Assembly: GCA_027451885.1 (NCBI GenBank)
Contig: DAIDHX010000157.1
Location: 1 to 53,535, forward strand
DNA: 53,535 nucleotides
Reading direction: 5' to 3'
Source of the DNA: Planctomycetales bacterium
Lineage (GTDB): Bacteria; Planctomycetota; Planctomycetia; Isosphaerales; Isosphaeraceae
This document shows positions 1-53,535 of this stretch, one piece after another; position 1 is the first letter of the stretch, and every line of letters begins with the position of its first letter. A program made the position numbers and the translations under genes. Under the pieces are notes generated by a model that saw only the letters and a list, made by a program, of their open reading frames with translations, did no database searches and was not told the origin of the DNA.

Positions 1-275
1 TTGTCGTAATCGAGGAAGGCCGCACCAGCGCCCATGGTTTCGGGCAGGAGTTTCTCGCCCAGGGCGCCGTTGTAGTGCACAAAATGGATGCCCGCATCCT
101 CCGTGACGTCCACGAACTTCACCTCAGGCAAGGCCAGAGGCTGGACCTGCGCGGGGCGTACAGGAGCGACCGAAGCCGAGATGACGGGTTCGGGCTCATG
201 CTTGCCGCAGCCGGATAGAAGGCTCTGGCTCGCGAGGAGCAATGCGAGCAAAACGACGCGACCGCGCGGACTCAT
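1..275 (-). CDS. ASPIC/UnbV (CRTAC1-type) FG-GAP lipoprotein, 5' part only
   Basis: Only the first 91 residues are present; the gene runs off the left edge. It starts with a lipoprotein signal (hydrophobic LLALLLASQSLLSG, then Cys in the lipobox LSGC). After a Pro-rich linker comes VKFVDVTEDAGIHFVHYNG, then LPETMGAGAAFLDYD. This 'DVT...AG..F.H.NG...LPE.MG.G.A..DYD' pattern is the typical opening of CRTAC1/ASPIC-UnbV proteins, which carry FG-GAP/VCBS beta-propeller repeats. The ATG overlaps the stop of the multihaem cytochrome gene as ATGA (272-275), so the two are almost certainly co-transcribed and translationally coupled. It would be an outer-surface or periplasmic lipid-anchored beta-propeller; its biochemical role is unknown. 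Family assignment is firm for the visible part, but the C-terminal ASPIC/UnbV domain cannot be seen. Confidence 0.8.
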   Translation of the reverse strand, partial: MSPRGRVVLLALLLASQSLLSGCGKHEPEPVISASVAPVRPAQVQPLALPEVKFVDVTEDAGIHFVHYNGALGEKLLPETMGAGAAFLDYD

Positions 276-3200
276 GAGGGATTCTCCGAGTGATGAAACG
301 TCCGGGCTGCGGCGTGCGGCGACGGAGTTTCGGGATGATCGGCCACTGGCGCCGCCTCGCTGGGCGCGTCGCGCAGCGGAGCACCCGGCCGGTGCAAAGA
401 GTGGATCACGATGGACTGAGCGTTCTGATCGGCGGCGGGATCTCTGCGTCTGGCGAGCGAGAACGCGCGGCCCTCCGCGGTTTCATCGACCTTGAGCCGC
501 TCATGCAGCCGCTTGTGGATCGCGGCGAGTGCATTCGCGAGCTCGAACCGTAACACGGGGTCACGCTCCGCGTCCCACGCCGGATCCAGAATCTCCAGGA
601 GCCCGAAAAGCGGTTCAAGCCGAGACTCAAACTGGGGCGGAGGACGATCCATGAACCGGGCCACATCGCTTGTGATCGCGCGGTACGCTGCGCTTCGATC
701 GGCGGCTGGCGCCCCGGGCGAAACCGCCTTGCGAGCCAGGTCCAGGATCGCCTCGGCCGGAACGTCCCCTGGTCCAGCTTCCGCCAGCGGCCTGGAATTC
801 GTCTCCAGACCGCTCCGCCACGCGGGGTCGCTGAATGCCAGGCCAAGCCCGTAATGCGCAATGTCGTTCTCGGAATCGATCGCCAGCGTGCGCCTGTAGG
901 TCGCGATCGTCTCCTGCAAGTGCTGCTTCCGCGCGTCGCTCTTCACGGGTGAGAGCCGCGACTGGCCGTAGTGCACCTGGCCCAGCTCGTTGATCACCTC
1001 GTAATCGGTCGAAAGATCGATCCCACGAGCCGGAATCCGTGTCGCCAACACCGACTCGAACCGGGCCACAGCCTCGTCGAGCAGGCCATTCCGCGCGTTG
1101 ATCTGGCCCGAGAGCCAGTTGATCACCCACGGCGTGGTCGTTTTCTCATGCTGCGCGGCCTTCTCAAGCGCCGAGAGCGCTTCCGGGATGCGCCCTTCTT
1201 TTTGATAAACCCGCGCCAGGTTGATCCAGCCGTCGGGCTGGCCAAGCTCCGCGACCTTCTTGAACACCTCCTCGGCCTGCTTGAGCTCTCCCTTTTGCCC
1301 CCCCTTGTTGCCCCCCTCAAGCAGAAGCCCAATGCCATAGTCGTTGTACCGTTGCCAGAGGTCGGCGATCGGCGACGGCGGATTCACGACCGCAGCTCCC
1401 CCCGCGACCGGCAGCTTCACGCTGTCCTGTGCCATCTCGACCACCGGCAACCGCGGCCCCTTCCCCTTGCCGAAGATGTAGTCGAAATAGGTACGATCAA
1501 ACTTGCGGTAATTGAGCCTGGCCTCAAGCGTCACCGGCTGGGAAAGCCCCGTCGGAACCTCGAGCCCAAAGTGCACAACCTGGCCTGCGCCCGGGGGAAT
1601 CTGCTTGTTGTAAAGCGCGACGAAAATATCCTGGGGGTTGCGGCGATCGATCCGGTTGCCGTTGCGGTCCAGCATGTACACGTTGATAAAATGCGAGAAG
1701 GCATCTACATACCCATTTTCGTCAATGCCTCCTGAGCGGCCGATCACTCGATCCCCCGCGCGGGCGACGAGCTCGACCCAGATCTCGTTGGAATCGACCG
1801 TTCCCTGGCTGAAGAGATGGCCCACATTGAGCGTGCGAACCACCACCTCAACCAGGTACTTACCGCCAGGCTTGAGAGTGGGCGCCTCCGGCCGGATCGG
1901 GCCCATGAATTCGCCATCGACCGTGCCACCGTCGCGGAGACCGAGAATGTCGATCCGCACCTTTTTATCGGCCAGATACTGAGCATGGCGCTTCGCGGTC
2001 GCGGCATCGCCAACCACGGTGGCAAGTCCTGTGTTCGCACCAATGAACAGGTGATCGTGGATCTGAGGTGTGCCATTGCCGGCGAAATCGCGCGCGCCGA
2101 AGTCGTCCGAAGGCTTGAGCTCCATGTGGCAGGCGTTACAGTTTTCCTTGGCCTTGGGCGGATAATAAAAGCTCCTCGCTCCCTTGCCGGATACGCCCGA
2201 AAGCAAGAACGGGTCGTAGTGATTCTGCCCCCGCACAAAGTCCTTGTACTTGGTCACGCCAAGCGGCAAGCCCACCTTGTGGCAGGTCGAGCAAAACTTT
2301 GGATCCTTGAGCAGCGGGTTCATGAACGTCTTTTTGTGCATCTCCGGCTTCGCCTTCACCAGCGTGTGGTTGATCCAGGCGAGGATCGTGTCGTCGCTCG
2401 CGGCGAAGGGATAATGCTGCGGCTCGCTGATGGTGTACGCCCCGTTGCCGCGGGTGTTGTTCACGTTTGTGATCGAGTGACAGACCGTGCATGTGATACC
2501 GGCCTGGCTCGTGGGATTGTTCACGTCATCATAATTGGGATCGTCAAATTCGCCGGAGAAAAACGGCACGGGATCGTGGCAACCCGCGCACCAGCGTGCC
2601 GCCTGGATCGAGCCGTCGCGTTCAAGCGCGACCTTGCGGGTCTCGCGCACGCTCGAAAGATACATCTTGTTATTGAAGGAGCTCAAATGATGCGCCGAGT
2701 GAAACCAGCCTTCGTAGGCGTCCTTGTGACACTTGAGGCAGTATTCATCCATCATGAGCGTGCGTGCGGGAATGAACTTGCCGGTCGCGGTCACGGCCTC
2801 GGAGGGATAGAAGTAGGCCTTGCCTTCCTTCGGCCCCGTGGCGCCGATTGTCCGCGGATCTTGAAAATGCAGCACGCCCATGAGCACCACGAATGCCGCC
2901 ACCGCGCCACCAAAACGCCCGAGCCACTCCCAGCGGATCCGCGGACCGGCCAGCCGGTGCTTGACATAGAGCCCGATCGCCGCGAGCGGCAACACAACGT
3001 GCAGCCAGTAGCCCACCTCGCGGACGCGCGGGTCACGCACCTCGAATCCCGCGATCCGCACCAGCAAGATGCCCGAAACAAGGATCCCGATCGCGACCGC
3101 CAGCAGCGCGAGACCAAAGCGGACCGCCGCCTTGTTCGGCCGTTTCCACGATGTGACGAGATGCGCACCGCCAAACAGAATAAAGGGCGGGATCAACAAG

Positions 3201-3427
3201 AAACCGAGCAGCAGATGGAGCGCAACCATCAGCATGTAAAAAGGCGTTTGCTGGGTCGTGCCAAGCTTCCAGGTAAGCGCGGTGACGCTTGAAAGGTAGA
3301 CGCCGTTGCCGCCCAGAAGCGCGAAGCCCAGGAGAACCATCCAGAGCAAGGGCCGCAGCCCCTTGCCGATCGCGGGCGTGTAGACCCGGCCGCGGCGGTC
3401 GCGGCTGGGGGTGGTGGGCGTACTCAT
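272..3427 (-). CDS. Membrane-anchored five-haem cytochrome c with C-terminal TPR repeats
   Basis: The protein has 1051 residues. The N-terminal ~190 residues hold about five hydrophobic segments. His residues near 71, 89, 143 and 157 lie in or beside them and could ligate b-type haem (inference). Five c-haem motifs follow: CLKCH (~230), CAGCH (~280), CTVCH (~313), CSTCH (~379) and CNACH (~430). A beta-rich stretch comes next, then TPR-like helices from about 690 to 900. It is probably a periplasm-facing electron-transfer protein with a protein-interaction tail; donor and acceptor are not evident. The chosen ATG has a strong GAGGAGG site 8 nt upstream; a GTG three codons earlier is in frame but lies inside that site. 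It overlaps the next gene by ATGA and follows the lipoprotein gene after 95 bp. The multihaem cytochrome call is firm; substrate and partners are unknown. Confidence 0.88.
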   Translation of the reverse strand: MSTPTTPSRDRRGRVYTPAIGKGLRPLLWMVLLGFALLGGNGVYLSSVTALTWKLGTTQQTPFYMLMVALHLLLGFLLIPPFILFGGAHLVTSWKRPNKAAVRFGLALLAVAIGILVSGILLVRIAGFEVRDPRVREVGYWLHVVLPLAAIGLYVKHRLAGPRIRWEWLGRFGGAVAAFVVLMGVLHFQDPRTIGATGPKEGKAYFYPSEAVTATGKFIPARTLMMDEYCLKCHKDAYEGWFHSAHHLSSFNNKMYLSSVRETRKVALERDGSIQAARWCAGCHDPVPFFSGEFDDPNYDDVNNPTSQAGITCTVCHSITNVNNTRGNGAYTISEPQHYPFAASDDTILAWINHTLVKAKPEMHKKTFMNPLLKDPKFCSTCHKVGLPLGVTKYKDFVRGQNHYDPFLLSGVSGKGARSFYYPPKAKENCNACHMELKPSDDFGARDFAGNGTPQIHDHLFIGANTGLATVVGDAATAKRHAQYLADKKVRIDILGLRDGGTVDGEFMGPIRPEAPTLKPGGKYLVEVVVRTLNVGHLFSQGTVDSNEIWVELVARAGDRVIGRSGGIDENGYVDAFSHFINVYMLDRNGNRIDRRNPQDIFVALYNKQIPPGAGQVVHFGLEVPTGLSQPVTLEARLNYRKFDRTYFDYIFGKGKGPRLPVVEMAQDSVKLPVAGGAAVVNPPSPIADLWQRYNDYGIGLLLEGGNKGGQKGELKQAEEVFKKVAELGQPDGWINLARVYQKEGRIPEALSALEKAAQHEKTTTPWVINWLSGQINARNGLLDEAVARFESVLATRIPARGIDLSTDYEVINELGQVHYGQSRLSPVKSDARKQHLQETIATYRRTLAIDSENDIAHYGLGLAFSDPAWRSGLETNSRPLAEAGPGDVPAEAILDLARKAVSPGAPAADRSAAYRAITSDVARFMDRPPPQFESRLEPLFGLLEILDPAWDAERDPVLRFELANALAAIHKRLHERLKVDETAEGRAFSLARRRDPAADQNAQSIVIHSLHRPGAPLRDAPSEAAPVADHPETPSPHAAARTFHHSENPS

Positions 3428-3522
3428 GAGTCTCACCTCCTCGAGCCCATTTTCACTTCGGAGCTCGAAGTCACGGATTTATGAATGGCCGGGACCGATT
3501 CACCTGCGAGCCGCAGGAGTTT

Positions 3523-4110
3523 TCACGGATTCGAATAGGTGGCTGGATCGGGATCGGCCCCGATCCGCACGCGCTCGAGCGTGGCCTTGATGTCAGGCTC
3601 GAGCTGGGCAGCATGTTCGGTTTTCGTGTGCCACGTGAGGTAGTAAACCCCGCTTTGAAGAACCGCTGCCACGGTCACTTCACGAGTTGGCGCAAGCTGC
3701 CCGGTTTGGTCGATGTCGAAGGTGCCGGTGCTGCTCGCCGCCATCCGCCCCCCGTAGCCGAGGCCGTCGACGTCGAGCCGCATTCCCCTCAGGCTGCCGA
3801 AGTCCGCCGGTTCCTGCTTGAGCAGCTTGATGCCAGGCAGATTCTCAAGCCGGTTGGCCAGCGCGGAGACGACCGAGACGGCGGTTGCACCTGGCGCTGG
3901 GAGGGTGCGATAAAGCACGAGCGTGGCGTCGCTCGGTCCTGCCCAGGCCCTGAGAGCTTGCCCCGGCACTGGTACGGCGTGAAGCGGAATCGTGTGCCAG
4001 CCCGCCGGCGGCTGCAGAGTCACGGACGGCTCGGGTGCGCCGCAGCCGCAGATGGCAAGAAACAACAGCGCGATCCCATGCCGCGCCTGCAAATACTGCG
4101 CGCAAGGCAC
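3523..4110 (-). CDS. Small predicted lipoprotein of the cytochrome operon
   Basis: This is a 195-residue protein with a short lipoprotein signal: hydrophobic IALLFLAI, then Cys in LAICGCG near residue 18. Its function is not recognised. The mature part begins with PSVTLQPPAGWHTIPL. 'PAGW' openings are common in small secreted planctomycete proteins that accompany cytochromes (recollection, not tested). I chose the GTG at 4110 because GGGAGGG lies 7 nt upstream and the start puts the signal at the N-terminus; the frame stays open to 4176. It sits directly upstream of the multihaem cytochrome in the same direction and is probably cotranscribed, suggesting an accessory or maturation role in the same envelope complex (inference). 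Confidence 0.72.
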   Translation of the reverse strand: MPCAQYLQARHGIALLFLAICGCGAPEPSVTLQPPAGWHTIPLHAVPVPGQALRAWAGPSDATLVLYRTLPAPGATAVSVVSALANRLENLPGIKLLKQEPADFGSLRGMRLDVDGLGYGGRMAASSTGTFDIDQTGQLAPTREVTVAAVLQSGVYYLTWHTKTEHAAQLEPDIKATLERVRIGADPDPATYSNP

Positions 4111-4190
4111 AATCAATCCCTCCCCAGAAGGCTCCACGCATCGACCGCTGGCCAGCGCATCGCACTGGCCGGGCACCAGACGCGAGCACT

Positions 4191-4610
4191 TCAGCGGGGC
4201 GGACGATCGAGACGTTGTCGGGGGGGATGGAAAGAGGCCGGCAAATCATGCGCAAGGTAACGCCGGCCCAGGTCTGGCAGCTCGATTGGCAAAACCAAGG
4301 CAAGTGCGGCAGGCGCAGGCTCGGAGCTCGCGATCTGCCCGCGGGGCGCATCGCGCTCGCACGGCTGGCGCGCAAGGATGGGCGGAGTCTCCGGGTGTTG
4401 ATCTCGCCCTAGAATCACGCGCTCGATCGAATCCCAGGGGCGTTGGCGGGAAAGCCCAACCTGCTCAAGCACATGACAACCCGCGGCTCTGGCTGATCCA
4501 GGCACACCGAGACTAACTGCCGCGCAGAACATCACGGTCGCTAGATTGAGCCAGTACGCTCTCGATCGCGCGTTCGCCACGGTCGCCCCGGTTCTTCCTC
4601 GCCAATCCAA
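4191..4610 (-). CDS. Hypothetical secreted protein
   Basis: A 139-residue frame with a likely signal peptide: hydrophobic YWLNLATVMFCAAVSLGV followed by SARA-A as a possible cleavage site. The mature part starts GCHVLEQVGLSRQRPWDSIE and then becomes polar and Pro/Arg-rich. I do not recognise a family. The start is an inferred TTG with AGAGG 5 nt before it; a downstream GTG or ATG is possible. It lies 80 bp upstream of the lipoprotein start in the same direction, so it would be the first gene of the cytochrome operon. Other frames across this stretch are also open because of high GC. The signal peptide and operon position are the main support. Confidence 0.5.
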   Translation of the reverse strand: MDWRGRTGATVANARSRAYWLNLATVMFCAAVSLGVPGSARAAGCHVLEQVGLSRQRPWDSIERVILGRDQHPETPPILARQPCERDAPRGQIASSEPAPAALALVLPIELPDLGRRYLAHDLPASFHPPRQRLDRPPR

Positions 4611-4673
4611 TACAGCCTCTGAAGGGACTCATGAATCGTAGAAGCAGCCGCGCAAGCTTGTCAATGGGCTCCG

Positions 4674-4717
4674 CCGCGAGGCGCTCGCCAGGACAGGCCG
4701 TGGCGAGCCCCCCGCGG
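4674..4717 (-). terminator. Terminator-like hairpin after the arylsulfotransferase gene
   Basis: GCTCGCCA (4683-4690) pairs perfectly with TGGCGAGC (4701-4708) across a 10-nt loop. CCGCG (4674-4678) can pair with CGCGG (4713-4717) outside it, leaving small internal loops. It starts 15-24 nt past the stop of the minus-strand gene ending at 4732. There is no T-tract, so it is a GC-rich hairpin of uncertain efficiency. Confidence 0.45.
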
Positions 4718-4731
4718 CCTTCAAGCGGCGA

Positions 4732-6540
4732 TCAATTCAGCAGACTCGCACTGTAGAGCGTGCTCTCGAAATAGGAGCGGTACTCGAACTGGTTCATCTG
4801 GAGCACATAGATCCTGGTGCCATTCGGCAGTACCTCGATTGACTGGCCCGCGAACTGGTTCGGCCCCAGAACCAGGCCGCCAGATGTAAATGCCAGGTTG
4901 CCGTTGGAGAGCAGCTCCGCGCTCCCCAGGAACGACGAGTAATTGCCCATGTCGGCGTTCACAACCAGCGTCGCCGTCATGTTCTGTTCGTTCAGGATCC
5001 ATTCCTGCCCGCGGCTATCTGCGTTGGGATTGAATTCATGGCGTGTGTTGCCGTCGTCAAAGACAAGCAACGTGTTGTTGTTGATCATGCGCACGTCGTG
5101 CTGGTGCGTGAACCACGGGGAAGGATCGTTCGAGATCGGCTTGAAATTGCCTCCTGCTCCCAGTTTCCAGATGATGTGGCCGTTGCCGGCCCCATTCGCG
5201 TAGTCGATCTTCACCGCCCAGTCCTGGGTTCGAAGTGAGACAATCAAGTTGTTGTCCTCGGGCGACCAGGTCACGGCGTTGGCGTGCAGCCAATCGCTGG
5301 GGATGGGATGATCGGTCCCGAGCCGGTTCGTATTGAGCCAGCGGAAGGAGTTCCAGGCCCAGGACACGCGGAAGTTCGGGTCGAGCACAATCACTGTATC
5401 GCCGACGAATCGGGTCGGGGTCCCGTGGTAATCCACGATCTTCGGAGTGGCCCCAATCACGACCGTGTCGCCATTGGGCAAGAGCTTCGCCTCGTGGTCG
5501 AAGTCCTCGATCGGCAGCATGTGCCTGGCCAGAAGCTGGGCATTGACGACCCCGACGTCGGTCTGATGCAGCGTGTTGCCGGCAAGATTGACCTCGCGCA
5601 CCATGTTATAGCCCCCCGCCACCCCCACGGCCTTGCCGCCGATCAGGGTCACAAGGCCGCCGGGCTCGAGATTCTGGGCGTAGCCGGGGAAGTTGTTGAC
5701 AACCTGGTCAAAGTACCAGGTCACGTTGCCGGCGAGGTCGGTCGCCAGGGCGTCGGGAATGTTCCGCGTTGTACCGGTCGAGACCACGGAGTGGAAGATC
5801 ACGCTCTGGTTCAAATCCATCGCGGGGCCGGGCGGCTGCACGACCGTGAACGCGGGGAAATTCAGATACGAAGGCAAGCTTCCCGTGGTGAAAGAAAGCG
5901 GCGCCGAGGCCATTCCATTGTCGAGCACGTAGCGCATGAGATACGTGGTGTCTGGCAGCATGCCGGCGACGATGAAGTTGGTGCTCTCGCCAGGGATGAT
6001 CGGCTCGGGCGAGGTGTTTTGCCAGGAGAGTGTCGGCTCGTCCTGGGCGAACTGAACGAGCATGGAACCTCCCGGCGCGGGCGGCGCACTGAAAAGCGCC
6101 ACGAGCGGGTTGGCCATGGGGCTCACCACCGCCTGATCGCCAACCACGCGCGATTGCGCGGTGAACGTCGCGTCCGCGACCTCTCGCCGGGTTGGGCCGA
6201 ACCCCGCTTTGACGATCACCTGGACCTCATATGTACCTTGTTGCATGGGGTTCCAGGTGAGCTGATTGCTCTGGCCGAAATCCTGCACGATCTGCAGCGG
6301 TCCGCCGACTGGCCCGACACTGAACTGGTAGACGGGCATGCGCCCGTGGCCTTTGGCAGTCGCCGTCCAGACGACGGGCGAGCCCACGTACGCGTTCGCG
6401 GGGGTCGTCTCCGCGAGCGAAACTGACAGCAAATATCGCCCTTCGAGCGACACGCAGCGCGGTTTTCGCCCGCGGACACGGCGGGGAGAATGGCTCGTGA
6501 AAAAAGTCCGGACCCGAGACAGGGATGCGAAAAGACTCAT
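4732..6540 (-). CDS. Arylsulfotransferase (ASST)-like surface protein with N-terminal LExRxLL motif
   Basis: The protein has 602 residues. The N-terminus is basic, then SLEGRYLLSV at 31-40, a match to the planctomycete LEPR-XLL motif of large exported proteins. Residues ~45-290 look like Ig/fibronectin-type beta domains. From ~290 on there are propeller-like repeats with FDHEAKLLPNGDTVV, HANAVTW and WFTHQHDVRMI, resembling the arylsulfotransferase fold whose catalytic His lies in such a motif. ASST enzymes move sulfate between phenolic compounds, but many homologues are untested, so activity is inferred. The ATG at 6540 is preferred over the longer frame to 6714 because AGAGG precedes it and it places the motif in its usual position. 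It is monocistronic between a 548-bp upstream gap and a terminator-like hairpin. Confidence 0.75.
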   Translation of the reverse strand: MSLFASLSRVRTFFTSHSPRRVRGRKPRCVSLEGRYLLSVSLAETTPANAYVGSPVVWTATAKGHGRMPVYQFSVGPVGGPLQIVQDFGQSNQLTWNPMQQGTYEVQVIVKAGFGPTRREVADATFTAQSRVVGDQAVVSPMANPLVALFSAPPAPGGSMLVQFAQDEPTLSWQNTSPEPIIPGESTNFIVAGMLPDTTYLMRYVLDNGMASAPLSFTTGSLPSYLNFPAFTVVQPPGPAMDLNQSVIFHSVVSTGTTRNIPDALATDLAGNVTWYFDQVVNNFPGYAQNLEPGGLVTLIGGKAVGVAGGYNMVREVNLAGNTLHQTDVGVVNAQLLARHMLPIEDFDHEAKLLPNGDTVVIGATPKIVDYHGTPTRFVGDTVIVLDPNFRVSWAWNSFRWLNTNRLGTDHPIPSDWLHANAVTWSPEDNNLIVSLRTQDWAVKIDYANGAGNGHIIWKLGAGGNFKPISNDPSPWFTHQHDVRMINNNTLLVFDDGNTRHEFNPNADSRGQEWILNEQNMTATLVVNADMGNYSSFLGSAELLSNGNLAFTSGGLVLGPNQFAGQSIEVLPNGTRIYVLQMNQFEYRSYFESTLYSASLLN

Positions 6541-7088
6541 GGGTTGCCTCTTCAGTTGTGCGGATTCACCCGCAAGGCGCGGCATGCGATCGGCTCCCGG
6601 ATCGGAGCGTTCGATCATCTCGATCCGAATCGCTCTGAGAGAACGCGACGCCCCAGGGACCGATCGTTCATGCACCCTGCACGTGGGGCAAGAAATCGAT
6701 CCTGGTGTATGCAATGCGCCTGGGCGGGCAACCGCAACTCACGAAAAACGGAACGAATGGCTGATGATTGAGGCGGCCTTGCCAAACCCGGTTCATGTCA
6801 CATCGTTGTCACACCATTCGACACCGAGCACATTGGTCTGTCGAGAGGGTACCGGGTCGAGCACTGGTCGCGGATGCAAGCAGATCCCGCGTTTGGTTGG
6901 AAGGGCAGGGGGGCGTCCGTTACAATATTGGCCTCGGCAGAGTGAGCACGCGAACTCGCCGCCCCCGGCGCACGTAATAGCAAAGTTCCGCCGCTGACTC
7001 CCTGCGCATAAGCGGGTCCCGCACGAGAGCGGGATTCGCCCGAACTCGTATAGCCGTCAATGAAATACGCTCTCGGAGGAGTAGCGCC
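6541..7088. other. Divergent intergenic region
   Basis: This 548-bp gap separates the minus-strand arylsulfotransferase gene from the plus-strand ABC permease. I see no convincing gene; the short open frames here have no homology I recognise. It holds one good promoter candidate for the permease (6897-6926) and a small perfect hairpin, TCCCGC-(6 nt)-GCGGGA at 7017-7034, in the predicted permease leader. No clear promoter for the arylsulfotransferase gene was found by eye. Confidence 0.5.
6897..6926 (+). promoter_or_regulatory. Candidate sigma70-type promoter of the ABC permease gene
   Basis: TTGGAA (6897-6902), an 18-nt spacer, then TACAAT (6921-6926). The start of transcription would be near 6933, leaving a leader of about 155 nt with a small hairpin at 7017-7034 before the GGAGGA ribosome site. 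The -35 hexamer matches that of the candidate MoxR-operon promoter at 21249-21278. Confidence 0.42.
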
Positions 7089-8957
7089 TTGTTCGCAGGA
7101 CCGATCATCGCCCGCGAGATTCTCACGACTCCGCGACCGTTGCGATACTATCTGTGGCGCGCTTCGTTTGTCGCCTTTCTCTTCATCCTGCTCTGGACGG
7201 CATGGCAGTCGCTGATCGGCTGGCAGGAAATTCACGAAATCGGCGTGATGTCGCGTTTTGGCGCGGTGGTTTACTGGCTGTTCGCGATGCTCCAGCTCAC
7301 GCTCATGCTCTTCTTCGCGCCCTTGTTCACGGCCGCCGCGGTCGCGTACGAGAAGGATCGCCGCACGCTCCTGCTGCTCCTAATGACCGATCTTTCCGAC
7401 CTCGAGATCGTGCTGGGCAAGCTCGCGGCGGGGCTGCTCAACATCGTGACCATCCTGGCCGCGAGCGTGGGCATGCTCTCGCTCTGCGCCCTTTTTGGCG
7501 GAATCTCATTCGGCCAGGTGGTGAATCTCTTCGCCGTAACGGCAGCGTCGGGGGTTGCGGGGGGCGCGCTTGGGCTCCTGATCGCGCTTTGGCGCGATCG
7601 CACGTTCCAGTCAATCTCGCTCACCATCTTGATGGTCGTGTTCTCCGTGGCGGGAGTCGAGGCGTTCGCGATCGCGTTTCCCACGCTCGAGTTCATGGGC
7701 GTACCCCTCGTCGAGGTCTTGAACCCTTATCGGGCGATGCTGGCAGTGCTGTATCCCAAGGCCGACGCACTCTCGCACACCGTGCGGGCCTCAGCCGTGG
7801 TGTATGTCTCGGTGAGGCTCCTGTTTGCCGCGTCGCTCGTGGCCTTCGGCACCTTCATGTTGCGAAAGTGGAACCCAGGCAAGAACGAACCGAGAGAGCT
7901 GCGTGAGGGCTCCGAAATCGAGTCAGTAGAAGCGATTGTGGAGATTGACGAATCGCAGTCGGTGCAGCTTGAAAGGCCGGCGACAGTCGTTGCCGCGGCG
8001 GGCGCGCAAGCAAGTGTCGAACAGGCCGCTGGGCTGCACGTGCCACGGCGAACGCACCGGCGGATCGCACCCGCGCCGAAACCCTATCGCCGCCCCTGGA
8101 CCAACCCCATCCTCTGGCGCGAGGTCATGACCCGCGCCTACGGCACCAAGCCGCTTATCATCAAGGCTTGCTTCGTGCTCCTGTTCGCGCTCGGGATGGG
8201 CGTCTTTGTCTATCTGGGCCAGGGGCTCGAAAACCCCATGGGTACCGGACTTTCTCTCATTCCCATTGGACTGACGATTCTGTCACTCGTGCTCATCAAC
8301 GCCCAGGGAGTCACAGCGCTCACGAGCGAGCGAGACACCGGCGCACTTGATCTGTTGCTTGTTTCCGAAATTTCCCCACGCGAGTTCATCCAGGGCAAGC
8401 TCCATGGCGCACTTTACAACACAAAGGAGATGGTCTTCCTGCCGATCGCCACGGCGGGGGTACTGTTCGCTTATGGGATGATGAGCGGCGAGAATCTGCT
8501 CTTCTTCGTAATCGACTTTCTCTTGCTCTGCCACTTCGCCGCGATGCTCGGGCTGCACGCGGCCATCACCTACACCAGCAGTCGCGTGGCCGTGGCCAAC
8601 AGCCTGGGCACCATCTTCTTCTTGATGGTCGGAATCCTGCTCTGCGCCTTCCTGATCGTGTTCTCCAACGGCGAGTTTACCCGCCAGCTTCTGAGCTTCA
8701 TGATCTTCATTGGCGCGGGGAGCGTGGCGCTCTTTGGCTCGATGGGAGCCAAGAACCCATCCCACGCCATCGCGCTGGTTTCGATCCTCACCCCGTTCTG
8801 GACTTTCTACTGCATCATCAGCCTGGTCAACGGCGACTTCATGGCGGCGTTCCTGGTGAGTGCGGGGATTTACGGCTTCGCACTTGCGGCGATGCTCGTA
8901 CCGGCGGTCGGCGACTTCGACATCGCGCTTGGCCGCACCAACGCGATCCAGGGTTAG
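7089..8957 (+). CDS. ABC-2 type transporter permease, two fused halves
   Basis: This 622-residue membrane protein has two permease halves. Residues ~1-260 hold about six TM helices with the signature AYEKDRRTLLLLLMTDLSDLEIVLGKL region. A charged linker (~265-335) follows, then a second half (~340-622) with the equivalent ERDTGALDLLLVSEISPREFIQGKL and about six more helices. These 'ER..GTL..LL...S..EI..GK' stretches mark ABC-2 permeases. The start is TTG, chosen because GGAGG stands 9 nt upstream. No ATPase subunit lies nearby in the window, so it must pair with one encoded elsewhere. It is followed after 35 bp by the amidohydrolase gene. Substrate unknown; related permeases serve drug/lipid export or gliding-type systems. 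Confidence 0.82.
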   Translation: MFAGPIIAREILTTPRPLRYYLWRASFVAFLFILLWTAWQSLIGWQEIHEIGVMSRFGAVVYWLFAMLQLTLMLFFAPLFTAAAVAYEKDRRTLLLLLMTDLSDLEIVLGKLAAGLLNIVTILAASVGMLSLCALFGGISFGQVVNLFAVTAASGVAGGALGLLIALWRDRTFQSISLTILMVVFSVAGVEAFAIAFPTLEFMGVPLVEVLNPYRAMLAVLYPKADALSHTVRASAVVYVSVRLLFAASLVAFGTFMLRKWNPGKNEPRELREGSEIESVEAIVEIDESQSVQLERPATVVAAAGAQASVEQAAGLHVPRRTHRRIAPAPKPYRRPWTNPILWREVMTRAYGTKPLIIKACFVLLFALGMGVFVYLGQGLENPMGTGLSLIPIGLTILSLVLINAQGVTALTSERDTGALDLLLVSEISPREFIQGKLHGALYNTKEMVFLPIATAGVLFAYGMMSGENLLFFVIDFLLLCHFAAMLGLHAAITYTSSRVAVANSLGTIFFLMVGILLCAFLIVFSNGEFTRQLLSFMIFIGAGSVALFGSMGAKNPSHAIALVSILTPFWTFYCIISLVNGDFMAAFLVSAGIYGFALAAMLVPAVGDFDIALGRTNAIQG

Positions 8958-8992
8958 ACGACACAGACACGCGCATTTGCGGGAGGCAGCCC

Positions 8993-9946
8993 ATGCACGA
9001 CAAATGGCGACGGCGCGAGGTGCTCGCTGGTCTGGGCGCTGGGCTGGTTCTTGGTCGTTGCGGTTGGCCAGCGATTGGCCAGCCGATCGCGGAAAAAGAC
9101 GCGGGTCCCTACATCGACGTCCACACTCACATCGGCCAGACGTGGAACGGTGATGAGCCGCTGACGCCGAGCGGGCTCCTGCGGTTCATGGACCAGCATC
9201 ATGTGGCCAAAGCGGTGATTCTGCCTCTGGTTTCACCTGAGTCGTCGAGTCGGCTGAATCTCACCGAGGCCGCGCTCTCAGCAGCGCACGCGCATCCGGA
9301 TCGGCTCATCGCCTTCTGCGCAATCGATCCTCGCACCTCGTACCGCGGCGGCCGCACAGGCCTCCGGGCGATGCTCAAGGAATATGCCGACGCAGGCGCG
9401 AAGGGCTTCGGCGAGCTGAAGGCCGGCGTGCCAATCGATGATCGCCGCATGTTCACTGTTTACGAGGCATGCGAAGACCTCAAACTCCCGGTACTCTTTC
9501 ACCTCGATCTCGAGCGTTGTACCGATAAGCCCGGGCTGCCGGGGCTCGCGCTGGTGCTCAAGCGGCATCCGTCCGTGCAATTCATTGGCCACGGACCCGG
9601 CTTCTGGGCATCGATCTCGGGCGAAATCGCCGAGAAGGATCTGGGCGGTTATCCCACCGGCAAGGTCAAGACTCCCGGCACCCTGGATCGGCTCATGGAT
9701 GAGCACAAGAATCTCTGGTGCGACCTCTCGGCCGGTTCGGGCGCAGGCGCGATCGCGCGTGACCGCGAATTCGGCCGGGACTTCCTGATCCGCCGCAGCG
9801 AGCGCGTGCTGTTTGGCACCGATTATCTCAAACCCGGCCAGGACGTCCCTCAATTCAAGCTGCTCGCGAGCCTTGACCTCCCTGCGCGCATCCGCGCCCG
9901 CATCGAACGTGAAAACGCAGCAAAGCTGCTGGGAATCGCGTTATAA
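8993..9946 (+). CDS. Tat-exported amidohydrolase-2 family hydrolase
   Basis: A 317-residue TIM-barrel metal hydrolase. Residues 4-21 (KWRRREVLAGLGAGLVLG) form a twin-arginine-type signal. The metal site begins with DVHTH (His44, His46), and further ligand candidates are in LFHLDLE, GHGPGFW and the terminal FGTDYLKPG Asp. This pattern belongs to the amidohydrolase_2 group of decarboxylases and lactonases; the substrate cannot be told. A GGGAGG site precedes the ATG. It follows the ABC permease by 35 bp and precedes the PVC-type cytochrome gene by 96 bp, so the three may be one transcript. Export fits the secreted character of its neighbours. Confidence 0.82.
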   Translation: MHDKWRRREVLAGLGAGLVLGRCGWPAIGQPIAEKDAGPYIDVHTHIGQTWNGDEPLTPSGLLRFMDQHHVAKAVILPLVSPESSSRLNLTEAALSAAHAHPDRLIAFCAIDPRTSYRGGRTGLRAMLKEYADAGAKGFGELKAGVPIDDRRMFTVYEACEDLKLPVLFHLDLERCTDKPGLPGLALVLKRHPSVQFIGHGPGFWASISGEIAEKDLGGYPTGKVKTPGTLDRLMDEHKNLWCDLSAGSGAGAIARDREFGRDFLIRRSERVLFGTDYLKPGQDVPQFKLLASLDLPARIRARIERENAAKLLGIAL

Positions 9947-9957
9947 TCAGTCGCGCT

Positions 9958-9985
9958 GCGGATCTTTACGAGCGGATCTTTACGA
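9958..9985. repeat. Perfect 14-bp tandem duplication in the leader of the PVC cytochrome gene
   Basis: GCGGATCTTTACGA occurs twice with no gap (9958-9971 and 9972-9985), between the amidohydrolase stop and the next start codon at 10043. A TATAAT (9942-9947), without a good -35, sits just upstream. The repeat could be an operator, a leader element or a simple slippage duplication. Confidence 0.6.
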
Positions 9986-10042
9986 TTGGATTCGCGCCCC
10001 ACCCTGGCATCCCCACGCCGTTTCAGGAATCGAGCTTCTCCC

Positions 10043-13027
10043 ATGAATTCAAATCGTGGATCGCTTGCGCGTTTATGGATATTGCCTGCTTTTATCGCGG
10101 CGTTCCTGGCCTGTGCCGGCATCCGGGCTGACGACCTGGCGGCCGAGCTGCCGCGAATCAAGCCGCTCGAGCCAGCCGCAGCGCTTGGGTCTTTCGTAAT
10201 CCAGCCGGGGTTTGAGCTCGTCCTGGCCGCGGCTGAGCCGCTCGTGGCGAGCCCGGTCGACGCCTGCTACGATGCCGACCTTCGCCTTTACGTGGTCGAG
10301 ATGAAGGGCTATCCGTTCCCGGAGCAAAAGCCTTCTGGCGGTGTTGTGCGTCTGGTCGACCGCGACGGCGACGGTCGTTTCGACGAACGCACGCAGTTCC
10401 TTGACGATCTCTCCTGGCCCACGAGCGTCACCCCTTATGACGGCGGCGTGTTCGTGATCGCCGCCCCTGACCTGATTTACGCCAAGGACAGCGACGGCGA
10501 CGGCCGGGCGGACGTGCGCAAGGTCATCTTCACGGGATTCGGCACGGGGAACGTGCAGGGGCTTGCCAATGGGCTCAAATGGGGGCCCGACGGCTGGATT
10601 CATGGCGTCGCCGGAATCAACGGCGGCACGATCACCTGCAAGGTGCATCCCGAATGGCCGGCGGTCGACGTGCGCGGGCGTGATTTCCGCTTCCGCCCCG
10701 ACCTTTCCGCTTTTGAAACATCCTCGGGCGGCGGACAGTTTGGTCAGACGTATGACGACTGGGGACGCCGATTCACATGCTCAAATAGTAATCATGCCCG
10801 GCAGGTTGTGCTGCCGCTACACCCGCTCGAGCGCAATCGCGGCCTGGTCACACCGCCGGTGACGGTCGACATCGCGGCCGAGGGGCCTGCTGGACCAGTG
10901 TTCCGAATCAGCAAGCCCGAGCCCTGGCGCGTGGTGCGCACCCGCCAGCGCGCAGCGGATCCCGTGATGTCGAAACGGCTGCCGCCGGCAGAGCTCGTCG
11001 CAACAGGATTCTTTACCTCCGCGACAGGAATCACCGTCTATCGCGGCACAGCGTTCCCCAGAGAATACCAGGGCAACATCTTCGTGGGCGACGTGGGGGG
11101 CAACCTGGTCCACCGTAAGCAATTAAGCTGGGACGGCGTCGTCGCCCGGGCCACACGGGCGGACGCCGGGCGCGAGTTCCTGGCCTCGACAGACAACTGG
11201 TTTCGGCCCGTGAACTTCACCGAGACGCCGCAAGGGACACTGCTCATTCTCGACATGTATCGCGAGACCATCGAGCACCCTGTTTCAATTCCGGAGCCGA
11301 TCAAAAAGCATCTCGATCTCAAGAGCGGCATGAATCGCGGCCGGATCTACGAGCTCGTGCCCGCGGGATGGAAGCGCAAGCAGATCGCAAGGCTCTCGTC
11401 TGCAACAACCGCTGGGCTCGTCGCCCACCTGGCGGACGGGGACGCCTGGCCGCGCGAGACCGCACGCAGATTGCTTCTTGAACGAGTTCAAGCCGAAGCG
11501 CTTGGCCTGCTCCGCGAGATGGTACGAACCAGGCCCTCCGCGCTCGCGCGGATCAACGCCATCTGGACGCTCGATGCGCTCAACAAGCTTGATCTCGATG
11601 ATCTGCGGCGAGGCATCGAGGATGTCGACGCCCGGGTGCGCGAAGCCTCGGCCCGTGTTGCGGCAAGACGTGTTGGGCGTGATTCCACGGTCGCTGCGCT
11701 CGTGGCCGGGCTGGCGAACGATGCGGAGATTCGCGTGCGAATGGAAGCGGCCTTCGCCCTCGGGGCATGGCAAGATCCGCACGCAATCCCCGCCCTCGCC
11801 AAAATCGCGGCGCACGATCCCGCGAGCCCATGGATTCGCGCAGCCGTGTTGAGCTCGGTCGCCAGGCGCGAGAATCTGCTACTCGACGCGTTTGCACAGT
11901 CTGGGTTTCTGGGTCAGTCGCACGCGCGTCCCTGGATTACGGACCTGGCGGAACTTGTGGGTTTCTGGCATGAGGTCGATCAGGTCAATGCGCTGGCCTT
12001 CGTGCTCGATCAGGCCCGACTGGAAACGGGGGAGCAGGCGAGGGCCGTACTCGCGCTCGCCAGGGGCTGGTCCCGCGCGGGGGGCGATCCGCGAGCAATT
12101 CTCAAAACCAGGGCAGGTCCGTCGGTCGAGCGGGTCTTGAACGCGGTGGAGAAATCGCTCCAGGAGCGCGGGGCGGGCCGCTCTCGAGCGGATGCGGTTG
12201 CCCTGGTGGGCCTGTTGCGCCAGGGGGACGCACGGCAGCTCCTGCTCGAGCTCATCGATCCGCAAGAACCGCCTGACGTCGAAATAGCCGCCCTCAGGGC
12301 ATTGCGCGGCTTCATGGACGCTGCGCTTGCTCGCGAGGTCGTTCCCCGGCTCAAGGCAATGAGCCCCGCAGTCAAGGGCGAGGCTGTCGAAACCCTGTTC
12401 AGCCGAAAGGGCCCCGAGCATGCGGTACTGGAGGCAGTGGAGGCAGGTACGCTCGATGCACGTGAGATTGAACCTGGGCGTTGGGCTGCTCTCGAAGCGC
12501 GTGACGCGTCGATCTCTGGCCGGGTCCGGGCGATCCGTGCTCGCCTGGGCATGAGCGATCGGGCCGCCGTCGTGACAACTTATGCCAGGGCGCTTACCCC
12601 GGACGGCGACCCCGCACGCGGCAAGACGATCTTCCTCAAGAGCTGTGCGACTTGCCACGTGGCCGAGGGGCAAGGACGCGAGGTCGGCCCGAACCTCGCC
12701 ACGGTCGCACACCGAGCACCGGGGGACCTGCTCGTGCACATCCTCGACCCCAATCGCGAGGTCGCTGCCAATGCTGTGAATTACCTGGTGGCCACGCGCG
12801 ACGGCCGGCTGGTCTCTGGCATCATCGCCAGCGAGTCAGCCTCAACCATCACCCTCAAACGCGCAGAGGCCGCGACCGACATCGTCAGCCGCGACCAGAT
12901 CGAGTCGATTACCTCGACTCGGCTCTCACTCATGCCCGAGGGGCTCGAGAAGGATCTCGACCCCCGCGCAGTCAGTGACGTCATCGCGTATCTTCGGTCG
13001 CTGGTCGGCAAACCGGCGGGCAAATAA
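10043..13027 (+). CDS. PVC-type membrane-bound dehydrogenase-like beta-propeller/HEAT/cytochrome c protein
   Basis: A 994-residue secreted protein. It has a signal peptide (hydrophobic LWILPAFIAAFLACAG) and an N-terminal six-bladed-propeller-like region (~45-430) with GFELVLAAAEPLVASPVDA, RDGDGRFDE and NGLKWGPDGWIHG. HEAT-like helical repeats fill ~450-830, and a C-terminal c-type cytochrome carries CATCH at 868-872 with GPNL after it and a likely Met ligand further on. This architecture is characteristic of Planctomycetes/Verrucomicrobia, where the propeller is often labelled a membrane-bound dehydrogenase domain. It probably oxidises an unknown sugar or alcohol in the periplasm (inference). 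The ATG at 10043 is preferred over the longer frame to 9986 because it starts the signal peptide. It converges with the S41 protease gene 26 bp away. Confidence 0.9.
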   Translation: MNSNRGSLARLWILPAFIAAFLACAGIRADDLAAELPRIKPLEPAAALGSFVIQPGFELVLAAAEPLVASPVDACYDADLRLYVVEMKGYPFPEQKPSGGVVRLVDRDGDGRFDERTQFLDDLSWPTSVTPYDGGVFVIAAPDLIYAKDSDGDGRADVRKVIFTGFGTGNVQGLANGLKWGPDGWIHGVAGINGGTITCKVHPEWPAVDVRGRDFRFRPDLSAFETSSGGGQFGQTYDDWGRRFTCSNSNHARQVVLPLHPLERNRGLVTPPVTVDIAAEGPAGPVFRISKPEPWRVVRTRQRAADPVMSKRLPPAELVATGFFTSATGITVYRGTAFPREYQGNIFVGDVGGNLVHRKQLSWDGVVARATRADAGREFLASTDNWFRPVNFTETPQGTLLILDMYRETIEHPVSIPEPIKKHLDLKSGMNRGRIYELVPAGWKRKQIARLSSATTAGLVAHLADGDAWPRETARRLLLERVQAEALGLLREMVRTRPSALARINAIWTLDALNKLDLDDLRRGIEDVDARVREASARVAARRVGRDSTVAALVAGLANDAEIRVRMEAAFALGAWQDPHAIPALAKIAAHDPASPWIRAAVLSSVARRENLLLDAFAQSGFLGQSHARPWITDLAELVGFWHEVDQVNALAFVLDQARLETGEQARAVLALARGWSRAGGDPRAILKTRAGPSVERVLNAVEKSLQERGAGRSRADAVALVGLLRQGDARQLLLELIDPQEPPDVEIAALRALRGFMDAALAREVVPRLKAMSPAVKGEAVETLFSRKGPEHAVLEAVEAGTLDAREIEPGRWAALEARDASISGRVRAIRARLGMSDRAAVVTTYARALTPDGDPARGKTIFLKSCATCHVAEGQGREVGPNLATVAHRAPGDLLVHILDPNREVAANAVNYLVATRDGRLVSGIIASESASTITLKRAEAATDIVSRDQIESITSTRLSLMPEGLEKDLDPRAVSDVIAYLRSLVGKPAGK

Positions 13028-13053
13028 GCCCATCGGCCGGCCACTCGCGCAGG

Positions 13054-15132
13054 TTACTGTTCCGCAACCTTCGCCCGCACGGGAGCGGCGGCAAGCGCCT
13101 TCGAGCCGAGCGAGAGATAGTCGGCCACGATCCGCACAACCTCGTCGTTGTAAAAGTCGGAAGCCCACACTTCGCGCTCGGTGAACTTCTTCTTTTTCTT
13201 CTCACGCTTGGCCTTTTCCTGGGCCACGCGATCGTCAGGGTCGGCAAGCACGAACTCGTTGCGGAACTTGGTCTCATTCAGTGAGATCGAATGCCGCTTC
13301 TTGCCGTCGATGAGCTTTTGGATCTGCTCGTCGAGCTTCTGAAACTTGGGATCTTTCTTACGCCTGACCTCAGAAAGCGTGTTCAGGCGCGCGACCAGAT
13401 CATCCGGAGTCCGGTTGTAGTTGTCGTGGGGCAGGGGGTCGACCTTGTCGAACTTGATCGCGTAGTCCATCTTCGCTTCGTTGAAGTCGCGATAGTCGTT
13501 GAGCGACTTGATGTGAATGTGGGGTGCGACGCCGTGGATCTGCGTGCTATCGCCGTTGGCGCGATAGAACTGCTGGATCGTGAGCTTGAGAGCGCCCCGA
13601 TTGGGCTGATTGCGGCGGTTCGCCCTCCGTGCGTGATCCGCGATCATCACGATGCTTTGCACCGTGCCTTTGCCGAAGGTACTGGAATCGCCGATGATCA
13701 ATCCGCGGCCATAATCCTTGATCACGCCTGCAAAAATCTCAGACGCGCTCGCGCTTGCCTTGTTGATCAGGACCACAAGCGGACCTTCCCACTCTGCGCC
13801 TTGATTGTCGTCCTCAAGCGGTTTCACGCCCTGGACCTGCTTCACCTGGACCACGGGGCCGGTGTCAATGAAGAGCCCGGAGAGAGTCTTGGCTTCCTCA
13901 AGCAATCCGCCGCCATTGTCCCGCAAATCGACCAGCACAACGTCGACGTTCTGCTCCTTGAATTCCCTGAGCATCTTGCGGCAATCGGCCGTGGCGCTCA
14001 CGGCATTGGGATCCCCACGCAGAATCGCGACCGTGTTGCCGTAAAAAGCTGGCAGACTGATGATCCCAATCTTGAAGGGCTTGCCGTCGTCCAGCTTGGC
14101 CTCGAGCACCTTGCTCTTGGCATGCTGCTCCTTGAGCTCGACCCGTTCTCGAGTGATCTCATAGATCCGCCGTTCCTTGGTCCCGTCCGGCTGAACGATC
14201 AGGCGGACCTTGGTCCCGCGCGGGCCGCGAATGTATCGCACCACGTCGCGGAGATCCTTTTCGACCAGGTCGATCTCCTCACCGTCTTCCTTCTGGATGC
14301 CGATGATCTTGTCTTCGGGCTGGAGCCGACCATCACGGTCGGCCGCCATGTCGGGGATCACCTCGTTGACGACGGCGTAACCATCTTCCGACCGCAGCGA
14401 CGCGCCGATGCCCTCAAGCTGAAGATGAAGCTGCTGATTAAGCATATCCTCCAGATCCTTCGGCCCCAGGTACGACGAGTGCGGGTCGAAGGTCTTGGTC
14501 AGGCTCGTGAGATAGATCTGCAAAATGTCTTCGGTGTCGATCTGGTGCGCCAGGCGATTCCGATCGCGATATCGCACCGTCCACTTATGAACGGCGTCGG
14601 CGTCCTTCAACTCTTCGACAACCTTCGAAAACAGCAGGTCAAACTTCACCTTCTTGCGCGTGCGCTCCATCGCCTCTTTCTTGTCGGCGGGAAAGTCAAG
14701 CTTTCCAGGCTCGTCCGGCATCGTCTCGTCGAGTGAAAAGTCCTGCTTCTGCCCCAGCAGATCGAGCTGGTTCTGGAACCGCTCGGTCTCACGCTCGAGG
14801 TAGCGGTTGAAAATTCGCTGAGCGAAATCGATGTTCCCCTCGCGAATCTCGTCATCCATCTTCGAGATGTCCTTGCGGAACTCCTCGATATCGCTTTTCA
14901 AGAAGCAATACTTGCCCGGATCGAGGTCCTTGATGTAGTTGTCGAACCAGCGCTTGGCCGTCTCGTCGTCGATGACAGGCCTGGCCATATGTTCGCGCTC
15001 GAGCAGATCGACGACGATGCGCGCCGTCTCCTGCACATCGTTTTGCACCGCGGGAGCCTGGGCCCCAACGATGACGGCCATCAAGGCCAGAACCGCGATC
15101 AGAACGACCGGGCGAAGTGCAAGTCGAGGCAT
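13054..15132 (-). CDS. Tail-specific (S41, Prc/CtpA-type) protease
   Basis: A 692-residue periplasmic serine protease. After a signal peptide (PVVLIAVLALMAVIVGAQA) comes the long helical N-domain (~30-240). A PDZ domain follows (LEGIGASLRSEDGYAVVNEV... AADRDGRLQPEDKIIGI), then the S41 core. The catalytic Ser is in NKASASASEIFAG and the Lys in TFGKGTVQ. The C-terminal extension resembles the long-form Prc/Tsp domain. Prc enzymes cut periplasmic proteins from their C-terminus and help tune envelope proteins and peptidoglycan hydrolases. The ATG at 15132 is chosen for AGGAA 9 nt upstream; a GTG at 15159 is possible. The gene is transcribed alone from the promoter region 15133-15423 and converges with the PVC cytochrome gene. 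Confidence 0.92.
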   Translation of the reverse strand: MPRLALRPVVLIAVLALMAVIVGAQAPAVQNDVQETARIVVDLLEREHMARPVIDDETAKRWFDNYIKDLDPGKYCFLKSDIEEFRKDISKMDDEIREGNIDFAQRIFNRYLERETERFQNQLDLLGQKQDFSLDETMPDEPGKLDFPADKKEAMERTRKKVKFDLLFSKVVEELKDADAVHKWTVRYRDRNRLAHQIDTEDILQIYLTSLTKTFDPHSSYLGPKDLEDMLNQQLHLQLEGIGASLRSEDGYAVVNEVIPDMAADRDGRLQPEDKIIGIQKEDGEEIDLVEKDLRDVVRYIRGPRGTKVRLIVQPDGTKERRIYEITRERVELKEQHAKSKVLEAKLDDGKPFKIGIISLPAFYGNTVAILRGDPNAVSATADCRKMLREFKEQNVDVVLVDLRDNGGGLLEEAKTLSGLFIDTGPVVQVKQVQGVKPLEDDNQGAEWEGPLVVLINKASASASEIFAGVIKDYGRGLIIGDSSTFGKGTVQSIVMIADHARRANRRNQPNRGALKLTIQQFYRANGDSTQIHGVAPHIHIKSLNDYRDFNEAKMDYAIKFDKVDPLPHDNYNRTPDDLVARLNTLSEVRRKKDPKFQKLDEQIQKLIDGKKRHSISLNETKFRNEFVLADPDDRVAQEKAKREKKKKKFTEREVWASDFYNDEVVRIVADYLSLGSKALAAAPVRAKVAEQ

Positions 15133-15327
15133 GGGCGAGAGTTCCTGAAAAGATCCCACCGCAAAGTCCGGTATTTCACCTAATATTAACCTTGGCTCCA
15201 GACCGGGACAAGCTCAGCACCGGTGGTGAACCCATGGTCCGACTTCAGCGTTACGCACAAACCAGGCACCTGGTTCACCTGCTCTTTCTCCCGCTCGCCT
15301 TTCGACCAGTTCGAGCGCGCGACATGA

Positions 15328-15355
15328 ATTGAAGTTTGATTCAATGCGCGGTCAA
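15328..15355 (-). promoter_or_regulatory. Candidate promoter of the S41 protease gene
   Basis: Read on the minus strand: TTGACC (15355-15350), a 16-nt spacer, then TTCAAT (15333-15328). It lies in the 291-bp gap above the protease gene and would give a leader of about 190 nt. The -10 box matches four of six consensus positions. Confidence 0.33.
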
Positions 15356-15423
15356 CGATCGCAAGCTCGCCATATTAAGAAGGAGTAATCCCGAATGAGG
15401 CATCCACATGCGAGCGGGAGCGG

Positions 15424-16434
15424 TCAGACAGCGCTTCGGAAATAGACCACGTCGCCGTCCTTGACGATGTAGTTTTTGCCCTCGAGACGTTCGATCTTCC
15501 TGGCCTTGATTTCTTTGAGTGTGCCGGCGGCCTTGATCTCGTCGAAAGCGGCGACCTCGGCCCGCACAAACCCCTTGGCGAGATCGGTGTGGATCTTGCC
15601 GGCGGCCTCGACGGCGGTTGCGCCTCGTTCGAGATTCCAGCCGCGGACTTCGGGTTCACCGGCCGTGAAGAAGGTGATCATTCCGACGGCGTCATAGGCC
15701 AGGCGGATGATGTGGTCGCGGTGGAGCTCTGTGACGCCCAGATCGGCCATGAACGCCGCGCGTTCGCCAGGCTCGAGCCCGGCGAGTTCAAGCTCAAGCT
15801 TGACGTCGAGAACTGCGGCGGGATTGAGTCCGGCTGGCGGCTCGGTTCCTTGCGGTGCATTCAGGACCACGACCCGCGGCTTATCCGTGAGGAGGCCGAA
15901 GGACCGCATCGGTTTTTTCTCATCGGCGGTGAGCTCGAGCGACGCGATCGTCGCGCCTGATTCGAGCGCAGCCAGGGCGCGCTTGACGAGCTCAAGCTCC
16001 TTGAGCTGCTGCTCGCGATCGGGCCGGGGCTTCTTGACCGAAGCCTCAAGCCGCTCCACCCGATTGGTGATCACAAGCAGGTCGGCGAAAAGCATTTCCT
16101 CGCCGAAGCGGTTGAGCTCGGAGACGGGATCGCCCCCGGAAAAGCCGTTGAGCAGAATCAGGAGTGCATCGCCTTCACGAATGAGACCCAGCCGCTGGGC
16201 GTTTTCGGACTGGGCGTTCTGCAAGAGTCCGGGCGTATCCAGGAACTCAACCGTTGCCGGGGTGATTTTCCTGGGATGATGCAACTCGGCCAGAAAATCG
16301 AGCCGGGGGTCATGCAACACCGCCACGCCGACCTGGCCGGAGTGTGTGCGCGAGGGGTCTGGCCGGGCGCCTGTGAGGAGCTCAAAGAGGATGCTTTTGC
16401 CGCTGCCGGCAAAGCCGACGATACCAACTTGCAT
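15424..16434 (-). CDS. Divergent YchF/OBG-like P-loop NTPase with C-terminal TGS-type domain
   Basis: This 336-residue protein begins at ATG 16434, with AAGGAA upstream and the P-loop immediately after. The P-loop is GFAGSGKS (7-14), unlike the usual GLPNVGKS of YchF. DTPG is at 66-69. The expected NxxE nucleotide-specificity motif is replaced by LNAPQ after KPRVVV, where YchF has CNVxE. The helical insert and the C-terminal ~80 residues follow the YchF plan: LAYDAVGMITFFTAGEPEVRGW, IHTDLAKGFVRAEV and KDGDVVYFR match the DUF933/TGS end. YchF binds ATP and associates with ribosomes; whether this paralogue does is doubtful given the motif changes. It lies 82 bp downstream of the transglutaminase gene and may be cotranscribed with it. 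Confidence 0.85.
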   Translation of the reverse strand: MQVGIVGFAGSGKSILFELLTGARPDPSRTHSGQVGVAVLHDPRLDFLAELHHPRKITPATVEFLDTPGLLQNAQSENAQRLGLIREGDALLILLNGFSGGDPVSELNRFGEEMLFADLLVITNRVERLEASVKKPRPDREQQLKELELVKRALAALESGATIASLELTADEKKPMRSFGLLTDKPRVVVLNAPQGTEPPAGLNPAAVLDVKLELELAGLEPGERAAFMADLGVTELHRDHIIRLAYDAVGMITFFTAGEPEVRGWNLERGATAVEAAGKIHTDLAKGFVRAEVAAFDEIKAAGTLKEIKARKIERLEGKNYIVKDGDVVYFRSAV

Positions 16435-16516
16435 GATGGCGATTCCTTGAAAGATCGCTCTTCCCGCGGCCGGCCGCTTGTGCCGGGAGCCGGCGGGAGA
16501 GTCGATCGAGATCAGG

Positions 16517-18766
16517 TCATGGCGTCTTGAGGCTTGCCTCGAGCTCGTCCAGCTTCCTGTCGAGAGCCTGAAGATCTTCCGGAGAAAGCTCGCGCTGGCC
16601 GAACCAGACACGGTAAAAGGCGTCAACCACCTGCCTCGGCGCATCGACGAGCGTGCGGGTTTCCGGCGCGCGTGCTGCCAGAAAGATTGCGGCCCGCGCT
16701 GCGAATTCACGCTGCGTTTCCGTTTGACCGCGCTCGAGATGATACCGAGCCAGCAACTGCGCCAGGCGGCGATAGAACAGCACGCCGGGGTTATCCCCCC
16801 CTTCGTCGACCGACGAAAGCTTGAGCCAGCGCACGATCAGCCCATAAATCCAGCGCACGAGACGGGCGAGCACGAGCAGGGAAGCCAGCAGGGTAAACGT
16901 GGCCAGGAACCCGCGAACACTGATGAGCGAGCTCAGGTCCCTGAACTGGAAGAGCGAGGCGAAAATGCCTCGGATGAGCCGCCCGAGCCGGGCGTACTGA
17001 TTGCGCAGTTCGCGTGCCAGGTCGATCATCGGGTGGTAGAGGATCCGCTCCTGGCGATCACCGTCGTAGCCGACGATGTAAAAGATCCAGACATGACGAA
17101 ACACATCTGTGATCGAGCGGAACTGGCCTGCCACGCCGCCGACCTGGGCGATGGATTCGTTACGACCCGCGACGGGCGTGGGATCGAGCGTCAGCCACAG
17201 GGGTGCGCGCTCGCCCCGCCCAGTCCCGCCGACATAGGCTTCGACCCAGCTATGGGCGTGCTTTTGGCGCACGTTGAGCGTCTGGGTGATCTCGTTCCAG
17301 TCGCCCCCCTTGAAGCCGTTCACCATGCGTGAAGGGATGTCGATCGAGCGCAGTAAAAGCGCGAGTGCGCTGGCGAAATACTCGCAATGCCCCTTGCGGC
17401 GGTTCTTGAGAAAGTCCTCGACTGGATCAAGATCAGGATCGACTACATCCATCTTGAGGCTGTAGCTGAACTCGCCGGACTCGCGCAGGAAGCGTTCAAG
17501 CGCCCGGGCGCGGGCAACATTCGCCTTCACACCATCCGCCGGAATCCCCTTCACGACCGGCAAGGCAATCGCGCGGAGCGCCTGCTTGAGCTTCCGTGGC
17601 AGCGAGAGCATCTCTTCCCGGCGGAAGTCGCTGGGGAATTCCTCGCCCATTTGAGGCGCATCGGGATCGGCGTCGGAGACGACCTCGTAATCGTACGCTC
17701 CCCCGCGCGAGTCGGGGCGAAAGAGCGTGCCGTCGAGCGGGTTCAGGTTGGGTGGAAGCCGGCCCTCGCTATCGACGTCGACCACCGGCCTGATCGCGAA
17801 CACGGTCGCGGAGTCGTTGGGCTCAAGCTTGATCTTTTGGTTGATGAGCCGCCGGGCGGGTACACGATTCACCGCCGGAAAGCTCACCACCGTTTGCTGC
17901 GGCCGATGCGGCTGCCGCCGCCAGCGCGTCTTGTCGTAGAGAATCATGGTCGCGCCGCGGAAAAGCAGGTCATCCTCGGGATGGATCGTCCGCCCCTCCG
18001 CGTCGCTGAGCTCCACGGTCATCACCACCGAGTCGTTCTCGAGGATCTCGCCAAGCTGGCCCAGCTTGACCTCATCATCGAACCCGGTGAGGTGCCTCGA
18101 GAACGTGCTCCCGCCCTGATTGCGGCCCGCGCCTGCTTGCCGCGGCAACGCCAAAAAGATCAGTCCGCCGAGCGCCAGCGTCGAGATCATCACTCGGAAC
18201 GTGTCGAAGGCGTAGGGGAGATCGTAGAGCCCGGTGTAAAGATCGCCCGCGGCGGCTTCATCCGCGCCTGGCTCAAGGACTGCCTGCGCCCGCCGCGCCT
18301 CGCGCTGGAGGAAGAACTGCCCGAGCACCCACACGGCCAGCATGGCCCACAGGAAGATCCAGCCGCCGATCTCGTCGCTCTCATTGACGACGGAGCCGAT
18401 GAGAACTTCGGTAAGCCCGAGGAGAAACAGCACCCAGTCGTCGCGATTATTCTTGGGCAAGAAATACTTGATGAGCTGGAGATGGGTAAGCCAGTGGCCA
18501 AGCGCGCGGGGAAGCTCGGCGTCGTCGGCTCGATATTCGAAGTAAAAGTAGCCAAGCGTGCAGAGGGCAAGCACATCGGCCAGCCTGCGGGGCAGGGCGA
18601 GAACGCGGTAGTGGTCGACGAGCAGCAGGGCGGCGGCGCCCCCCGCGGTGACCAGGATCGGGTAAAGCGCGCCTTCACGGAGCGAGGCCGCTTGACCACT
18701 CAGCACAAGCGCGCTGACGAGAAGCATCGCGTAGAAGCTAGCGCGATAGACAAAGCGGCTGTTCAT
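16517..18766 (-). CDS. TgpA-like membrane transglutaminase-domain protein (DUF3488/DUF4129 type)
   Basis: The protein has 749 residues. The N-terminal part holds several TM helices (~10-50, 60-75, 110-150, 190-207). A soluble domain follows, then the transglutaminase-like core with Cys461 in GHCEYFAS, His505 in HAHSWVEA and Asp528 in LTLDPTP, all in the right order. Another TM stretch (~615-640) comes next, and the C-terminal helical region resembles DUF4129. TgpA-type proteins are envelope cysteine enzymes, usually encoded with MoxR ATPases and DUF58 proteins, as here. The start overlaps the DUF58 stop as ATGA, so translation is probably coupled. The substrate is unknown; cell-wall or surface-protein processing is the usual suggestion. 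Confidence 0.9.
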   Translation of the reverse strand: MNSRFVYRASFYAMLLVSALVLSGQAASLREGALYPILVTAGGAAALLLVDHYRVLALPRRLADVLALCTLGYFYFEYRADDAELPRALGHWLTHLQLIKYFLPKNNRDDWVLFLLGLTEVLIGSVVNESDEIGGWIFLWAMLAVWVLGQFFLQREARRAQAVLEPGADEAAAGDLYTGLYDLPYAFDTFRVMISTLALGGLIFLALPRQAGAGRNQGGSTFSRHLTGFDDEVKLGQLGEILENDSVVMTVELSDAEGRTIHPEDDLLFRGATMILYDKTRWRRQPHRPQQTVVSFPAVNRVPARRLINQKIKLEPNDSATVFAIRPVVDVDSEGRLPPNLNPLDGTLFRPDSRGGAYDYEVVSDADPDAPQMGEEFPSDFRREEMLSLPRKLKQALRAIALPVVKGIPADGVKANVARARALERFLRESGEFSYSLKMDVVDPDLDPVEDFLKNRRKGHCEYFASALALLLRSIDIPSRMVNGFKGGDWNEITQTLNVRQKHAHSWVEAYVGGTGRGERAPLWLTLDPTPVAGRNESIAQVGGVAGQFRSITDVFRHVWIFYIVGYDGDRQERILYHPMIDLARELRNQYARLGRLIRGIFASLFQFRDLSSLISVRGFLATFTLLASLLVLARLVRWIYGLIVRWLKLSSVDEGGDNPGVLFYRRLAQLLARYHLERGQTETQREFAARAAIFLAARAPETRTLVDAPRQVVDAFYRVWFGQRELSPEDLQALDRKLDELEASLKTP

Positions 18767-20172
18767 GGACGGCTGGCTCCTGCCTGCTGGCCGTCGAGCG
18801 AGGGCTCGTCATCCCCAGAATGCCTGGACCTGCGCGATTCCCCGGCTGGGCGCGACGAATCCACGGCCGGCCCGCGCTGGCGTCCCAGATCCACGGGGCT
18901 TGCGGGGTCGAGCTGAAAGTAGCCGTCGAGATCGCCGGAGGAGGCATTGAGCAGCAGCACGCGGCCGAGAAATCCGCGCGCCGATCCGCCGGAGAGACGC
19001 ACGGAGCGTTCAGCCTCCTCGGCCAGGTTGATCGCCCGCGTCGAGACGACCACGAGCACTGCGTCGCGAAGCATCGCCGGTGGCATGACGTCAAAGAGCT
19101 CGGCGAGACCCCCTTCGCTGGCTGGCCTCAGCACGGCAAGCTGCTCGAGCAATTCGTGCAACAGCTTTACCGAGGCCGGTCCATTCCAGGCGCCCGGGGT
19201 CGGGCCAGTCCAACCCATCACGAGCCTGCGCGACGAGTGCCGGCAGGTCTCGAGACAGACCGTCGACGCGAACGAAATGACTTGCTCCACGGCCTCGCGC
19301 TGCTCTGGAGTCGCCTTGGCACGCGGCAGCCAGGGGTCGACAAGGAGCGCCAGATCCTGCTCGTTCTGCTGCTCGAATTCCTTGACAATGAGCTCGCCGC
19401 GGCGGGCGGATGTACGCCAGTGGATCCAGCGGGGGCTATCGCAGGCGCGATAGTCGCGCAGGCCATGGTATTCGATCTGCTGCGCAGAGCGATCGTGGCG
19501 GGCGCCGCGGCGGTTCTCAGCCGATTGCCGTTGGAGCTGGTGCCATCGCCGCGTAAGTCGTCCTACCCGGGGATAAACGGTCAAATCGCCGGCAAGCGGG
19601 ATCGTCACCCGGTGCTCGACGATCCCAAAGGGAGAGCGTGTGCCCAGTTCGAGATCGCGGAATTCATAACGGCCTCGCTTCGGGGCTGTGCACTCCCACC
19701 GAATCCGCCCCCGAGCCCGGCCGGCGATCCGTGGGAAAAAGCCCCGTGGCGCCACCCCAGACGTCCCCGAAACCGCGCGGTCGAGCGGACCCAGGGAATC
19801 CTCCAGAAACACCGCCAGCGAGGCATGCCAGCGGCGGCCATTCTCAATGGTATAGTCAATCGAAAGTGGGTCGCCTGAAAAAACATACCTGGGCAGCCTG
19901 CGGGTGACCGTGAGCCGCCTGAGCATCGACCGGCCGCCAAAAACCGAAGCCAAAAGCGGCCCAGCCGTCAGCGTGAACACCAGCAGAATCAGGTTGACCT
20001 GCTGGTACAGGCCGGCGAAGAGCAGCGCGAGGCTTACCCCCACGTAATACATCCCCTCGCGCGTGGGGAAAGAGCGTTCGGCGGGCCAGATCGCTGAGAG
20101 GATCCGGCCGGTTGCGCGCAAAAATCGGCCGCCCTGCGCGGGCGGCTTTCGTGCTGCGTTCGAGCCCACCAA
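18763..20172 (-). CDS. DUF58 (VWA-like) protein of a MoxR operon
   Basis: A 469-residue protein with two close TM helices (~42-85), then a beta-rich region. The DUF58 core is recognisable by IEYHGLRDYRACDSPRWIHWRTSARRGELIVKEFEQQ, whose 'YR.GD..R.I.W..SAR...L.VKE.E' pattern is diagnostic. A C-terminal part follows with VWA-like character (DLALLVDPW) and a polar tail. DUF58 proteins are thought to act with MoxR AAA+ ATPases as chaperones or adaptors for envelope enzymes. The gene lies 45 bp after the MoxR gene and overlaps the transglutaminase gene by 4 nt. Confidence 0.9.
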   Translation of the reverse strand: MVGSNAARKPPAQGGRFLRATGRILSAIWPAERSFPTREGMYYVGVSLALLFAGLYQQVNLILLVFTLTAGPLLASVFGGRSMLRRLTVTRRLPRYVFSGDPLSIDYTIENGRRWHASLAVFLEDSLGPLDRAVSGTSGVAPRGFFPRIAGRARGRIRWECTAPKRGRYEFRDLELGTRSPFGIVEHRVTIPLAGDLTVYPRVGRLTRRWHQLQRQSAENRRGARHDRSAQQIEYHGLRDYRACDSPRWIHWRTSARRGELIVKEFEQQNEQDLALLVDPWLPRAKATPEQREAVEQVISFASTVCLETCRHSSRRLVMGWTGPTPGAWNGPASVKLLHELLEQLAVLRPASEGGLAELFDVMPPAMLRDAVLVVVSTRAINLAEEAERSVRLSGGSARGFLGRVLLLNASSGDLDGYFQLDPASPVDLGRQRGPAVDSSRPAGESRRSRHSGDDEPSLDGQQAGASRP

Positions 20173-20217
20173 GATCCCGCCTCCTCGATACCCTGGCTCA
20201 CCACGGAAGCGCTTCGG

Positions 20218-21192
20218 TCAAGCCGGCGTGGGAACCCGGTCAACCACGTCGCGAATGATCAGCTCGGCTGCGCCAAATTCGCCGGCCTGCAAAAACGACT
20301 TACCAACCACGCGGTGGGCCAGAACCGGCACAAAGAGCTCCTTGACGTCATCTGGGATCACATAATCGCGGCCGGATAAGAGCGCGACACTCTGGGCGGC
20401 CCGATAAAGCATGAGAGCTCCCCGAGTGCTCACGCCCACGTGCAGATCCTCTCGCTTCCGAGTTGCGTCCACAACCTGAAGCATGTACTCGCTGATCGAG
20501 TCCTTCACCCGTACCGTCCGCACCGCGCGCTGGAGGCTCAACACTTCGTCGGCAGTAAGAACCGCTTCGAGCGCCTCGACCGGCTCGCCGTCTCGGTGCG
20601 TGGAAAGCACACGACGTTCTTCCTCGCGTGGCGGATAGCCCATCGAGAGCCGGATCATGAATCGATCAAGCTGGCTCTCCGGCAGCACGTATGTCCCTTC
20701 GTACTCAAATGGGTTCTGGGTTGCGAGCACAATGAAGGGCGGCGCGAGCTCGTAGGTCTTGCCCTCAATAGAGACCTGGCGATCACTCATCGCCTCCAGC
20801 AGAGCGCTCTGAGTGCGGGGCGTGGTGCGATTAATCTCGTCAGCCAGGATCACGTTCGAAAAGAGTGGGCCCGGCTTGAACACGAATTCACCGGTGGGCG
20901 AGTGATAGATGCTCGAACCCAGAATGTCGGAGGGGAGCAGGTCGGGCGTGAACTGGATGCGACGGAAGCCACAGTCAATGCTGGCGGCCAGAGCGCGAGC
21001 CAGGAGAGTCTTGCCAACACCTGGCACGTCCTCAATGAGAACATGCCCCTCTGCCAGCAGTGCGGCGACAGCCAGGCGAATCACATCCGCCTTGCCAAGC
21101 ACCACCGAGCCCACGTTTTCGAGCAAACGATTCACCAGGACCGCGAGTTCGGGGATGGGGGTCGAGGGGGACGACGTCAAGGGTGCATTCAT
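20218..21192 (-). CDS. MoxR-family AAA+ ATPase
   Basis: The protein has 324 residues, the normal length for the family. Walker A is [16 protein letters not shown], Walker B is [11 protein letters not shown], and the following [12 protein letters not shown] and [20 protein letters not shown] form the sensor-1 region. RMS-type variants of these motifs define the MoxR branch. It should act as a cytoplasmic hexameric ATPase that activates or assembles a client together with the DUF58 and transglutaminase proteins downstream. A GGGAGG lies 13 nt before the ATG, rather far. A good promoter (21249-21278) stands about 50 nt upstream of the start codon. Confidence 0.93.
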
Positions 21193-21248
21193 GCGGGGCG
21201 CTCAACCTCCCAGCGGTCCGATCAGGGGTGCGGTGCCATGAAGGATGG

Positions 21249-21278
21249 ATTATAATCAGAGCGACTACCGAATTCCAA
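21249..21278 (-). promoter_or_regulatory. Promoter of the MoxR-DUF58-transglutaminase operon
   Basis: On the minus strand: TTGGAA (21278-21273), an 18-nt spacer, then a perfect TATAAT (21254-21249). Transcription would start near 21242. The -10 box is part of a 10-nt palindrome, GATTATAATC (21248-21257), so a TATAAT is also present on the plus strand (21251-21256). It might serve the divergent GT4 gene, but no -35 is visible for that direction. Confidence 0.55.
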
Positions 21279-21324
21279 CGGCTCCTCGCATGTGGCAAGT
21301 CCATCGCAAACGGCGGGTTGAGGC

Positions 21325-22494
21325 ATGTTGCCGGGCGTCCGGGATGATCCCCGGCCGCCATTGGCGATGATCGGCGCTCGGCCGGACGTTCTGCTCCTGG
21401 CTCACCGACCAGAAGCGGGATTAGGTGCCCGTGCGCTTCTGGCCTTGCTCGATCGGCTCGAGGCCCGGGGGATAAGCGGCCGCTTGCTCTGCCCTGGGGC
21501 AAGCCTGGGTGCCGATTCACCTCGCATTCATGCTGCGCCTCTCCTCAAAACCTGGTTCTTGCGCCCGTTTCTGCTCCGCAGGCTCTGGAGGGAAACCTAT
21601 TCTCAGCGCCCGTGCCTGCTTCATGTCATTGACCAGAACCTCAGCCAGATTGGACTCGAACTCGCCGAGATCGCAGGCATCCCATATCTCCAGGGCGTAA
21701 GTAGCTTCTCCGTTCTGGATGAAGGCTTGCGGATTTCCCACACGCTTTGCAAACGGCTTGTCGTCTCCGGCGAGCGGCTCGGCTTTGCACTCGTCGACCG
21801 ACTGGGAGTTCCCACCGAACTGATCACTGTCATCCCTCCAGGGATCGAGATCCAGGGATCCGGTCCTCCTCAGCCCAACCCCAATCGGGCCAGAGTCATC
21901 GGTACGATCCTCACGAGCGAGCTCGGGATCGAAACCTTCCTGAACGCCGCCCGGGCGATCCTCGACCGCGGATTCGACGCCGAGTTCGTCATCGCGGGCT
22001 CCGGCACTCAGCTTTCCGCACTCCGTGGGTTGCTGGACGATCTGGGCCTCAGCAGTCGGGTGACGTTCGTCGATCATCCCGCGTCCGCCCGGCAGCTTCC
22101 TCGAGTCCTCGACGTCTTCTGCGATCCCGGCGGCCTGGATTCGCCTAGCATCGAGCTCGTACATGCTCTCGCGCACGGTGTTCCCACGGTCGCGGCGGCC
22201 ACGCAGACCATCCCCGCGGTTCTCGAACACAGACGCACAGGACTCCTGGTCCCCATGGGCGCTGTGTCGCAGCTCGCTGAAGGCATCGCCGAGCTTCTGA
22301 ACGACCCAAATCTCGCCAGACGACTCGGAGAGAACGCACAGGAACTCGCTCGATCCCAGTTCAATCCCGAAACCGAAGCCGACCAGCTCGCCGCACTCTA
22401 CCGAAACCTCCTGGAACCCGAAAACCAGGTGCCACTCGGCCCAATACCTGTGAACGCAAAAGACACCCACACCTCCCATATAACCCATTCGTGA
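21325..22494 (+). CDS. Glycosyltransferase, family 4 (GT-B)
   Basis: A 389-residue GT-B enzyme. The N-terminal Rossmann half starts at DVLLLAHRPEAGLGARALL. The C-terminal half has the nucleotide-sugar part: EFVIAGSGTQL, VTFVDHP and SPSIELVHALAHGVPTVAA. That last stretch is the E-x7-E-like donor-binding loop of GT4. Donor and acceptor cannot be told. The start is uncertain: ATG 21325 has GAGG only 1 nt away, and ATG 21367 has no clear site. It is divergent from the MoxR operon and separate from the large polysaccharide operon, but may act on the same surface glycan. It sits 165 bp before the Ser/Thr-rich protein gene, a potential O-glycosylation target (speculative). Confidence 0.83.
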   Translation: MLPGVRDDPRPPLAMIGARPDVLLLAHRPEAGLGARALLALLDRLEARGISGRLLCPGASLGADSPRIHAAPLLKTWFLRPFLLRRLWRETYSQRPCLLHVIDQNLSQIGLELAEIAGIPYLQGVSSFSVLDEGLRISHTLCKRLVVSGERLGFALVDRLGVPTELITVIPPGIEIQGSGPPQPNPNRARVIGTILTSELGIETFLNAARAILDRGFDAEFVIAGSGTQLSALRGLLDDLGLSSRVTFVDHPASARQLPRVLDVFCDPGGLDSPSIELVHALAHGVPTVAAATQTIPAVLEHRRTGLLVPMGAVSQLAEGIAELLNDPNLARRLGENAQELARSQFNPETEADQLAALYRNLLEPENQVPLGPIPVNAKDTHTSHITHS

Positions 22495-22659
22495 CAATCG
22501 TCTTTCTCGAAGGAATTCCGAAGCATTTGTCATCAAGTTTTGCCAGGTCCTGACCGATGAAGAGGAACCAAGCGTCTGGCTCTGCCGATTCTGCCGGTTT
22601 TACTGGTAAGTGCTGGCGTGTCGTGCAGGAGACGCCGCGGTTTTTGCCCAGGAGGGGCC

Positions 22660-23901
22660 ATGTCGATCCGGGACCGACGGATTCGAGTTGGCGGTCATTT
22701 CGAGCACAGGCGTCGCAAAGTGGAGCTTTCGGCGACCGTGGAGTCGCTCGAGACGCGCGAGTTGCTCTCGATGTTTGGCGAGCGTGCCCTGGCCCACGAG
22801 ATGGCCCTTGCGCGGCGGCTGGCGCATCGAGCGGCGGAGATGCATCACATGCGCGGCCATGCTCATCCCATGAACCGCAGGGAACGCAGACTTCTTGCAG
22901 AGCTCGCGGCGGTGAGCAGCACGCCCAGCCCCGCGGCCGCTCCCATGATCTCGGTCCAGCCGAACATCTCAATTCAGCCCACGATCAACGTCCAACCCAC
23001 CGTTACGGGGTCGACGACCACACAGACCACGCCGCCGGCAGGCACGAGCACTTCCACCGCCGGTTCGACATCAACGGGCTCCGCCACGCCCATTAACAAC
23101 ACGCAATGGTGGACGGTTTCGATTGATCCAGCGCTCACCTCCGGCTCCACGTCATCGACCGGCTCGGGGACGACGACCACCACGTCGTCGAGCGCGTCCT
23201 CCTCTCAGGGCGCGAGTACTTCGACCAATCCCTCGTCAGCGAGCACAAGCCCGTCGACGACCACGACTGCGTCGTCAACGCCCGCCACGGGCGCAGCAAG
23301 CACCACGACGGCGAGCGCCAGCAGTTCGTCGAGTGCGGCCAATGCTGGCTCGAGCTCTGGCAACACGACCTCGACTGCCACGTCTTCCCCAACCTCCAGT
23401 GGCGCTTCGACGGCGTCGAGCACCAGCACACCCGCCTCGTCGAGTACCAGTACGGCGTCTTCATCGCCGAGCGCGTCGTCGTCCACATCCTCCACGACAA
23501 CCGCGTCTTCCACGCCGCCATCCTCGGCGACGACGACGACCTCTGGCTCGAGCACTCCGACATCGTCCACCACATCGACAACGGCTTCTTCGAGCACACC
23601 TGCTTCGAGCTCAGGTTCGGGCACGCCATCCTCAACGGCGTCCTCGACCACCGACACCAGTACGACAGGCGGTTCAGGGACGTCTGCATCGGCGGGTACC
23701 ACGAGTACGGCTTCCACAACGTCGCCGACCGACGGTTCGAGTACGGGCGCGACAACGTCCGGATCGTCGGCCGCGACGTCGACTTCTTCCACGGCCTCGG
23801 GCTCGGGGGCTTCATCCTCGACCCAGACGAGCACAAACGTGACAAGCACTGGAGGCACGTCGTCGGCGTCGACCACCACGAAAACGCAGACAGCGGTTTG
23901 A
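22660..23901 (+). CDS. Ser/Thr-rich low-complexity exported protein with LExRxLL motif
   Basis: The protein has 413 residues. The basic N-terminus (RRIRVGGHFEHRRRK) leads to SLETRELLSM at 29-38, the planctomycete LEPR-XLL-type motif. A short helical part rich in Arg/His/Ala follows (~40-90), then a QPxIxIQP repeat (~107-125). From ~130 to the end there is a tract made almost only of Ser, Thr, Ala, Gly and Pro. The ATG has AGGAGGGG just upstream and fixes the start well. No PEP-CTERM or LPxTG tail is seen. It looks like a stalk or linker-type surface protein, perhaps glycosylated; a GT4 gene lies just upstream. Because of the codon mix the DNA is open in four frames here; the LExRxLL start decides the real one. 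Confidence 0.7.
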   Translation: MSIRDRRIRVGGHFEHRRRKVELSATVESLETRELLSMFGERALAHEMALARRLAHRAAEMHHMRGHAHPMNRRERRLLAELAAVSSTPSPAAAPMISVQPNISIQPTINVQPTVTGSTTTQTTPPAGTSTSTAGSTSTGSATPINNTQWWTVSIDPALTSGSTSSTGSGTTTTTSSSASSSQGASTSTNPSSASTSPSTTTTASSTPATGAASTTTASASSSSSAANAGSSSGNTTSTATSSPTSSGASTASSTSTPASSSTSTASSSPSASSSTSSTTTASSTPPSSATTTTSGSSTPTSSTTSTTASSSTPASSSGSGTPSSTASSTTDTSTTGGSGTSASAGTTSTASTTSPTDGSSTGATTSGSSAATSTSSTASGSGASSSTQTSTNVTSTGGTSSASTTTKTQTAV

Positions 23902-23929
23902 TCCTTCTCGAGCAACCCCAGCGCGTGGT

Positions 23930-23957
23930 TTGCCCCCCAGCGTCAATGAGTTAAGAT
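23930..23957 (+). promoter_or_regulatory. Weak promoter candidate of the TPR gene
   Basis: TTGCCC (23930-23935), a 16-nt spacer and TAAGAT (23952-23957) precede the TPR gene by about 48 nt. Each box matches four or five of six positions, and the spacer is slightly short. Confidence 0.28.
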
Positions 23958-24004
23958 CGAACCGGGCGAGCGCCCGTTCGGTGCTGGACTCGGGGGGCAC
24001 ATCC

Positions 24005-24793
24005 ATGCCAGGCACACTTCGTTTTCGGATGATCCTGATCGCGCTCCCAGCACTCCTGGCGCCATGGCGTGCAAGTGCTCAGGAGATGGCCGTTTATGCG
24101 ATCTCCGACTGGAGTTACTACAACACCCGCGCCTGGCGCTGGATCGACGCGGGTGAATTGGAAAAGGCGGAACGTGCCCTTGGGCTGGCAATCAAGGCCA
24201 TCCGCCCGCTCGAGTCCACGCACCGCCGCCTGCTTGCGCGAAGCTACCGCGATCTTGCCTGGGTTCTCTACCTCGAAAAGCGTGCCGCCCAGGCTGAGCC
24301 GCTCTGCAAATGGGCGCTCGACGTCTTCAAGGCCGACAAGCGCGTCACGCAGGAAGCGATGTTCCAGACTCTCTTCACCCTCGCCTTGATCGAGCGTGAG
24401 CTCAAGAAGCCAGACGCCGCGCTGCCGCTCCTCACCCAGGCACTCGATCTCCAGCACGAAGTTGTGGGTGCGAATCACCCGGCCACCACCGAAACGCTCG
24501 ACGAGCTCGCCGCGGTTTACCTTGAGAAAGGAGACGCGACGCATGCGGAATGGATGCTCAGGCGCGAGGCCGCGATTCTCCAGCAACTGGGGCCGTCGGC
24601 TCAACCCGCGCTCGCGCACACACTCGAGCTCGAGGCAGGCGAACTCAAAAAGCTCGGCCGGAAAGACGAGGCAGCCGTGATGCTCGAGCGCGTGGCCAAT
24701 ATCAAGGAAGCGCTCGCGGAACGGCCGCTCGGGCAGAAAAAAACACGCCAGGTTCCGAAGCTGGTCTCCGCTACGTCGCGCGTGCAACCCTAG
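24005..24793 (+). CDS. Secreted tetratricopeptide-repeat protein
   Basis: The protein has 262 residues. A signal peptide (MILIALPALLAPWRASAQ) is followed by TPR helices across ~30-230: AGELEKAERALGLAIKAI, EKRAAQAEPLCKWALDVF and KKPDAALPLLTQALDLQ are clear repeats with the A/G-Y-A spacing of the kinesin-light-chain type. It should be a periplasmic scaffold; partners are unknown. ATG 24005 is chosen because a GGGGGG tract lies before it and the signal peptide starts there; the frame is open back to 23930. The last 23 nt overlap the convergent GT2 gene of the polysaccharide operon. Confidence 0.75.
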   Translation: MPGTLRFRMILIALPALLAPWRASAQEMAVYAISDWSYYNTRAWRWIDAGELEKAERALGLAIKAIRPLESTHRRLLARSYRDLAWVLYLEKRAAQAEPLCKWALDVFKADKRVTQEAMFQTLFTLALIERELKKPDAALPLLTQALDLQHEVVGANHPATTETLDELAAVYLEKGDATHAEWMLRREAAILQQLGPSAQPALAHTLELEAGELKKLGRKDEAAVMLERVANIKEALAERPLGQKKTRQVPKLVSATSRVQP

Positions 24794-25736
24794 CCGACGA
24801 ATCGATCACGCCCCCACTGGCGAGGGACGTCGCAAGCCCGGAGCGGGCGTCTTGATTTGCTGAGGCCGCGAGCTGTTGCTCGAAATGATTCGCATCCGCC
24901 AGGAAATCATAAAACGCCAGCAAGCCGCAGAAATAAAACCCCGCCTTACCGTCAAGAAAACCGAGCCGCAGAATATAAGCGTAGAAAAACCTCGCCAGCG
25001 GGCGCAGGGGAAGCCGGGCGGCAAGCTGCTTCAACCTGCGCTTGAGCGTTTTGGATCGCCCGATTGATCTGGGGATAGGAGCAGAGAGAATCTGATCCCG
25101 AACCGCCGCCTCCCAGATCGCGTACCGGTTGTGTTTTTCCACCCAGCTCGCGATGGTGGGATAAGCATAATGATCGAGCATATGCTCAAGCCGCAGCACA
25201 CGGCCCACGAGCTCGACATGCTCGTGGGCTTCGTTGTCGCCCGAGCGCCCGCCGGTACCATCGACCAGCTTCTCGTAGCGTCCAAGCCGGTGCTTGAAGA
25301 GGCGTAGGTTCCAGCATTCGGAATAGCCGCAATGCTGGATCCGCCTGCCCAGGAAATAGTAGCGTGAGTTGAGATAGTAGCCCTCTGCTTCGCCCCGAGC
25401 GATGCGGACGCGGATCTCCGCCGCGAGTTCCGGTGGAACGACCTCGTCCGCGTCGACGATGAGCACCCACTCGTTCCGCAGGGGCAAGTTCTCGAGCGCC
25501 CAGTTCTTTTTCTTGGGGTAACCCCCCGAGTAGTGGAACTGCACAACGCGTGCGCCAAGGGCTGCCGCGACCTGAGCAGTGGCATCAGTGCTCTGGCTAT
25601 CGACCACGAAGACCTCGTCGGCCCAGGTGAGCGCGGGCAAGCAGCGTTTGAGATTCTCGGCCTCGTTCCTGACAGGCACGATCACACTGACCTGCGCCCG
25701 GCCGCATCCTCTGGCGAACTTGGAGTACTGATCCAT
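24771..25736 (-). CDS. Glycosyltransferase family 2 (WaaE-like), last gene of the polysaccharide operon
   Basis: A 321-residue GT-A enzyme. It opens with VSVIVPVRNEAENLKRCL, then ADEVFVVDSQSTDAT, YPKKKNWALENL and WVLIVDADEVV, the DxD metal/nucleotide-sugar motif. This order matches the WaaE/KdtX-type GT2 subgroup that adds sugars to lipid-linked or LPS-core glycans. A hydrophobic region near 255-280 may touch the membrane. It follows the GT4 gene ending at 25780 by 43 bp, with a distant GGAG. Its 3' end overlaps the TPR gene by 23 nt on the other strand. Donor and acceptor unknown. Confidence 0.87.
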   Translation of the reverse strand: MDQYSKFARGCGRAQVSVIVPVRNEAENLKRCLPALTWADEVFVVDSQSTDATAQVAAALGARVVQFHYSGGYPKKKNWALENLPLRNEWVLIVDADEVVPPELAAEIRVRIARGEAEGYYLNSRYYFLGRRIQHCGYSECWNLRLFKHRLGRYEKLVDGTGGRSGDNEAHEHVELVGRVLRLEHMLDHYAYPTIASWVEKHNRYAIWEAAVRDQILSAPIPRSIGRSKTLKRRLKQLAARLPLRPLARFFYAYILRLGFLDGKAGFYFCGLLAFYDFLADANHFEQQLAASANQDARSGLATSLASGGVIDSSARVARAT

Positions 25737-25779
25737 TTATGTTTACTCCTGCGAGGACGATTCCCGCGATCCGCGTCCC

Positions 25780-26985
25780 TTACCCTGTCACGCAGTCTGG
25801 GCGTTGACCACCCCCGGCGAGCCAGTCATAGACCTGTGACAAACGCTCGGCCTGGCGTTCCCAGGTGAACTGATCCTCGATGAGCTTACGCCCTCGCCGG
25901 CCCATCTCGGCTCGTTCCGCAGCCGTGCAGGCGAGCATTTGATCGAGGCCATGAGCAACGGACTCGGGTCTGGGTTCGACAACCATCGCGCCCCCTGTTG
26001 CCACGGCCTGGGGAAAGTAGCACGCCGAACTGATGAGGCAGGCACGCTCGCAAGCCATGGCTTCGAGCACAGCCATGCTAAAGCCCTCGCTGTAACTGGG
26101 GAGCACGAAGAAATCACTCGCGGCGAATACTCGGCGAGCATCCGCGCCACGCACATGCCCCAGGTATGTGATTCGTTGCTGGAGCCCCTGGGACTCGATT
26201 TCCTGCTTGAAAGGCGCCCAGGCGCCGTCGTCGATCCCCGCAAGCAGTAAGTGAGCCTCGCGATAGCGTTCTGCAACCCGGCCGAAGGCGTGCGCGAGCA
26301 GGTCCAGCCCCTTCTTGGCGTGGAGCCGGCCGAAAAAAAGGATTACCGTCTTGCCTACGAGCTCGGGATGGCTGGCCTCGAGCTCCGTGCGCGGCGGTAA
26401 GTGATCATAACGCGAGAGGTCGACCCCGTTCGGGATAAATGCGATTGGCGTCCAGGGAGCAAGGTCGCGCAGGTGCTCGATTTCTGGACGTGAAAGCGCG
26501 TGCAGGCAAGCGGCGGAGCGTAGGTTACGCGCTTCCACGAGTGACAGATAGATACGCTTTTTCCAGTACTTTTGCCGTAGCGCCCAGGGATCGGCCATGC
26601 CATGTGCAGCGACCAGGTATGGCGTTCCCGCCCGCAGCGCTGCCCGGGCGTAGGATCGCGTTTGCGTTTGCCAGAGCCCGTGCAGATGCACGACCTCGGC
26701 AGAGCGGACCATTGCGTCGAGATCCACGCCCGGGTCATGGAGCCACGGCAGCGCTGTCCGCTCCTCGAGGGTAAGCCTCGAGGGCGTGGTGGTTGCAATC
26801 GCAACGCTCCTACCCAGGTCTCTGAGCGCGCCCGTCATGCCCAGAATACTCGGCACCATGCCGCCATCGCGCGCGGGATCAAGCCCGTTGCAGATGTGCA
26901 GCACGCCGCTCCGCCTTCGTAATCGAGCCGAATCACGCGCCTGAGTCTCGCGCACGGGGATGGCGCTTGTGGCTGTCTCGCTCAT
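25780..26985 (-). CDS. Glycosyltransferase family 4 in the polysaccharide operon
   Basis: A 401-residue GT-B transferase. The N-terminal half has GVLHICNGLDPARDGGMV, VVHLHGLWQTQ and YLVAAHGMADPWAL, typical of GT4 enzymes acting on lipid-linked glycans. The C-terminal half has KTVILFFGRLHAKKGLDLL (donor site) and SEGFSMAVLEAMACERACLIS (E-x7-E). The start overlaps the stop of the previous GT4 by ATGA and has a strong AAGGAGG ribosome site inside that gene's last codons. The sugar is unknown; fucosyl or mannosyl transfer would fit the gmd gene in the operon, but nothing in the sequence shows it. Confidence 0.9.
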   Translation of the reverse strand: MSETATSAIPVRETQARDSARLRRRSGVLHICNGLDPARDGGMVPSILGMTGALRDLGRSVAIATTTPSRLTLEERTALPWLHDPGVDLDAMVRSAEVVHLHGLWQTQTRSYARAALRAGTPYLVAAHGMADPWALRQKYWKKRIYLSLVEARNLRSAACLHALSRPEIEHLRDLAPWTPIAFIPNGVDLSRYDHLPPRTELEASHPELVGKTVILFFGRLHAKKGLDLLAHAFGRVAERYREAHLLLAGIDDGAWAPFKQEIESQGLQQRITYLGHVRGADARRVFAASDFFVLPSYSEGFSMAVLEAMACERACLISSACYFPQAVATGGAMVVEPRPESVAHGLDQMLACTAAERAEMGRRGRKLIEDQFTWERQAERLSQVYDWLAGGGQRPDCVTG

Positions 26986-28193
26986 CGTACACCTCCTTGT
27001 TGCACCCGGAATCGTGATTCTCTCGTGCGCTTGCTCGACCGCACACTCTCCGCCAGGCTGACGGCCTCCAGCATTCCCGCGGCAAAGCGTTCCGGGCCCA
27101 GGCGTGCGACGGTCATCGCCGCACGTTCCCCCATCGCCTGTCGCTCGGATTCAGACAGTGTTGCCAGCCAGCCAAGCCGGGCGGCAAGCTCCGCGACGTC
27201 GAATGGATCGAACCGCGCGCCCGTCATCCCAGCCGGATCAGGTACAAGGCTCTCCGCGCATCCCGCCCGCGTGGAAATCAGCAGCGGTAAGCCGCAGGCC
27301 GCGGCCTCGTTTGCCACCAGGCCCCAGGGCTCAGACACGCTCGGAAGCACAAACGCGCTCGCAAAGGCATACCACCTTGGCAAGGCGTCCACTTGCAAAA
27401 ATCCGGGACGGTGGATCGATTCGGGATCCGGCATGCGCGCGATCAACCGTTCGAGATCGGCCTCGCCCAGTCCGCCGCCACAGAGCACGAGATCCCACGC
27501 CGCACCCGCGGGCGCCGAATCGCGGTAGAGCGCATACGCGGCCACCAGGCGCTCGAGGTTCTTCTCGGGCACGAAGCGGCACACACAGAGAAAATAGGGA
27601 CGATCCGGCAGCCCCGCGCGACTGGCGGAATCGTTGCGATACCGCGCCGATTCACGCTCGAAATAGGCATTGTCGACCGCGTTGTACCCAGGCGTGATGC
27701 GCTCGGCCCGCATGCCCAGGCGCACCAGATAATCGCGATGCGACGGCCCGCCCACAAGCGCGGAATCAAAAAACGCAACTCGCCGCCGCTTGACGGCCTC
27801 CTTCCACCACACACGCGGGCGATCGATCGCCTGGCTTTCTGACATCAATACGACAGGCAACCGTCGCTTGCGTCCCCAGCGCGCGGCAGCCATCGATTCC
27901 GGTCGTGCATAACCCGTTGCCGCGATGGCGTCGGGTTCATATTCCTCAAGTGCGTTCTCAATCGCTCGGGTGCAGTCGCGCGCATCGAGCGACTCCAGAA
28001 CCCGATCCGGAAAAAGCGTCACCCACTCGAAGGGCTCATCGCGGCGGTCCCGCGTCCAGGGATAGGTACGCTCACTGCCGGCGACCTCAATCGCAACGAG
28101 CCGATCGCCACGATCGCCAAGCGCGGTGGCGAGCGCACGCAGCCGGGCCAGGTGATAGGGGCCGAAGTTGGTGAAGCAAGCGGAGACAATCAT
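26982..28193 (-). CDS. Glycosyltransferase family 4 in the polysaccharide operon
   Basis: The protein has 403 residues. It begins VSACFTNFGPYHLARLRAL, a GT4 N-terminus, and later has PYFLCVCRFVPEKNLERLVAAY and SEPWGLVANEAAACGLPLLIS, the donor-binding E-x7-E region. A GAGG lies 7 nt before the ATG. It follows the acyltransferase gene by 22 bp and overlaps the next GT4 by 4 nt. Together with the other two GT4s and the GT2, the operon encodes at least four transferases beyond the initiating enzyme, suggesting a repeat unit of about five sugars (inference). Confidence 0.9.
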   Translation of the reverse strand: MIVSACFTNFGPYHLARLRALATALGDRGDRLVAIEVAGSERTYPWTRDRRDEPFEWVTLFPDRVLESLDARDCTRAIENALEEYEPDAIAATGYARPESMAAARWGRKRRLPVVLMSESQAIDRPRVWWKEAVKRRRVAFFDSALVGGPSHRDYLVRLGMRAERITPGYNAVDNAYFERESARYRNDSASRAGLPDRPYFLCVCRFVPEKNLERLVAAYALYRDSAPAGAAWDLVLCGGGLGEADLERLIARMPDPESIHRPGFLQVDALPRWYAFASAFVLPSVSEPWGLVANEAAACGLPLLISTRAGCAESLVPDPAGMTGARFDPFDVAELAARLGWLATLSESERQAMGERAAMTVARLGPERFAAGMLEAVSLAESVRSSKRTRESRFRVQQGGVR

Positions 28194-28215
28194 AATCTAA
28201 CCTCACCGATGCGTG

Positions 28216-29475
28216 TCATGATCCTGCCGCCGGGAACGAGATCCGCGCCTGCCCGCCAACGGCGTCGCGGCCGCCGGCCGAGCTGAGCCTGCGAAGAAGG
28301 CCGGCCCTCCAGGCCATGATGGGCGCCTCAAGGAGATAGCCGCCCAGAATCCCGCACGCGATGCCCGCCGCCGAGAGCAACAGGCTCGTGCCAACCCAGC
28401 CAAGCGGTAGCCCCAGGCGAATCAGCATCGAGCCAACGAGCATCAGGATCGGCCCGTGCAGCAGGTACGTAGGATAGCTGGACAATCCCAGCCCCTCGAC
28501 AACAGCCTTCACCCTTGCCGGTGGCTGAGCATGACCCGATCGAGCTGTATCACACCCAAGAAAGCGAATGAGCATGAGTGCAAATGCAAAGCCTGAACCC
28601 GCCAGCACGAGCTCGTACCTTGCAAGCACAAGCGCCTTGCAGGCGATGCTCGCCGCAAGCACCAACGGCCAGGCGCGCGCCACGATCTGGATCAGGGCGC
28701 TCCGTGCCAGAAAGTCGCGGTGCGCAGCGATGATCGCGCCCGCGAACCAGTGCGTGCCCAGTCCAAAAAGAAGGGCCGTGGCACCAAATGCGGGCGACTT
28801 CAAGGCGAATCGATACACAAAATACATCGACCAGCCCAGCAGCACGCACGCCACGAGCCCCACTCGTTCCGGGCGCTTGTGAATACGCGACGACGCCACG
28901 ACAAGCGCACCAAAGAAGGCGTAATAGAACGCCTCGTTGGTGATGCTCCAGGACGGCGAGAACGATCCGTACGTCTGCGTGAGATTCTGCAAAAGCAGAA
29001 CCTGGCACACAAGCACCTGGTAATTGATGCCGTGCGGCCAGTTCGCGGGGCGAACTGGTGCAATCCACAGCTCAACCACAACCGCGAACGCGAGCGCGAG
29101 GTAATAGAGCGGCAAGAGCCGGCTCGCCCGCGCGATGAAATACGTCCCCGGCTGAAATGACCCGCGCTCGCACATTCTTTGCACCGAAAGCTGAATGCAG
29201 TAGCCACTGATCACGAAGAAGCCCATCACCCAGTACACACCGCTTCCCGCCGCTGCCGCAAACACGCCCCCGAATGCTCCTAGCTGCGCGCGCTCGCTGG
29301 GCAGCATCGAAAACGAAACCTCGATCGCATGGGCGACGACGACGAGATACGCAAACAGGCCACGGCATACGTCTATTTGTTCATTTGTTGAGAGCAATCC
29401 GAGTCTGTGTTTGAACGCGATCTTGCGCGGTTTCGACATCGCTGAGTTGTTCATTGGATCGCGCTCCATGCTCAT
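28216..29475 (-). CDS. Acyltransferase-3 family membrane O-acyltransferase
   Basis: A 419-residue membrane protein with about ten TM segments. The N-terminal QIDVCRGLFAYLVVVAHAI carries the R and H pair expected of acyltransferase-3 (OafA/YrhL) enzymes, and GFFVISGYCIQLSV and the C-terminal SSYPTYLLHGPIL are also typical. These enzymes acetylate or otherwise acylate surface sugars at the membrane. ATG 29475 is chosen because it overlaps the stop of the Wzy-like gene as ATGA; a further ATG at 29454 is possible. Its place between polymerase and transferases indicates that the polymer is O-acylated. Confidence 0.87.
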   Translation of the reverse strand: MSMERDPMNNSAMSKPRKIAFKHRLGLLSTNEQIDVCRGLFAYLVVVAHAIEVSFSMLPSERAQLGAFGGVFAAAAGSGVYWVMGFFVISGYCIQLSVQRMCERGSFQPGTYFIARASRLLPLYYLALAFAVVVELWIAPVRPANWPHGINYQVLVCQVLLLQNLTQTYGSFSPSWSITNEAFYYAFFGALVVASSRIHKRPERVGLVACVLLGWSMYFVYRFALKSPAFGATALLFGLGTHWFAGAIIAAHRDFLARSALIQIVARAWPLVLAASIACKALVLARYELVLAGSGFAFALMLIRFLGCDTARSGHAQPPARVKAVVEGLGLSSYPTYLLHGPILMLVGSMLIRLGLPLGWVGTSLLLSAAGIACGILGGYLLEAPIMAWRAGLLRRLSSAGGRDAVGGQARISFPAAGS

Positions 29476-30881
29476 GCACCCTGCGCCCCGTGCCCCCGCG
29501 CAAGCGCCGCCGCGCCCCGCAACGCGGGCAGTGGCGCACCGGGAGCCGCGTGGCCTACCACGCTGGCCGAGGACGATGCAAATCGATTGACCCACCACAT
29601 GAGCACAACGAGCGGGAACGTCGTGAATCCCCAGTTGTAGTAGAACCAGACAAGCGGGTCGTCACACACAACCATGAACCAGGCGTTGTAATAAAAAATC
29701 GCCCACCAGAATTGCACCCAGGGCACGTCAGCATAGCGCTTCATGTACTCGTAGGCCAGCCGGAGGCCGAAGGCAACGCACGCGAGCACCACGATCGTGC
29801 CGATCGCTCCTCCGTTGAGCTGGGTCGCTCCCAGTAACCCGATGGCGGGGCCAGTGAAGTCGTCTTCACGCTCCAGCTCCGATCCAGCCTGCCAGGCGCT
29901 GATCCACGCCGCCCGGCCGTAATACGGCTTGGACGGCCAGATGACCCGCGGGATGAAGGTCGATACGACTCGCAGATAGCTTTCGCCGTAGTCGTAGCCA
30001 GACTTTTCAGGAACCGTATCCATCATGAGCAGGAAGCCGCCGTACTCTTCCGTCTCGTAGGTCGTGATGGATTCATCGGCGTCAGCCAGGTTCAGGTTGG
30101 TAAGAATGCGGGCCACGTCGAATTCGGTCACGAACGAGATAAAGCCGTCGAAGGAGCGTGGATGCGAACGATCGTTTCTCCAGCCCAGGGCGATCGAAAC
30201 CACAAGCGCACCCACGAACGCGGTGCTGCAGAGCACAGCCCAGCTCGGGCGTTTCCGCCGCGTGAGATACCACGCGCACAGCGTGGCGAGCACCGCGATG
30301 AGCGAGTGCGATCGCTTGCCGTTGAACATCCAGATGGCGGCGTAGGCAAACGAGATCCCCAGTCCTGCCAAGAGAAAGGGCGTGCGCCGGGTATTCGCCT
30401 GCTGCCCAGCAACGATCAGCATGATTCCCGCGACCATCATCACAAACGGGAAGTTGGTGATGAGCGAGGCTTCGCTTGTGAGCGTGGCCGGGTCGTTCGG
30501 GTTCCTGAGCACAAGCCCTGCACAGAACAGACCCCAGATCACAAGCGGAGGCGCGAGCAGGGTGATCACGCCACGTGACCAGGCGCGGGGCGGACTGGGC
30601 AAAATCCCCACGGCCGGTCGGCCTGGGCAAACATGATACACGGCGAGAAACCAGGCGAGCGCCCAGAGGGCCCGCCAGTCGGCCTCAGCCACGAGCGTTT
30701 CGCCCCGCACCGACACGCCCCAGTCGTGATAGCGAATCGCCTGAATTACATAGATCTGGATGTAGCCGACAAGGAATAGCCACACTGGCGCAAACGGGTC
30801 GAACTTGCGCAACACCACCTGCGCCAGGAAGTAGGCGACGATCAGGCCGGCGGTTGCGAAAGGATATATGGGCCCGTCCAT
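29472..30881 (-). CDS. Wzy-like oligosaccharide repeat-unit polymerase
   Basis: A 469-residue integral membrane protein with about eleven hydrophobic segments and a large extracytoplasmic loop (~265-345). The loop contains FIPRVIWPSKPYYGRAAW, a motif seen in O-antigen-polymerase-like proteins ('P..W..KP'). Sequence conservation in this family is low, so topology and context carry the call. It would join lipid-linked repeat units at the outer face of the membrane. It follows a GT4 gene by 55 bp and overlaps the acyltransferase start by 4 nt. A second ligase/polymerase-like gene lies upstream at 37716-39281; which of the two polymerises is unclear. Confidence 0.78.
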   Translation of the reverse strand: MDGPIYPFATAGLIVAYFLAQVVLRKFDPFAPVWLFLVGYIQIYVIQAIRYHDWGVSVRGETLVAEADWRALWALAWFLAVYHVCPGRPAVGILPSPPRAWSRGVITLLAPPLVIWGLFCAGLVLRNPNDPATLTSEASLITNFPFVMMVAGIMLIVAGQQANTRRTPFLLAGLGISFAYAAIWMFNGKRSHSLIAVLATLCAWYLTRRKRPSWAVLCSTAFVGALVVSIALGWRNDRSHPRSFDGFISFVTEFDVARILTNLNLADADESITTYETEEYGGFLLMMDTVPEKSGYDYGESYLRVVSTFIPRVIWPSKPYYGRAAWISAWQAGSELEREDDFTGPAIGLLGATQLNGGAIGTIVVLACVAFGLRLAYEYMKRYADVPWVQFWWAIFYYNAWFMVVCDDPLVWFYYNWGFTTFPLVVLMWWVNRFASSSASVVGHAAPGAPLPALRGAAALARGHGAQGA

Positions 30882-30936
30882 GGCTGTGCTCGACTTCTGG
30901 TGCTCTCGGCACTCATCCTCGGAGCGATCGGATGCG

Positions 30937-32280
30937 TCAGACTCCCACTTCGATACACCGCGACTGGGCGTTTACCGCCCCGATACGAGTCCCGTCCACC
31001 TCGGGATCGATCAGCTCGCCGATCACTTCGACAAGCGCCTGTTGATACCGGGGCCAGTCGAACTCGAGCGCCCGTGCGCGTGCTGCCTGGCCCATCTGGC
31101 TGCGTAGAGCAAAATCAAGGCCGAGCCGCTCAATCGCCGCGGCGAGCGCGGCGACATCCCCCGCTGGGACAAGCAACCCCTCCTTGCCATGGCGCACAAC
31201 CGAGCCCGCCTGGGGGGTCACCACGAGCGGGAGCCCGCAGGCGAGAGCCTCATAAGTGACGACGGCCGAGCCCTCGAAGAGAGAAGGAAAGACGAAGACG
31301 TCCGCCGCGGCCATTCGCGCCGGCATCTCGGCGTGAGCGACCTGGCCGAGCAGTTCGACCTCGTCCAGGTAGGAGCGGATCGGCCCAAGCGCGCGGGGCA
31401 GGGAGCCAAGAAGCTGCAATTTCCAGCCGGGCCTGCGCACCTTGCGCCAGGCCTCGAGCAGGTAACCGATCCCCTTGCGCTGGCTGACACCGCCGGCAAA
31501 CAGGAATGTGCACTCCGAGCCTGGTGAGCGCTTTGCCGCGGGGCGGAACCTGCGGCAATCGGCTGCGTAGGGAATGACGCGCACGCGCTCGCGTGGCGTG
31601 CCGTGGCGTATGATCGTCTCTGCGATATGCGTGGAGGGAACCACGATGCGATCGGCGAGCTCGATCTCGCGGAGCCTGCGATCGTGCAGCCATCGGAGCT
31701 CGGCGGAATCGAGTTGCGTGTCGCCCAGATAGATCGGCAGGAACTCGGGCGCCCGTTCGGCCTCACGCTCGAGAACCTGGCATTCCTCGCGCACGTCGCC
31801 ATGGACCATGCTAAGCACGGAAGGGATCCCCCGCGATCGGCACGCAGCAAGCGCGTGCGTGGAAGCCACGTCGCTGAAGGCAAGTAGCAGATCAGGCCGC
31901 AGGCTTGCGATGGTTCGAGCCAGTCTCGCATCGAAGCGATCCGTCCGCGCTCGTGCGAGGGCCCTGCGGGCGGCCGGCCAGCGCGAGCCGAGCCTCGATT
32001 CCACCCGCAACGCCAGATCGTAGCTGGGAACCGAACGCACCAGACGGCCAGGAATCTCCTCGTCGTGGCGGCGGAGCAAGAAGCGCTCCGCTCGCTCGAA
32101 TCTGCGGGGTGCCAGTTTGCGCGCCAGCCGGGCCATTCTGCCAGCGGGATCGTAATAGGTCGCTGTGAGGAACGAGCCCAGCAATCCTGCCCGGCCAAGC
32201 CCCACCGCGGCCTGGTACGCCGGCGGCCGGGAATCCGGGCAGGCGATCAAGACCGAACGATCCATCCCTTGCTTGTTCAT
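30937..32280 (-). CDS. Glycosyltransferase family 4 in the polysaccharide operon
   Basis: A 447-residue GT-B enzyme. Landmarks are RPDLLLAFSDVASTHAL, RIVVPSTHIAETIIRHGTP, TFLFAGGVSQRKGIGYLLEAW (donor domain start) and FEGSAVVTYEALACGLPLVVTP (E-x7-E). ATG 32280 is preferred, with GAGG 5 nt upstream; the frame stays open to 32433, inside the gmd gene. It follows gmd by 47 bp, so a gmd product (a GDP-6-deoxyhexose) is a reasonable donor guess but no more. It is longer than its GT4 neighbours because of an N-terminal helical insert. Confidence 0.88.
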   Translation of the reverse strand: MNKQGMDRSVLIACPDSRPPAYQAAVGLGRAGLLGSFLTATYYDPAGRMARLARKLAPRRFERAERFLLRRHDEEIPGRLVRSVPSYDLALRVESRLGSRWPAARRALARARTDRFDARLARTIASLRPDLLLAFSDVASTHALAACRSRGIPSVLSMVHGDVREECQVLEREAERAPEFLPIYLGDTQLDSAELRWLHDRRLREIELADRIVVPSTHIAETIIRHGTPRERVRVIPYAADCRRFRPAAKRSPGSECTFLFAGGVSQRKGIGYLLEAWRKVRRPGWKLQLLGSLPRALGPIRSYLDEVELLGQVAHAEMPARMAAADVFVFPSLFEGSAVVTYEALACGLPLVVTPQAGSVVRHGKEGLLVPAGDVAALAAAIERLGLDFALRSQMGQAARARALEFDWPRYQQALVEVIGELIDPEVDGTRIGAVNAQSRCIEVGV

Positions 32281-32327
32281 CGATGCCTCGGTCGTCCGTG
32301 TCGAAGGCAAACCCGATTCGCAGGCGA

Positions 32328-33344
32328 TCAATCCCTGCGATACGTGGCGGCGAAGCGCTCCCGCCGCGCAAGCTCGAGATCGTGCTCCACCATCATCTTG
32401 ATCAGGCCGCGGAAGTCGACCTCGGGCTTCCATCCCAGAGTTTTACGCGCTTTCGACGCATCGCCCAGCAAGACGTCGACTTCCGAAGGCCGCGTGTAAC
32501 GTTGGTCGAACTCCACGAATTCGTGATAGTCGAGATCCACAAGCGAAAACGCCAACTCGAGAAGCTCGCGGACGGAGTAGGTCTCGCCGGTCGCAACCAC
32601 GTAGTCGTCCGGAGTGTGATGCTGGAGCATGAGCCACATCGCCCGCACGTAATCGCCGGCGAAGCCCCAGTCACGCTTGGCGTCGAGATTACCCATCACG
32701 AGCTTCTTTTGCAGTCCCTCCTTGATCCGCGCTGCACCAAGCGTCACCTTGCGGGTCACGAAGGATTCGCCCCGCCGCGGACTCTCGTGATTGAACAACA
32801 CCCCCGAGCACGCAAACATCCCATACGCCTCGCGATAGTTGATCGTTTGCCAGTGGGCGTACAGCTTGGCGCAGGCATAGGGACTGCGTGGGTGGAATGG
32901 CGTCTCCAGACTCTGCGGAGGGGGCGCGGATCCAAACATCTCCGAGCTCGACGCCTGGTAGAATTTCACAGGCTTGGTGGAATTGAGCTGACGCACAGCC
33001 TCGAGTACACGCAGTGTTCCCAGCCCGACCACGTCTCCCGTGTACAGGGGCTGGTCGAACGAAACCCGCACGTGGCTCTGAGCTCCCAGGTTGTACACCT
33101 AGTACGGGCGGACCTTATCCATGACCATCGATAGGCTCGATGCATCCGCCAGGTCGGCATAGTGCAGAAACAGCCGGTCCTGGAGCGAACGGTCGTGCGC
33201 AAGCAGGTGGTCGATACGCTGGCGATTCAAGCTGCTCGACCTGCGCACGAGGCCGTGAACCTCATATTCCGGCTTGCCGAGTAGGAACTCAGCAAGATAC
33301 GACCCATCCTGCCCGGTGATGCCCGTGATAAGCGCTCGAATCAT
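32328..33344 (-). pseudogene. gmd: GDP-mannose 4,6-dehydratase interrupted by one in-frame TAG
   Basis: Gmd converts GDP-mannose to GDP-4-keto-6-deoxymannose, the precursor of GDP-fucose and GDP-rhamnose. The frame is otherwise intact over 338 codons. It has the NAD(P) motif GITGQDGSY (8-15), RRSSS (34-38), [12 protein letters not shown], the QASSSEMFG active-site loop and YACAK (Tyr156, Lys160 counted through the stop). Codon 82 is TAG (33101-33099). Known Gmd proteins read Pro-Asp-Glu-Val-Tyr here, but this sequence reads Pro-Tyr-stop-Val-Tyr. GAC GAG to TAC TAG needs two G-to-T changes in adjacent codons. Either the gene is freshly inactivated or the base calls are wrong. A GTG right after the stop could only give a protein without the nucleotide-binding start. 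It lies between epsI-like and GT4 genes with 47-bp gaps. Confidence 0.88.
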
Positions 33345-33391
33345 GTGGCCTCGTCGTGAATGAGTGCTGATGGAGAAATCAATTCTACATA

Positions 33392-34069
33392 TTAAGGAAT
33401 ATAATATTCCGCACGCGACTCTGGGAGGATCGGCTCGAGCTCGGCCAGCAGGCCGCGGGCGAAATCAATCATCGCGTTGCCCTCGGGATCATCCTCGCCC
33501 GTCGAGAAGACCTCGATCGTAATCGAGGACCCCCTGGTGGTCCGTCCGTGGCTGCTCCGGCTTGTGATGGGCAAACGTCTCACGTAGTTTTCCAGCCGTC
33601 CTTCACCAAAGATGTAGTACCAGAAACCCACGTTTTCGACCAGATCGCCCCGCGCGTAAGCGAGCAGAGTGGCGAGCTGATCGCGGCCCGCGAGCCTGCC
33701 CAGCGTGATCACGCGGGTGCGTGATTCGATCTTCGTCCGCCCAGCCGAGGGGAGGCAGATTTCGGGCGTATGCCTTAGGTTGTCGCCTTTCCGAGAATAA
33801 TTGATCCAGAGCCGCATCTTGCGGCCGCGGAAGCGCGGGCATTCATACACCCGGCTCAGGTAGTCGGTCGCCTGGGAACGCTCGAGAATGTCGGGGTCGA
33901 CAGTTTCGTCCTGGCCTGACCAGTCGCCGATGGCGAACGGGATGGAGCTAAGCGGGCGTTTGAGCGGCGGCCTCTCGGTTTCGTTCATGCGCCCAAGCAC
34001 AAGCTGGCAGGCCAGTGCGCTTAGCAACAGCACGCACGCGATCAAGGCTCGGCGGGGAATCGTCTTCAT
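33392..34069 (-). CDS. EpsI-family exosortase-associated protein
   Basis: The protein has 225 residues. One TM segment (~8-26) is followed by a periplasmic domain with [39 protein letters not shown] and [11 protein letters not shown]. The H-x-P-E-x-C-L-P element (His100, Cys105) is the hallmark of the EpsI/DUF3485 family, which is often fused to or encoded beside exosortases and exopolysaccharide genes. It lies 49 bp after the exosortase gene. Its molecular role is not established; a role in the exosortase/polysaccharide process is the common inference. Confidence 0.9.
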
Positions 34070-34118
34070 GGGGGTTACTCGCCTTGGTTCCTGTTTATTG
34101 CTCGGCCCGAGCGGCTGC

Positions 34119-35075
34119 TTACGCCGAGCTCACGGCGATCCGCGTGGAATCGCCGGCGGTTGCGACCCTGCGTGTTTCTGGCCTGAGCTGGTCGAGTAAG
34201 AAACAGACAACACTCAGGAGTGCGAGGCCCACGCCCATCATGAGCAGCCCCTCGAGCGTGTGGTAGGCGCCGCTGGCGTATTTCGAGCCTGAATAGTGCG
34301 TGATGTAGCCGGTCATGACGATGCGGAGGATATTGGCCGAAAGCGCGATCGGCAAGGCCGAGGACAGGATCGCCAACCGGTGCCACCAGGGCCGGCCGCC
34401 CATGTAGGCCATGGCCGTGGTCAGCGCCAGGAATCCGGTGAGCTGCCGCATGCCGCTGCATGCCTCGGCCACAAAAAGCTGAACTCCCCCTGGGAGCGTA
34501 AGCCGATTACCCTCGCACAGTACGGGCACGCCGGTTGCGTTCATGATACCTGAGGCTGCCTGACTTGCCAGAAGCTGCAACGGCGAAGCAATCCGGGTGT
34601 AAAGCGCGATCGGCAACGGGATCATGAACGCCAGAAACAGGATTGCAAACCAGTAGCGTTTCAGCGCGCCTGCCCCACCCAGAAGCGTGAACGCGCCCAT
34701 CAGCGCAACCAGGAAAGCAAGGTCGCCAAGGAAGGGAATGGGCAGCGGGATTGTGACGAGCATGAGTGCCAGTGCAACCGCGAGCAGAACCGTGCCGAGC
34801 GTCACACCGCCCCGAATGGGCGTGGGACCCTGGCGCGCTGCCTGGCGGAGAAAATACAGGCTGATCAGCGGAACCAGAAATCCATGGCTGTAGTTCTCGT
34901 CATTGCTCCAAACCTGTACGAAGTGGGCCAGATTATCGCGAAAGACGAGGGCGATGAGTGCAATGGTTGCTGCGATGGCAGCGACGGAAGTGCGTGCCTG
35001 GCGATCGCCGAGGGCGTTCTCCATCGCCGCTTCGAGCGAGTCGATCTCGCGGGTTGCAGTTAGGCTTTGCGACAC
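34119..35075 (-). CDS. Exosortase (membrane cysteine transpeptidase)
   Basis: A 318-residue integral membrane protein with about eight TM helices. The catalytic triad is complete: Cys206 in VAEACSGMRQL, Arg251 in LSANILRIV and His272 in GAYHTLEGLLMM. W-SNDENYSHGFLVP (56-69) is the usual exosortase N-terminal motif. Exosortases are proposed to cut PEP-CTERM-type tails of exported proteins and attach them to the envelope, and are regularly encoded in exopolysaccharide loci. The start is GTG with AAGAGG 7 nt upstream. It sits 18 bp after the FHA-like/TPR gene and just before the epsI-like gene. I cannot assign the exosortase subtype by eye, and no PEP-CTERM substrate is visible in the window. 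Confidence 0.93.
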   Translation of the reverse strand: MSQSLTATREIDSLEAAMENALGDRQARTSVAAIAATIALIALVFRDNLAHFVQVWSNDENYSHGFLVPLISLYFLRQAARQGPTPIRGGVTLGTVLLAVALALMLVTIPLPIPFLGDLAFLVALMGAFTLLGGAGALKRYWFAILFLAFMIPLPIALYTRIASPLQLLASQAASGIMNATGVPVLCEGNRLTLPGGVQLFVAEACSGMRQLTGFLALTTAMAYMGGRPWWHRLAILSSALPIALSANILRIVMTGYITHYSGSKYASGAYHTLEGLLMMGVGLALLSVVCFLLDQLRPETRRVATAGDSTRIAVSSA

Positions 35076-35093
35076 GGGATCACCTCTTGGAAA

Positions 35094-37670
35094 TCAATTC
35101 GATCGAAGAGTCGCGGCCTCGCGTTGATTGAGGGCCGAGCCCAGTCGCCGCGCGGCGACAGCCTTGCGTGTGATCGCATCGGCGTCCGCTGTTGCCATCG
35201 CCGATTTGAGCGCCCGGTCCCGCTCCGCGCTGTGCTCGAGCTGGAGCTCCACATCGGCAAGATTGAACCAGTACGTCCTGCGAGCCTTGCCCACGGGCTC
35301 GGCTTCGATTGCGGCTTGATAGGCGTGTTCCGCCTCAGGAAAGCGCCTCGCGAGAGCGAGCGCCTCGGCGTGCGCGGCCAGCTCGGCGGACGATGCGTTC
35401 GGGCCTGGCTTGCTCGCTGCGATGGTTTCGAGCAAACGCATCGCTTCTTCGCGGTCCTGCTCGAGCAGGAGCCGAGCCGCCGCGACCCGCGCCAGCCCCG
35501 ATTCGGGCAAGAGCTCGATCCATTCCACTGACTTCCAGGAAGTTGCCTGGATCATCTCCTCAAGAACGCGTCGAATCCGGCCTTCGCCCGGAATCAGGAA
35601 ATGCCCAACGTCCGGGTCCTGGCTGAATTCAGGGGCCTCGTCGCCGGCCCTGTGCGGCTCGGCGGCCATGGCAAGCGCGCTGCGATAAAGGGCCCGCGCC
35701 TCGTCGATCTTTCCGGCGTCAAGCAGCCTCCGGGCCGATGTGGCCAGCGCGACCGAATCCCGCGAAAGGGCCAGATCCGCCTCAGCAAGCGCGGGCTCAT
35801 GGCTCTGTGCCCGGAAGCGCGCTCGCACCAGCCGAGCGACCGGGTCGATGGGGGCGATCGCAAGCGCCTGCTCGAGCGGCTCGAGGGGGTTTGTTTCGGC
35901 TTCACGCTGATTCTGAGCGAGTGCGACCGCGTAAGTCGCCAGGTGCCGCGGCGTGGTGGCAACCCAGCTCGTTCCCGCGGGTCGAGCCGTGGGCGGCGGC
36001 GGTCCCTTGCGCGCATCAGCCGGCGCCAGCAGCCAGGCTGTGCCCACTCCCGCCGCGCTCGAATCCGCCGCCCAGACAAACGACAGGGCTCCGCCAGCGA
36101 ATCCGAGTGCGGAGACCATGAGCACCAGCGCCGGCGCTCCCAACCACAGTGGCAATCTCCAGGCATCGGGGGGCGTGGAGACCGTGGGGGAAGGCCGCCT
36201 CGCCGTGATCCTGGCCGCGGGACGACGATTCGGACTGGATCGCTCAGGTTTCGCCGCGGGACGCTCGCGTTTGGTCGATCGCTTCCGCCGGGGCGACGGA
36301 TCCGCCGCCGCCCGGGCCTTGTGTGTCGCCAGCACCTCGCGGACCGACGGCCATTCCGATCGGTCGTGACGCTCGCGAGCAGGGATTCGCTCGCGCACGC
36401 TCTGGCGGGGCGGATCCGACGTCGGATCAGCCAGGGTCGCGTCAGCATTCGGACTTTTGATAACGATTTCATCAAACGCATCGAGCACTACCGAGGGATC
36501 GATCGACGCCGGCGGCGGTGGCAACTCGGCTGCGCACTCGAGCCTGGGGGTAACGTCCTCGAGCGCACAGCCGCCAGGCTCGTGCGGCTCGGCAGCCGGA
36601 TCAGGATTTGCTGCATCTCCCATCGCCTCGACCGCCGCGGATGGAGGGCATACACTTTCCGGCGGCCAGGGCTCTTCCGACGGCGGCTCAGCCGGCAACG
36701 ACGCGACGCCTCGAACCTCGACCGGCCTGGGCTCGACCGGGGAAGGCTCTCGAGGAGAAGCTTCGATCCGAGCAGCCTCGCTCACGATCTCCTCGAGCAA
36801 TGGGGATTCCAGGATCGAATCGTGCAGCAGTGTTGGTTCCGGCACCGCGGGGTCAGGATTGCAAACCGCGGGCGCAGGCTCGACGGATGGATCAGAAGCA
36901 ACCGCCTGTTCGAGGGCAAGTCTCGGTTTCGCGCTGGCTTCTACAACCGCCGGGGCGAACGCAACGATCGGAGCCGACTTTCCGATCGGCTCGCGTGGAC
37001 AGACGGAAGGCTGATTCACGACCTCGGACACGAACCGTTCTGGCCGGCGTAGATGCGGGGCGGTCTTGACTTCGGGAGGGACGCGAGCGGGCTCGAGCTT
37101 CGATCCCGCGGTCCCGAGGCGGCGATCGGCGTCGATGGTTCGGCGCGCCTGGGGCGGTCTGGCCTTGGCGTATCGAGCAATCTTCTCGCGTTTATGAGTC
37201 CCGGGATTGAATTCTCGCCAGCGGCCAGGTTGAGCATCGGCCGGGCGTGCGGGTTTCGCAACGGGCGGCGGCGCTGAACTTGCCGCCGCGTGCTTGTCAC
37301 GCGAGACATCATTGGCCTCAAGCGCGGGGATTGCACGGCCATGCATCGCCCAGTCCGGCAGGCTCGCGCGGTCGCGCTTGAGCGTGAGCACACAGGTGCC
37401 AATGCGGAAGGGCAAATCGAAGTCGATGAGCGCCCAGCCCGTGATCGACTTACCGCCAACCTCAAGTTCGACATCCGAGCCGAGCGAAACGAGCCGCCAT
37501 GCCCCCAGCCTGCGCTCAAGGCGGCAGACCTCGGCGGTAAGATTCGGGTCCGGCAGCCGGACCTCGCAGCGCGCGGTGCCGCCAATCCGTGCCGAGAGCC
37601 ACGGAATCTCCACGACCCGGATCGGTCCCCAGGCTCGATCCTGTATATGGAGACAAGCAGGCTTACTCAT
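35094..37670 (-). CDS. FHA-like/disordered/TM/TPR protein of the exosortase locus
   Basis: The protein has 858 residues with four parts. Residues ~10-105 look like an FHA fold (SARIGGTARCEVRLPDPNL, then ELEVGGKSITGW and FRIGTCVLTL), but the Ser-x-x-His phosphopeptide signature is absent. Residues ~110-500 are Pro/Ala/Glu-rich and probably disordered. One TM helix lies at ~508-535 (LPLWLGAPALVLMVSALG). Residues ~580-850 hold TPR-like repeats such as LEQALAIAPIDPVARLVRARF and EAEHAYQAAIEAEPVGKARR. The topology would put the FHA-like part in the cytoplasm and the TPRs outside. An AAGGAGG stands 14 nt upstream of the ATG. It sits between the O-antigen-ligase-like gene (45 bp) and the exosortase (18 bp), so it may be a scaffold linking synthesis to exosortase processing. 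That role is inference. Confidence 0.8.
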   Translation of the reverse strand: MSKPACLHIQDRAWGPIRVVEIPWLSARIGGTARCEVRLPDPNLTAEVCRLERRLGAWRLVSLGSDVELEVGGKSITGWALIDFDLPFRIGTCVLTLKRDRASLPDWAMHGRAIPALEANDVSRDKHAAASSAPPPVAKPARPADAQPGRWREFNPGTHKREKIARYAKARPPQARRTIDADRRLGTAGSKLEPARVPPEVKTAPHLRRPERFVSEVVNQPSVCPREPIGKSAPIVAFAPAVVEASAKPRLALEQAVASDPSVEPAPAVCNPDPAVPEPTLLHDSILESPLLEEIVSEAARIEASPREPSPVEPRPVEVRGVASLPAEPPSEEPWPPESVCPPSAAVEAMGDAANPDPAAEPHEPGGCALEDVTPRLECAAELPPPPASIDPSVVLDAFDEIVIKSPNADATLADPTSDPPRQSVRERIPARERHDRSEWPSVREVLATHKARAAADPSPRRKRSTKRERPAAKPERSSPNRRPAARITARRPSPTVSTPPDAWRLPLWLGAPALVLMVSALGFAGGALSFVWAADSSAAGVGTAWLLAPADARKGPPPPTARPAGTSWVATTPRHLATYAVALAQNQREAETNPLEPLEQALAIAPIDPVARLVRARFRAQSHEPALAEADLALSRDSVALATSARRLLDAGKIDEARALYRSALAMAAEPHRAGDEAPEFSQDPDVGHFLIPGEGRIRRVLEEMIQATSWKSVEWIELLPESGLARVAAARLLLEQDREEAMRLLETIAASKPGPNASSAELAAHAEALALARRFPEAEHAYQAAIEAEPVGKARRTYWFNLADVELQLEHSAERDRALKSAMATADADAITRKAVAARRLGSALNQREAATLRSN

Positions 37671-37715
37671 CGTGGGATTCGGTCCTCCTTGATTCTCGGC
37701 CCGGAGAGGTCGAGG

Positions 37716-39281
37716 CTACCCACGGTCCACGAAGAGATCGACACCGCCGGCCAGAAATCGATTCCCTGCGCCCAGCAGGGCACTTGCCGAAATCGCCACG
37801 GCGGGAAGGTCCACAGTCCATTGCAAGGCCGTCCATAACGTAAATCCCAACCCCGCGCCGAGCAATCCCTGAGCAAGAGTCCAGTCGGTCGCGCCCACCT
37901 TGCGCAAGGCCCAGGGCAATCGCCACAGGCACCAGCCCGCCGCCACGGCCAGGATGATCGCCCCCGCAAGCCCTGACTCGAGCAGAAACTGCAGCAGCGT
38001 CGCCCGTGGGGCAGCGATGTCGTCCCGCGCTTTGAGATACGGATGGAGCACAGGGAAGCCTCCCAGGCCGACCCCAACGAGTGGGAAATTGCCGAGCACG
38101 GCGCGAGCCTCGGGAGCAAGCTCGCGGACTTCGGCCAACGATGCCTGCGGCACGGGCGGCGGCGATCCGGTTAACCTCGACCAGTATCCGGACGACCCCG
38201 CGCCCACCAGAATCGCCAGCGTAAGTACCGCTGTGAGCGTGGGGGCGATGAGGCGCGATCCGGGCACAAACGACGACGGCACGCCCACCACCAGCAAGAT
38301 AGTAATAAAGACCCAGCACAGGCCAGTTCCCGCGGCGAATCCGACCAGATAGCAGGTGGGCACGAGCAACGCGGTGGTAAGAACCACCAGACTGCCGCGC
38401 CTCGTCTGCCGGAGGCGGGTCGTGAGGCTTTCGCGGCTGCCACCCGGCGCGATCATGTGCAAGAGCACCGCAAGCGCGACTGGCAGCGCCAGCGATCCGA
38501 GCGCCAGGAGAGCGCCGGGACCGCCCATCATGGTGCCGAGCGCCCGCGGACGCTCAGGCGCAAGCACAATGCCAATCCCCGGCTGGTTCGACTCCGTGCT
38601 CGTCTCGGGAGTTCGCCAGATCGCCACCGTGGGTGAATCGAGCAGATCGTCGTACGTCGGCGCCCAGATCTGCCCGCCTCCCGCGTGCACGAATCCGAAC
38701 ATCCCCTCGACGCCGCAGGAGAGATTCACAATCCCAACCGCGCCGTTGAGCAAGAATGCGGCGATCACCGAGCCCATCACGAGATAGAGCCTGCGTAAGC
38801 GGTCGGTGAAATGGGCAACGCTCCAAAAGACGGCAAGCGCCGCCGCGGCCGCTCCCAGCCAGCGCAGGGTCGCGGAGCGATCAAGCGAGGCAGGCGACCG
38901 GCTATAGGCAGGCTCCGCGGCTTCGATGCGAGGGTTGTCCCGCGCGACAAGCTCGGGCACAGCACCCCGGGCGTAAATCGCGTGCGCCCGCGGCGAGATC
39001 AGCTCCGCCAACCGAGCAGGCAGGGGAACAAGTTGAAAGAGCGCAAGCGCGAGCGCGGCCAGCCAGCACGCCGCCAGCGGACTTTTGAGCACGAGCACCT
39101 GCCCCGTCAACAGGAACCGCGCCGTCTGAATTGCCGCGAGCAGGAACGCGATCACGGTCGCCGCCGGCCGGAACCACCACACCGCGCCGCCGAACGCAGC
39201 CACGCCGCCCACAACGAGCAGCGGCACGAGCACGCTCGTCGCCCGGTCTGAAGCCAGTATTGCCTGCTGTTTGATACCCAT
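37716..39281 (-). CDS. O-antigen-ligase-like membrane protein
   Basis: A 521-residue protein with about a dozen TM helices and a large extracytoplasmic loop with NFPLVGVGLGGFPVLHPYL and RATLLQFLLESGLAGAIIL. The last resembles the 'H..(Y/L)LQ.L.E.G..G' motif of the Wzy/WaaL (O-antigen ligase) superfamily. It probably transfers or polymerises lipid-linked glycan at the outer membrane face. The ATG at 39281 has AAGGGAAG before it; the frame is open to 39380. It follows the BY-kinase gene by 37 bp. The operon thus has two ligase/polymerase-type proteins; this one lies next to the exosortase module and may attach rather than polymerise (inference). Confidence 0.83.
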   Translation of the reverse strand: MGIKQQAILASDRATSVLVPLLVVGGVAAFGGAVWWFRPAATVIAFLLAAIQTARFLLTGQVLVLKSPLAACWLAALALALFQLVPLPARLAELISPRAHAIYARGAVPELVARDNPRIEAAEPAYSRSPASLDRSATLRWLGAAAAALAVFWSVAHFTDRLRRLYLVMGSVIAAFLLNGAVGIVNLSCGVEGMFGFVHAGGGQIWAPTYDDLLDSPTVAIWRTPETSTESNQPGIGIVLAPERPRALGTMMGGPGALLALGSLALPVALAVLLHMIAPGGSRESLTTRLRQTRRGSLVVLTTALLVPTCYLVGFAAGTGLCWVFITILLVVGVPSSFVPGSRLIAPTLTAVLTLAILVGAGSSGYWSRLTGSPPPVPQASLAEVRELAPEARAVLGNFPLVGVGLGGFPVLHPYLKARDDIAAPRATLLQFLLESGLAGAIILAVAAGWCLWRLPWALRKVGATDWTLAQGLLGAGLGFTLWTALQWTVDLPAVAISASALLGAGNRFLAGGVDLFVDRG

Positions 39282-39318
39282 GATGACTTCCCTTGCAAGC
39301 TGCGATCGTGGAGCGTGC

Positions 39319-41550
39319 TCAGCCCTGCGCTGCCCCCGCCGGCTCCGCCTCACGGGACTCGACCGCGGACCCGAGGGCAAGACCTCCCATCGGCTCGTAA
39401 CCGTAACTCGCCCAGTCGTCCATCGCGTCGGTCAGGCCATTGAACACCACTCCCGCGATCGATACCCGCGACATCTCGAGCATCGACTTGGCGCGGTGGA
39501 GGGTCATCAGCTCGTGCGAGCCGGATCGAACCACCACGACCGCCGCGTCGACCAGCCGGCCCAGCACGCGGCAGTCCGCCAGACCGAGCACCGCCGGCCC
39601 GTCGAGAATGACCCGGTCGTAACAGCCCGCGAGCTCGAGCAAGAGCTCCTTGAGCTCAAGTGTGCCCAGGATTTCGATCGGCACATCGCGCGGATCGCCG
39701 GCGGGCATGAAGTCGAGGTTCGCGAGATCCGTCGGACGCACCGTGCTGTTCCAGGGCAGATCACCGCGAAGCACGTCCACGAGGCCGTGCACATCCTCGA
39801 GCGGCTCGTCGTCGATGAGGGCCTCCGCCAGGCTCGGCCTGCGCAGGTCGACATCGATCAGCAGCGTGCGCTCGCCCGCGCTGGCACAGGCGGCGGCCAG
39901 GTTGAGCGAGGTTGTGCTCTTACCCTCGCCGATCTGGGCGCTTGTGACCAGCAAGGTGACGATCGGATCGCGGCGGTCACCCACGCCCAGAAGCCCCGCG
40001 CGAATGTTGCGATACGCATCGGCCTCCAGCGAATTTGGCAAGGCACGCGCCCAGAGATGCCCCCCGCGCTGGGTGAGCGCGGTCCTGCGCATCCGGGGCA
40101 CAACGCCCAGGAGCGGCAAGCCCAGCCCGTGCGTCACGTGCTCGGGCACGCGAACCGTGCGATCCACATGCTCAAGCAGGCACACCAGCCCGACCCCCGT
40201 ACCCAGGCTCAGAAAGAGCACAAGCGCGATGAACAGCGGCCGGTTCGGCTTCACAGGCGCTGTCGGCTCGGCAACTCCTTCCCGCGGAATCCGCACCGGA
40301 TCGCCCGCGAGCAGCGATTGCTCCAGAATCTCGAACTCCGTGATCCGCTCCTGCATCCGCGCCACCTGCTTCGCGCGCTCCGCTCGATCCGCGAATAACA
40401 TCTGCACCTTCTGCAGATCAGGCACCGCTTCCTGCATCTCCCCCAGGAGCTTCTCGTGCTCGTCACGCTCCGCCTCGACCTCGCGCTTGAATTCCTCAAC
40501 GATCAGATCAGTCGGCGTCGACGCCATCTCGGTTTTGACATTTCGTAATGTCTCAATCTCATCCAGCGTCTCGTCAAGCAGCTCCGCCAGCCGCCGAACC
40601 GAGCGATCGGAATTGAACTGGCGCACGTTGTGACGCGCGTCTTCGAGCAGATAACGATACCGCCGCGCTTGCGCCTCGAGCTGGGCCAACTTCTCCAGCC
40701 GCGGCGAGCCCCCCCCGTCCATGTCGAACTTGGGGAACAATTTGGCGAGCTGCAATTGATACGCCACCTCGCCCAGCCGCGACTGCTTCTGCGCGATCAT
40801 GTTCGAGCTCATCACGTACCGCTCTTCGGCCAGACTCCGCCCGGTCGCACTGATGAGCTTCGTTTTCTGAAGCGTACCCACAATCTCGTCCTCAAGCTGC
40901 TTCTGGCTATCCCGCAGCTTGACCAGATCCTGCTGGGCGTACGACTTCACGGCGGCAAGCTTGTCGCTGATCTCGTCTCGAGTGCGCTTGCGAAACTCCG
41001 CAAGCAACTGCTCGAGCAATGTCTTGGTGAGCACGGGGTCGGTCCCTTCCAGCGTCACCTGGAAGGTGGTGGACTTGCCAATCTGAAGCACCGCGAGCGA
41101 CTTGAAAAGGTCGAAGGCAGGGTTGGCCACATGGCTGACGAGGGGGGAGATCGCAGGGTCTGTGACCACCGCCTGAGCCAGCCAGGCGCTCTTGAGCCAG
41201 ACCTGGTGATTGGCGACGAACTGGCTGCCCGAACCCGTCTCACGGCCGACATCGCGGCCGACGAGCGTGGAGAGGTGCGGATCAATTTCGGGCGGGCGAA
41301 TCTCGACCTCGGCCTTGGCCATGTAGACCGCGGGCATCTTGAGCACAAGGATCGAGCCGCCGACGGCGATCGGGACGGCCACGCTCAGGACCATCCAGAT
41401 TCTGCGTCTGAGGGCCGAGATGTAGTCGCCCGTCGTCTTGGGCACAACGTGGGCGTGGTGCTGCGCGTGCGGTTCGAGCGCCAGGGCGTCGCGTCCCTGC
41501 CGGATGGGGGCGGGCGTTGTGGTTCCTCGATGAGCTGGAATGCCGTCCAT
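39319..41550 (-). CDS. Wzz-domain/BY-kinase fusion (polysaccharide chain-length tyrosine autokinase)
   Basis: A 743-residue protein. It has a Wzz-type first TM (IWMVLSVAVPIAVGGSILVL, ~45-70), a long periplasmic coiled-coil region (~140-410), a second TM (RPLFIALVLFLSLGTGVGLV, ~435-460), and a cytoplasmic kinase domain. The kinase domain has Walker A SAQIGEGKSTT, Walker A' LLIDVDLRRP and Walker B RVILDGPA. BY-kinases control chain length and export by cycling phosphorylation of a C-terminal Tyr cluster. Here the Walker B reads DGPA rather than the usual DxPP, and the tail has only two Tyr (SYGYEP) before an acidic Ala/Gly end. ATG 41550 has GGAG 7 nt before it. It lies 33 bp after the WecA-like gene. 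Confidence 0.9.
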   Translation of the reverse strand: MDGIPAHRGTTTPAPIRQGRDALALEPHAQHHAHVVPKTTGDYISALRRRIWMVLSVAVPIAVGGSILVLKMPAVYMAKAEVEIRPPEIDPHLSTLVGRDVGRETGSGSQFVANHQVWLKSAWLAQAVVTDPAISPLVSHVANPAFDLFKSLAVLQIGKSTTFQVTLEGTDPVLTKTLLEQLLAEFRKRTRDEISDKLAAVKSYAQQDLVKLRDSQKQLEDEIVGTLQKTKLISATGRSLAEERYVMSSNMIAQKQSRLGEVAYQLQLAKLFPKFDMDGGGSPRLEKLAQLEAQARRYRYLLEDARHNVRQFNSDRSVRRLAELLDETLDEIETLRNVKTEMASTPTDLIVEEFKREVEAERDEHEKLLGEMQEAVPDLQKVQMLFADRAERAKQVARMQERITEFEILEQSLLAGDPVRIPREGVAEPTAPVKPNRPLFIALVLFLSLGTGVGLVCLLEHVDRTVRVPEHVTHGLGLPLLGVVPRMRRTALTQRGGHLWARALPNSLEADAYRNIRAGLLGVGDRRDPIVTLLVTSAQIGEGKSTTSLNLAAACASAGERTLLIDVDLRRPSLAEALIDDEPLEDVHGLVDVLRGDLPWNSTVRPTDLANLDFMPAGDPRDVPIEILGTLELKELLLELAGCYDRVILDGPAVLGLADCRVLGRLVDAAVVVVRSGSHELMTLHRAKSMLEMSRVSIAGVVFNGLTDAMDDWASYGYEPMGGLALGSAVESREAEPAGAAQG

Positions 41551-41583
41551 GGTCGTCTCCACGAGCGATCGCTCGCGTCAGGT

Positions 41584-43167
41584 TCATACGTGTGTGGCCG
41601 GGGCCTCGCGATCGAGCAGGCCGGGGCCGGTTGCCGTTTCCTCGATCACTGGCGCGGGTTGACGATCGACGTCGCGCTCGACCCGCGTTGCCAGCGTTTG
41701 AACAAGCCTTTGGGCGTATCGGAACACGATGTCGGCGGCGAAGGGAGCCTGGTCGGGAATCCCCAGGAACACCGCGATCCCCCCGCTCGCGCCGCAATTT
41801 GTCCGAAAGATCACCGACGAGCCCTGGCTCACCGCGCCCCACTCGTCTTCGCGCCAGAATTCCCAGGCCGGATCGCCCGGATGGCTCGGCCCCTGAATCG
41901 AGACCTGGTCGCAGCCCAGGCGCCGGGCCGAGCTCTCCACAATCTCACGCGCAACCTCCACAGTAGCCGCGACCTCGACCCGTTGAATCGCGTCCCACGC
42001 GAGCTTGGCCGCCGCCCGTTCCTGCCGCCCTCGCGTAAGCCGATCATGCAAATCGTCTCTCAGGTTCGCGAGATCGTCACGCCGGCTCGTCACCACCAGC
42101 AGGAAGACCAGGCAGCCCGAGACACCCAGCACAGCCGTGAGATATTCATTGCGAAGCGCAACGCCCAGCATCACAGCGCCGCAGAGGAATCCCGAGAAAC
42201 AGTAAAGCAAGAGCGCGGCCCTGCGCGGGCCAAGCCCCAACCCAATCAGAATATGGTGCACGTGGCGCCTGTCCGCGGCCGAAAGCGGCAAGTTCCGCAC
42301 CCAACGCCGAAAGATCGCCATCGCCGTGTCGGAAATCGGCAACCCCATCGCCAGGATCGGAAACAGGATCGAGATCGCCGATGGCCCCTCCATCGAACCC
42401 TCGACCCCAATCGTCCCAATGAGTAATCCGATCAACATACTCCCGCTGTCACCCAGGAAAATGCACGCCGGATGCCAGTTGTAAAGCAAGAAGCCAGCCA
42501 GACTGCCGGCGAGCGCCACCGCCAGGACCGCAACCTCGAAGTTGTCGTTGTGGATCGCCACCAGAGTCAAAGTGCCACTCACCAGCAGCCCGACGCCCGA
42601 AGCCAGGCCGTCGAGTCCGTCGATCAGGTTCCAGACGTTCATGCAGCCCAGGAACCAGAACAACGTGGCCACGAGCGTGAGCGGTTCGATCACCACCGGA
42701 TGACCGAAAAGGTGGAAGTTCAAACTCGCGGCAGCCAGATTGAGATCGAGATGGAACATCTCCACGGCCTGGATTCGGATGCCGCCGGCGTAGAGCAAGA
42801 GCACCGCGAGCGCCTGCCCCAGCAGCTTGATTCGGGGCGAGAGTGAGCGGGTATCGTCCACGAATCCGACGATCAAGATCAGCGCGGCCGAGCCAAAAAG
42901 CCCAAGTCTGCGCCCGGCTGCCAGGGGATCGATCGACCCCAGCCGCCACGATTCCACAACGACCGGCAAGAGCACGCCAAGGAGCACGCCAAAAGCCAGA
43001 GCCAGCCCACCCAGCCGTGGCACCGCACCCTTGTGGATTCGCCGAAACTGGTCCGGCCGATCGATCGCGCCGACCTGATTCGCCAGCCAGGTGACGAACG
43101 GTGTCGTCAGCACGCAGCCCGTCATGGCAATCGCGAAGATCGTCAGGTATGCGTTGGTGATCAGCAT
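41584..43167 (-). CDS. WecA/TagO-like polyprenyl-phosphate sugar-1-phosphate transferase with C-terminal extension
   Basis: The protein has 527 residues. About eleven TM helices occupy the first ~370. The family motifs are all present: RIHKGAVPRLGGLA, VGFVDDTRSLSP (Asp-Asp), NVWNLIDGLDGLASG, WHPACIFLGDSGSM and DRRHVHHILIGLG. The enzyme loads the first sugar-1-phosphate, usually N-acetylglucosamine-1-P, onto undecaprenyl phosphate. An extra ~150-residue cytoplasmic tail (IQRVEVAATVEVAREIVESSARRLG onward) is not part of WecA and resembles a GAF-like sensory fold (tentative). The ATG lies in a TGATG overlap with the small ORF upstream, with GGGGAGG 9 nt before it. It is the functional start of the polysaccharide operon. 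Confidence 0.92.
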   Translation of the reverse strand: MLITNAYLTIFAIAMTGCVLTTPFVTWLANQVGAIDRPDQFRRIHKGAVPRLGGLALAFGVLLGVLLPVVVESWRLGSIDPLAAGRRLGLFGSAALILIVGFVDDTRSLSPRIKLLGQALAVLLLYAGGIRIQAVEMFHLDLNLAAASLNFHLFGHPVVIEPLTLVATLFWFLGCMNVWNLIDGLDGLASGVGLLVSGTLTLVAIHNDNFEVAVLAVALAGSLAGFLLYNWHPACIFLGDSGSMLIGLLIGTIGVEGSMEGPSAISILFPILAMGLPISDTAMAIFRRWVRNLPLSAADRRHVHHILIGLGLGPRRAALLLYCFSGFLCGAVMLGVALRNEYLTAVLGVSGCLVFLLVVTSRRDDLANLRDDLHDRLTRGRQERAAAKLAWDAIQRVEVAATVEVAREIVESSARRLGCDQVSIQGPSHPGDPAWEFWREDEWGAVSQGSSVIFRTNCGASGGIAVFLGIPDQAPFAADIVFRYAQRLVQTLATRVERDVDRQPAPVIEETATGPGLLDREAPATHV

Positions 43168-43439
43168 CACTCCCAGCCTCCCCGAGATGGTGTTTCACGA
43201 GCCGCGGCCACAACCGCGACGACGCGGAGTCTCGGCGCGTGCAGGCCGAACATGCGGCCAGGCTCCAGCACAAGCCAGTCAGTCATGGGGGAGAGGAAAC
43301 ACACGCGTTCGAGGAGAACGCGAGCGAAATTGGTCGCGAGATCGAGGCTCTGCGCGAGGTGATCCACGATGAACTCGTCTTCCGTGACTCGAGCGGGCGC
43401 GGACCGCGCCGGGACTCCATCCCGGCTAAGATCCCTCAA
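43167..43439 (-). CDS. Small hypothetical ORF at the head of the polysaccharide operon
   Basis: A 90-residue frame ending in a TGATG overlap with the WecA-like start, the kind of coupling seen between true operon genes. I recognise no family; the centre reads VTEDEFIVDHLAQSLDLATN and the end is hydrophobic (LRVVAVVAAARE). The only visible start is a TTG at 43439, three nt from the predicted transcription start, so it would be leaderless, or an internal GTG is used. An opposite-strand frame (43239-43583) is about equally open with similar third-position GC, so coding is unproven. Alternative view: this is the untranslated leader of the operon. Confidence 0.4.
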   Translation of the reverse strand: MRDLSRDGVPARSAPARVTEDEFIVDHLAQSLDLATNFARVLLERVCFLSPMTDWLVLEPGRMFGLHAPRLRVVAVVAAARETPSRGGWE

Positions 43440-43448
43440 GGTTGCGGC

Positions 43449-43477
43449 AGTATGCTCGCTCCCTCGCGCCCGGTCAA
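43449..43477 (-). promoter_or_regulatory. Candidate promoter of the polysaccharide/exosortase operon
   Basis: On the minus strand: TTGACC (43477-43472), a 17-nt spacer, then CATACT (43454-43449). The -35 matches five of six and the -10 four of six positions, at ideal spacing. It lies upstream of the first gene of the 18.7-kb operon; transcription would start near 43442. Confidence 0.45.
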
Positions 43478-44774
43478 GGTAAAATCCCGGCGAGTAGTCG
43501 AAGAATCACTCGCGGAAGCGTCAGCCCAACCAGAATCCTCCGCGCATTCGGTTCGAGACGTCAGAAGGTACTTGTCAGCTTGATCATCATTCCTGGCGCG
43601 AATCTGGGCAGCCCTGGCTAACTAGAAAAATGCGTCCCGGCGGCATAAACCGCCCAATTGTCAAGGAGCACCTTTCCGGCTCGACGCGCACAGCCGGAAG
43701 CCGACTCATGATCGCGTCGCTGCGGCATCTGAATCACACAGTCACTTCCCGCGCGTCTGGTTCGCTCCGCGCGGGCGCAATGGCTTCGGTCCGCGCGGGG
43801 GGTCCTGGCATCGCTTTTTCCGCGCAATGGGTTCGGTTCGCGCGGGCGCAATGGCTTCGGTTCGCGCGGGCGCAATGGGTTCGGTTCGCGCGGGCGCAAT
43901 GGGTTCGGTTCGTAATCGATGTTTCTCCTTTTCTGACTTTATTTTATGACGATCTTGAAATCGGATTTGCGCAGCGGTTGTGGCATCATTTTTTGACACG
44001 CCTGGGTTCGATTTCCGGCGCGCTTGGGTTCGCTTCCTCGGCGCGGAAACAACGCCCTCGACCGCGCCCCCGATACGAGCACGCAGCGCGAGCAAGTGCG
44101 TGCATTCGTGCCAGGTCGGCCCCTCAACGCCGGCGTACAGCCGGTCACGATACAAACACGAACCGCCGGCCAGGTGCTCAGACCCGCCCCGCATCGGCTT
44201 TTCGGATTCATCGACTCGGGAATTGCCGTGGTGCTTCGCGTGAGTCGTGGAAGGTGGAAGACGGAAGGTTCAGACGCCGTTCCTGGTTCTTCTCACCATG
44301 AATCTAACGCACATTGGCGTGACTTGAATCAAGAACCTCTGGATTTCTCGTTGGCCCGGTTGGACTGCGCAAGGACTGCGGGTTCTCGCGAACATCCCAA
44401 TCGTTACGCCCCGTGACGCCTCCCAATGCCCGCGCCTTCTCAGCGCGGCCAGCGGCGTCCATTTCCATCGTCCCAGCGTTCGCGTGCGAGACAGCCACCC
44501 AAAGCACCAGGCCGCCGCATGCTACCCGAGAATCAACAGGTTTTCCGCACTGCTGTTTTGAGGCTGACGTGAAGGGCGCAGGAATTGATGTGCACTCTGG
44601 CGACAGTCCTAAACCAGCAATGGCGCTGATTAAGGCAAACGCGAAGGCGAGGGCTCAACCGTAAAACGATGCGCTGGCGTATAAACACACAAAGCGCCCG
44701 CGGTCAGCCGCGTTGTTACGGCCGACCGGGGCGCTCGAATGGCTGGTTGATCAAGAATTCGTGCTCGGTGAAGC
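43478..44774. other. Gene-poor region with a tandem repeat and no convincing gene
   Basis: About 1.3 kb between the polysaccharide operon promoter and the YiiX-like gene. Several frames stay open (e.g. plus 43630-44301, minus 43742-44194), but they mainly translate the 24-bp repeat into periodic peptides such as EPIAPART and have no family features. Base composition changes abruptly: 43915-43990 is AT-rich inside GC-rich DNA. Two diverged cousins of the repeat unit may lie at 44000-44045. A weak minus frame (44304-44507) starts like a signal peptide. The stretch may be decayed genes or an inserted repeat element. Confidence 0.5.
43757..43912. repeat. 24-bp tandem repeat array
   Basis: Three adjacent 24-bp units with the form AATGGGTTCGGTTCGCGCGG plus GCGC occupy 43826-43849, 43850-43873 and 43874-43897. 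The middle unit differs by one base (GGC for GGG). A 15-bp partial fourth unit runs to 43912. Two more diverged copies precede them (43757-43800), separated by about 25 bp. A 24-bp unit keeps reading frame, so each strand reads as octapeptide repeats, but no gene is evident. Confidence 0.85.
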
Positions 44775-45701
44775 TCAGGAAGCCGTTTGACGCACGTTGG
44801 CATTCGCCTGATTCGAATTGGACGAGGCAGGCGGGCGCGCGGTGCGAGTTCCCTCTTCGCGGGCAATTTTCGTGCTCGGAACCCCCAGCGTGACAGCGGG
44901 ATGCCCCGGGGCGAATGTCGGCGGGACAATGGTCATGAGTTGCTTGGCCGACCACACGCCGTGATTCTCATTGCCCGGAAAAAAGACCAGGGAGTCGAAC
45001 GTCAAGGGCTCCTTAAGTGCATACCGAGAAGCCAATTGCAGCCCGAACATGGGAAGCGGGAATTCCGATGCCCGTTCCATGTCGCCAAGCCGGATCGGCT
45101 TCGAAAGCTCAAGCCCCGCGGAGCGGAATGCCTTCTCGGTCATCTCGACGCAGTAAAGCCCCCGGTCGTCCGGCGAAAGTTCGTAATCGAAAGGCAGTTG
45201 CTTCTCGAACACGTCTCGGCAATAGGCGACGACCTTGGGAATCGCGCTGCGGTATTCAGGCTTGAGCCGCTTCACGCCGATCGATCCCACGTTATCGAGG
45301 ATCCAAACGCAAAACGGCTGCCGCGCCACCCCCGTGCGTGTGGTGTCGTAGACAACCGGGCCTTCTCGCTCAATTGCCACGATGCCGGTATGCGAGAACT
45401 TGCTGTTACTGGCGTTCGCCAGAAAGCGGCTCATCGGGAAGTAGCCGTGGCCCACCCGGGCATCCCCCAGGCGAAACAGGATATCCCCCTCACGCAGGAC
45501 CTTGCGGCCCCAGCGATCCCACTGGGCCATGTATTGCGTCGCCACGATCGGCGACATGCGTCCTTCGTGCCGTGCCTTGGTCGCCTCGGGCCCCCAGAAG
45601 TTTCCCTTGAAACCGGCCGGTACCATCTGCTCACTCATCTCGCGCTCCTCCGGAGGATGCAAGACGAGGGCCAGGGCCCATCCCAGGATTCCAGTCATCA
45701 T
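44775..45701 (-). CDS. YiiX/YebB-like NlpC/P60-superfamily cysteine hydrolase
   Basis: The protein has 308 residues. The core has GDILFRLGDARVGHGYFP (~72-90), SKFSHTGIVAIE with the catalytic His, YDTTRTGVAR, and later LYCVEMTEKAF with the catalytic Cys. His before Cys is the circularly permuted order of the YiiX/LRAT-like NlpC/P60 branch. Such enzymes cut peptide, amide or thioester bonds, often in the envelope; the substrate is unknown. The N-terminus is hydrophobic (MTGILGWALALVL), a weak signal or anchor. The C-terminal ~45 residues are Pro/Ser/Asn-rich and probably disordered. GAGG lies 8 nt before ATG 45701. It appears monocistronic. Confidence 0.82.
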   Translation of the reverse strand: MMTGILGWALALVLHPPEEREMSEQMVPAGFKGNFWGPEATKARHEGRMSPIVATQYMAQWDRWGRKVLREGDILFRLGDARVGHGYFPMSRFLANASNSKFSHTGIVAIEREGPVVYDTTRTGVARQPFCVWILDNVGSIGVKRLKPEYRSAIPKVVAYCRDVFEKQLPFDYELSPDDRGLYCVEMTEKAFRSAGLELSKPIRLGDMERASEFPLPMFGLQLASRYALKEPLTFDSLVFFPGNENHGVWSAKQLMTIVPPTFAPGHPAVTLGVPSTKIAREEGTRTARPPASSNSNQANANVRQTAS

Positions 45702-46287
45702 CTAAGACGCCTCAACCGTTGATCCCAAGCAAAAAAATCGTACGTCGCGACCTCCCTGTCCCACGGACCGCCGCAACGCGTTCCTCGTGCTTTCATCGGC
45801 CGGCGGGTAGCCGATCATAACCGATCACGGCCCCCTTGCCCACCGGCTTCGGCTTCACCACGTGTACAACACATCCCGTGGATGCATCCCGCAAGTTGCG
45901 CCCAAACCCGTCCCGATTCTCGCAAGATTCTCCGACAACACTCAACGTCCCGATCTCATCAGGGCGCATGCTCGCACGCAGCACTGCGGCCACAAAACAA
46001 CCAGAACTCGCTGAAGGCCACGATATCAGTCGACGCAACTCCAGTTGGATTCATTACTAACACATGATTGCCAGGAGTGTTGCGACGTTGTTCACGCGCC
46101 TTCCAGAGGAAGCTGTGCGGGTTCATGACGACGTGTTCTAGGATCGAGACGAAGGACGGAGCGCGCGGGGGGCCCTGGCTACCATGCGTGCTAACAAGTG
46201 AAACTGCCGCGCTCGGCTCCGCTCCAGGAGGCGGGTGTTGGTTCTTCGAAACACGGCCCTTTCGGTTGCCGAATCAGGCGTTCACTG
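45702..46287. other. Intergenic region, mostly without recognisable genes
   Basis: About 590 bp upstream of both the YiiX-like gene (minus) and the MshEN protein (plus). Apart from one possible 58-residue minus-strand frame (45793-45969), nothing convincing is visible. No clear sigma70 boxes were found by eye. Confidence 0.4.
45793..45969 (-). CDS. Possible small protein
   Basis: A 58-residue frame, MRPDEIGTLSVVGESCENR at the start and KPVGKGAVIGYDRLPAGR at the end, with two Cys and no TM. It looks like a folded polypeptide rather than random translation, but its third-position GC (about 60%) is lower than in neighbouring genes and no strong ribosome site precedes the ATG. The frame is open further upstream to 46038. 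No family is recognised; it may be a chance frame. Confidence 0.3.
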   Translation of the reverse strand: MRPDEIGTLSVVGESCENRDGFGRNLRDASTGCVVHVVKPKPVGKGAVIGYDRLPAGR

Positions 46288-46851
46288 ATGGCCACATCGT
46301 TCGCTCAGTCGACGGTCCAACCGCTCATTCTGGAGCTGCTGGGACGCAGGAACTGGTTTGAACCGAAACGGCTGACGGAGATCGAAGAGACGCTCCAGCG
46401 CGCCAAGCCGGGGGTGTTGCCAGAGGTCACGCTCATCCGTGCGGGGTTCATCTCGGAACAGGAGGTCGCCAGCGTATACGGGGAAGAGCTCTTCCTCCCA
46501 ACCATCCTGAACAGCCTGGACGCCGGCATCCTCGACAAAGCCCTGGCGTCGCTGCTCTCCGAGAAGCTCTGTGCGGACAGGTTGATCTGCCCGATCTCCC
46601 TGCGTGAAGACACGCTGGACGTGCTCTATCGCTCCAATCGGGAAGCCAAGGGGATCGGAGAGGGATCCGAGAACCTCGACGATCCCGCGGCCGACCTGGC
46701 CGTGTATGGGCGGTTGCTGGATTCTCCTCTCGGCAAGATGGCGCAGGGGCTTTTGGGCGATGCTGGGATGAAGAATCTCGCCAATCGAGCCGGCAGAACC
46801 CCGCGTGCTAAACCTGCGAAGCCTGGGATCGATTCCAGGCGCAAAAATTGA
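46288..46851 (+). CDS. Orphan MshEN (T2SSE/PilB N-terminal) domain protein
   Basis: A 187-residue protein whose first ~130 residues resemble the N-terminal domain of GspE/PilB/MshE secretion ATPases. Helices LILELLGRRNWFEPKRLTEIEETLQRAKPG and VTLIRAGFISEQEVASVYGEEL are followed by the LPTILNSLDAGILDKALASLLSEKLCADRLICPISLREDTLDVLY part. In the family this domain can bind c-di-GMP. The ATPase domain is missing; instead there is an Asp/Gly-rich linker and a basic tail (PRAKPAKPGIDSRRKN). It may be a stand-alone regulator or a remnant. ATG 46288 is chosen because it starts the domain; the ribosome site is weak. It converges with the BON gene across a strong hairpin. Confidence 0.66.
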   Translation: MATSFAQSTVQPLILELLGRRNWFEPKRLTEIEETLQRAKPGVLPEVTLIRAGFISEQEVASVYGEELFLPTILNSLDAGILDKALASLLSEKLCADRLICPISLREDTLDVLYRSNREAKGIGEGSENLDDPAADLAVYGRLLDSPLGKMAQGLLGDAGMKNLANRAGRTPRAKPAKPGIDSRRKN

Positions 46852-46897
46852 GGCGCGGGCTGTTCGCGTGGGGCGAACGACGGGCCGCCGCGCCTCA
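46849..46897. terminator. Bidirectional GC-rich terminator hairpin
   Basis: TGAGGCGCGG (46849-46858) pairs perfectly with CCGCGCCTCA (46888-46897). Inside it, GTTCGC (46862-46867) pairs with GCGAAC (46873-46878) around GTGGG. The outer stem includes the stop codon of the MshEN gene. The structure lies 42-90 nt past the stop of the convergent BON gene, so it can serve both. No long T-tract is present on either side. Confidence 0.6.
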
Positions 46898-46938
46898 TGG
46901 CAAAGACGTAGATCAGTGAGCCACTGTGTCTCTGGACC

Positions 46939-47391
46939 TTAACGTCCGCGAGCGCGGACCTTCGGCTGCGGTTCGTCGATGGATGGTTCAGGAGTCGTCA
47001 TCTGGTCGATCACGCGCGTTACACCCACGGTGTCGGCAGTGAGGGCGATCGCCCGCTTCCGCGCGGCCTCGTCTGGAACCATGCCGCGAACGGTGATCGC
47101 GCCGCCGTCAGCCCGGAGCACAATATTGCTGCTATTCAGCGTCTTATCCCAGTGCAGGCGGCTGTAGACCCGGGCAAGCACGCCCATCCCAAGCACCATG
47201 TCGCGGGATCGGGCAAATCCCTCACGCACCGATTCACCGGCGTTTTCAAGCCCACGCCTGACTGCACGGCCGAATTCGTCGAGCTTCTCGGCGGCCTTGC
47301 CCGCCACGCCTTCCTGCTGCCCCCGCACCAGAGCACCCGAAAAGACGATCACCACCGCCGCGGCCAGTACCAATCCATGAGACTTCTTCAT
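46939..47391 (-). CDS. BON-domain periplasmic protein
   Basis: The protein has 150 residues. A signal peptide (LVLAAAVVIVFSGALVRGQ) is followed by an amphipathic helical part (~30-75) and one BON domain (~75-130: VYSRLHWDKTLNSSNIVLRADGGAITVRGMV then ARKRAIALTADTVGVTRVIDQM). BON domains bind phospholipid or other envelope surfaces and are known from OsmY-type stress proteins. ATG 47391 is chosen for GGAG 8 nt upstream. The gene seems to be transcribed alone and ends at the bidirectional hairpin. Confidence 0.83.
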   Translation of the reverse strand: MKKSHGLVLAAAVVIVFSGALVRGQQEGVAGKAAEKLDEFGRAVRRGLENAGESVREGFARSRDMVLGMGVLARVYSRLHWDKTLNSSNIVLRADGGAITVRGMVPDEAARKRAIALTADTVGVTRVIDQMTTPEPSIDEPQPKVRARGR

Positions 47392-47579
47392 CGCTTGCAC
47401 TCCTTCCGGCTAGCGAATGCGGGACTCAAAGGGGTCAATATTCACGGTGAAGGTAGCCGATCATTCCAATTTGATCGAGAGCAAGTTTCCCCGTGCGAAA
47501 TGAGTAGCTCAAGCGCGATACAGATTCGCTCCTGAGCCCCTCACAACCAGGGCCATGCCTGGGCCGGTGTCCCGAGAAC

Positions 47580-48275
47580 CTAGGGAGCAACAGTGGCTGC
47601 CACTGGCGGGGATTCGTCGTCTCCCGCCGGGATCACCATCAAGTGGGCAAGTGCCTCGCGCGGGTCGACCGTGCGCATGGCGTCTGGGATCAGCTCGATC
47701 GACGCATGGGAGTAATCCACGCGATCGACCAGGGGCGGGCTGCCAGCAGCCGCGGCCAGCGCCAGCCCAAGCTCCTCGGCGTGATTGATGGACTCGCTCA
47801 TTCGCCTCAAATGCGTGACCCTGGAAATCTCCCCGCTCTGAAGCCACGATCGGTAGGAAACCGCGTACCAGGCGTCACGCCATCCTCCGCGCTCGAGCTG
47901 GGCTTTTAGTTCCGCGTGGGACGTGTTCAACTTGCGACCGGCCTGGCCCCGCGCCAGCTCCCGGAGAATTTGAGGCAACCAGATGACAGCGACCTCGCTT
48001 CTCACGACAAGGCCCGAGCCCGACGGCTCTCTGGAAGCCAGGCTCGGCGCGTGAAGGTCCAACCGAATCCCAGCCACCGCCAGGGCCACGATCGCCACAA
48101 CCAGAACACCCTTCCACAACACACTCGCGGATGTGGCGAGAACCAGCCGCCACGTGATGCGCAGGCGGCGGAACGCAGGCGCGGAGTCATCCGTGGCCCG
48201 CAGCCAGGCCAGGCCGTCACGATGCTCATGCTCATGCGGCCCGCGCAAGTTGCGATCCTGGCTCGTGTATGTCAT
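47580..48275 (-). CDS. Hypothetical single-pass membrane protein
   Basis: A 231-residue protein of no family I recognise. It has a polar N-terminus with His/Glu-rich RGPHEHEHRD, one strong TM (~53-75, LWKGVLVVAIVALAVAGIRL), and an extracytoplasmic part with helical character (LPQILRELARGQAGRKLN, EELGLALAAAAGSPPL). The ATG at 48275 has AGGAGA 7 nt before it and is well supported; the frame itself extends to 48470. A 568-bp gap lies upstream and 188 bp separate it from the BON gene. Confidence 0.66.
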   Translation of the reverse strand: MTYTSQDRNLRGPHEHEHRDGLAWLRATDDSAPAFRRLRITWRLVLATSASVLWKGVLVVAIVALAVAGIRLDLHAPSLASREPSGSGLVVRSEVAVIWLPQILRELARGQAGRKLNTSHAELKAQLERGGWRDAWYAVSYRSWLQSGEISRVTHLRRMSESINHAEELGLALAAAAGSPPLVDRVDYSHASIELIPDAMRTVDPREALAHLMVIPAGDDESPPVAATVAP

Positions 48276-48843
48276 AAGAAGTCTCCTTTCTGAACTTACC
48301 TGCAAGCGAGTGGACTTTCGCGCGAGCATACATCGATCATGCTCACGGACCGTCCTCGGCCTGGCGGTCGCAGATCCATGCGATGGCCCGAGGCGCGGAC
48401 CGCACGGATTCCAGGTTATTTTGTGGCCGGCGCAGGCGGGCCGCTCACTCGGAGCGGAACGCCGGACCACATCGGCGAGGGATCAGTCTGCCCTCGGCTT
48501 TCTTCACCGTGCCTCGATCGAGCCTGTTCAGACCCTCCCGAGCCCAGCGCAACCGTGGGCAATCGCTGGAGCGCAAGGCTCACGAGCGATTGTTTAACAG
48601 TGGTTGAACAATAACGTTTGAGTGGTGGCTTTGCAAGAGCAGAATGCGGGGATCGAGCCGGCTCGGACAAGGGCGACTTGCTCGACTTGTTCGCCCCCCG
48701 AGCCACCAGCATCGGGAACGATTCACCGGGTCGACCGGGGTAGCACCAGCCTGGCGGAGGCCGAGCCCGACCGCGATCGACGCGAACGCGTGGACGTCAT
48801 TCACCCGTCTTGCAGACTGGTCTGCGATGCAGAACTGGCGACC
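48276..48843. other. Intergenic region with a palindrome
   Basis: This 568-bp gap between the one-TM protein and the Gfo/Idh gene has no convincing gene; several open frames are compositional. Its notable element is an imperfect palindrome at 48589-48612 in an AT-richer patch. Confidence 0.45.
48589..48612. promoter_or_regulatory. 24-nt palindrome, possible operator
   Basis: ATTGTTTAAC and GTTGAACAAT flank AGTG; nine of ten positions are complementary and the tenth is a T/G pair. It stands about 315 nt upstream of the minus-strand gene starting at 48275 and about 230 nt past the Gfo/Idh stop. It lacks a T-tract, so an operator is more likely than a terminator. Confidence 0.35.
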
Positions 48844-50148
48844 TTAGAGCACGTTGCGCGAGGGCAATGAACGCAGGCCATTGGCCTCGGCGTCTCCAAT
48901 GAATTCCTCCTTCACGGGGTCCAGGCGCAGCTTGCGATTGAGCAGCCAGGAAAGCGCAGCGGCGTGGCAGGCGATATGCGACCTGCGCATCACCGACGAG
49001 TTCGCCGCCGTGAGCCCGCGCGATTTGATGCAGTCGAAGAAGTTTCGCCCGTGCGCGGCCACGTCGAGCCCGGTCGTCGATTTGAGCTCCAGACCCTTGA
49101 GTTCTGATCGCAACGAGTCGGGCTTGACCTCGATTCCGCCGCTGTCGCCGACTTCCACCCAGCCCTCGTCGCCCACGAAGCGCACAGGGCAGGTTCCCAG
49201 CGACTGCACCCAGCCAGGACGCTCGCCGAACGGCGTCTTGAGGAAGTCTAACACCAGCTTCACACCGTTCGCGTAGTGTGCGGTGACATTCGTGGCCGAG
49301 GGCTCGTATTCGATGGGCATGGTGTCGTCGGCCTTGTTGGCCCACTGGCACAGATCGACGGTGTGCGCGCCCCAGTCGAGCAGGCGGCATCCGGAGTCGA
49401 AGTCCCAGTATCCGCGCCAGCCCCCCTTCACGTACGCGGAGTTGTACGGCCGCCAGGGCGCTGCGCCGAGCCAGAGATCCCAGTCGACCACGTCCCGCGC
49501 GGGCGCGGGCTCGGCGGGCAACCAGGCCGTCTGCACCCCAGGCGTGTAAACGGACGCATAAAGCGTGTGCACCTTGCCGAGCTTCCCGCTGTGCGCCAGC
49601 CGAATCGCCGCCTGGAAGTTCGCCAGGCTCCTGCGCTGGGTGCCGGCCTGGAAGACGCGTTTCGTCGAGCGGATCGTGTCGTCGAGGGCCTGGCACCAGG
49701 CGATGGTGAGCCCGCACGGCTTCTCGCTGTAGACGTCCTTGCCTGCGCGTGCGGCGAGGATCGACGCGGGTGCGTGCCAGCGGTCGCCGGTCGCAATGAG
49801 CACGGCATCGATGTCGGGGCGGGCCAGCAGCTCGTGGAAGTCGCGATAGGTCGTGCAGTCCGAGTTGCCGTAGGTCCTGTCGACCAGCTTTTTCCCGGCC
49901 TCGCGGCGGCTCGCCTGCACATCGCAGAGCGCGACGCACTGCACGTCGGCCTGCTTGAGCATCGCCGGCAGGTCGTAAGAACAGCGCGGGCCGAACCCGA
50001 TGACGCCCAGCGTAATCCGCTCGGACGCGGCCGCCTTTTCGCCTCGCCCGCGCGCGTTTGCGGGCACAAACCAGGGCACGGCAAGCGCAGGTGCTGCCAA
50101 TGAGCTCTTCAGCAATCCGCGCCGCGACAGCCGACGATTCACTGTCAT
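48844..50148 (-). CDS. Tat-exported Gfo/Idh/MocA-family oxidoreductase
   Basis: The protein has 434 residues. The twin-arginine signal is NRRLSRRGLLKSSLAAPALA (4-23). The NAD(P) Rossmann domain follows with ITLGVIGFGPRCSYDLPAML and DVDAVLIATGD-like strand ends. The family's EKPCGLT carries the catalytic-site Lys. The C-terminal alpha/beta domain contains the GGWRGYWDFDSGCRLLDWGAHTVDL region, typical of the planctomycete exported branch. These enzymes oxidise or reduce sugars or sugar derivatives with a tightly bound cofactor; the substrate is unknown. ATG 50148 is chosen for GGGAGG 7 nt upstream and because it starts the Tat signal; the frame runs on to 50337. It lies 210 bp after the unknown secreted gene. 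Confidence 0.92.
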   Translation of the reverse strand: MTVNRRLSRRGLLKSSLAAPALAVPWFVPANARGRGEKAAASERITLGVIGFGPRCSYDLPAMLKQADVQCVALCDVQASRREAGKKLVDRTYGNSDCTTYRDFHELLARPDIDAVLIATGDRWHAPASILAARAGKDVYSEKPCGLTIAWCQALDDTIRSTKRVFQAGTQRRSLANFQAAIRLAHSGKLGKVHTLYASVYTPGVQTAWLPAEPAPARDVVDWDLWLGAAPWRPYNSAYVKGGWRGYWDFDSGCRLLDWGAHTVDLCQWANKADDTMPIEYEPSATNVTAHYANGVKLVLDFLKTPFGERPGWVQSLGTCPVRFVGDEGWVEVGDSGGIEVKPDSLRSELKGLELKSTTGLDVAAHGRNFFDCIKSRGLTAANSSVMRRSHIACHAAALSWLLNRKLRLDPVKEEFIGDAEANGLRSLPSRNVL

Positions 50149-50358
50149 GACCGACCTCCCCGCGTTCCGAGAGCCCAATCCCTCGATGATATCCTCGCTG
50201 GCCGTTCTTCCTGCCCGGCCATGACCCTTTCGCCTGAGGTTAACCCTCGCCGAAGGCGCTCGCAATGACCCTCCGCGCCGCGATGCAAGAGAACCGCGGC
50301 ACACGCTCGGCAGCGGAGGACAAGCCGCGATCTTCAAGGAAGCGCCATGAGATCCAGA

Positions 50359-52038
50359 TCACCGCTTCTCTTGATGTGTCACGATGGGGACATAGCCCAC
50401 TTCGAGGCCGGCAGGCGGGGTAACGATGAGCGCGGGATCGAGGGCGACCAGCTTGCCGCGTGTCGGCGGCGGCATGTACGCGCGATCGATCGGCCAGGCG
50501 GCATGCAGCTTCTCCACAATTGCCTGGAGCTTCGCCTTCTTCGCATCGTTCCAGTTGTATTGCTGGAACGACGGTTGATCGACGAAGCGATACCAGGAGT
50601 AGGTTACGATCGACCCATCGACAAGTCTGGCTGTGTGCGGCCCGTGCTTCGGGCCTGGCCTGGTCCATGCTCCCATTTGCGGCGAGGTGTACGGCGCACC
50701 AGGCTTTGCCAGCCGGAAATCCTGCGCTGGAAGCCTGGTTTCCCGGGGCACCTCGCGTTCGGCAATGGCCACGCGCTCGTTGCCCACGTGCTTGAAGTAC
50801 CGCGGAAACTGCCCGCGCGGGCTGATCTTGTTCTTACGCCATTCCAGACCCCACACGTTGCCCTCGAAGATTTTGGTGTCGAAGACCTTCTCAACGTCCC
50901 GGATCCGCTTGCCCGCCTGGTCATAACGCGTCGTGTGCGCGGTGAGTTTGGGCTTGAAGGCGCCACGCGGATCGAAGCGACCCGAGCACTCCGCCTTGCC
51001 ATCCCGCCAGGCGCGGAACGCATCCTGGATCGCCGCGCGCGAATAATACGTCACGTCCTGGACCAGGTACGACCGCCCATCCCTGTCCACGGGAAAGCGA
51101 ATCGCCGGCAGCTTGGAGTAAACCGTGCCGCCTGAGTCGGCCGCGTCGAACCGGGGCACGGTGTTGATCTCCATGGCGCCGCCGCCCATCACCCCAGGCC
51201 GCGCATCGAGCCCTCGGCCATAGATAAACGGATAATGGAATAACTTGCCGATCTTGCTCCACGTCTCGGGGATGTAATAGGCGATCGGACCCTTGAAATT
51301 GGCCGCGGTCAAGAAGCAGGTCCAGCTCTGATCGCCCGTGGGCGGATCGCCGTTCGACGGATCGGTGAAGGGGAGGGCCATCCAGGCGTAGCCCAGAAAC
51401 TCGCCGTTGGGATTGCCCTCGAACGGCAAGGCATCCGGGGGTATGAGCAGGCGATTGCTCAACTGGGCGATGCCCAGGCGGTTATCTGGAAGCGCTTCGT
51501 TGCTGTAGAAGAACGACCATCCCGGGGAACCCACCTCGTAATCATAACACTGCGGCGTGGCGTTCATGCTGAACTTGGGGGGGCCGTAGCGGAAGTGGTT
51601 GCCGGCCCAGTAACCAAGCCCCCCCTCGACCGTCTGGAAAACGCTTTCCCAGGTAGGGCCTCGCTCCGGCCAGCGCCTTGCGAGCGTGCCTTCGGGCGCG
51701 AGTGGTTTGTCCTTGTTGTCGGAGTTATCGGGCGTGATCCATGCGCTTGGCAGGCCGACCTGGAAGTCGGCGAGCGGGCGATCCACCAGCGGCCACACGG
51801 CTGCGTAGAACCCCATCCCCGCGGTGTAGGCTGGGCTCGTGGGCAGCTTTTCGTGGCTGAAGCCGATGTAGCCGTGCAGTCCCTGGGAATGCTCGGTAAC
51901 GACGCCGGGTCGATCCGGGGTGGGTCGCGCTTTCGCCGCCGGGTTCTGATCCACCTGGCCGAAGCTGGAGACGGCGAGCAACCCGCTCCCCGGCGCGAGC
52001 AAGGCGATGACGACACAGACCAACGCATGCTGTTTCAT
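50359..52038 (-). CDS. Secreted protein of unknown function
   Basis: A 559-residue protein with a signal peptide (LVCVVIALLAPGSGLLAVSSFG). I do not recognise a family. Blocks that look functional are GYIGFSHEKLPTSPAY, VEGGLGYWAGNHFRYG, GPIAYYIPETWSKIGKLF, GVMGGGAMEINTVPRF and VTYSWYRFVDQPSFQQY. Aromatic and Gly content is high throughout, as in extracellular beta-rich proteins, and Trp is frequent. The ATG is the first codon of the signal peptide. It is transcribed in the same direction as the esterase gene upstream (241-bp gap with a hairpin) and the oxidoreductase downstream. A role in extracellular degradation with them is conceivable, but nothing shows it. Confidence 0.75.
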   Translation of the reverse strand: MKQHALVCVVIALLAPGSGLLAVSSFGQVDQNPAAKARPTPDRPGVVTEHSQGLHGYIGFSHEKLPTSPAYTAGMGFYAAVWPLVDRPLADFQVGLPSAWITPDNSDNKDKPLAPEGTLARRWPERGPTWESVFQTVEGGLGYWAGNHFRYGPPKFSMNATPQCYDYEVGSPGWSFFYSNEALPDNRLGIAQLSNRLLIPPDALPFEGNPNGEFLGYAWMALPFTDPSNGDPPTGDQSWTCFLTAANFKGPIAYYIPETWSKIGKLFHYPFIYGRGLDARPGVMGGGAMEINTVPRFDAADSGGTVYSKLPAIRFPVDRDGRSYLVQDVTYYSRAAIQDAFRAWRDGKAECSGRFDPRGAFKPKLTAHTTRYDQAGKRIRDVEKVFDTKIFEGNVWGLEWRKNKISPRGQFPRYFKHVGNERVAIAEREVPRETRLPAQDFRLAKPGAPYTSPQMGAWTRPGPKHGPHTARLVDGSIVTYSWYRFVDQPSFQQYNWNDAKKAKLQAIVEKLHAAWPIDRAYMPPPTRGKLVALDPALIVTPPAGLEVGYVPIVTHQEKR

Positions 52039-52213
52039 CGAAACCTTGACTTTCCTGCCGAATCCTGGGGCCCTGGTTCGCGGGGCCCTGGCGCCAAAGC
52101 GTTTAGCCAGACCGAGGAACGCTCGCGTCTCCGAGCGCGCCCCGGCTGGCTATCATTCTGCGTCGGCGGTGGGAGTCAGGCAAGTTGCCGGGCCGCGCGA
52201 CCTGGAATTCTAC

Positions 52214-52248
52214 CTGGCCCCAGGCGACCCTCGGGTCGCACTGGCCAG
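52214..52248 (-). terminator. Terminator-like hairpin after the esterase gene
   Basis: CTGGCC (52214-52219) pairs with GGCCAG (52243-52248), and inside it GCGACC (52224-52229) pairs with GGTCGC (52234-52239) around CTCG. It lies 32-66 nt past the stop of the minus-strand esterase gene at 52280 and above the next minus-strand gene. No T-tract follows. Confidence 0.45.
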
Positions 52249-52279
52249 GCCGGATCCCAAGGTGCGGGCCAACGCCCGC

Positions 52280-53535
<1,256 letters not shown>

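Follow-up and report, generated by a model that had tools for sequence, protein, structure and literature searches.

A membrane protein with an FHA fold, a proline-rich linker and TPR repeats encoded between polysaccharide and exosortase genes of Isosphaeraceae: a candidate bitopic scaffold

Introduction

On the minus strand of the window (the whole stretch of DNA analysed, 53,535 nucleotides), positions 35094..37670 encode an 858-aa protein in which an FHA fold, a long Pro-rich linker, one transmembrane (TM) segment and a TPR-like domain follow one another. This is an undescribed membrane protein, and we infer, with a probability of roughly one half, that its biochemical role is that of a bitopic scaffold dedicated to the Wzy/BY-kinase/exosortase machine of the Isosphaeraceae. 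Ever since the 2006 proposal of the system (PMC1569441), the tie between exosortase sorting and exopolysaccharide synthesis has been an open question, and a membrane-spanning protein that is always encoded between a polymer enzyme and the exosortase provides a ready bait for a link between synthesis and sorting. An exosortase and an FHA domain were found together in no paper of the literature covered, which leaves out most subscription journals. Newly observed here are two conserved motifs in the tether and, in roughly half of the family members, a C-terminal (K/R)-A-N tail.

Gene order and distribution

The gene, which has an ATG start and 40 distinct orthologs, is separated by 45 bp from the ligase-like gene upstream and by 18 bp from the exosortase gene downstream and belongs to a six-gene run with the order WecA-like transferase, Wzz/BY-kinase, Wzy_C-like, 858-aa protein, exosortase and EpsI, all on the minus strand. 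The WecA-like polyprenyl-phosphate sugar-phosphate transferase gene (41584..43170) matched PF00953 at 1e-37, and the Wzz-type/BY-kinase gene (39319..41562) matched TIGR01007 above its cut-off. The O-antigen ligase/Wzy-like gene (37716..39380) had no Pfam match in the window alone and was assigned by its relatives, 9 of 14 of which matched Wzy_C (best 6.6e-9). The exosortase gene (34119..35075) matched PF09721 at 1.8e-65, and its product belongs to the EpsH family, keeping the Cys, Arg and His conserved there. The EpsI/DUF3485 exosortase-associated gene (33392..34069) was recognized by a domain-model match. Since the window's genome contains at least six PEP-CTERM genes, the exosortase likely has substrates.

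Orthologs were detected with a C-terminal profile; a whole-protein query gave none, its patterns probably lying largely in the variable parts. The gene was present in 25 of 25 same-family genomes, always in single copy. With Singulisphaera acidiphila, Aquisphaera insulae and Tautonia sociabilis among its named members, this family is the Isosphaeraceae. The 73 genomes of other families in the class yielded no ortholog, only short, weak TPR-like matches (best E 4.2e-6). The exosortase adjoins the gene in 39 of 40 distinct loci, the remaining one (L083) being cut by a contig end, and the ligase-like gene stands on the other side in all 36 loci whose contigs reach that far. The position between these two genes, pointed out in the original prediction, is thus a family trait, and the search in relatives that it had proposed never found the gene away from an exosortase. 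Nine other Isosphaeraceae exosortase loci (L038-L041, L124, L128, L132, L147 and L154) were without the gene; therefore, it is tied to one exosortase and not to exosortases generally. Locus L038 is that of the second, distant exosortase of the window's genome (G000:C240:35423-36262; 34% identity). The C-terminal half of the protein is common to the 40 distinct orthologs and the N-terminal domain to most of them, and with this recurrence the FHA–linker–TM–TPR architecture is beyond chance.

The N-terminal domain

Residues 1-100 (37371..37670, minus strand) were assigned to an FHA fold without Ser-x-x-His by Pfam on 18 relatives, AF2 modelling, Foldseek/VIA structure searches and residue counts. 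The window protein itself did not reach the curated Pfam cut-off for FHA or Yop-YscD_cpl, the latter matching below threshold (E 1.7e-4, 22.2 bits vs. a cut-off of 33.2). The N-termini of the relatives matched Yop-YscD_cpl in 18 of 18 cases (best 1.1e-10) and FHA (PF00498) in 16 of 18 (best 1.5e-9). The AF2 model was all-beta with a pLDDT of 84, and its top matches among PDB structures were all FHA domains (Ki67, EmbR, GarA, FhaA, MDC1), with Z values of 15-16 for those of EmbR, Ki67, FhaA and GarA (maximum 15.8). A profile search of PDB sequences agreed on FHA. We are consequently confident in the prediction of an FHA beta-sandwich fold.

The original prediction had described this domain as degenerate, and the residue counts agree. 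The Ser and His of the Ser-x-x-His pair were jointly present in none of 33 sequences; the window protein carries T and V there. The Ser position is Ala or Pro in 30 of 33 and the residue after it, Arg in the canonical pocket, is acidic in 27 of 33, while the arginine of the GR motif is retained in 30 of 33 and lost in the window protein. Judged by these residues, the phosphothreonine pocket is gone throughout the family, and this is not a canonical phosphothreonine-binding FHA domain.

The linker, its motifs and the C-terminal tail

Residues 103-505 (36156..37364, minus strand) form a Pro-rich, probably disordered linker, as indicated by its composition and by the lengths in relatives. It is rich in Pro, Ala, Ser and Arg, with 17% Pro, 69% disorder-promoting and 21% order-promoting residues, and it measures 280-693 aa in relatives with the FHA domain. 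Two linear motifs are conserved inside this otherwise variable tether. One of them, EWPSxxDIL, stands shortly before the TM segment in 31 of 36 full-length linkers (0.0001 per shuffled linker), including that of the window protein, where it reads EWPSVREVL (residues 439-447; 36330..36356, minus strand). The other, WEARWKAAGExLRAR (motif 1), occurs in 27 of 36 linkers, typically 17-80 residues C-terminal to the FHA domain (<0.001 per shuffled linker); the linker of the window protein is one of the nine without it.

The window protein ends in RSN (35097..35105, minus strand), a form of a (K/R)-A-N-COOH tail that emerged from the ortholog C-termini. Roughly half of the orthologs carry a (K/R)-(A/S/T/G)-N ending (17 of 40 under the strict pattern, another three with T or G). 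A (K/R)-(A/P/S)-N ending occurs in none of about 177 products of neighbouring genes. Both proteins in the same slot of a sister family, described below, also have a (K/R)-A-N-type tail, with synonymous codons varying. Kept across two families despite synonymous codon change, the tail looks like a terminal recognition motif.

The transmembrane segment, the TPR domain and topology

Hydropathy and AF2 placed the TM segment at residues 514-532 (36075..36131, minus strand), within a predicted helix of residues 508-548. The TPR-like helical domain spans residues 574-857 (35100..35951, minus strand) according to Pfam, AF2 and fold search. The AF2 model of the C-terminal half (pLDDT 83) showed one long helix holding the TM segment, followed by a TPR-like array. 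TPR_2 matched 22 of 23 relatives (best 4.3e-8), and in a fold search with the C-terminal half TPR proteins led the PDB matches, helical-repeat matches being unspecific. The domain thus has a TPR/helical-repeat fold. The succession of a long Pro-rich linker (about 400 aa), one TM helix and TPRs was as originally foreseen, and structure prediction of both ends gave a confident FHA fold and a TPR-like helical array.

The N-terminus, MSKPACLHIQ, carries neither a hydrophobic nor a lipoprotein signal. Over 40 residues, net positive charge was higher before than after the TM segment in 29 of 37 informative sequences, which are related, so that the counts are not independent. This modest bias was seen at 30-60 residues; over the 20 residues nearest to the TM segment, the positive-inside rule gave no bias. 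Because the N-terminal signal is absent and positive charge prevails before the TM segment, the N-terminal half is likely cytoplasmic and the TPR domain periplasmic (N-in/C-out).

Forms without the FHA domain

In two genomes of the sister family f4 (L033 and L171), the gene order is the same and the slot between the ligase-like gene and the exosortase is filled by a shorter protein of about 550-630 aa with a TM segment, TPR repeats, a PSxxxLL motif and a RAN end. Although it lies outside the Isosphaeraceae and has no FHA domain, it resembles the window protein in slot, TM segment, TPR, tail and PSxxxLL. We infer its homology to the TPR part of the Isosphaeraceae protein from position and these features, not from an E-value.

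Within the Isosphaeraceae, the FHA domain is missing in the pair L031/L104, and the gene remains in its usual position. Since both fall inside the family in a tree of exosortase plus BY-kinase, with modest branch support, a single loss is the simplest account. Transfer of the domain to another gene was rejected, since generic FHA matches in genome G004 reached at most 41.5 bits compared with 143-150 for the orthologs. In L076, L078 and L082, the FHA part and the TM-TPR part are in different reading frames, with the break between FHA and TM, and in L026 the frame breaks inside the FHA domain. A programmed frameshift was rejected because the three breaks that were tested fall in C-rich runs at different positions; for the same reason, a sequencing error or a private mutation is more probable than a shared programmed site.

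By this comparison, the invariant core consists of the TM segment, the TPR domain and the (W/L)PSxxxIL motif, with the FHA domain and motif 1 as extras of the Isosphaeraceae. The likely primary function consequently shifts to the periplasmic side. The FHA fold in the original architecture is confidently predicted, but it is not constant: one lineage of the Isosphaeraceae and the f4 proteins lack it.

Discussion

Several known systems share parts of this design. In mycobacteria, FhaA (Rv0020c) carries an FHA domain on an unstructured linker of about 300 aa and was proposed to tether envelope-building machines (PMC11898655). Both proteins connect an FHA domain to a second domain via a long unstructured linker; however, the FHA domain of FhaA is C-terminal with working pThr binding, its N-terminal globular domain is unrelated, and it has neither TPR nor exosortase context. 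The type III secretion inner-membrane proteins YscD/SctD/PrgH also have an N-terminal degenerate FHA-like cytoplasmic domain and one TM segment, whereas the 858-aa protein adds a disordered linker of about 400 aa and a TPR domain and lies in a polysaccharide/exosortase operon. An identity as SctD/YscD was rejected, since the neighbours are glycosyltransferase, BY-kinase, Wzy_C, exosortase and EpsI genes rather than type III secretion genes, and since an all-helical TPR-like domain follows the TM segment instead of ring-building alpha/beta domains. PrsT (TIGR02917) likewise combines TPRs with a link to exosortase/EPS genes (PMC1569441), but it is a lipoprotein, whereas the 858-aa protein has an internal TM segment and an FHA fold; its identity as PrsT was rejected, as the model had no match in the window and matched 1 of 23 relatives at 3.6e-6. 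In synthase-type systems, synthesis and export are connected by TPR scaffolds in the periplasm (PMC12220298). None of FhaA, PrsT and the synthase-type TPR scaffolds has the FHA–linker–TM–TPR architecture.

As a scaffold, the protein would use its TPR domain and C-terminal tail to grip a part of the exosortase, EpsI or the Wzy/ligase-like protein that lies in the periplasm. On the cytoplasmic side, the tether would gather components such as the BY-kinase or glycosyltransferases through its two motifs and a phosphorylation-independent FHA surface, and polymer synthesis would thereby be held beside protein sorting. The TPR contact would be the essential function and the TPR end the working end, with the FHA end a dispensable addition. 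This reading is supported by the exclusive synteny (exosortase in 39 of 40 loci, ligase-like gene in 36 of 36), by the presence in all 25 family genomes, by the absence from nine other exosortase loci, by the f4 proteins that retain the slot without an FHA domain, by the lack of the domain in L031/L104 without relocation of the gene, by the two motifs kept in a variable tether, and by the precedent of FhaA (PMC11898655). However, a fixed operon order may mean co-expression only, the topology derives from a modest charge bias and an absent signal, neither the window protein nor eight further linkers contain motif 1, and the few long membrane proteins tested included no Wzy-TPR fusion. The coupler or scaffold originally proposed thus stands as the best reading insofar as it scaffolds between the polysaccharide and exosortase steps, while we do not favour the idea that it reports on the BY-kinase through phospho-recognition.

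A more ambitious version, which we regard as doubtful, would make the protein a membrane-spanning subunit by which polymer synthesis through Wzy/BY-kinase is physically coupled to the exosortase, sorted proteins being handed to the growing polymer. If true, it would be a dedicated physical link between polymer synthesis and exosortase sorting.

The same gene order is open to other readings. The periplasmic TPR domain might act as a substrate receptor presenting PEP-CTERM proteins to the exosortase, the cytoplasmic part merely anchoring or localising it, a role once suggested for PrsT, which is tied to PEP-CTERM/exosortase systems (PMC1569441). The adjacent exosortase (39 of 40 loci, the other at a contig end) and the six PEP-CTERM genes of the window's genome fit such a receptor, but we consider it unlikely: the protein is not PrsT and has no lipoprotein signal, other Isosphaeraceae exosortase loci manage without the gene, and the conserved cytoplasmic motifs would be left unexplained. 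The ligase-like gene directly upstream in 36 of 36 loci, together with the periplasmic TPR scaffolds established in synthase-dependent export (PMC12220298), could instead point to a subunit accessory to export or to the Wzy/ligase-like enzyme, with the TPR domain as a BcsC-like scaffold from inner to outer membrane. This also seems rather improbable, since BY-kinase and a Wzy-like gene mark a type of export other than the synthase-dependent one. Furthermore, a search for a Wzy-TPR fusion in a small set of long membrane proteins from other exosortase loci found none; six of these were histidine kinases and one was a Wzy_C protein without TPR.

A regulator that recognizes a phosphorylated partner through its FHA domain and alters machine activity across the membrane would agree with the FHA fold, the BY-kinase in the operon and the GR arginine in 30 of 33 sequences. 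BY-kinases make phosphotyrosine, which is not the usual FHA ligand, and FHA domains are not known to read phosphotyrosine. Since, in addition, the Ser-x-x-His pair is absent family-wide, with Ala or Pro for Ser and an acidic residue for the following Arg, and the window protein has lost even the GR arginine, a phospho-reader role appears unlikely and such a regulator highly improbable.

For the scaffold reading, the family comparison marks the parts for mutation, namely the TPR domain, PSxxxIL, WEARWKAAG, the C-terminal KAN tail and the FHA domain.

Other genes in the window

In the GDP-mannose 4,6-dehydratase gene (32328-33344, minus strand), a single in-frame stop occurs about 80 residues into the product and the remainder follows in the same frame; this is either an error of sequencing or a genuine nonsense mutation. 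About 20 kb from the gene of the 858-aa protein lies a gene for a tail-specific C-terminal processing protease (Tsp/Prc-like; 13054-15159, minus strand), and positions 9986-13027 on the plus strand hold a gene for a PVC-type heme-binding CxxCH protein (TIGR02604/TIGR02603).
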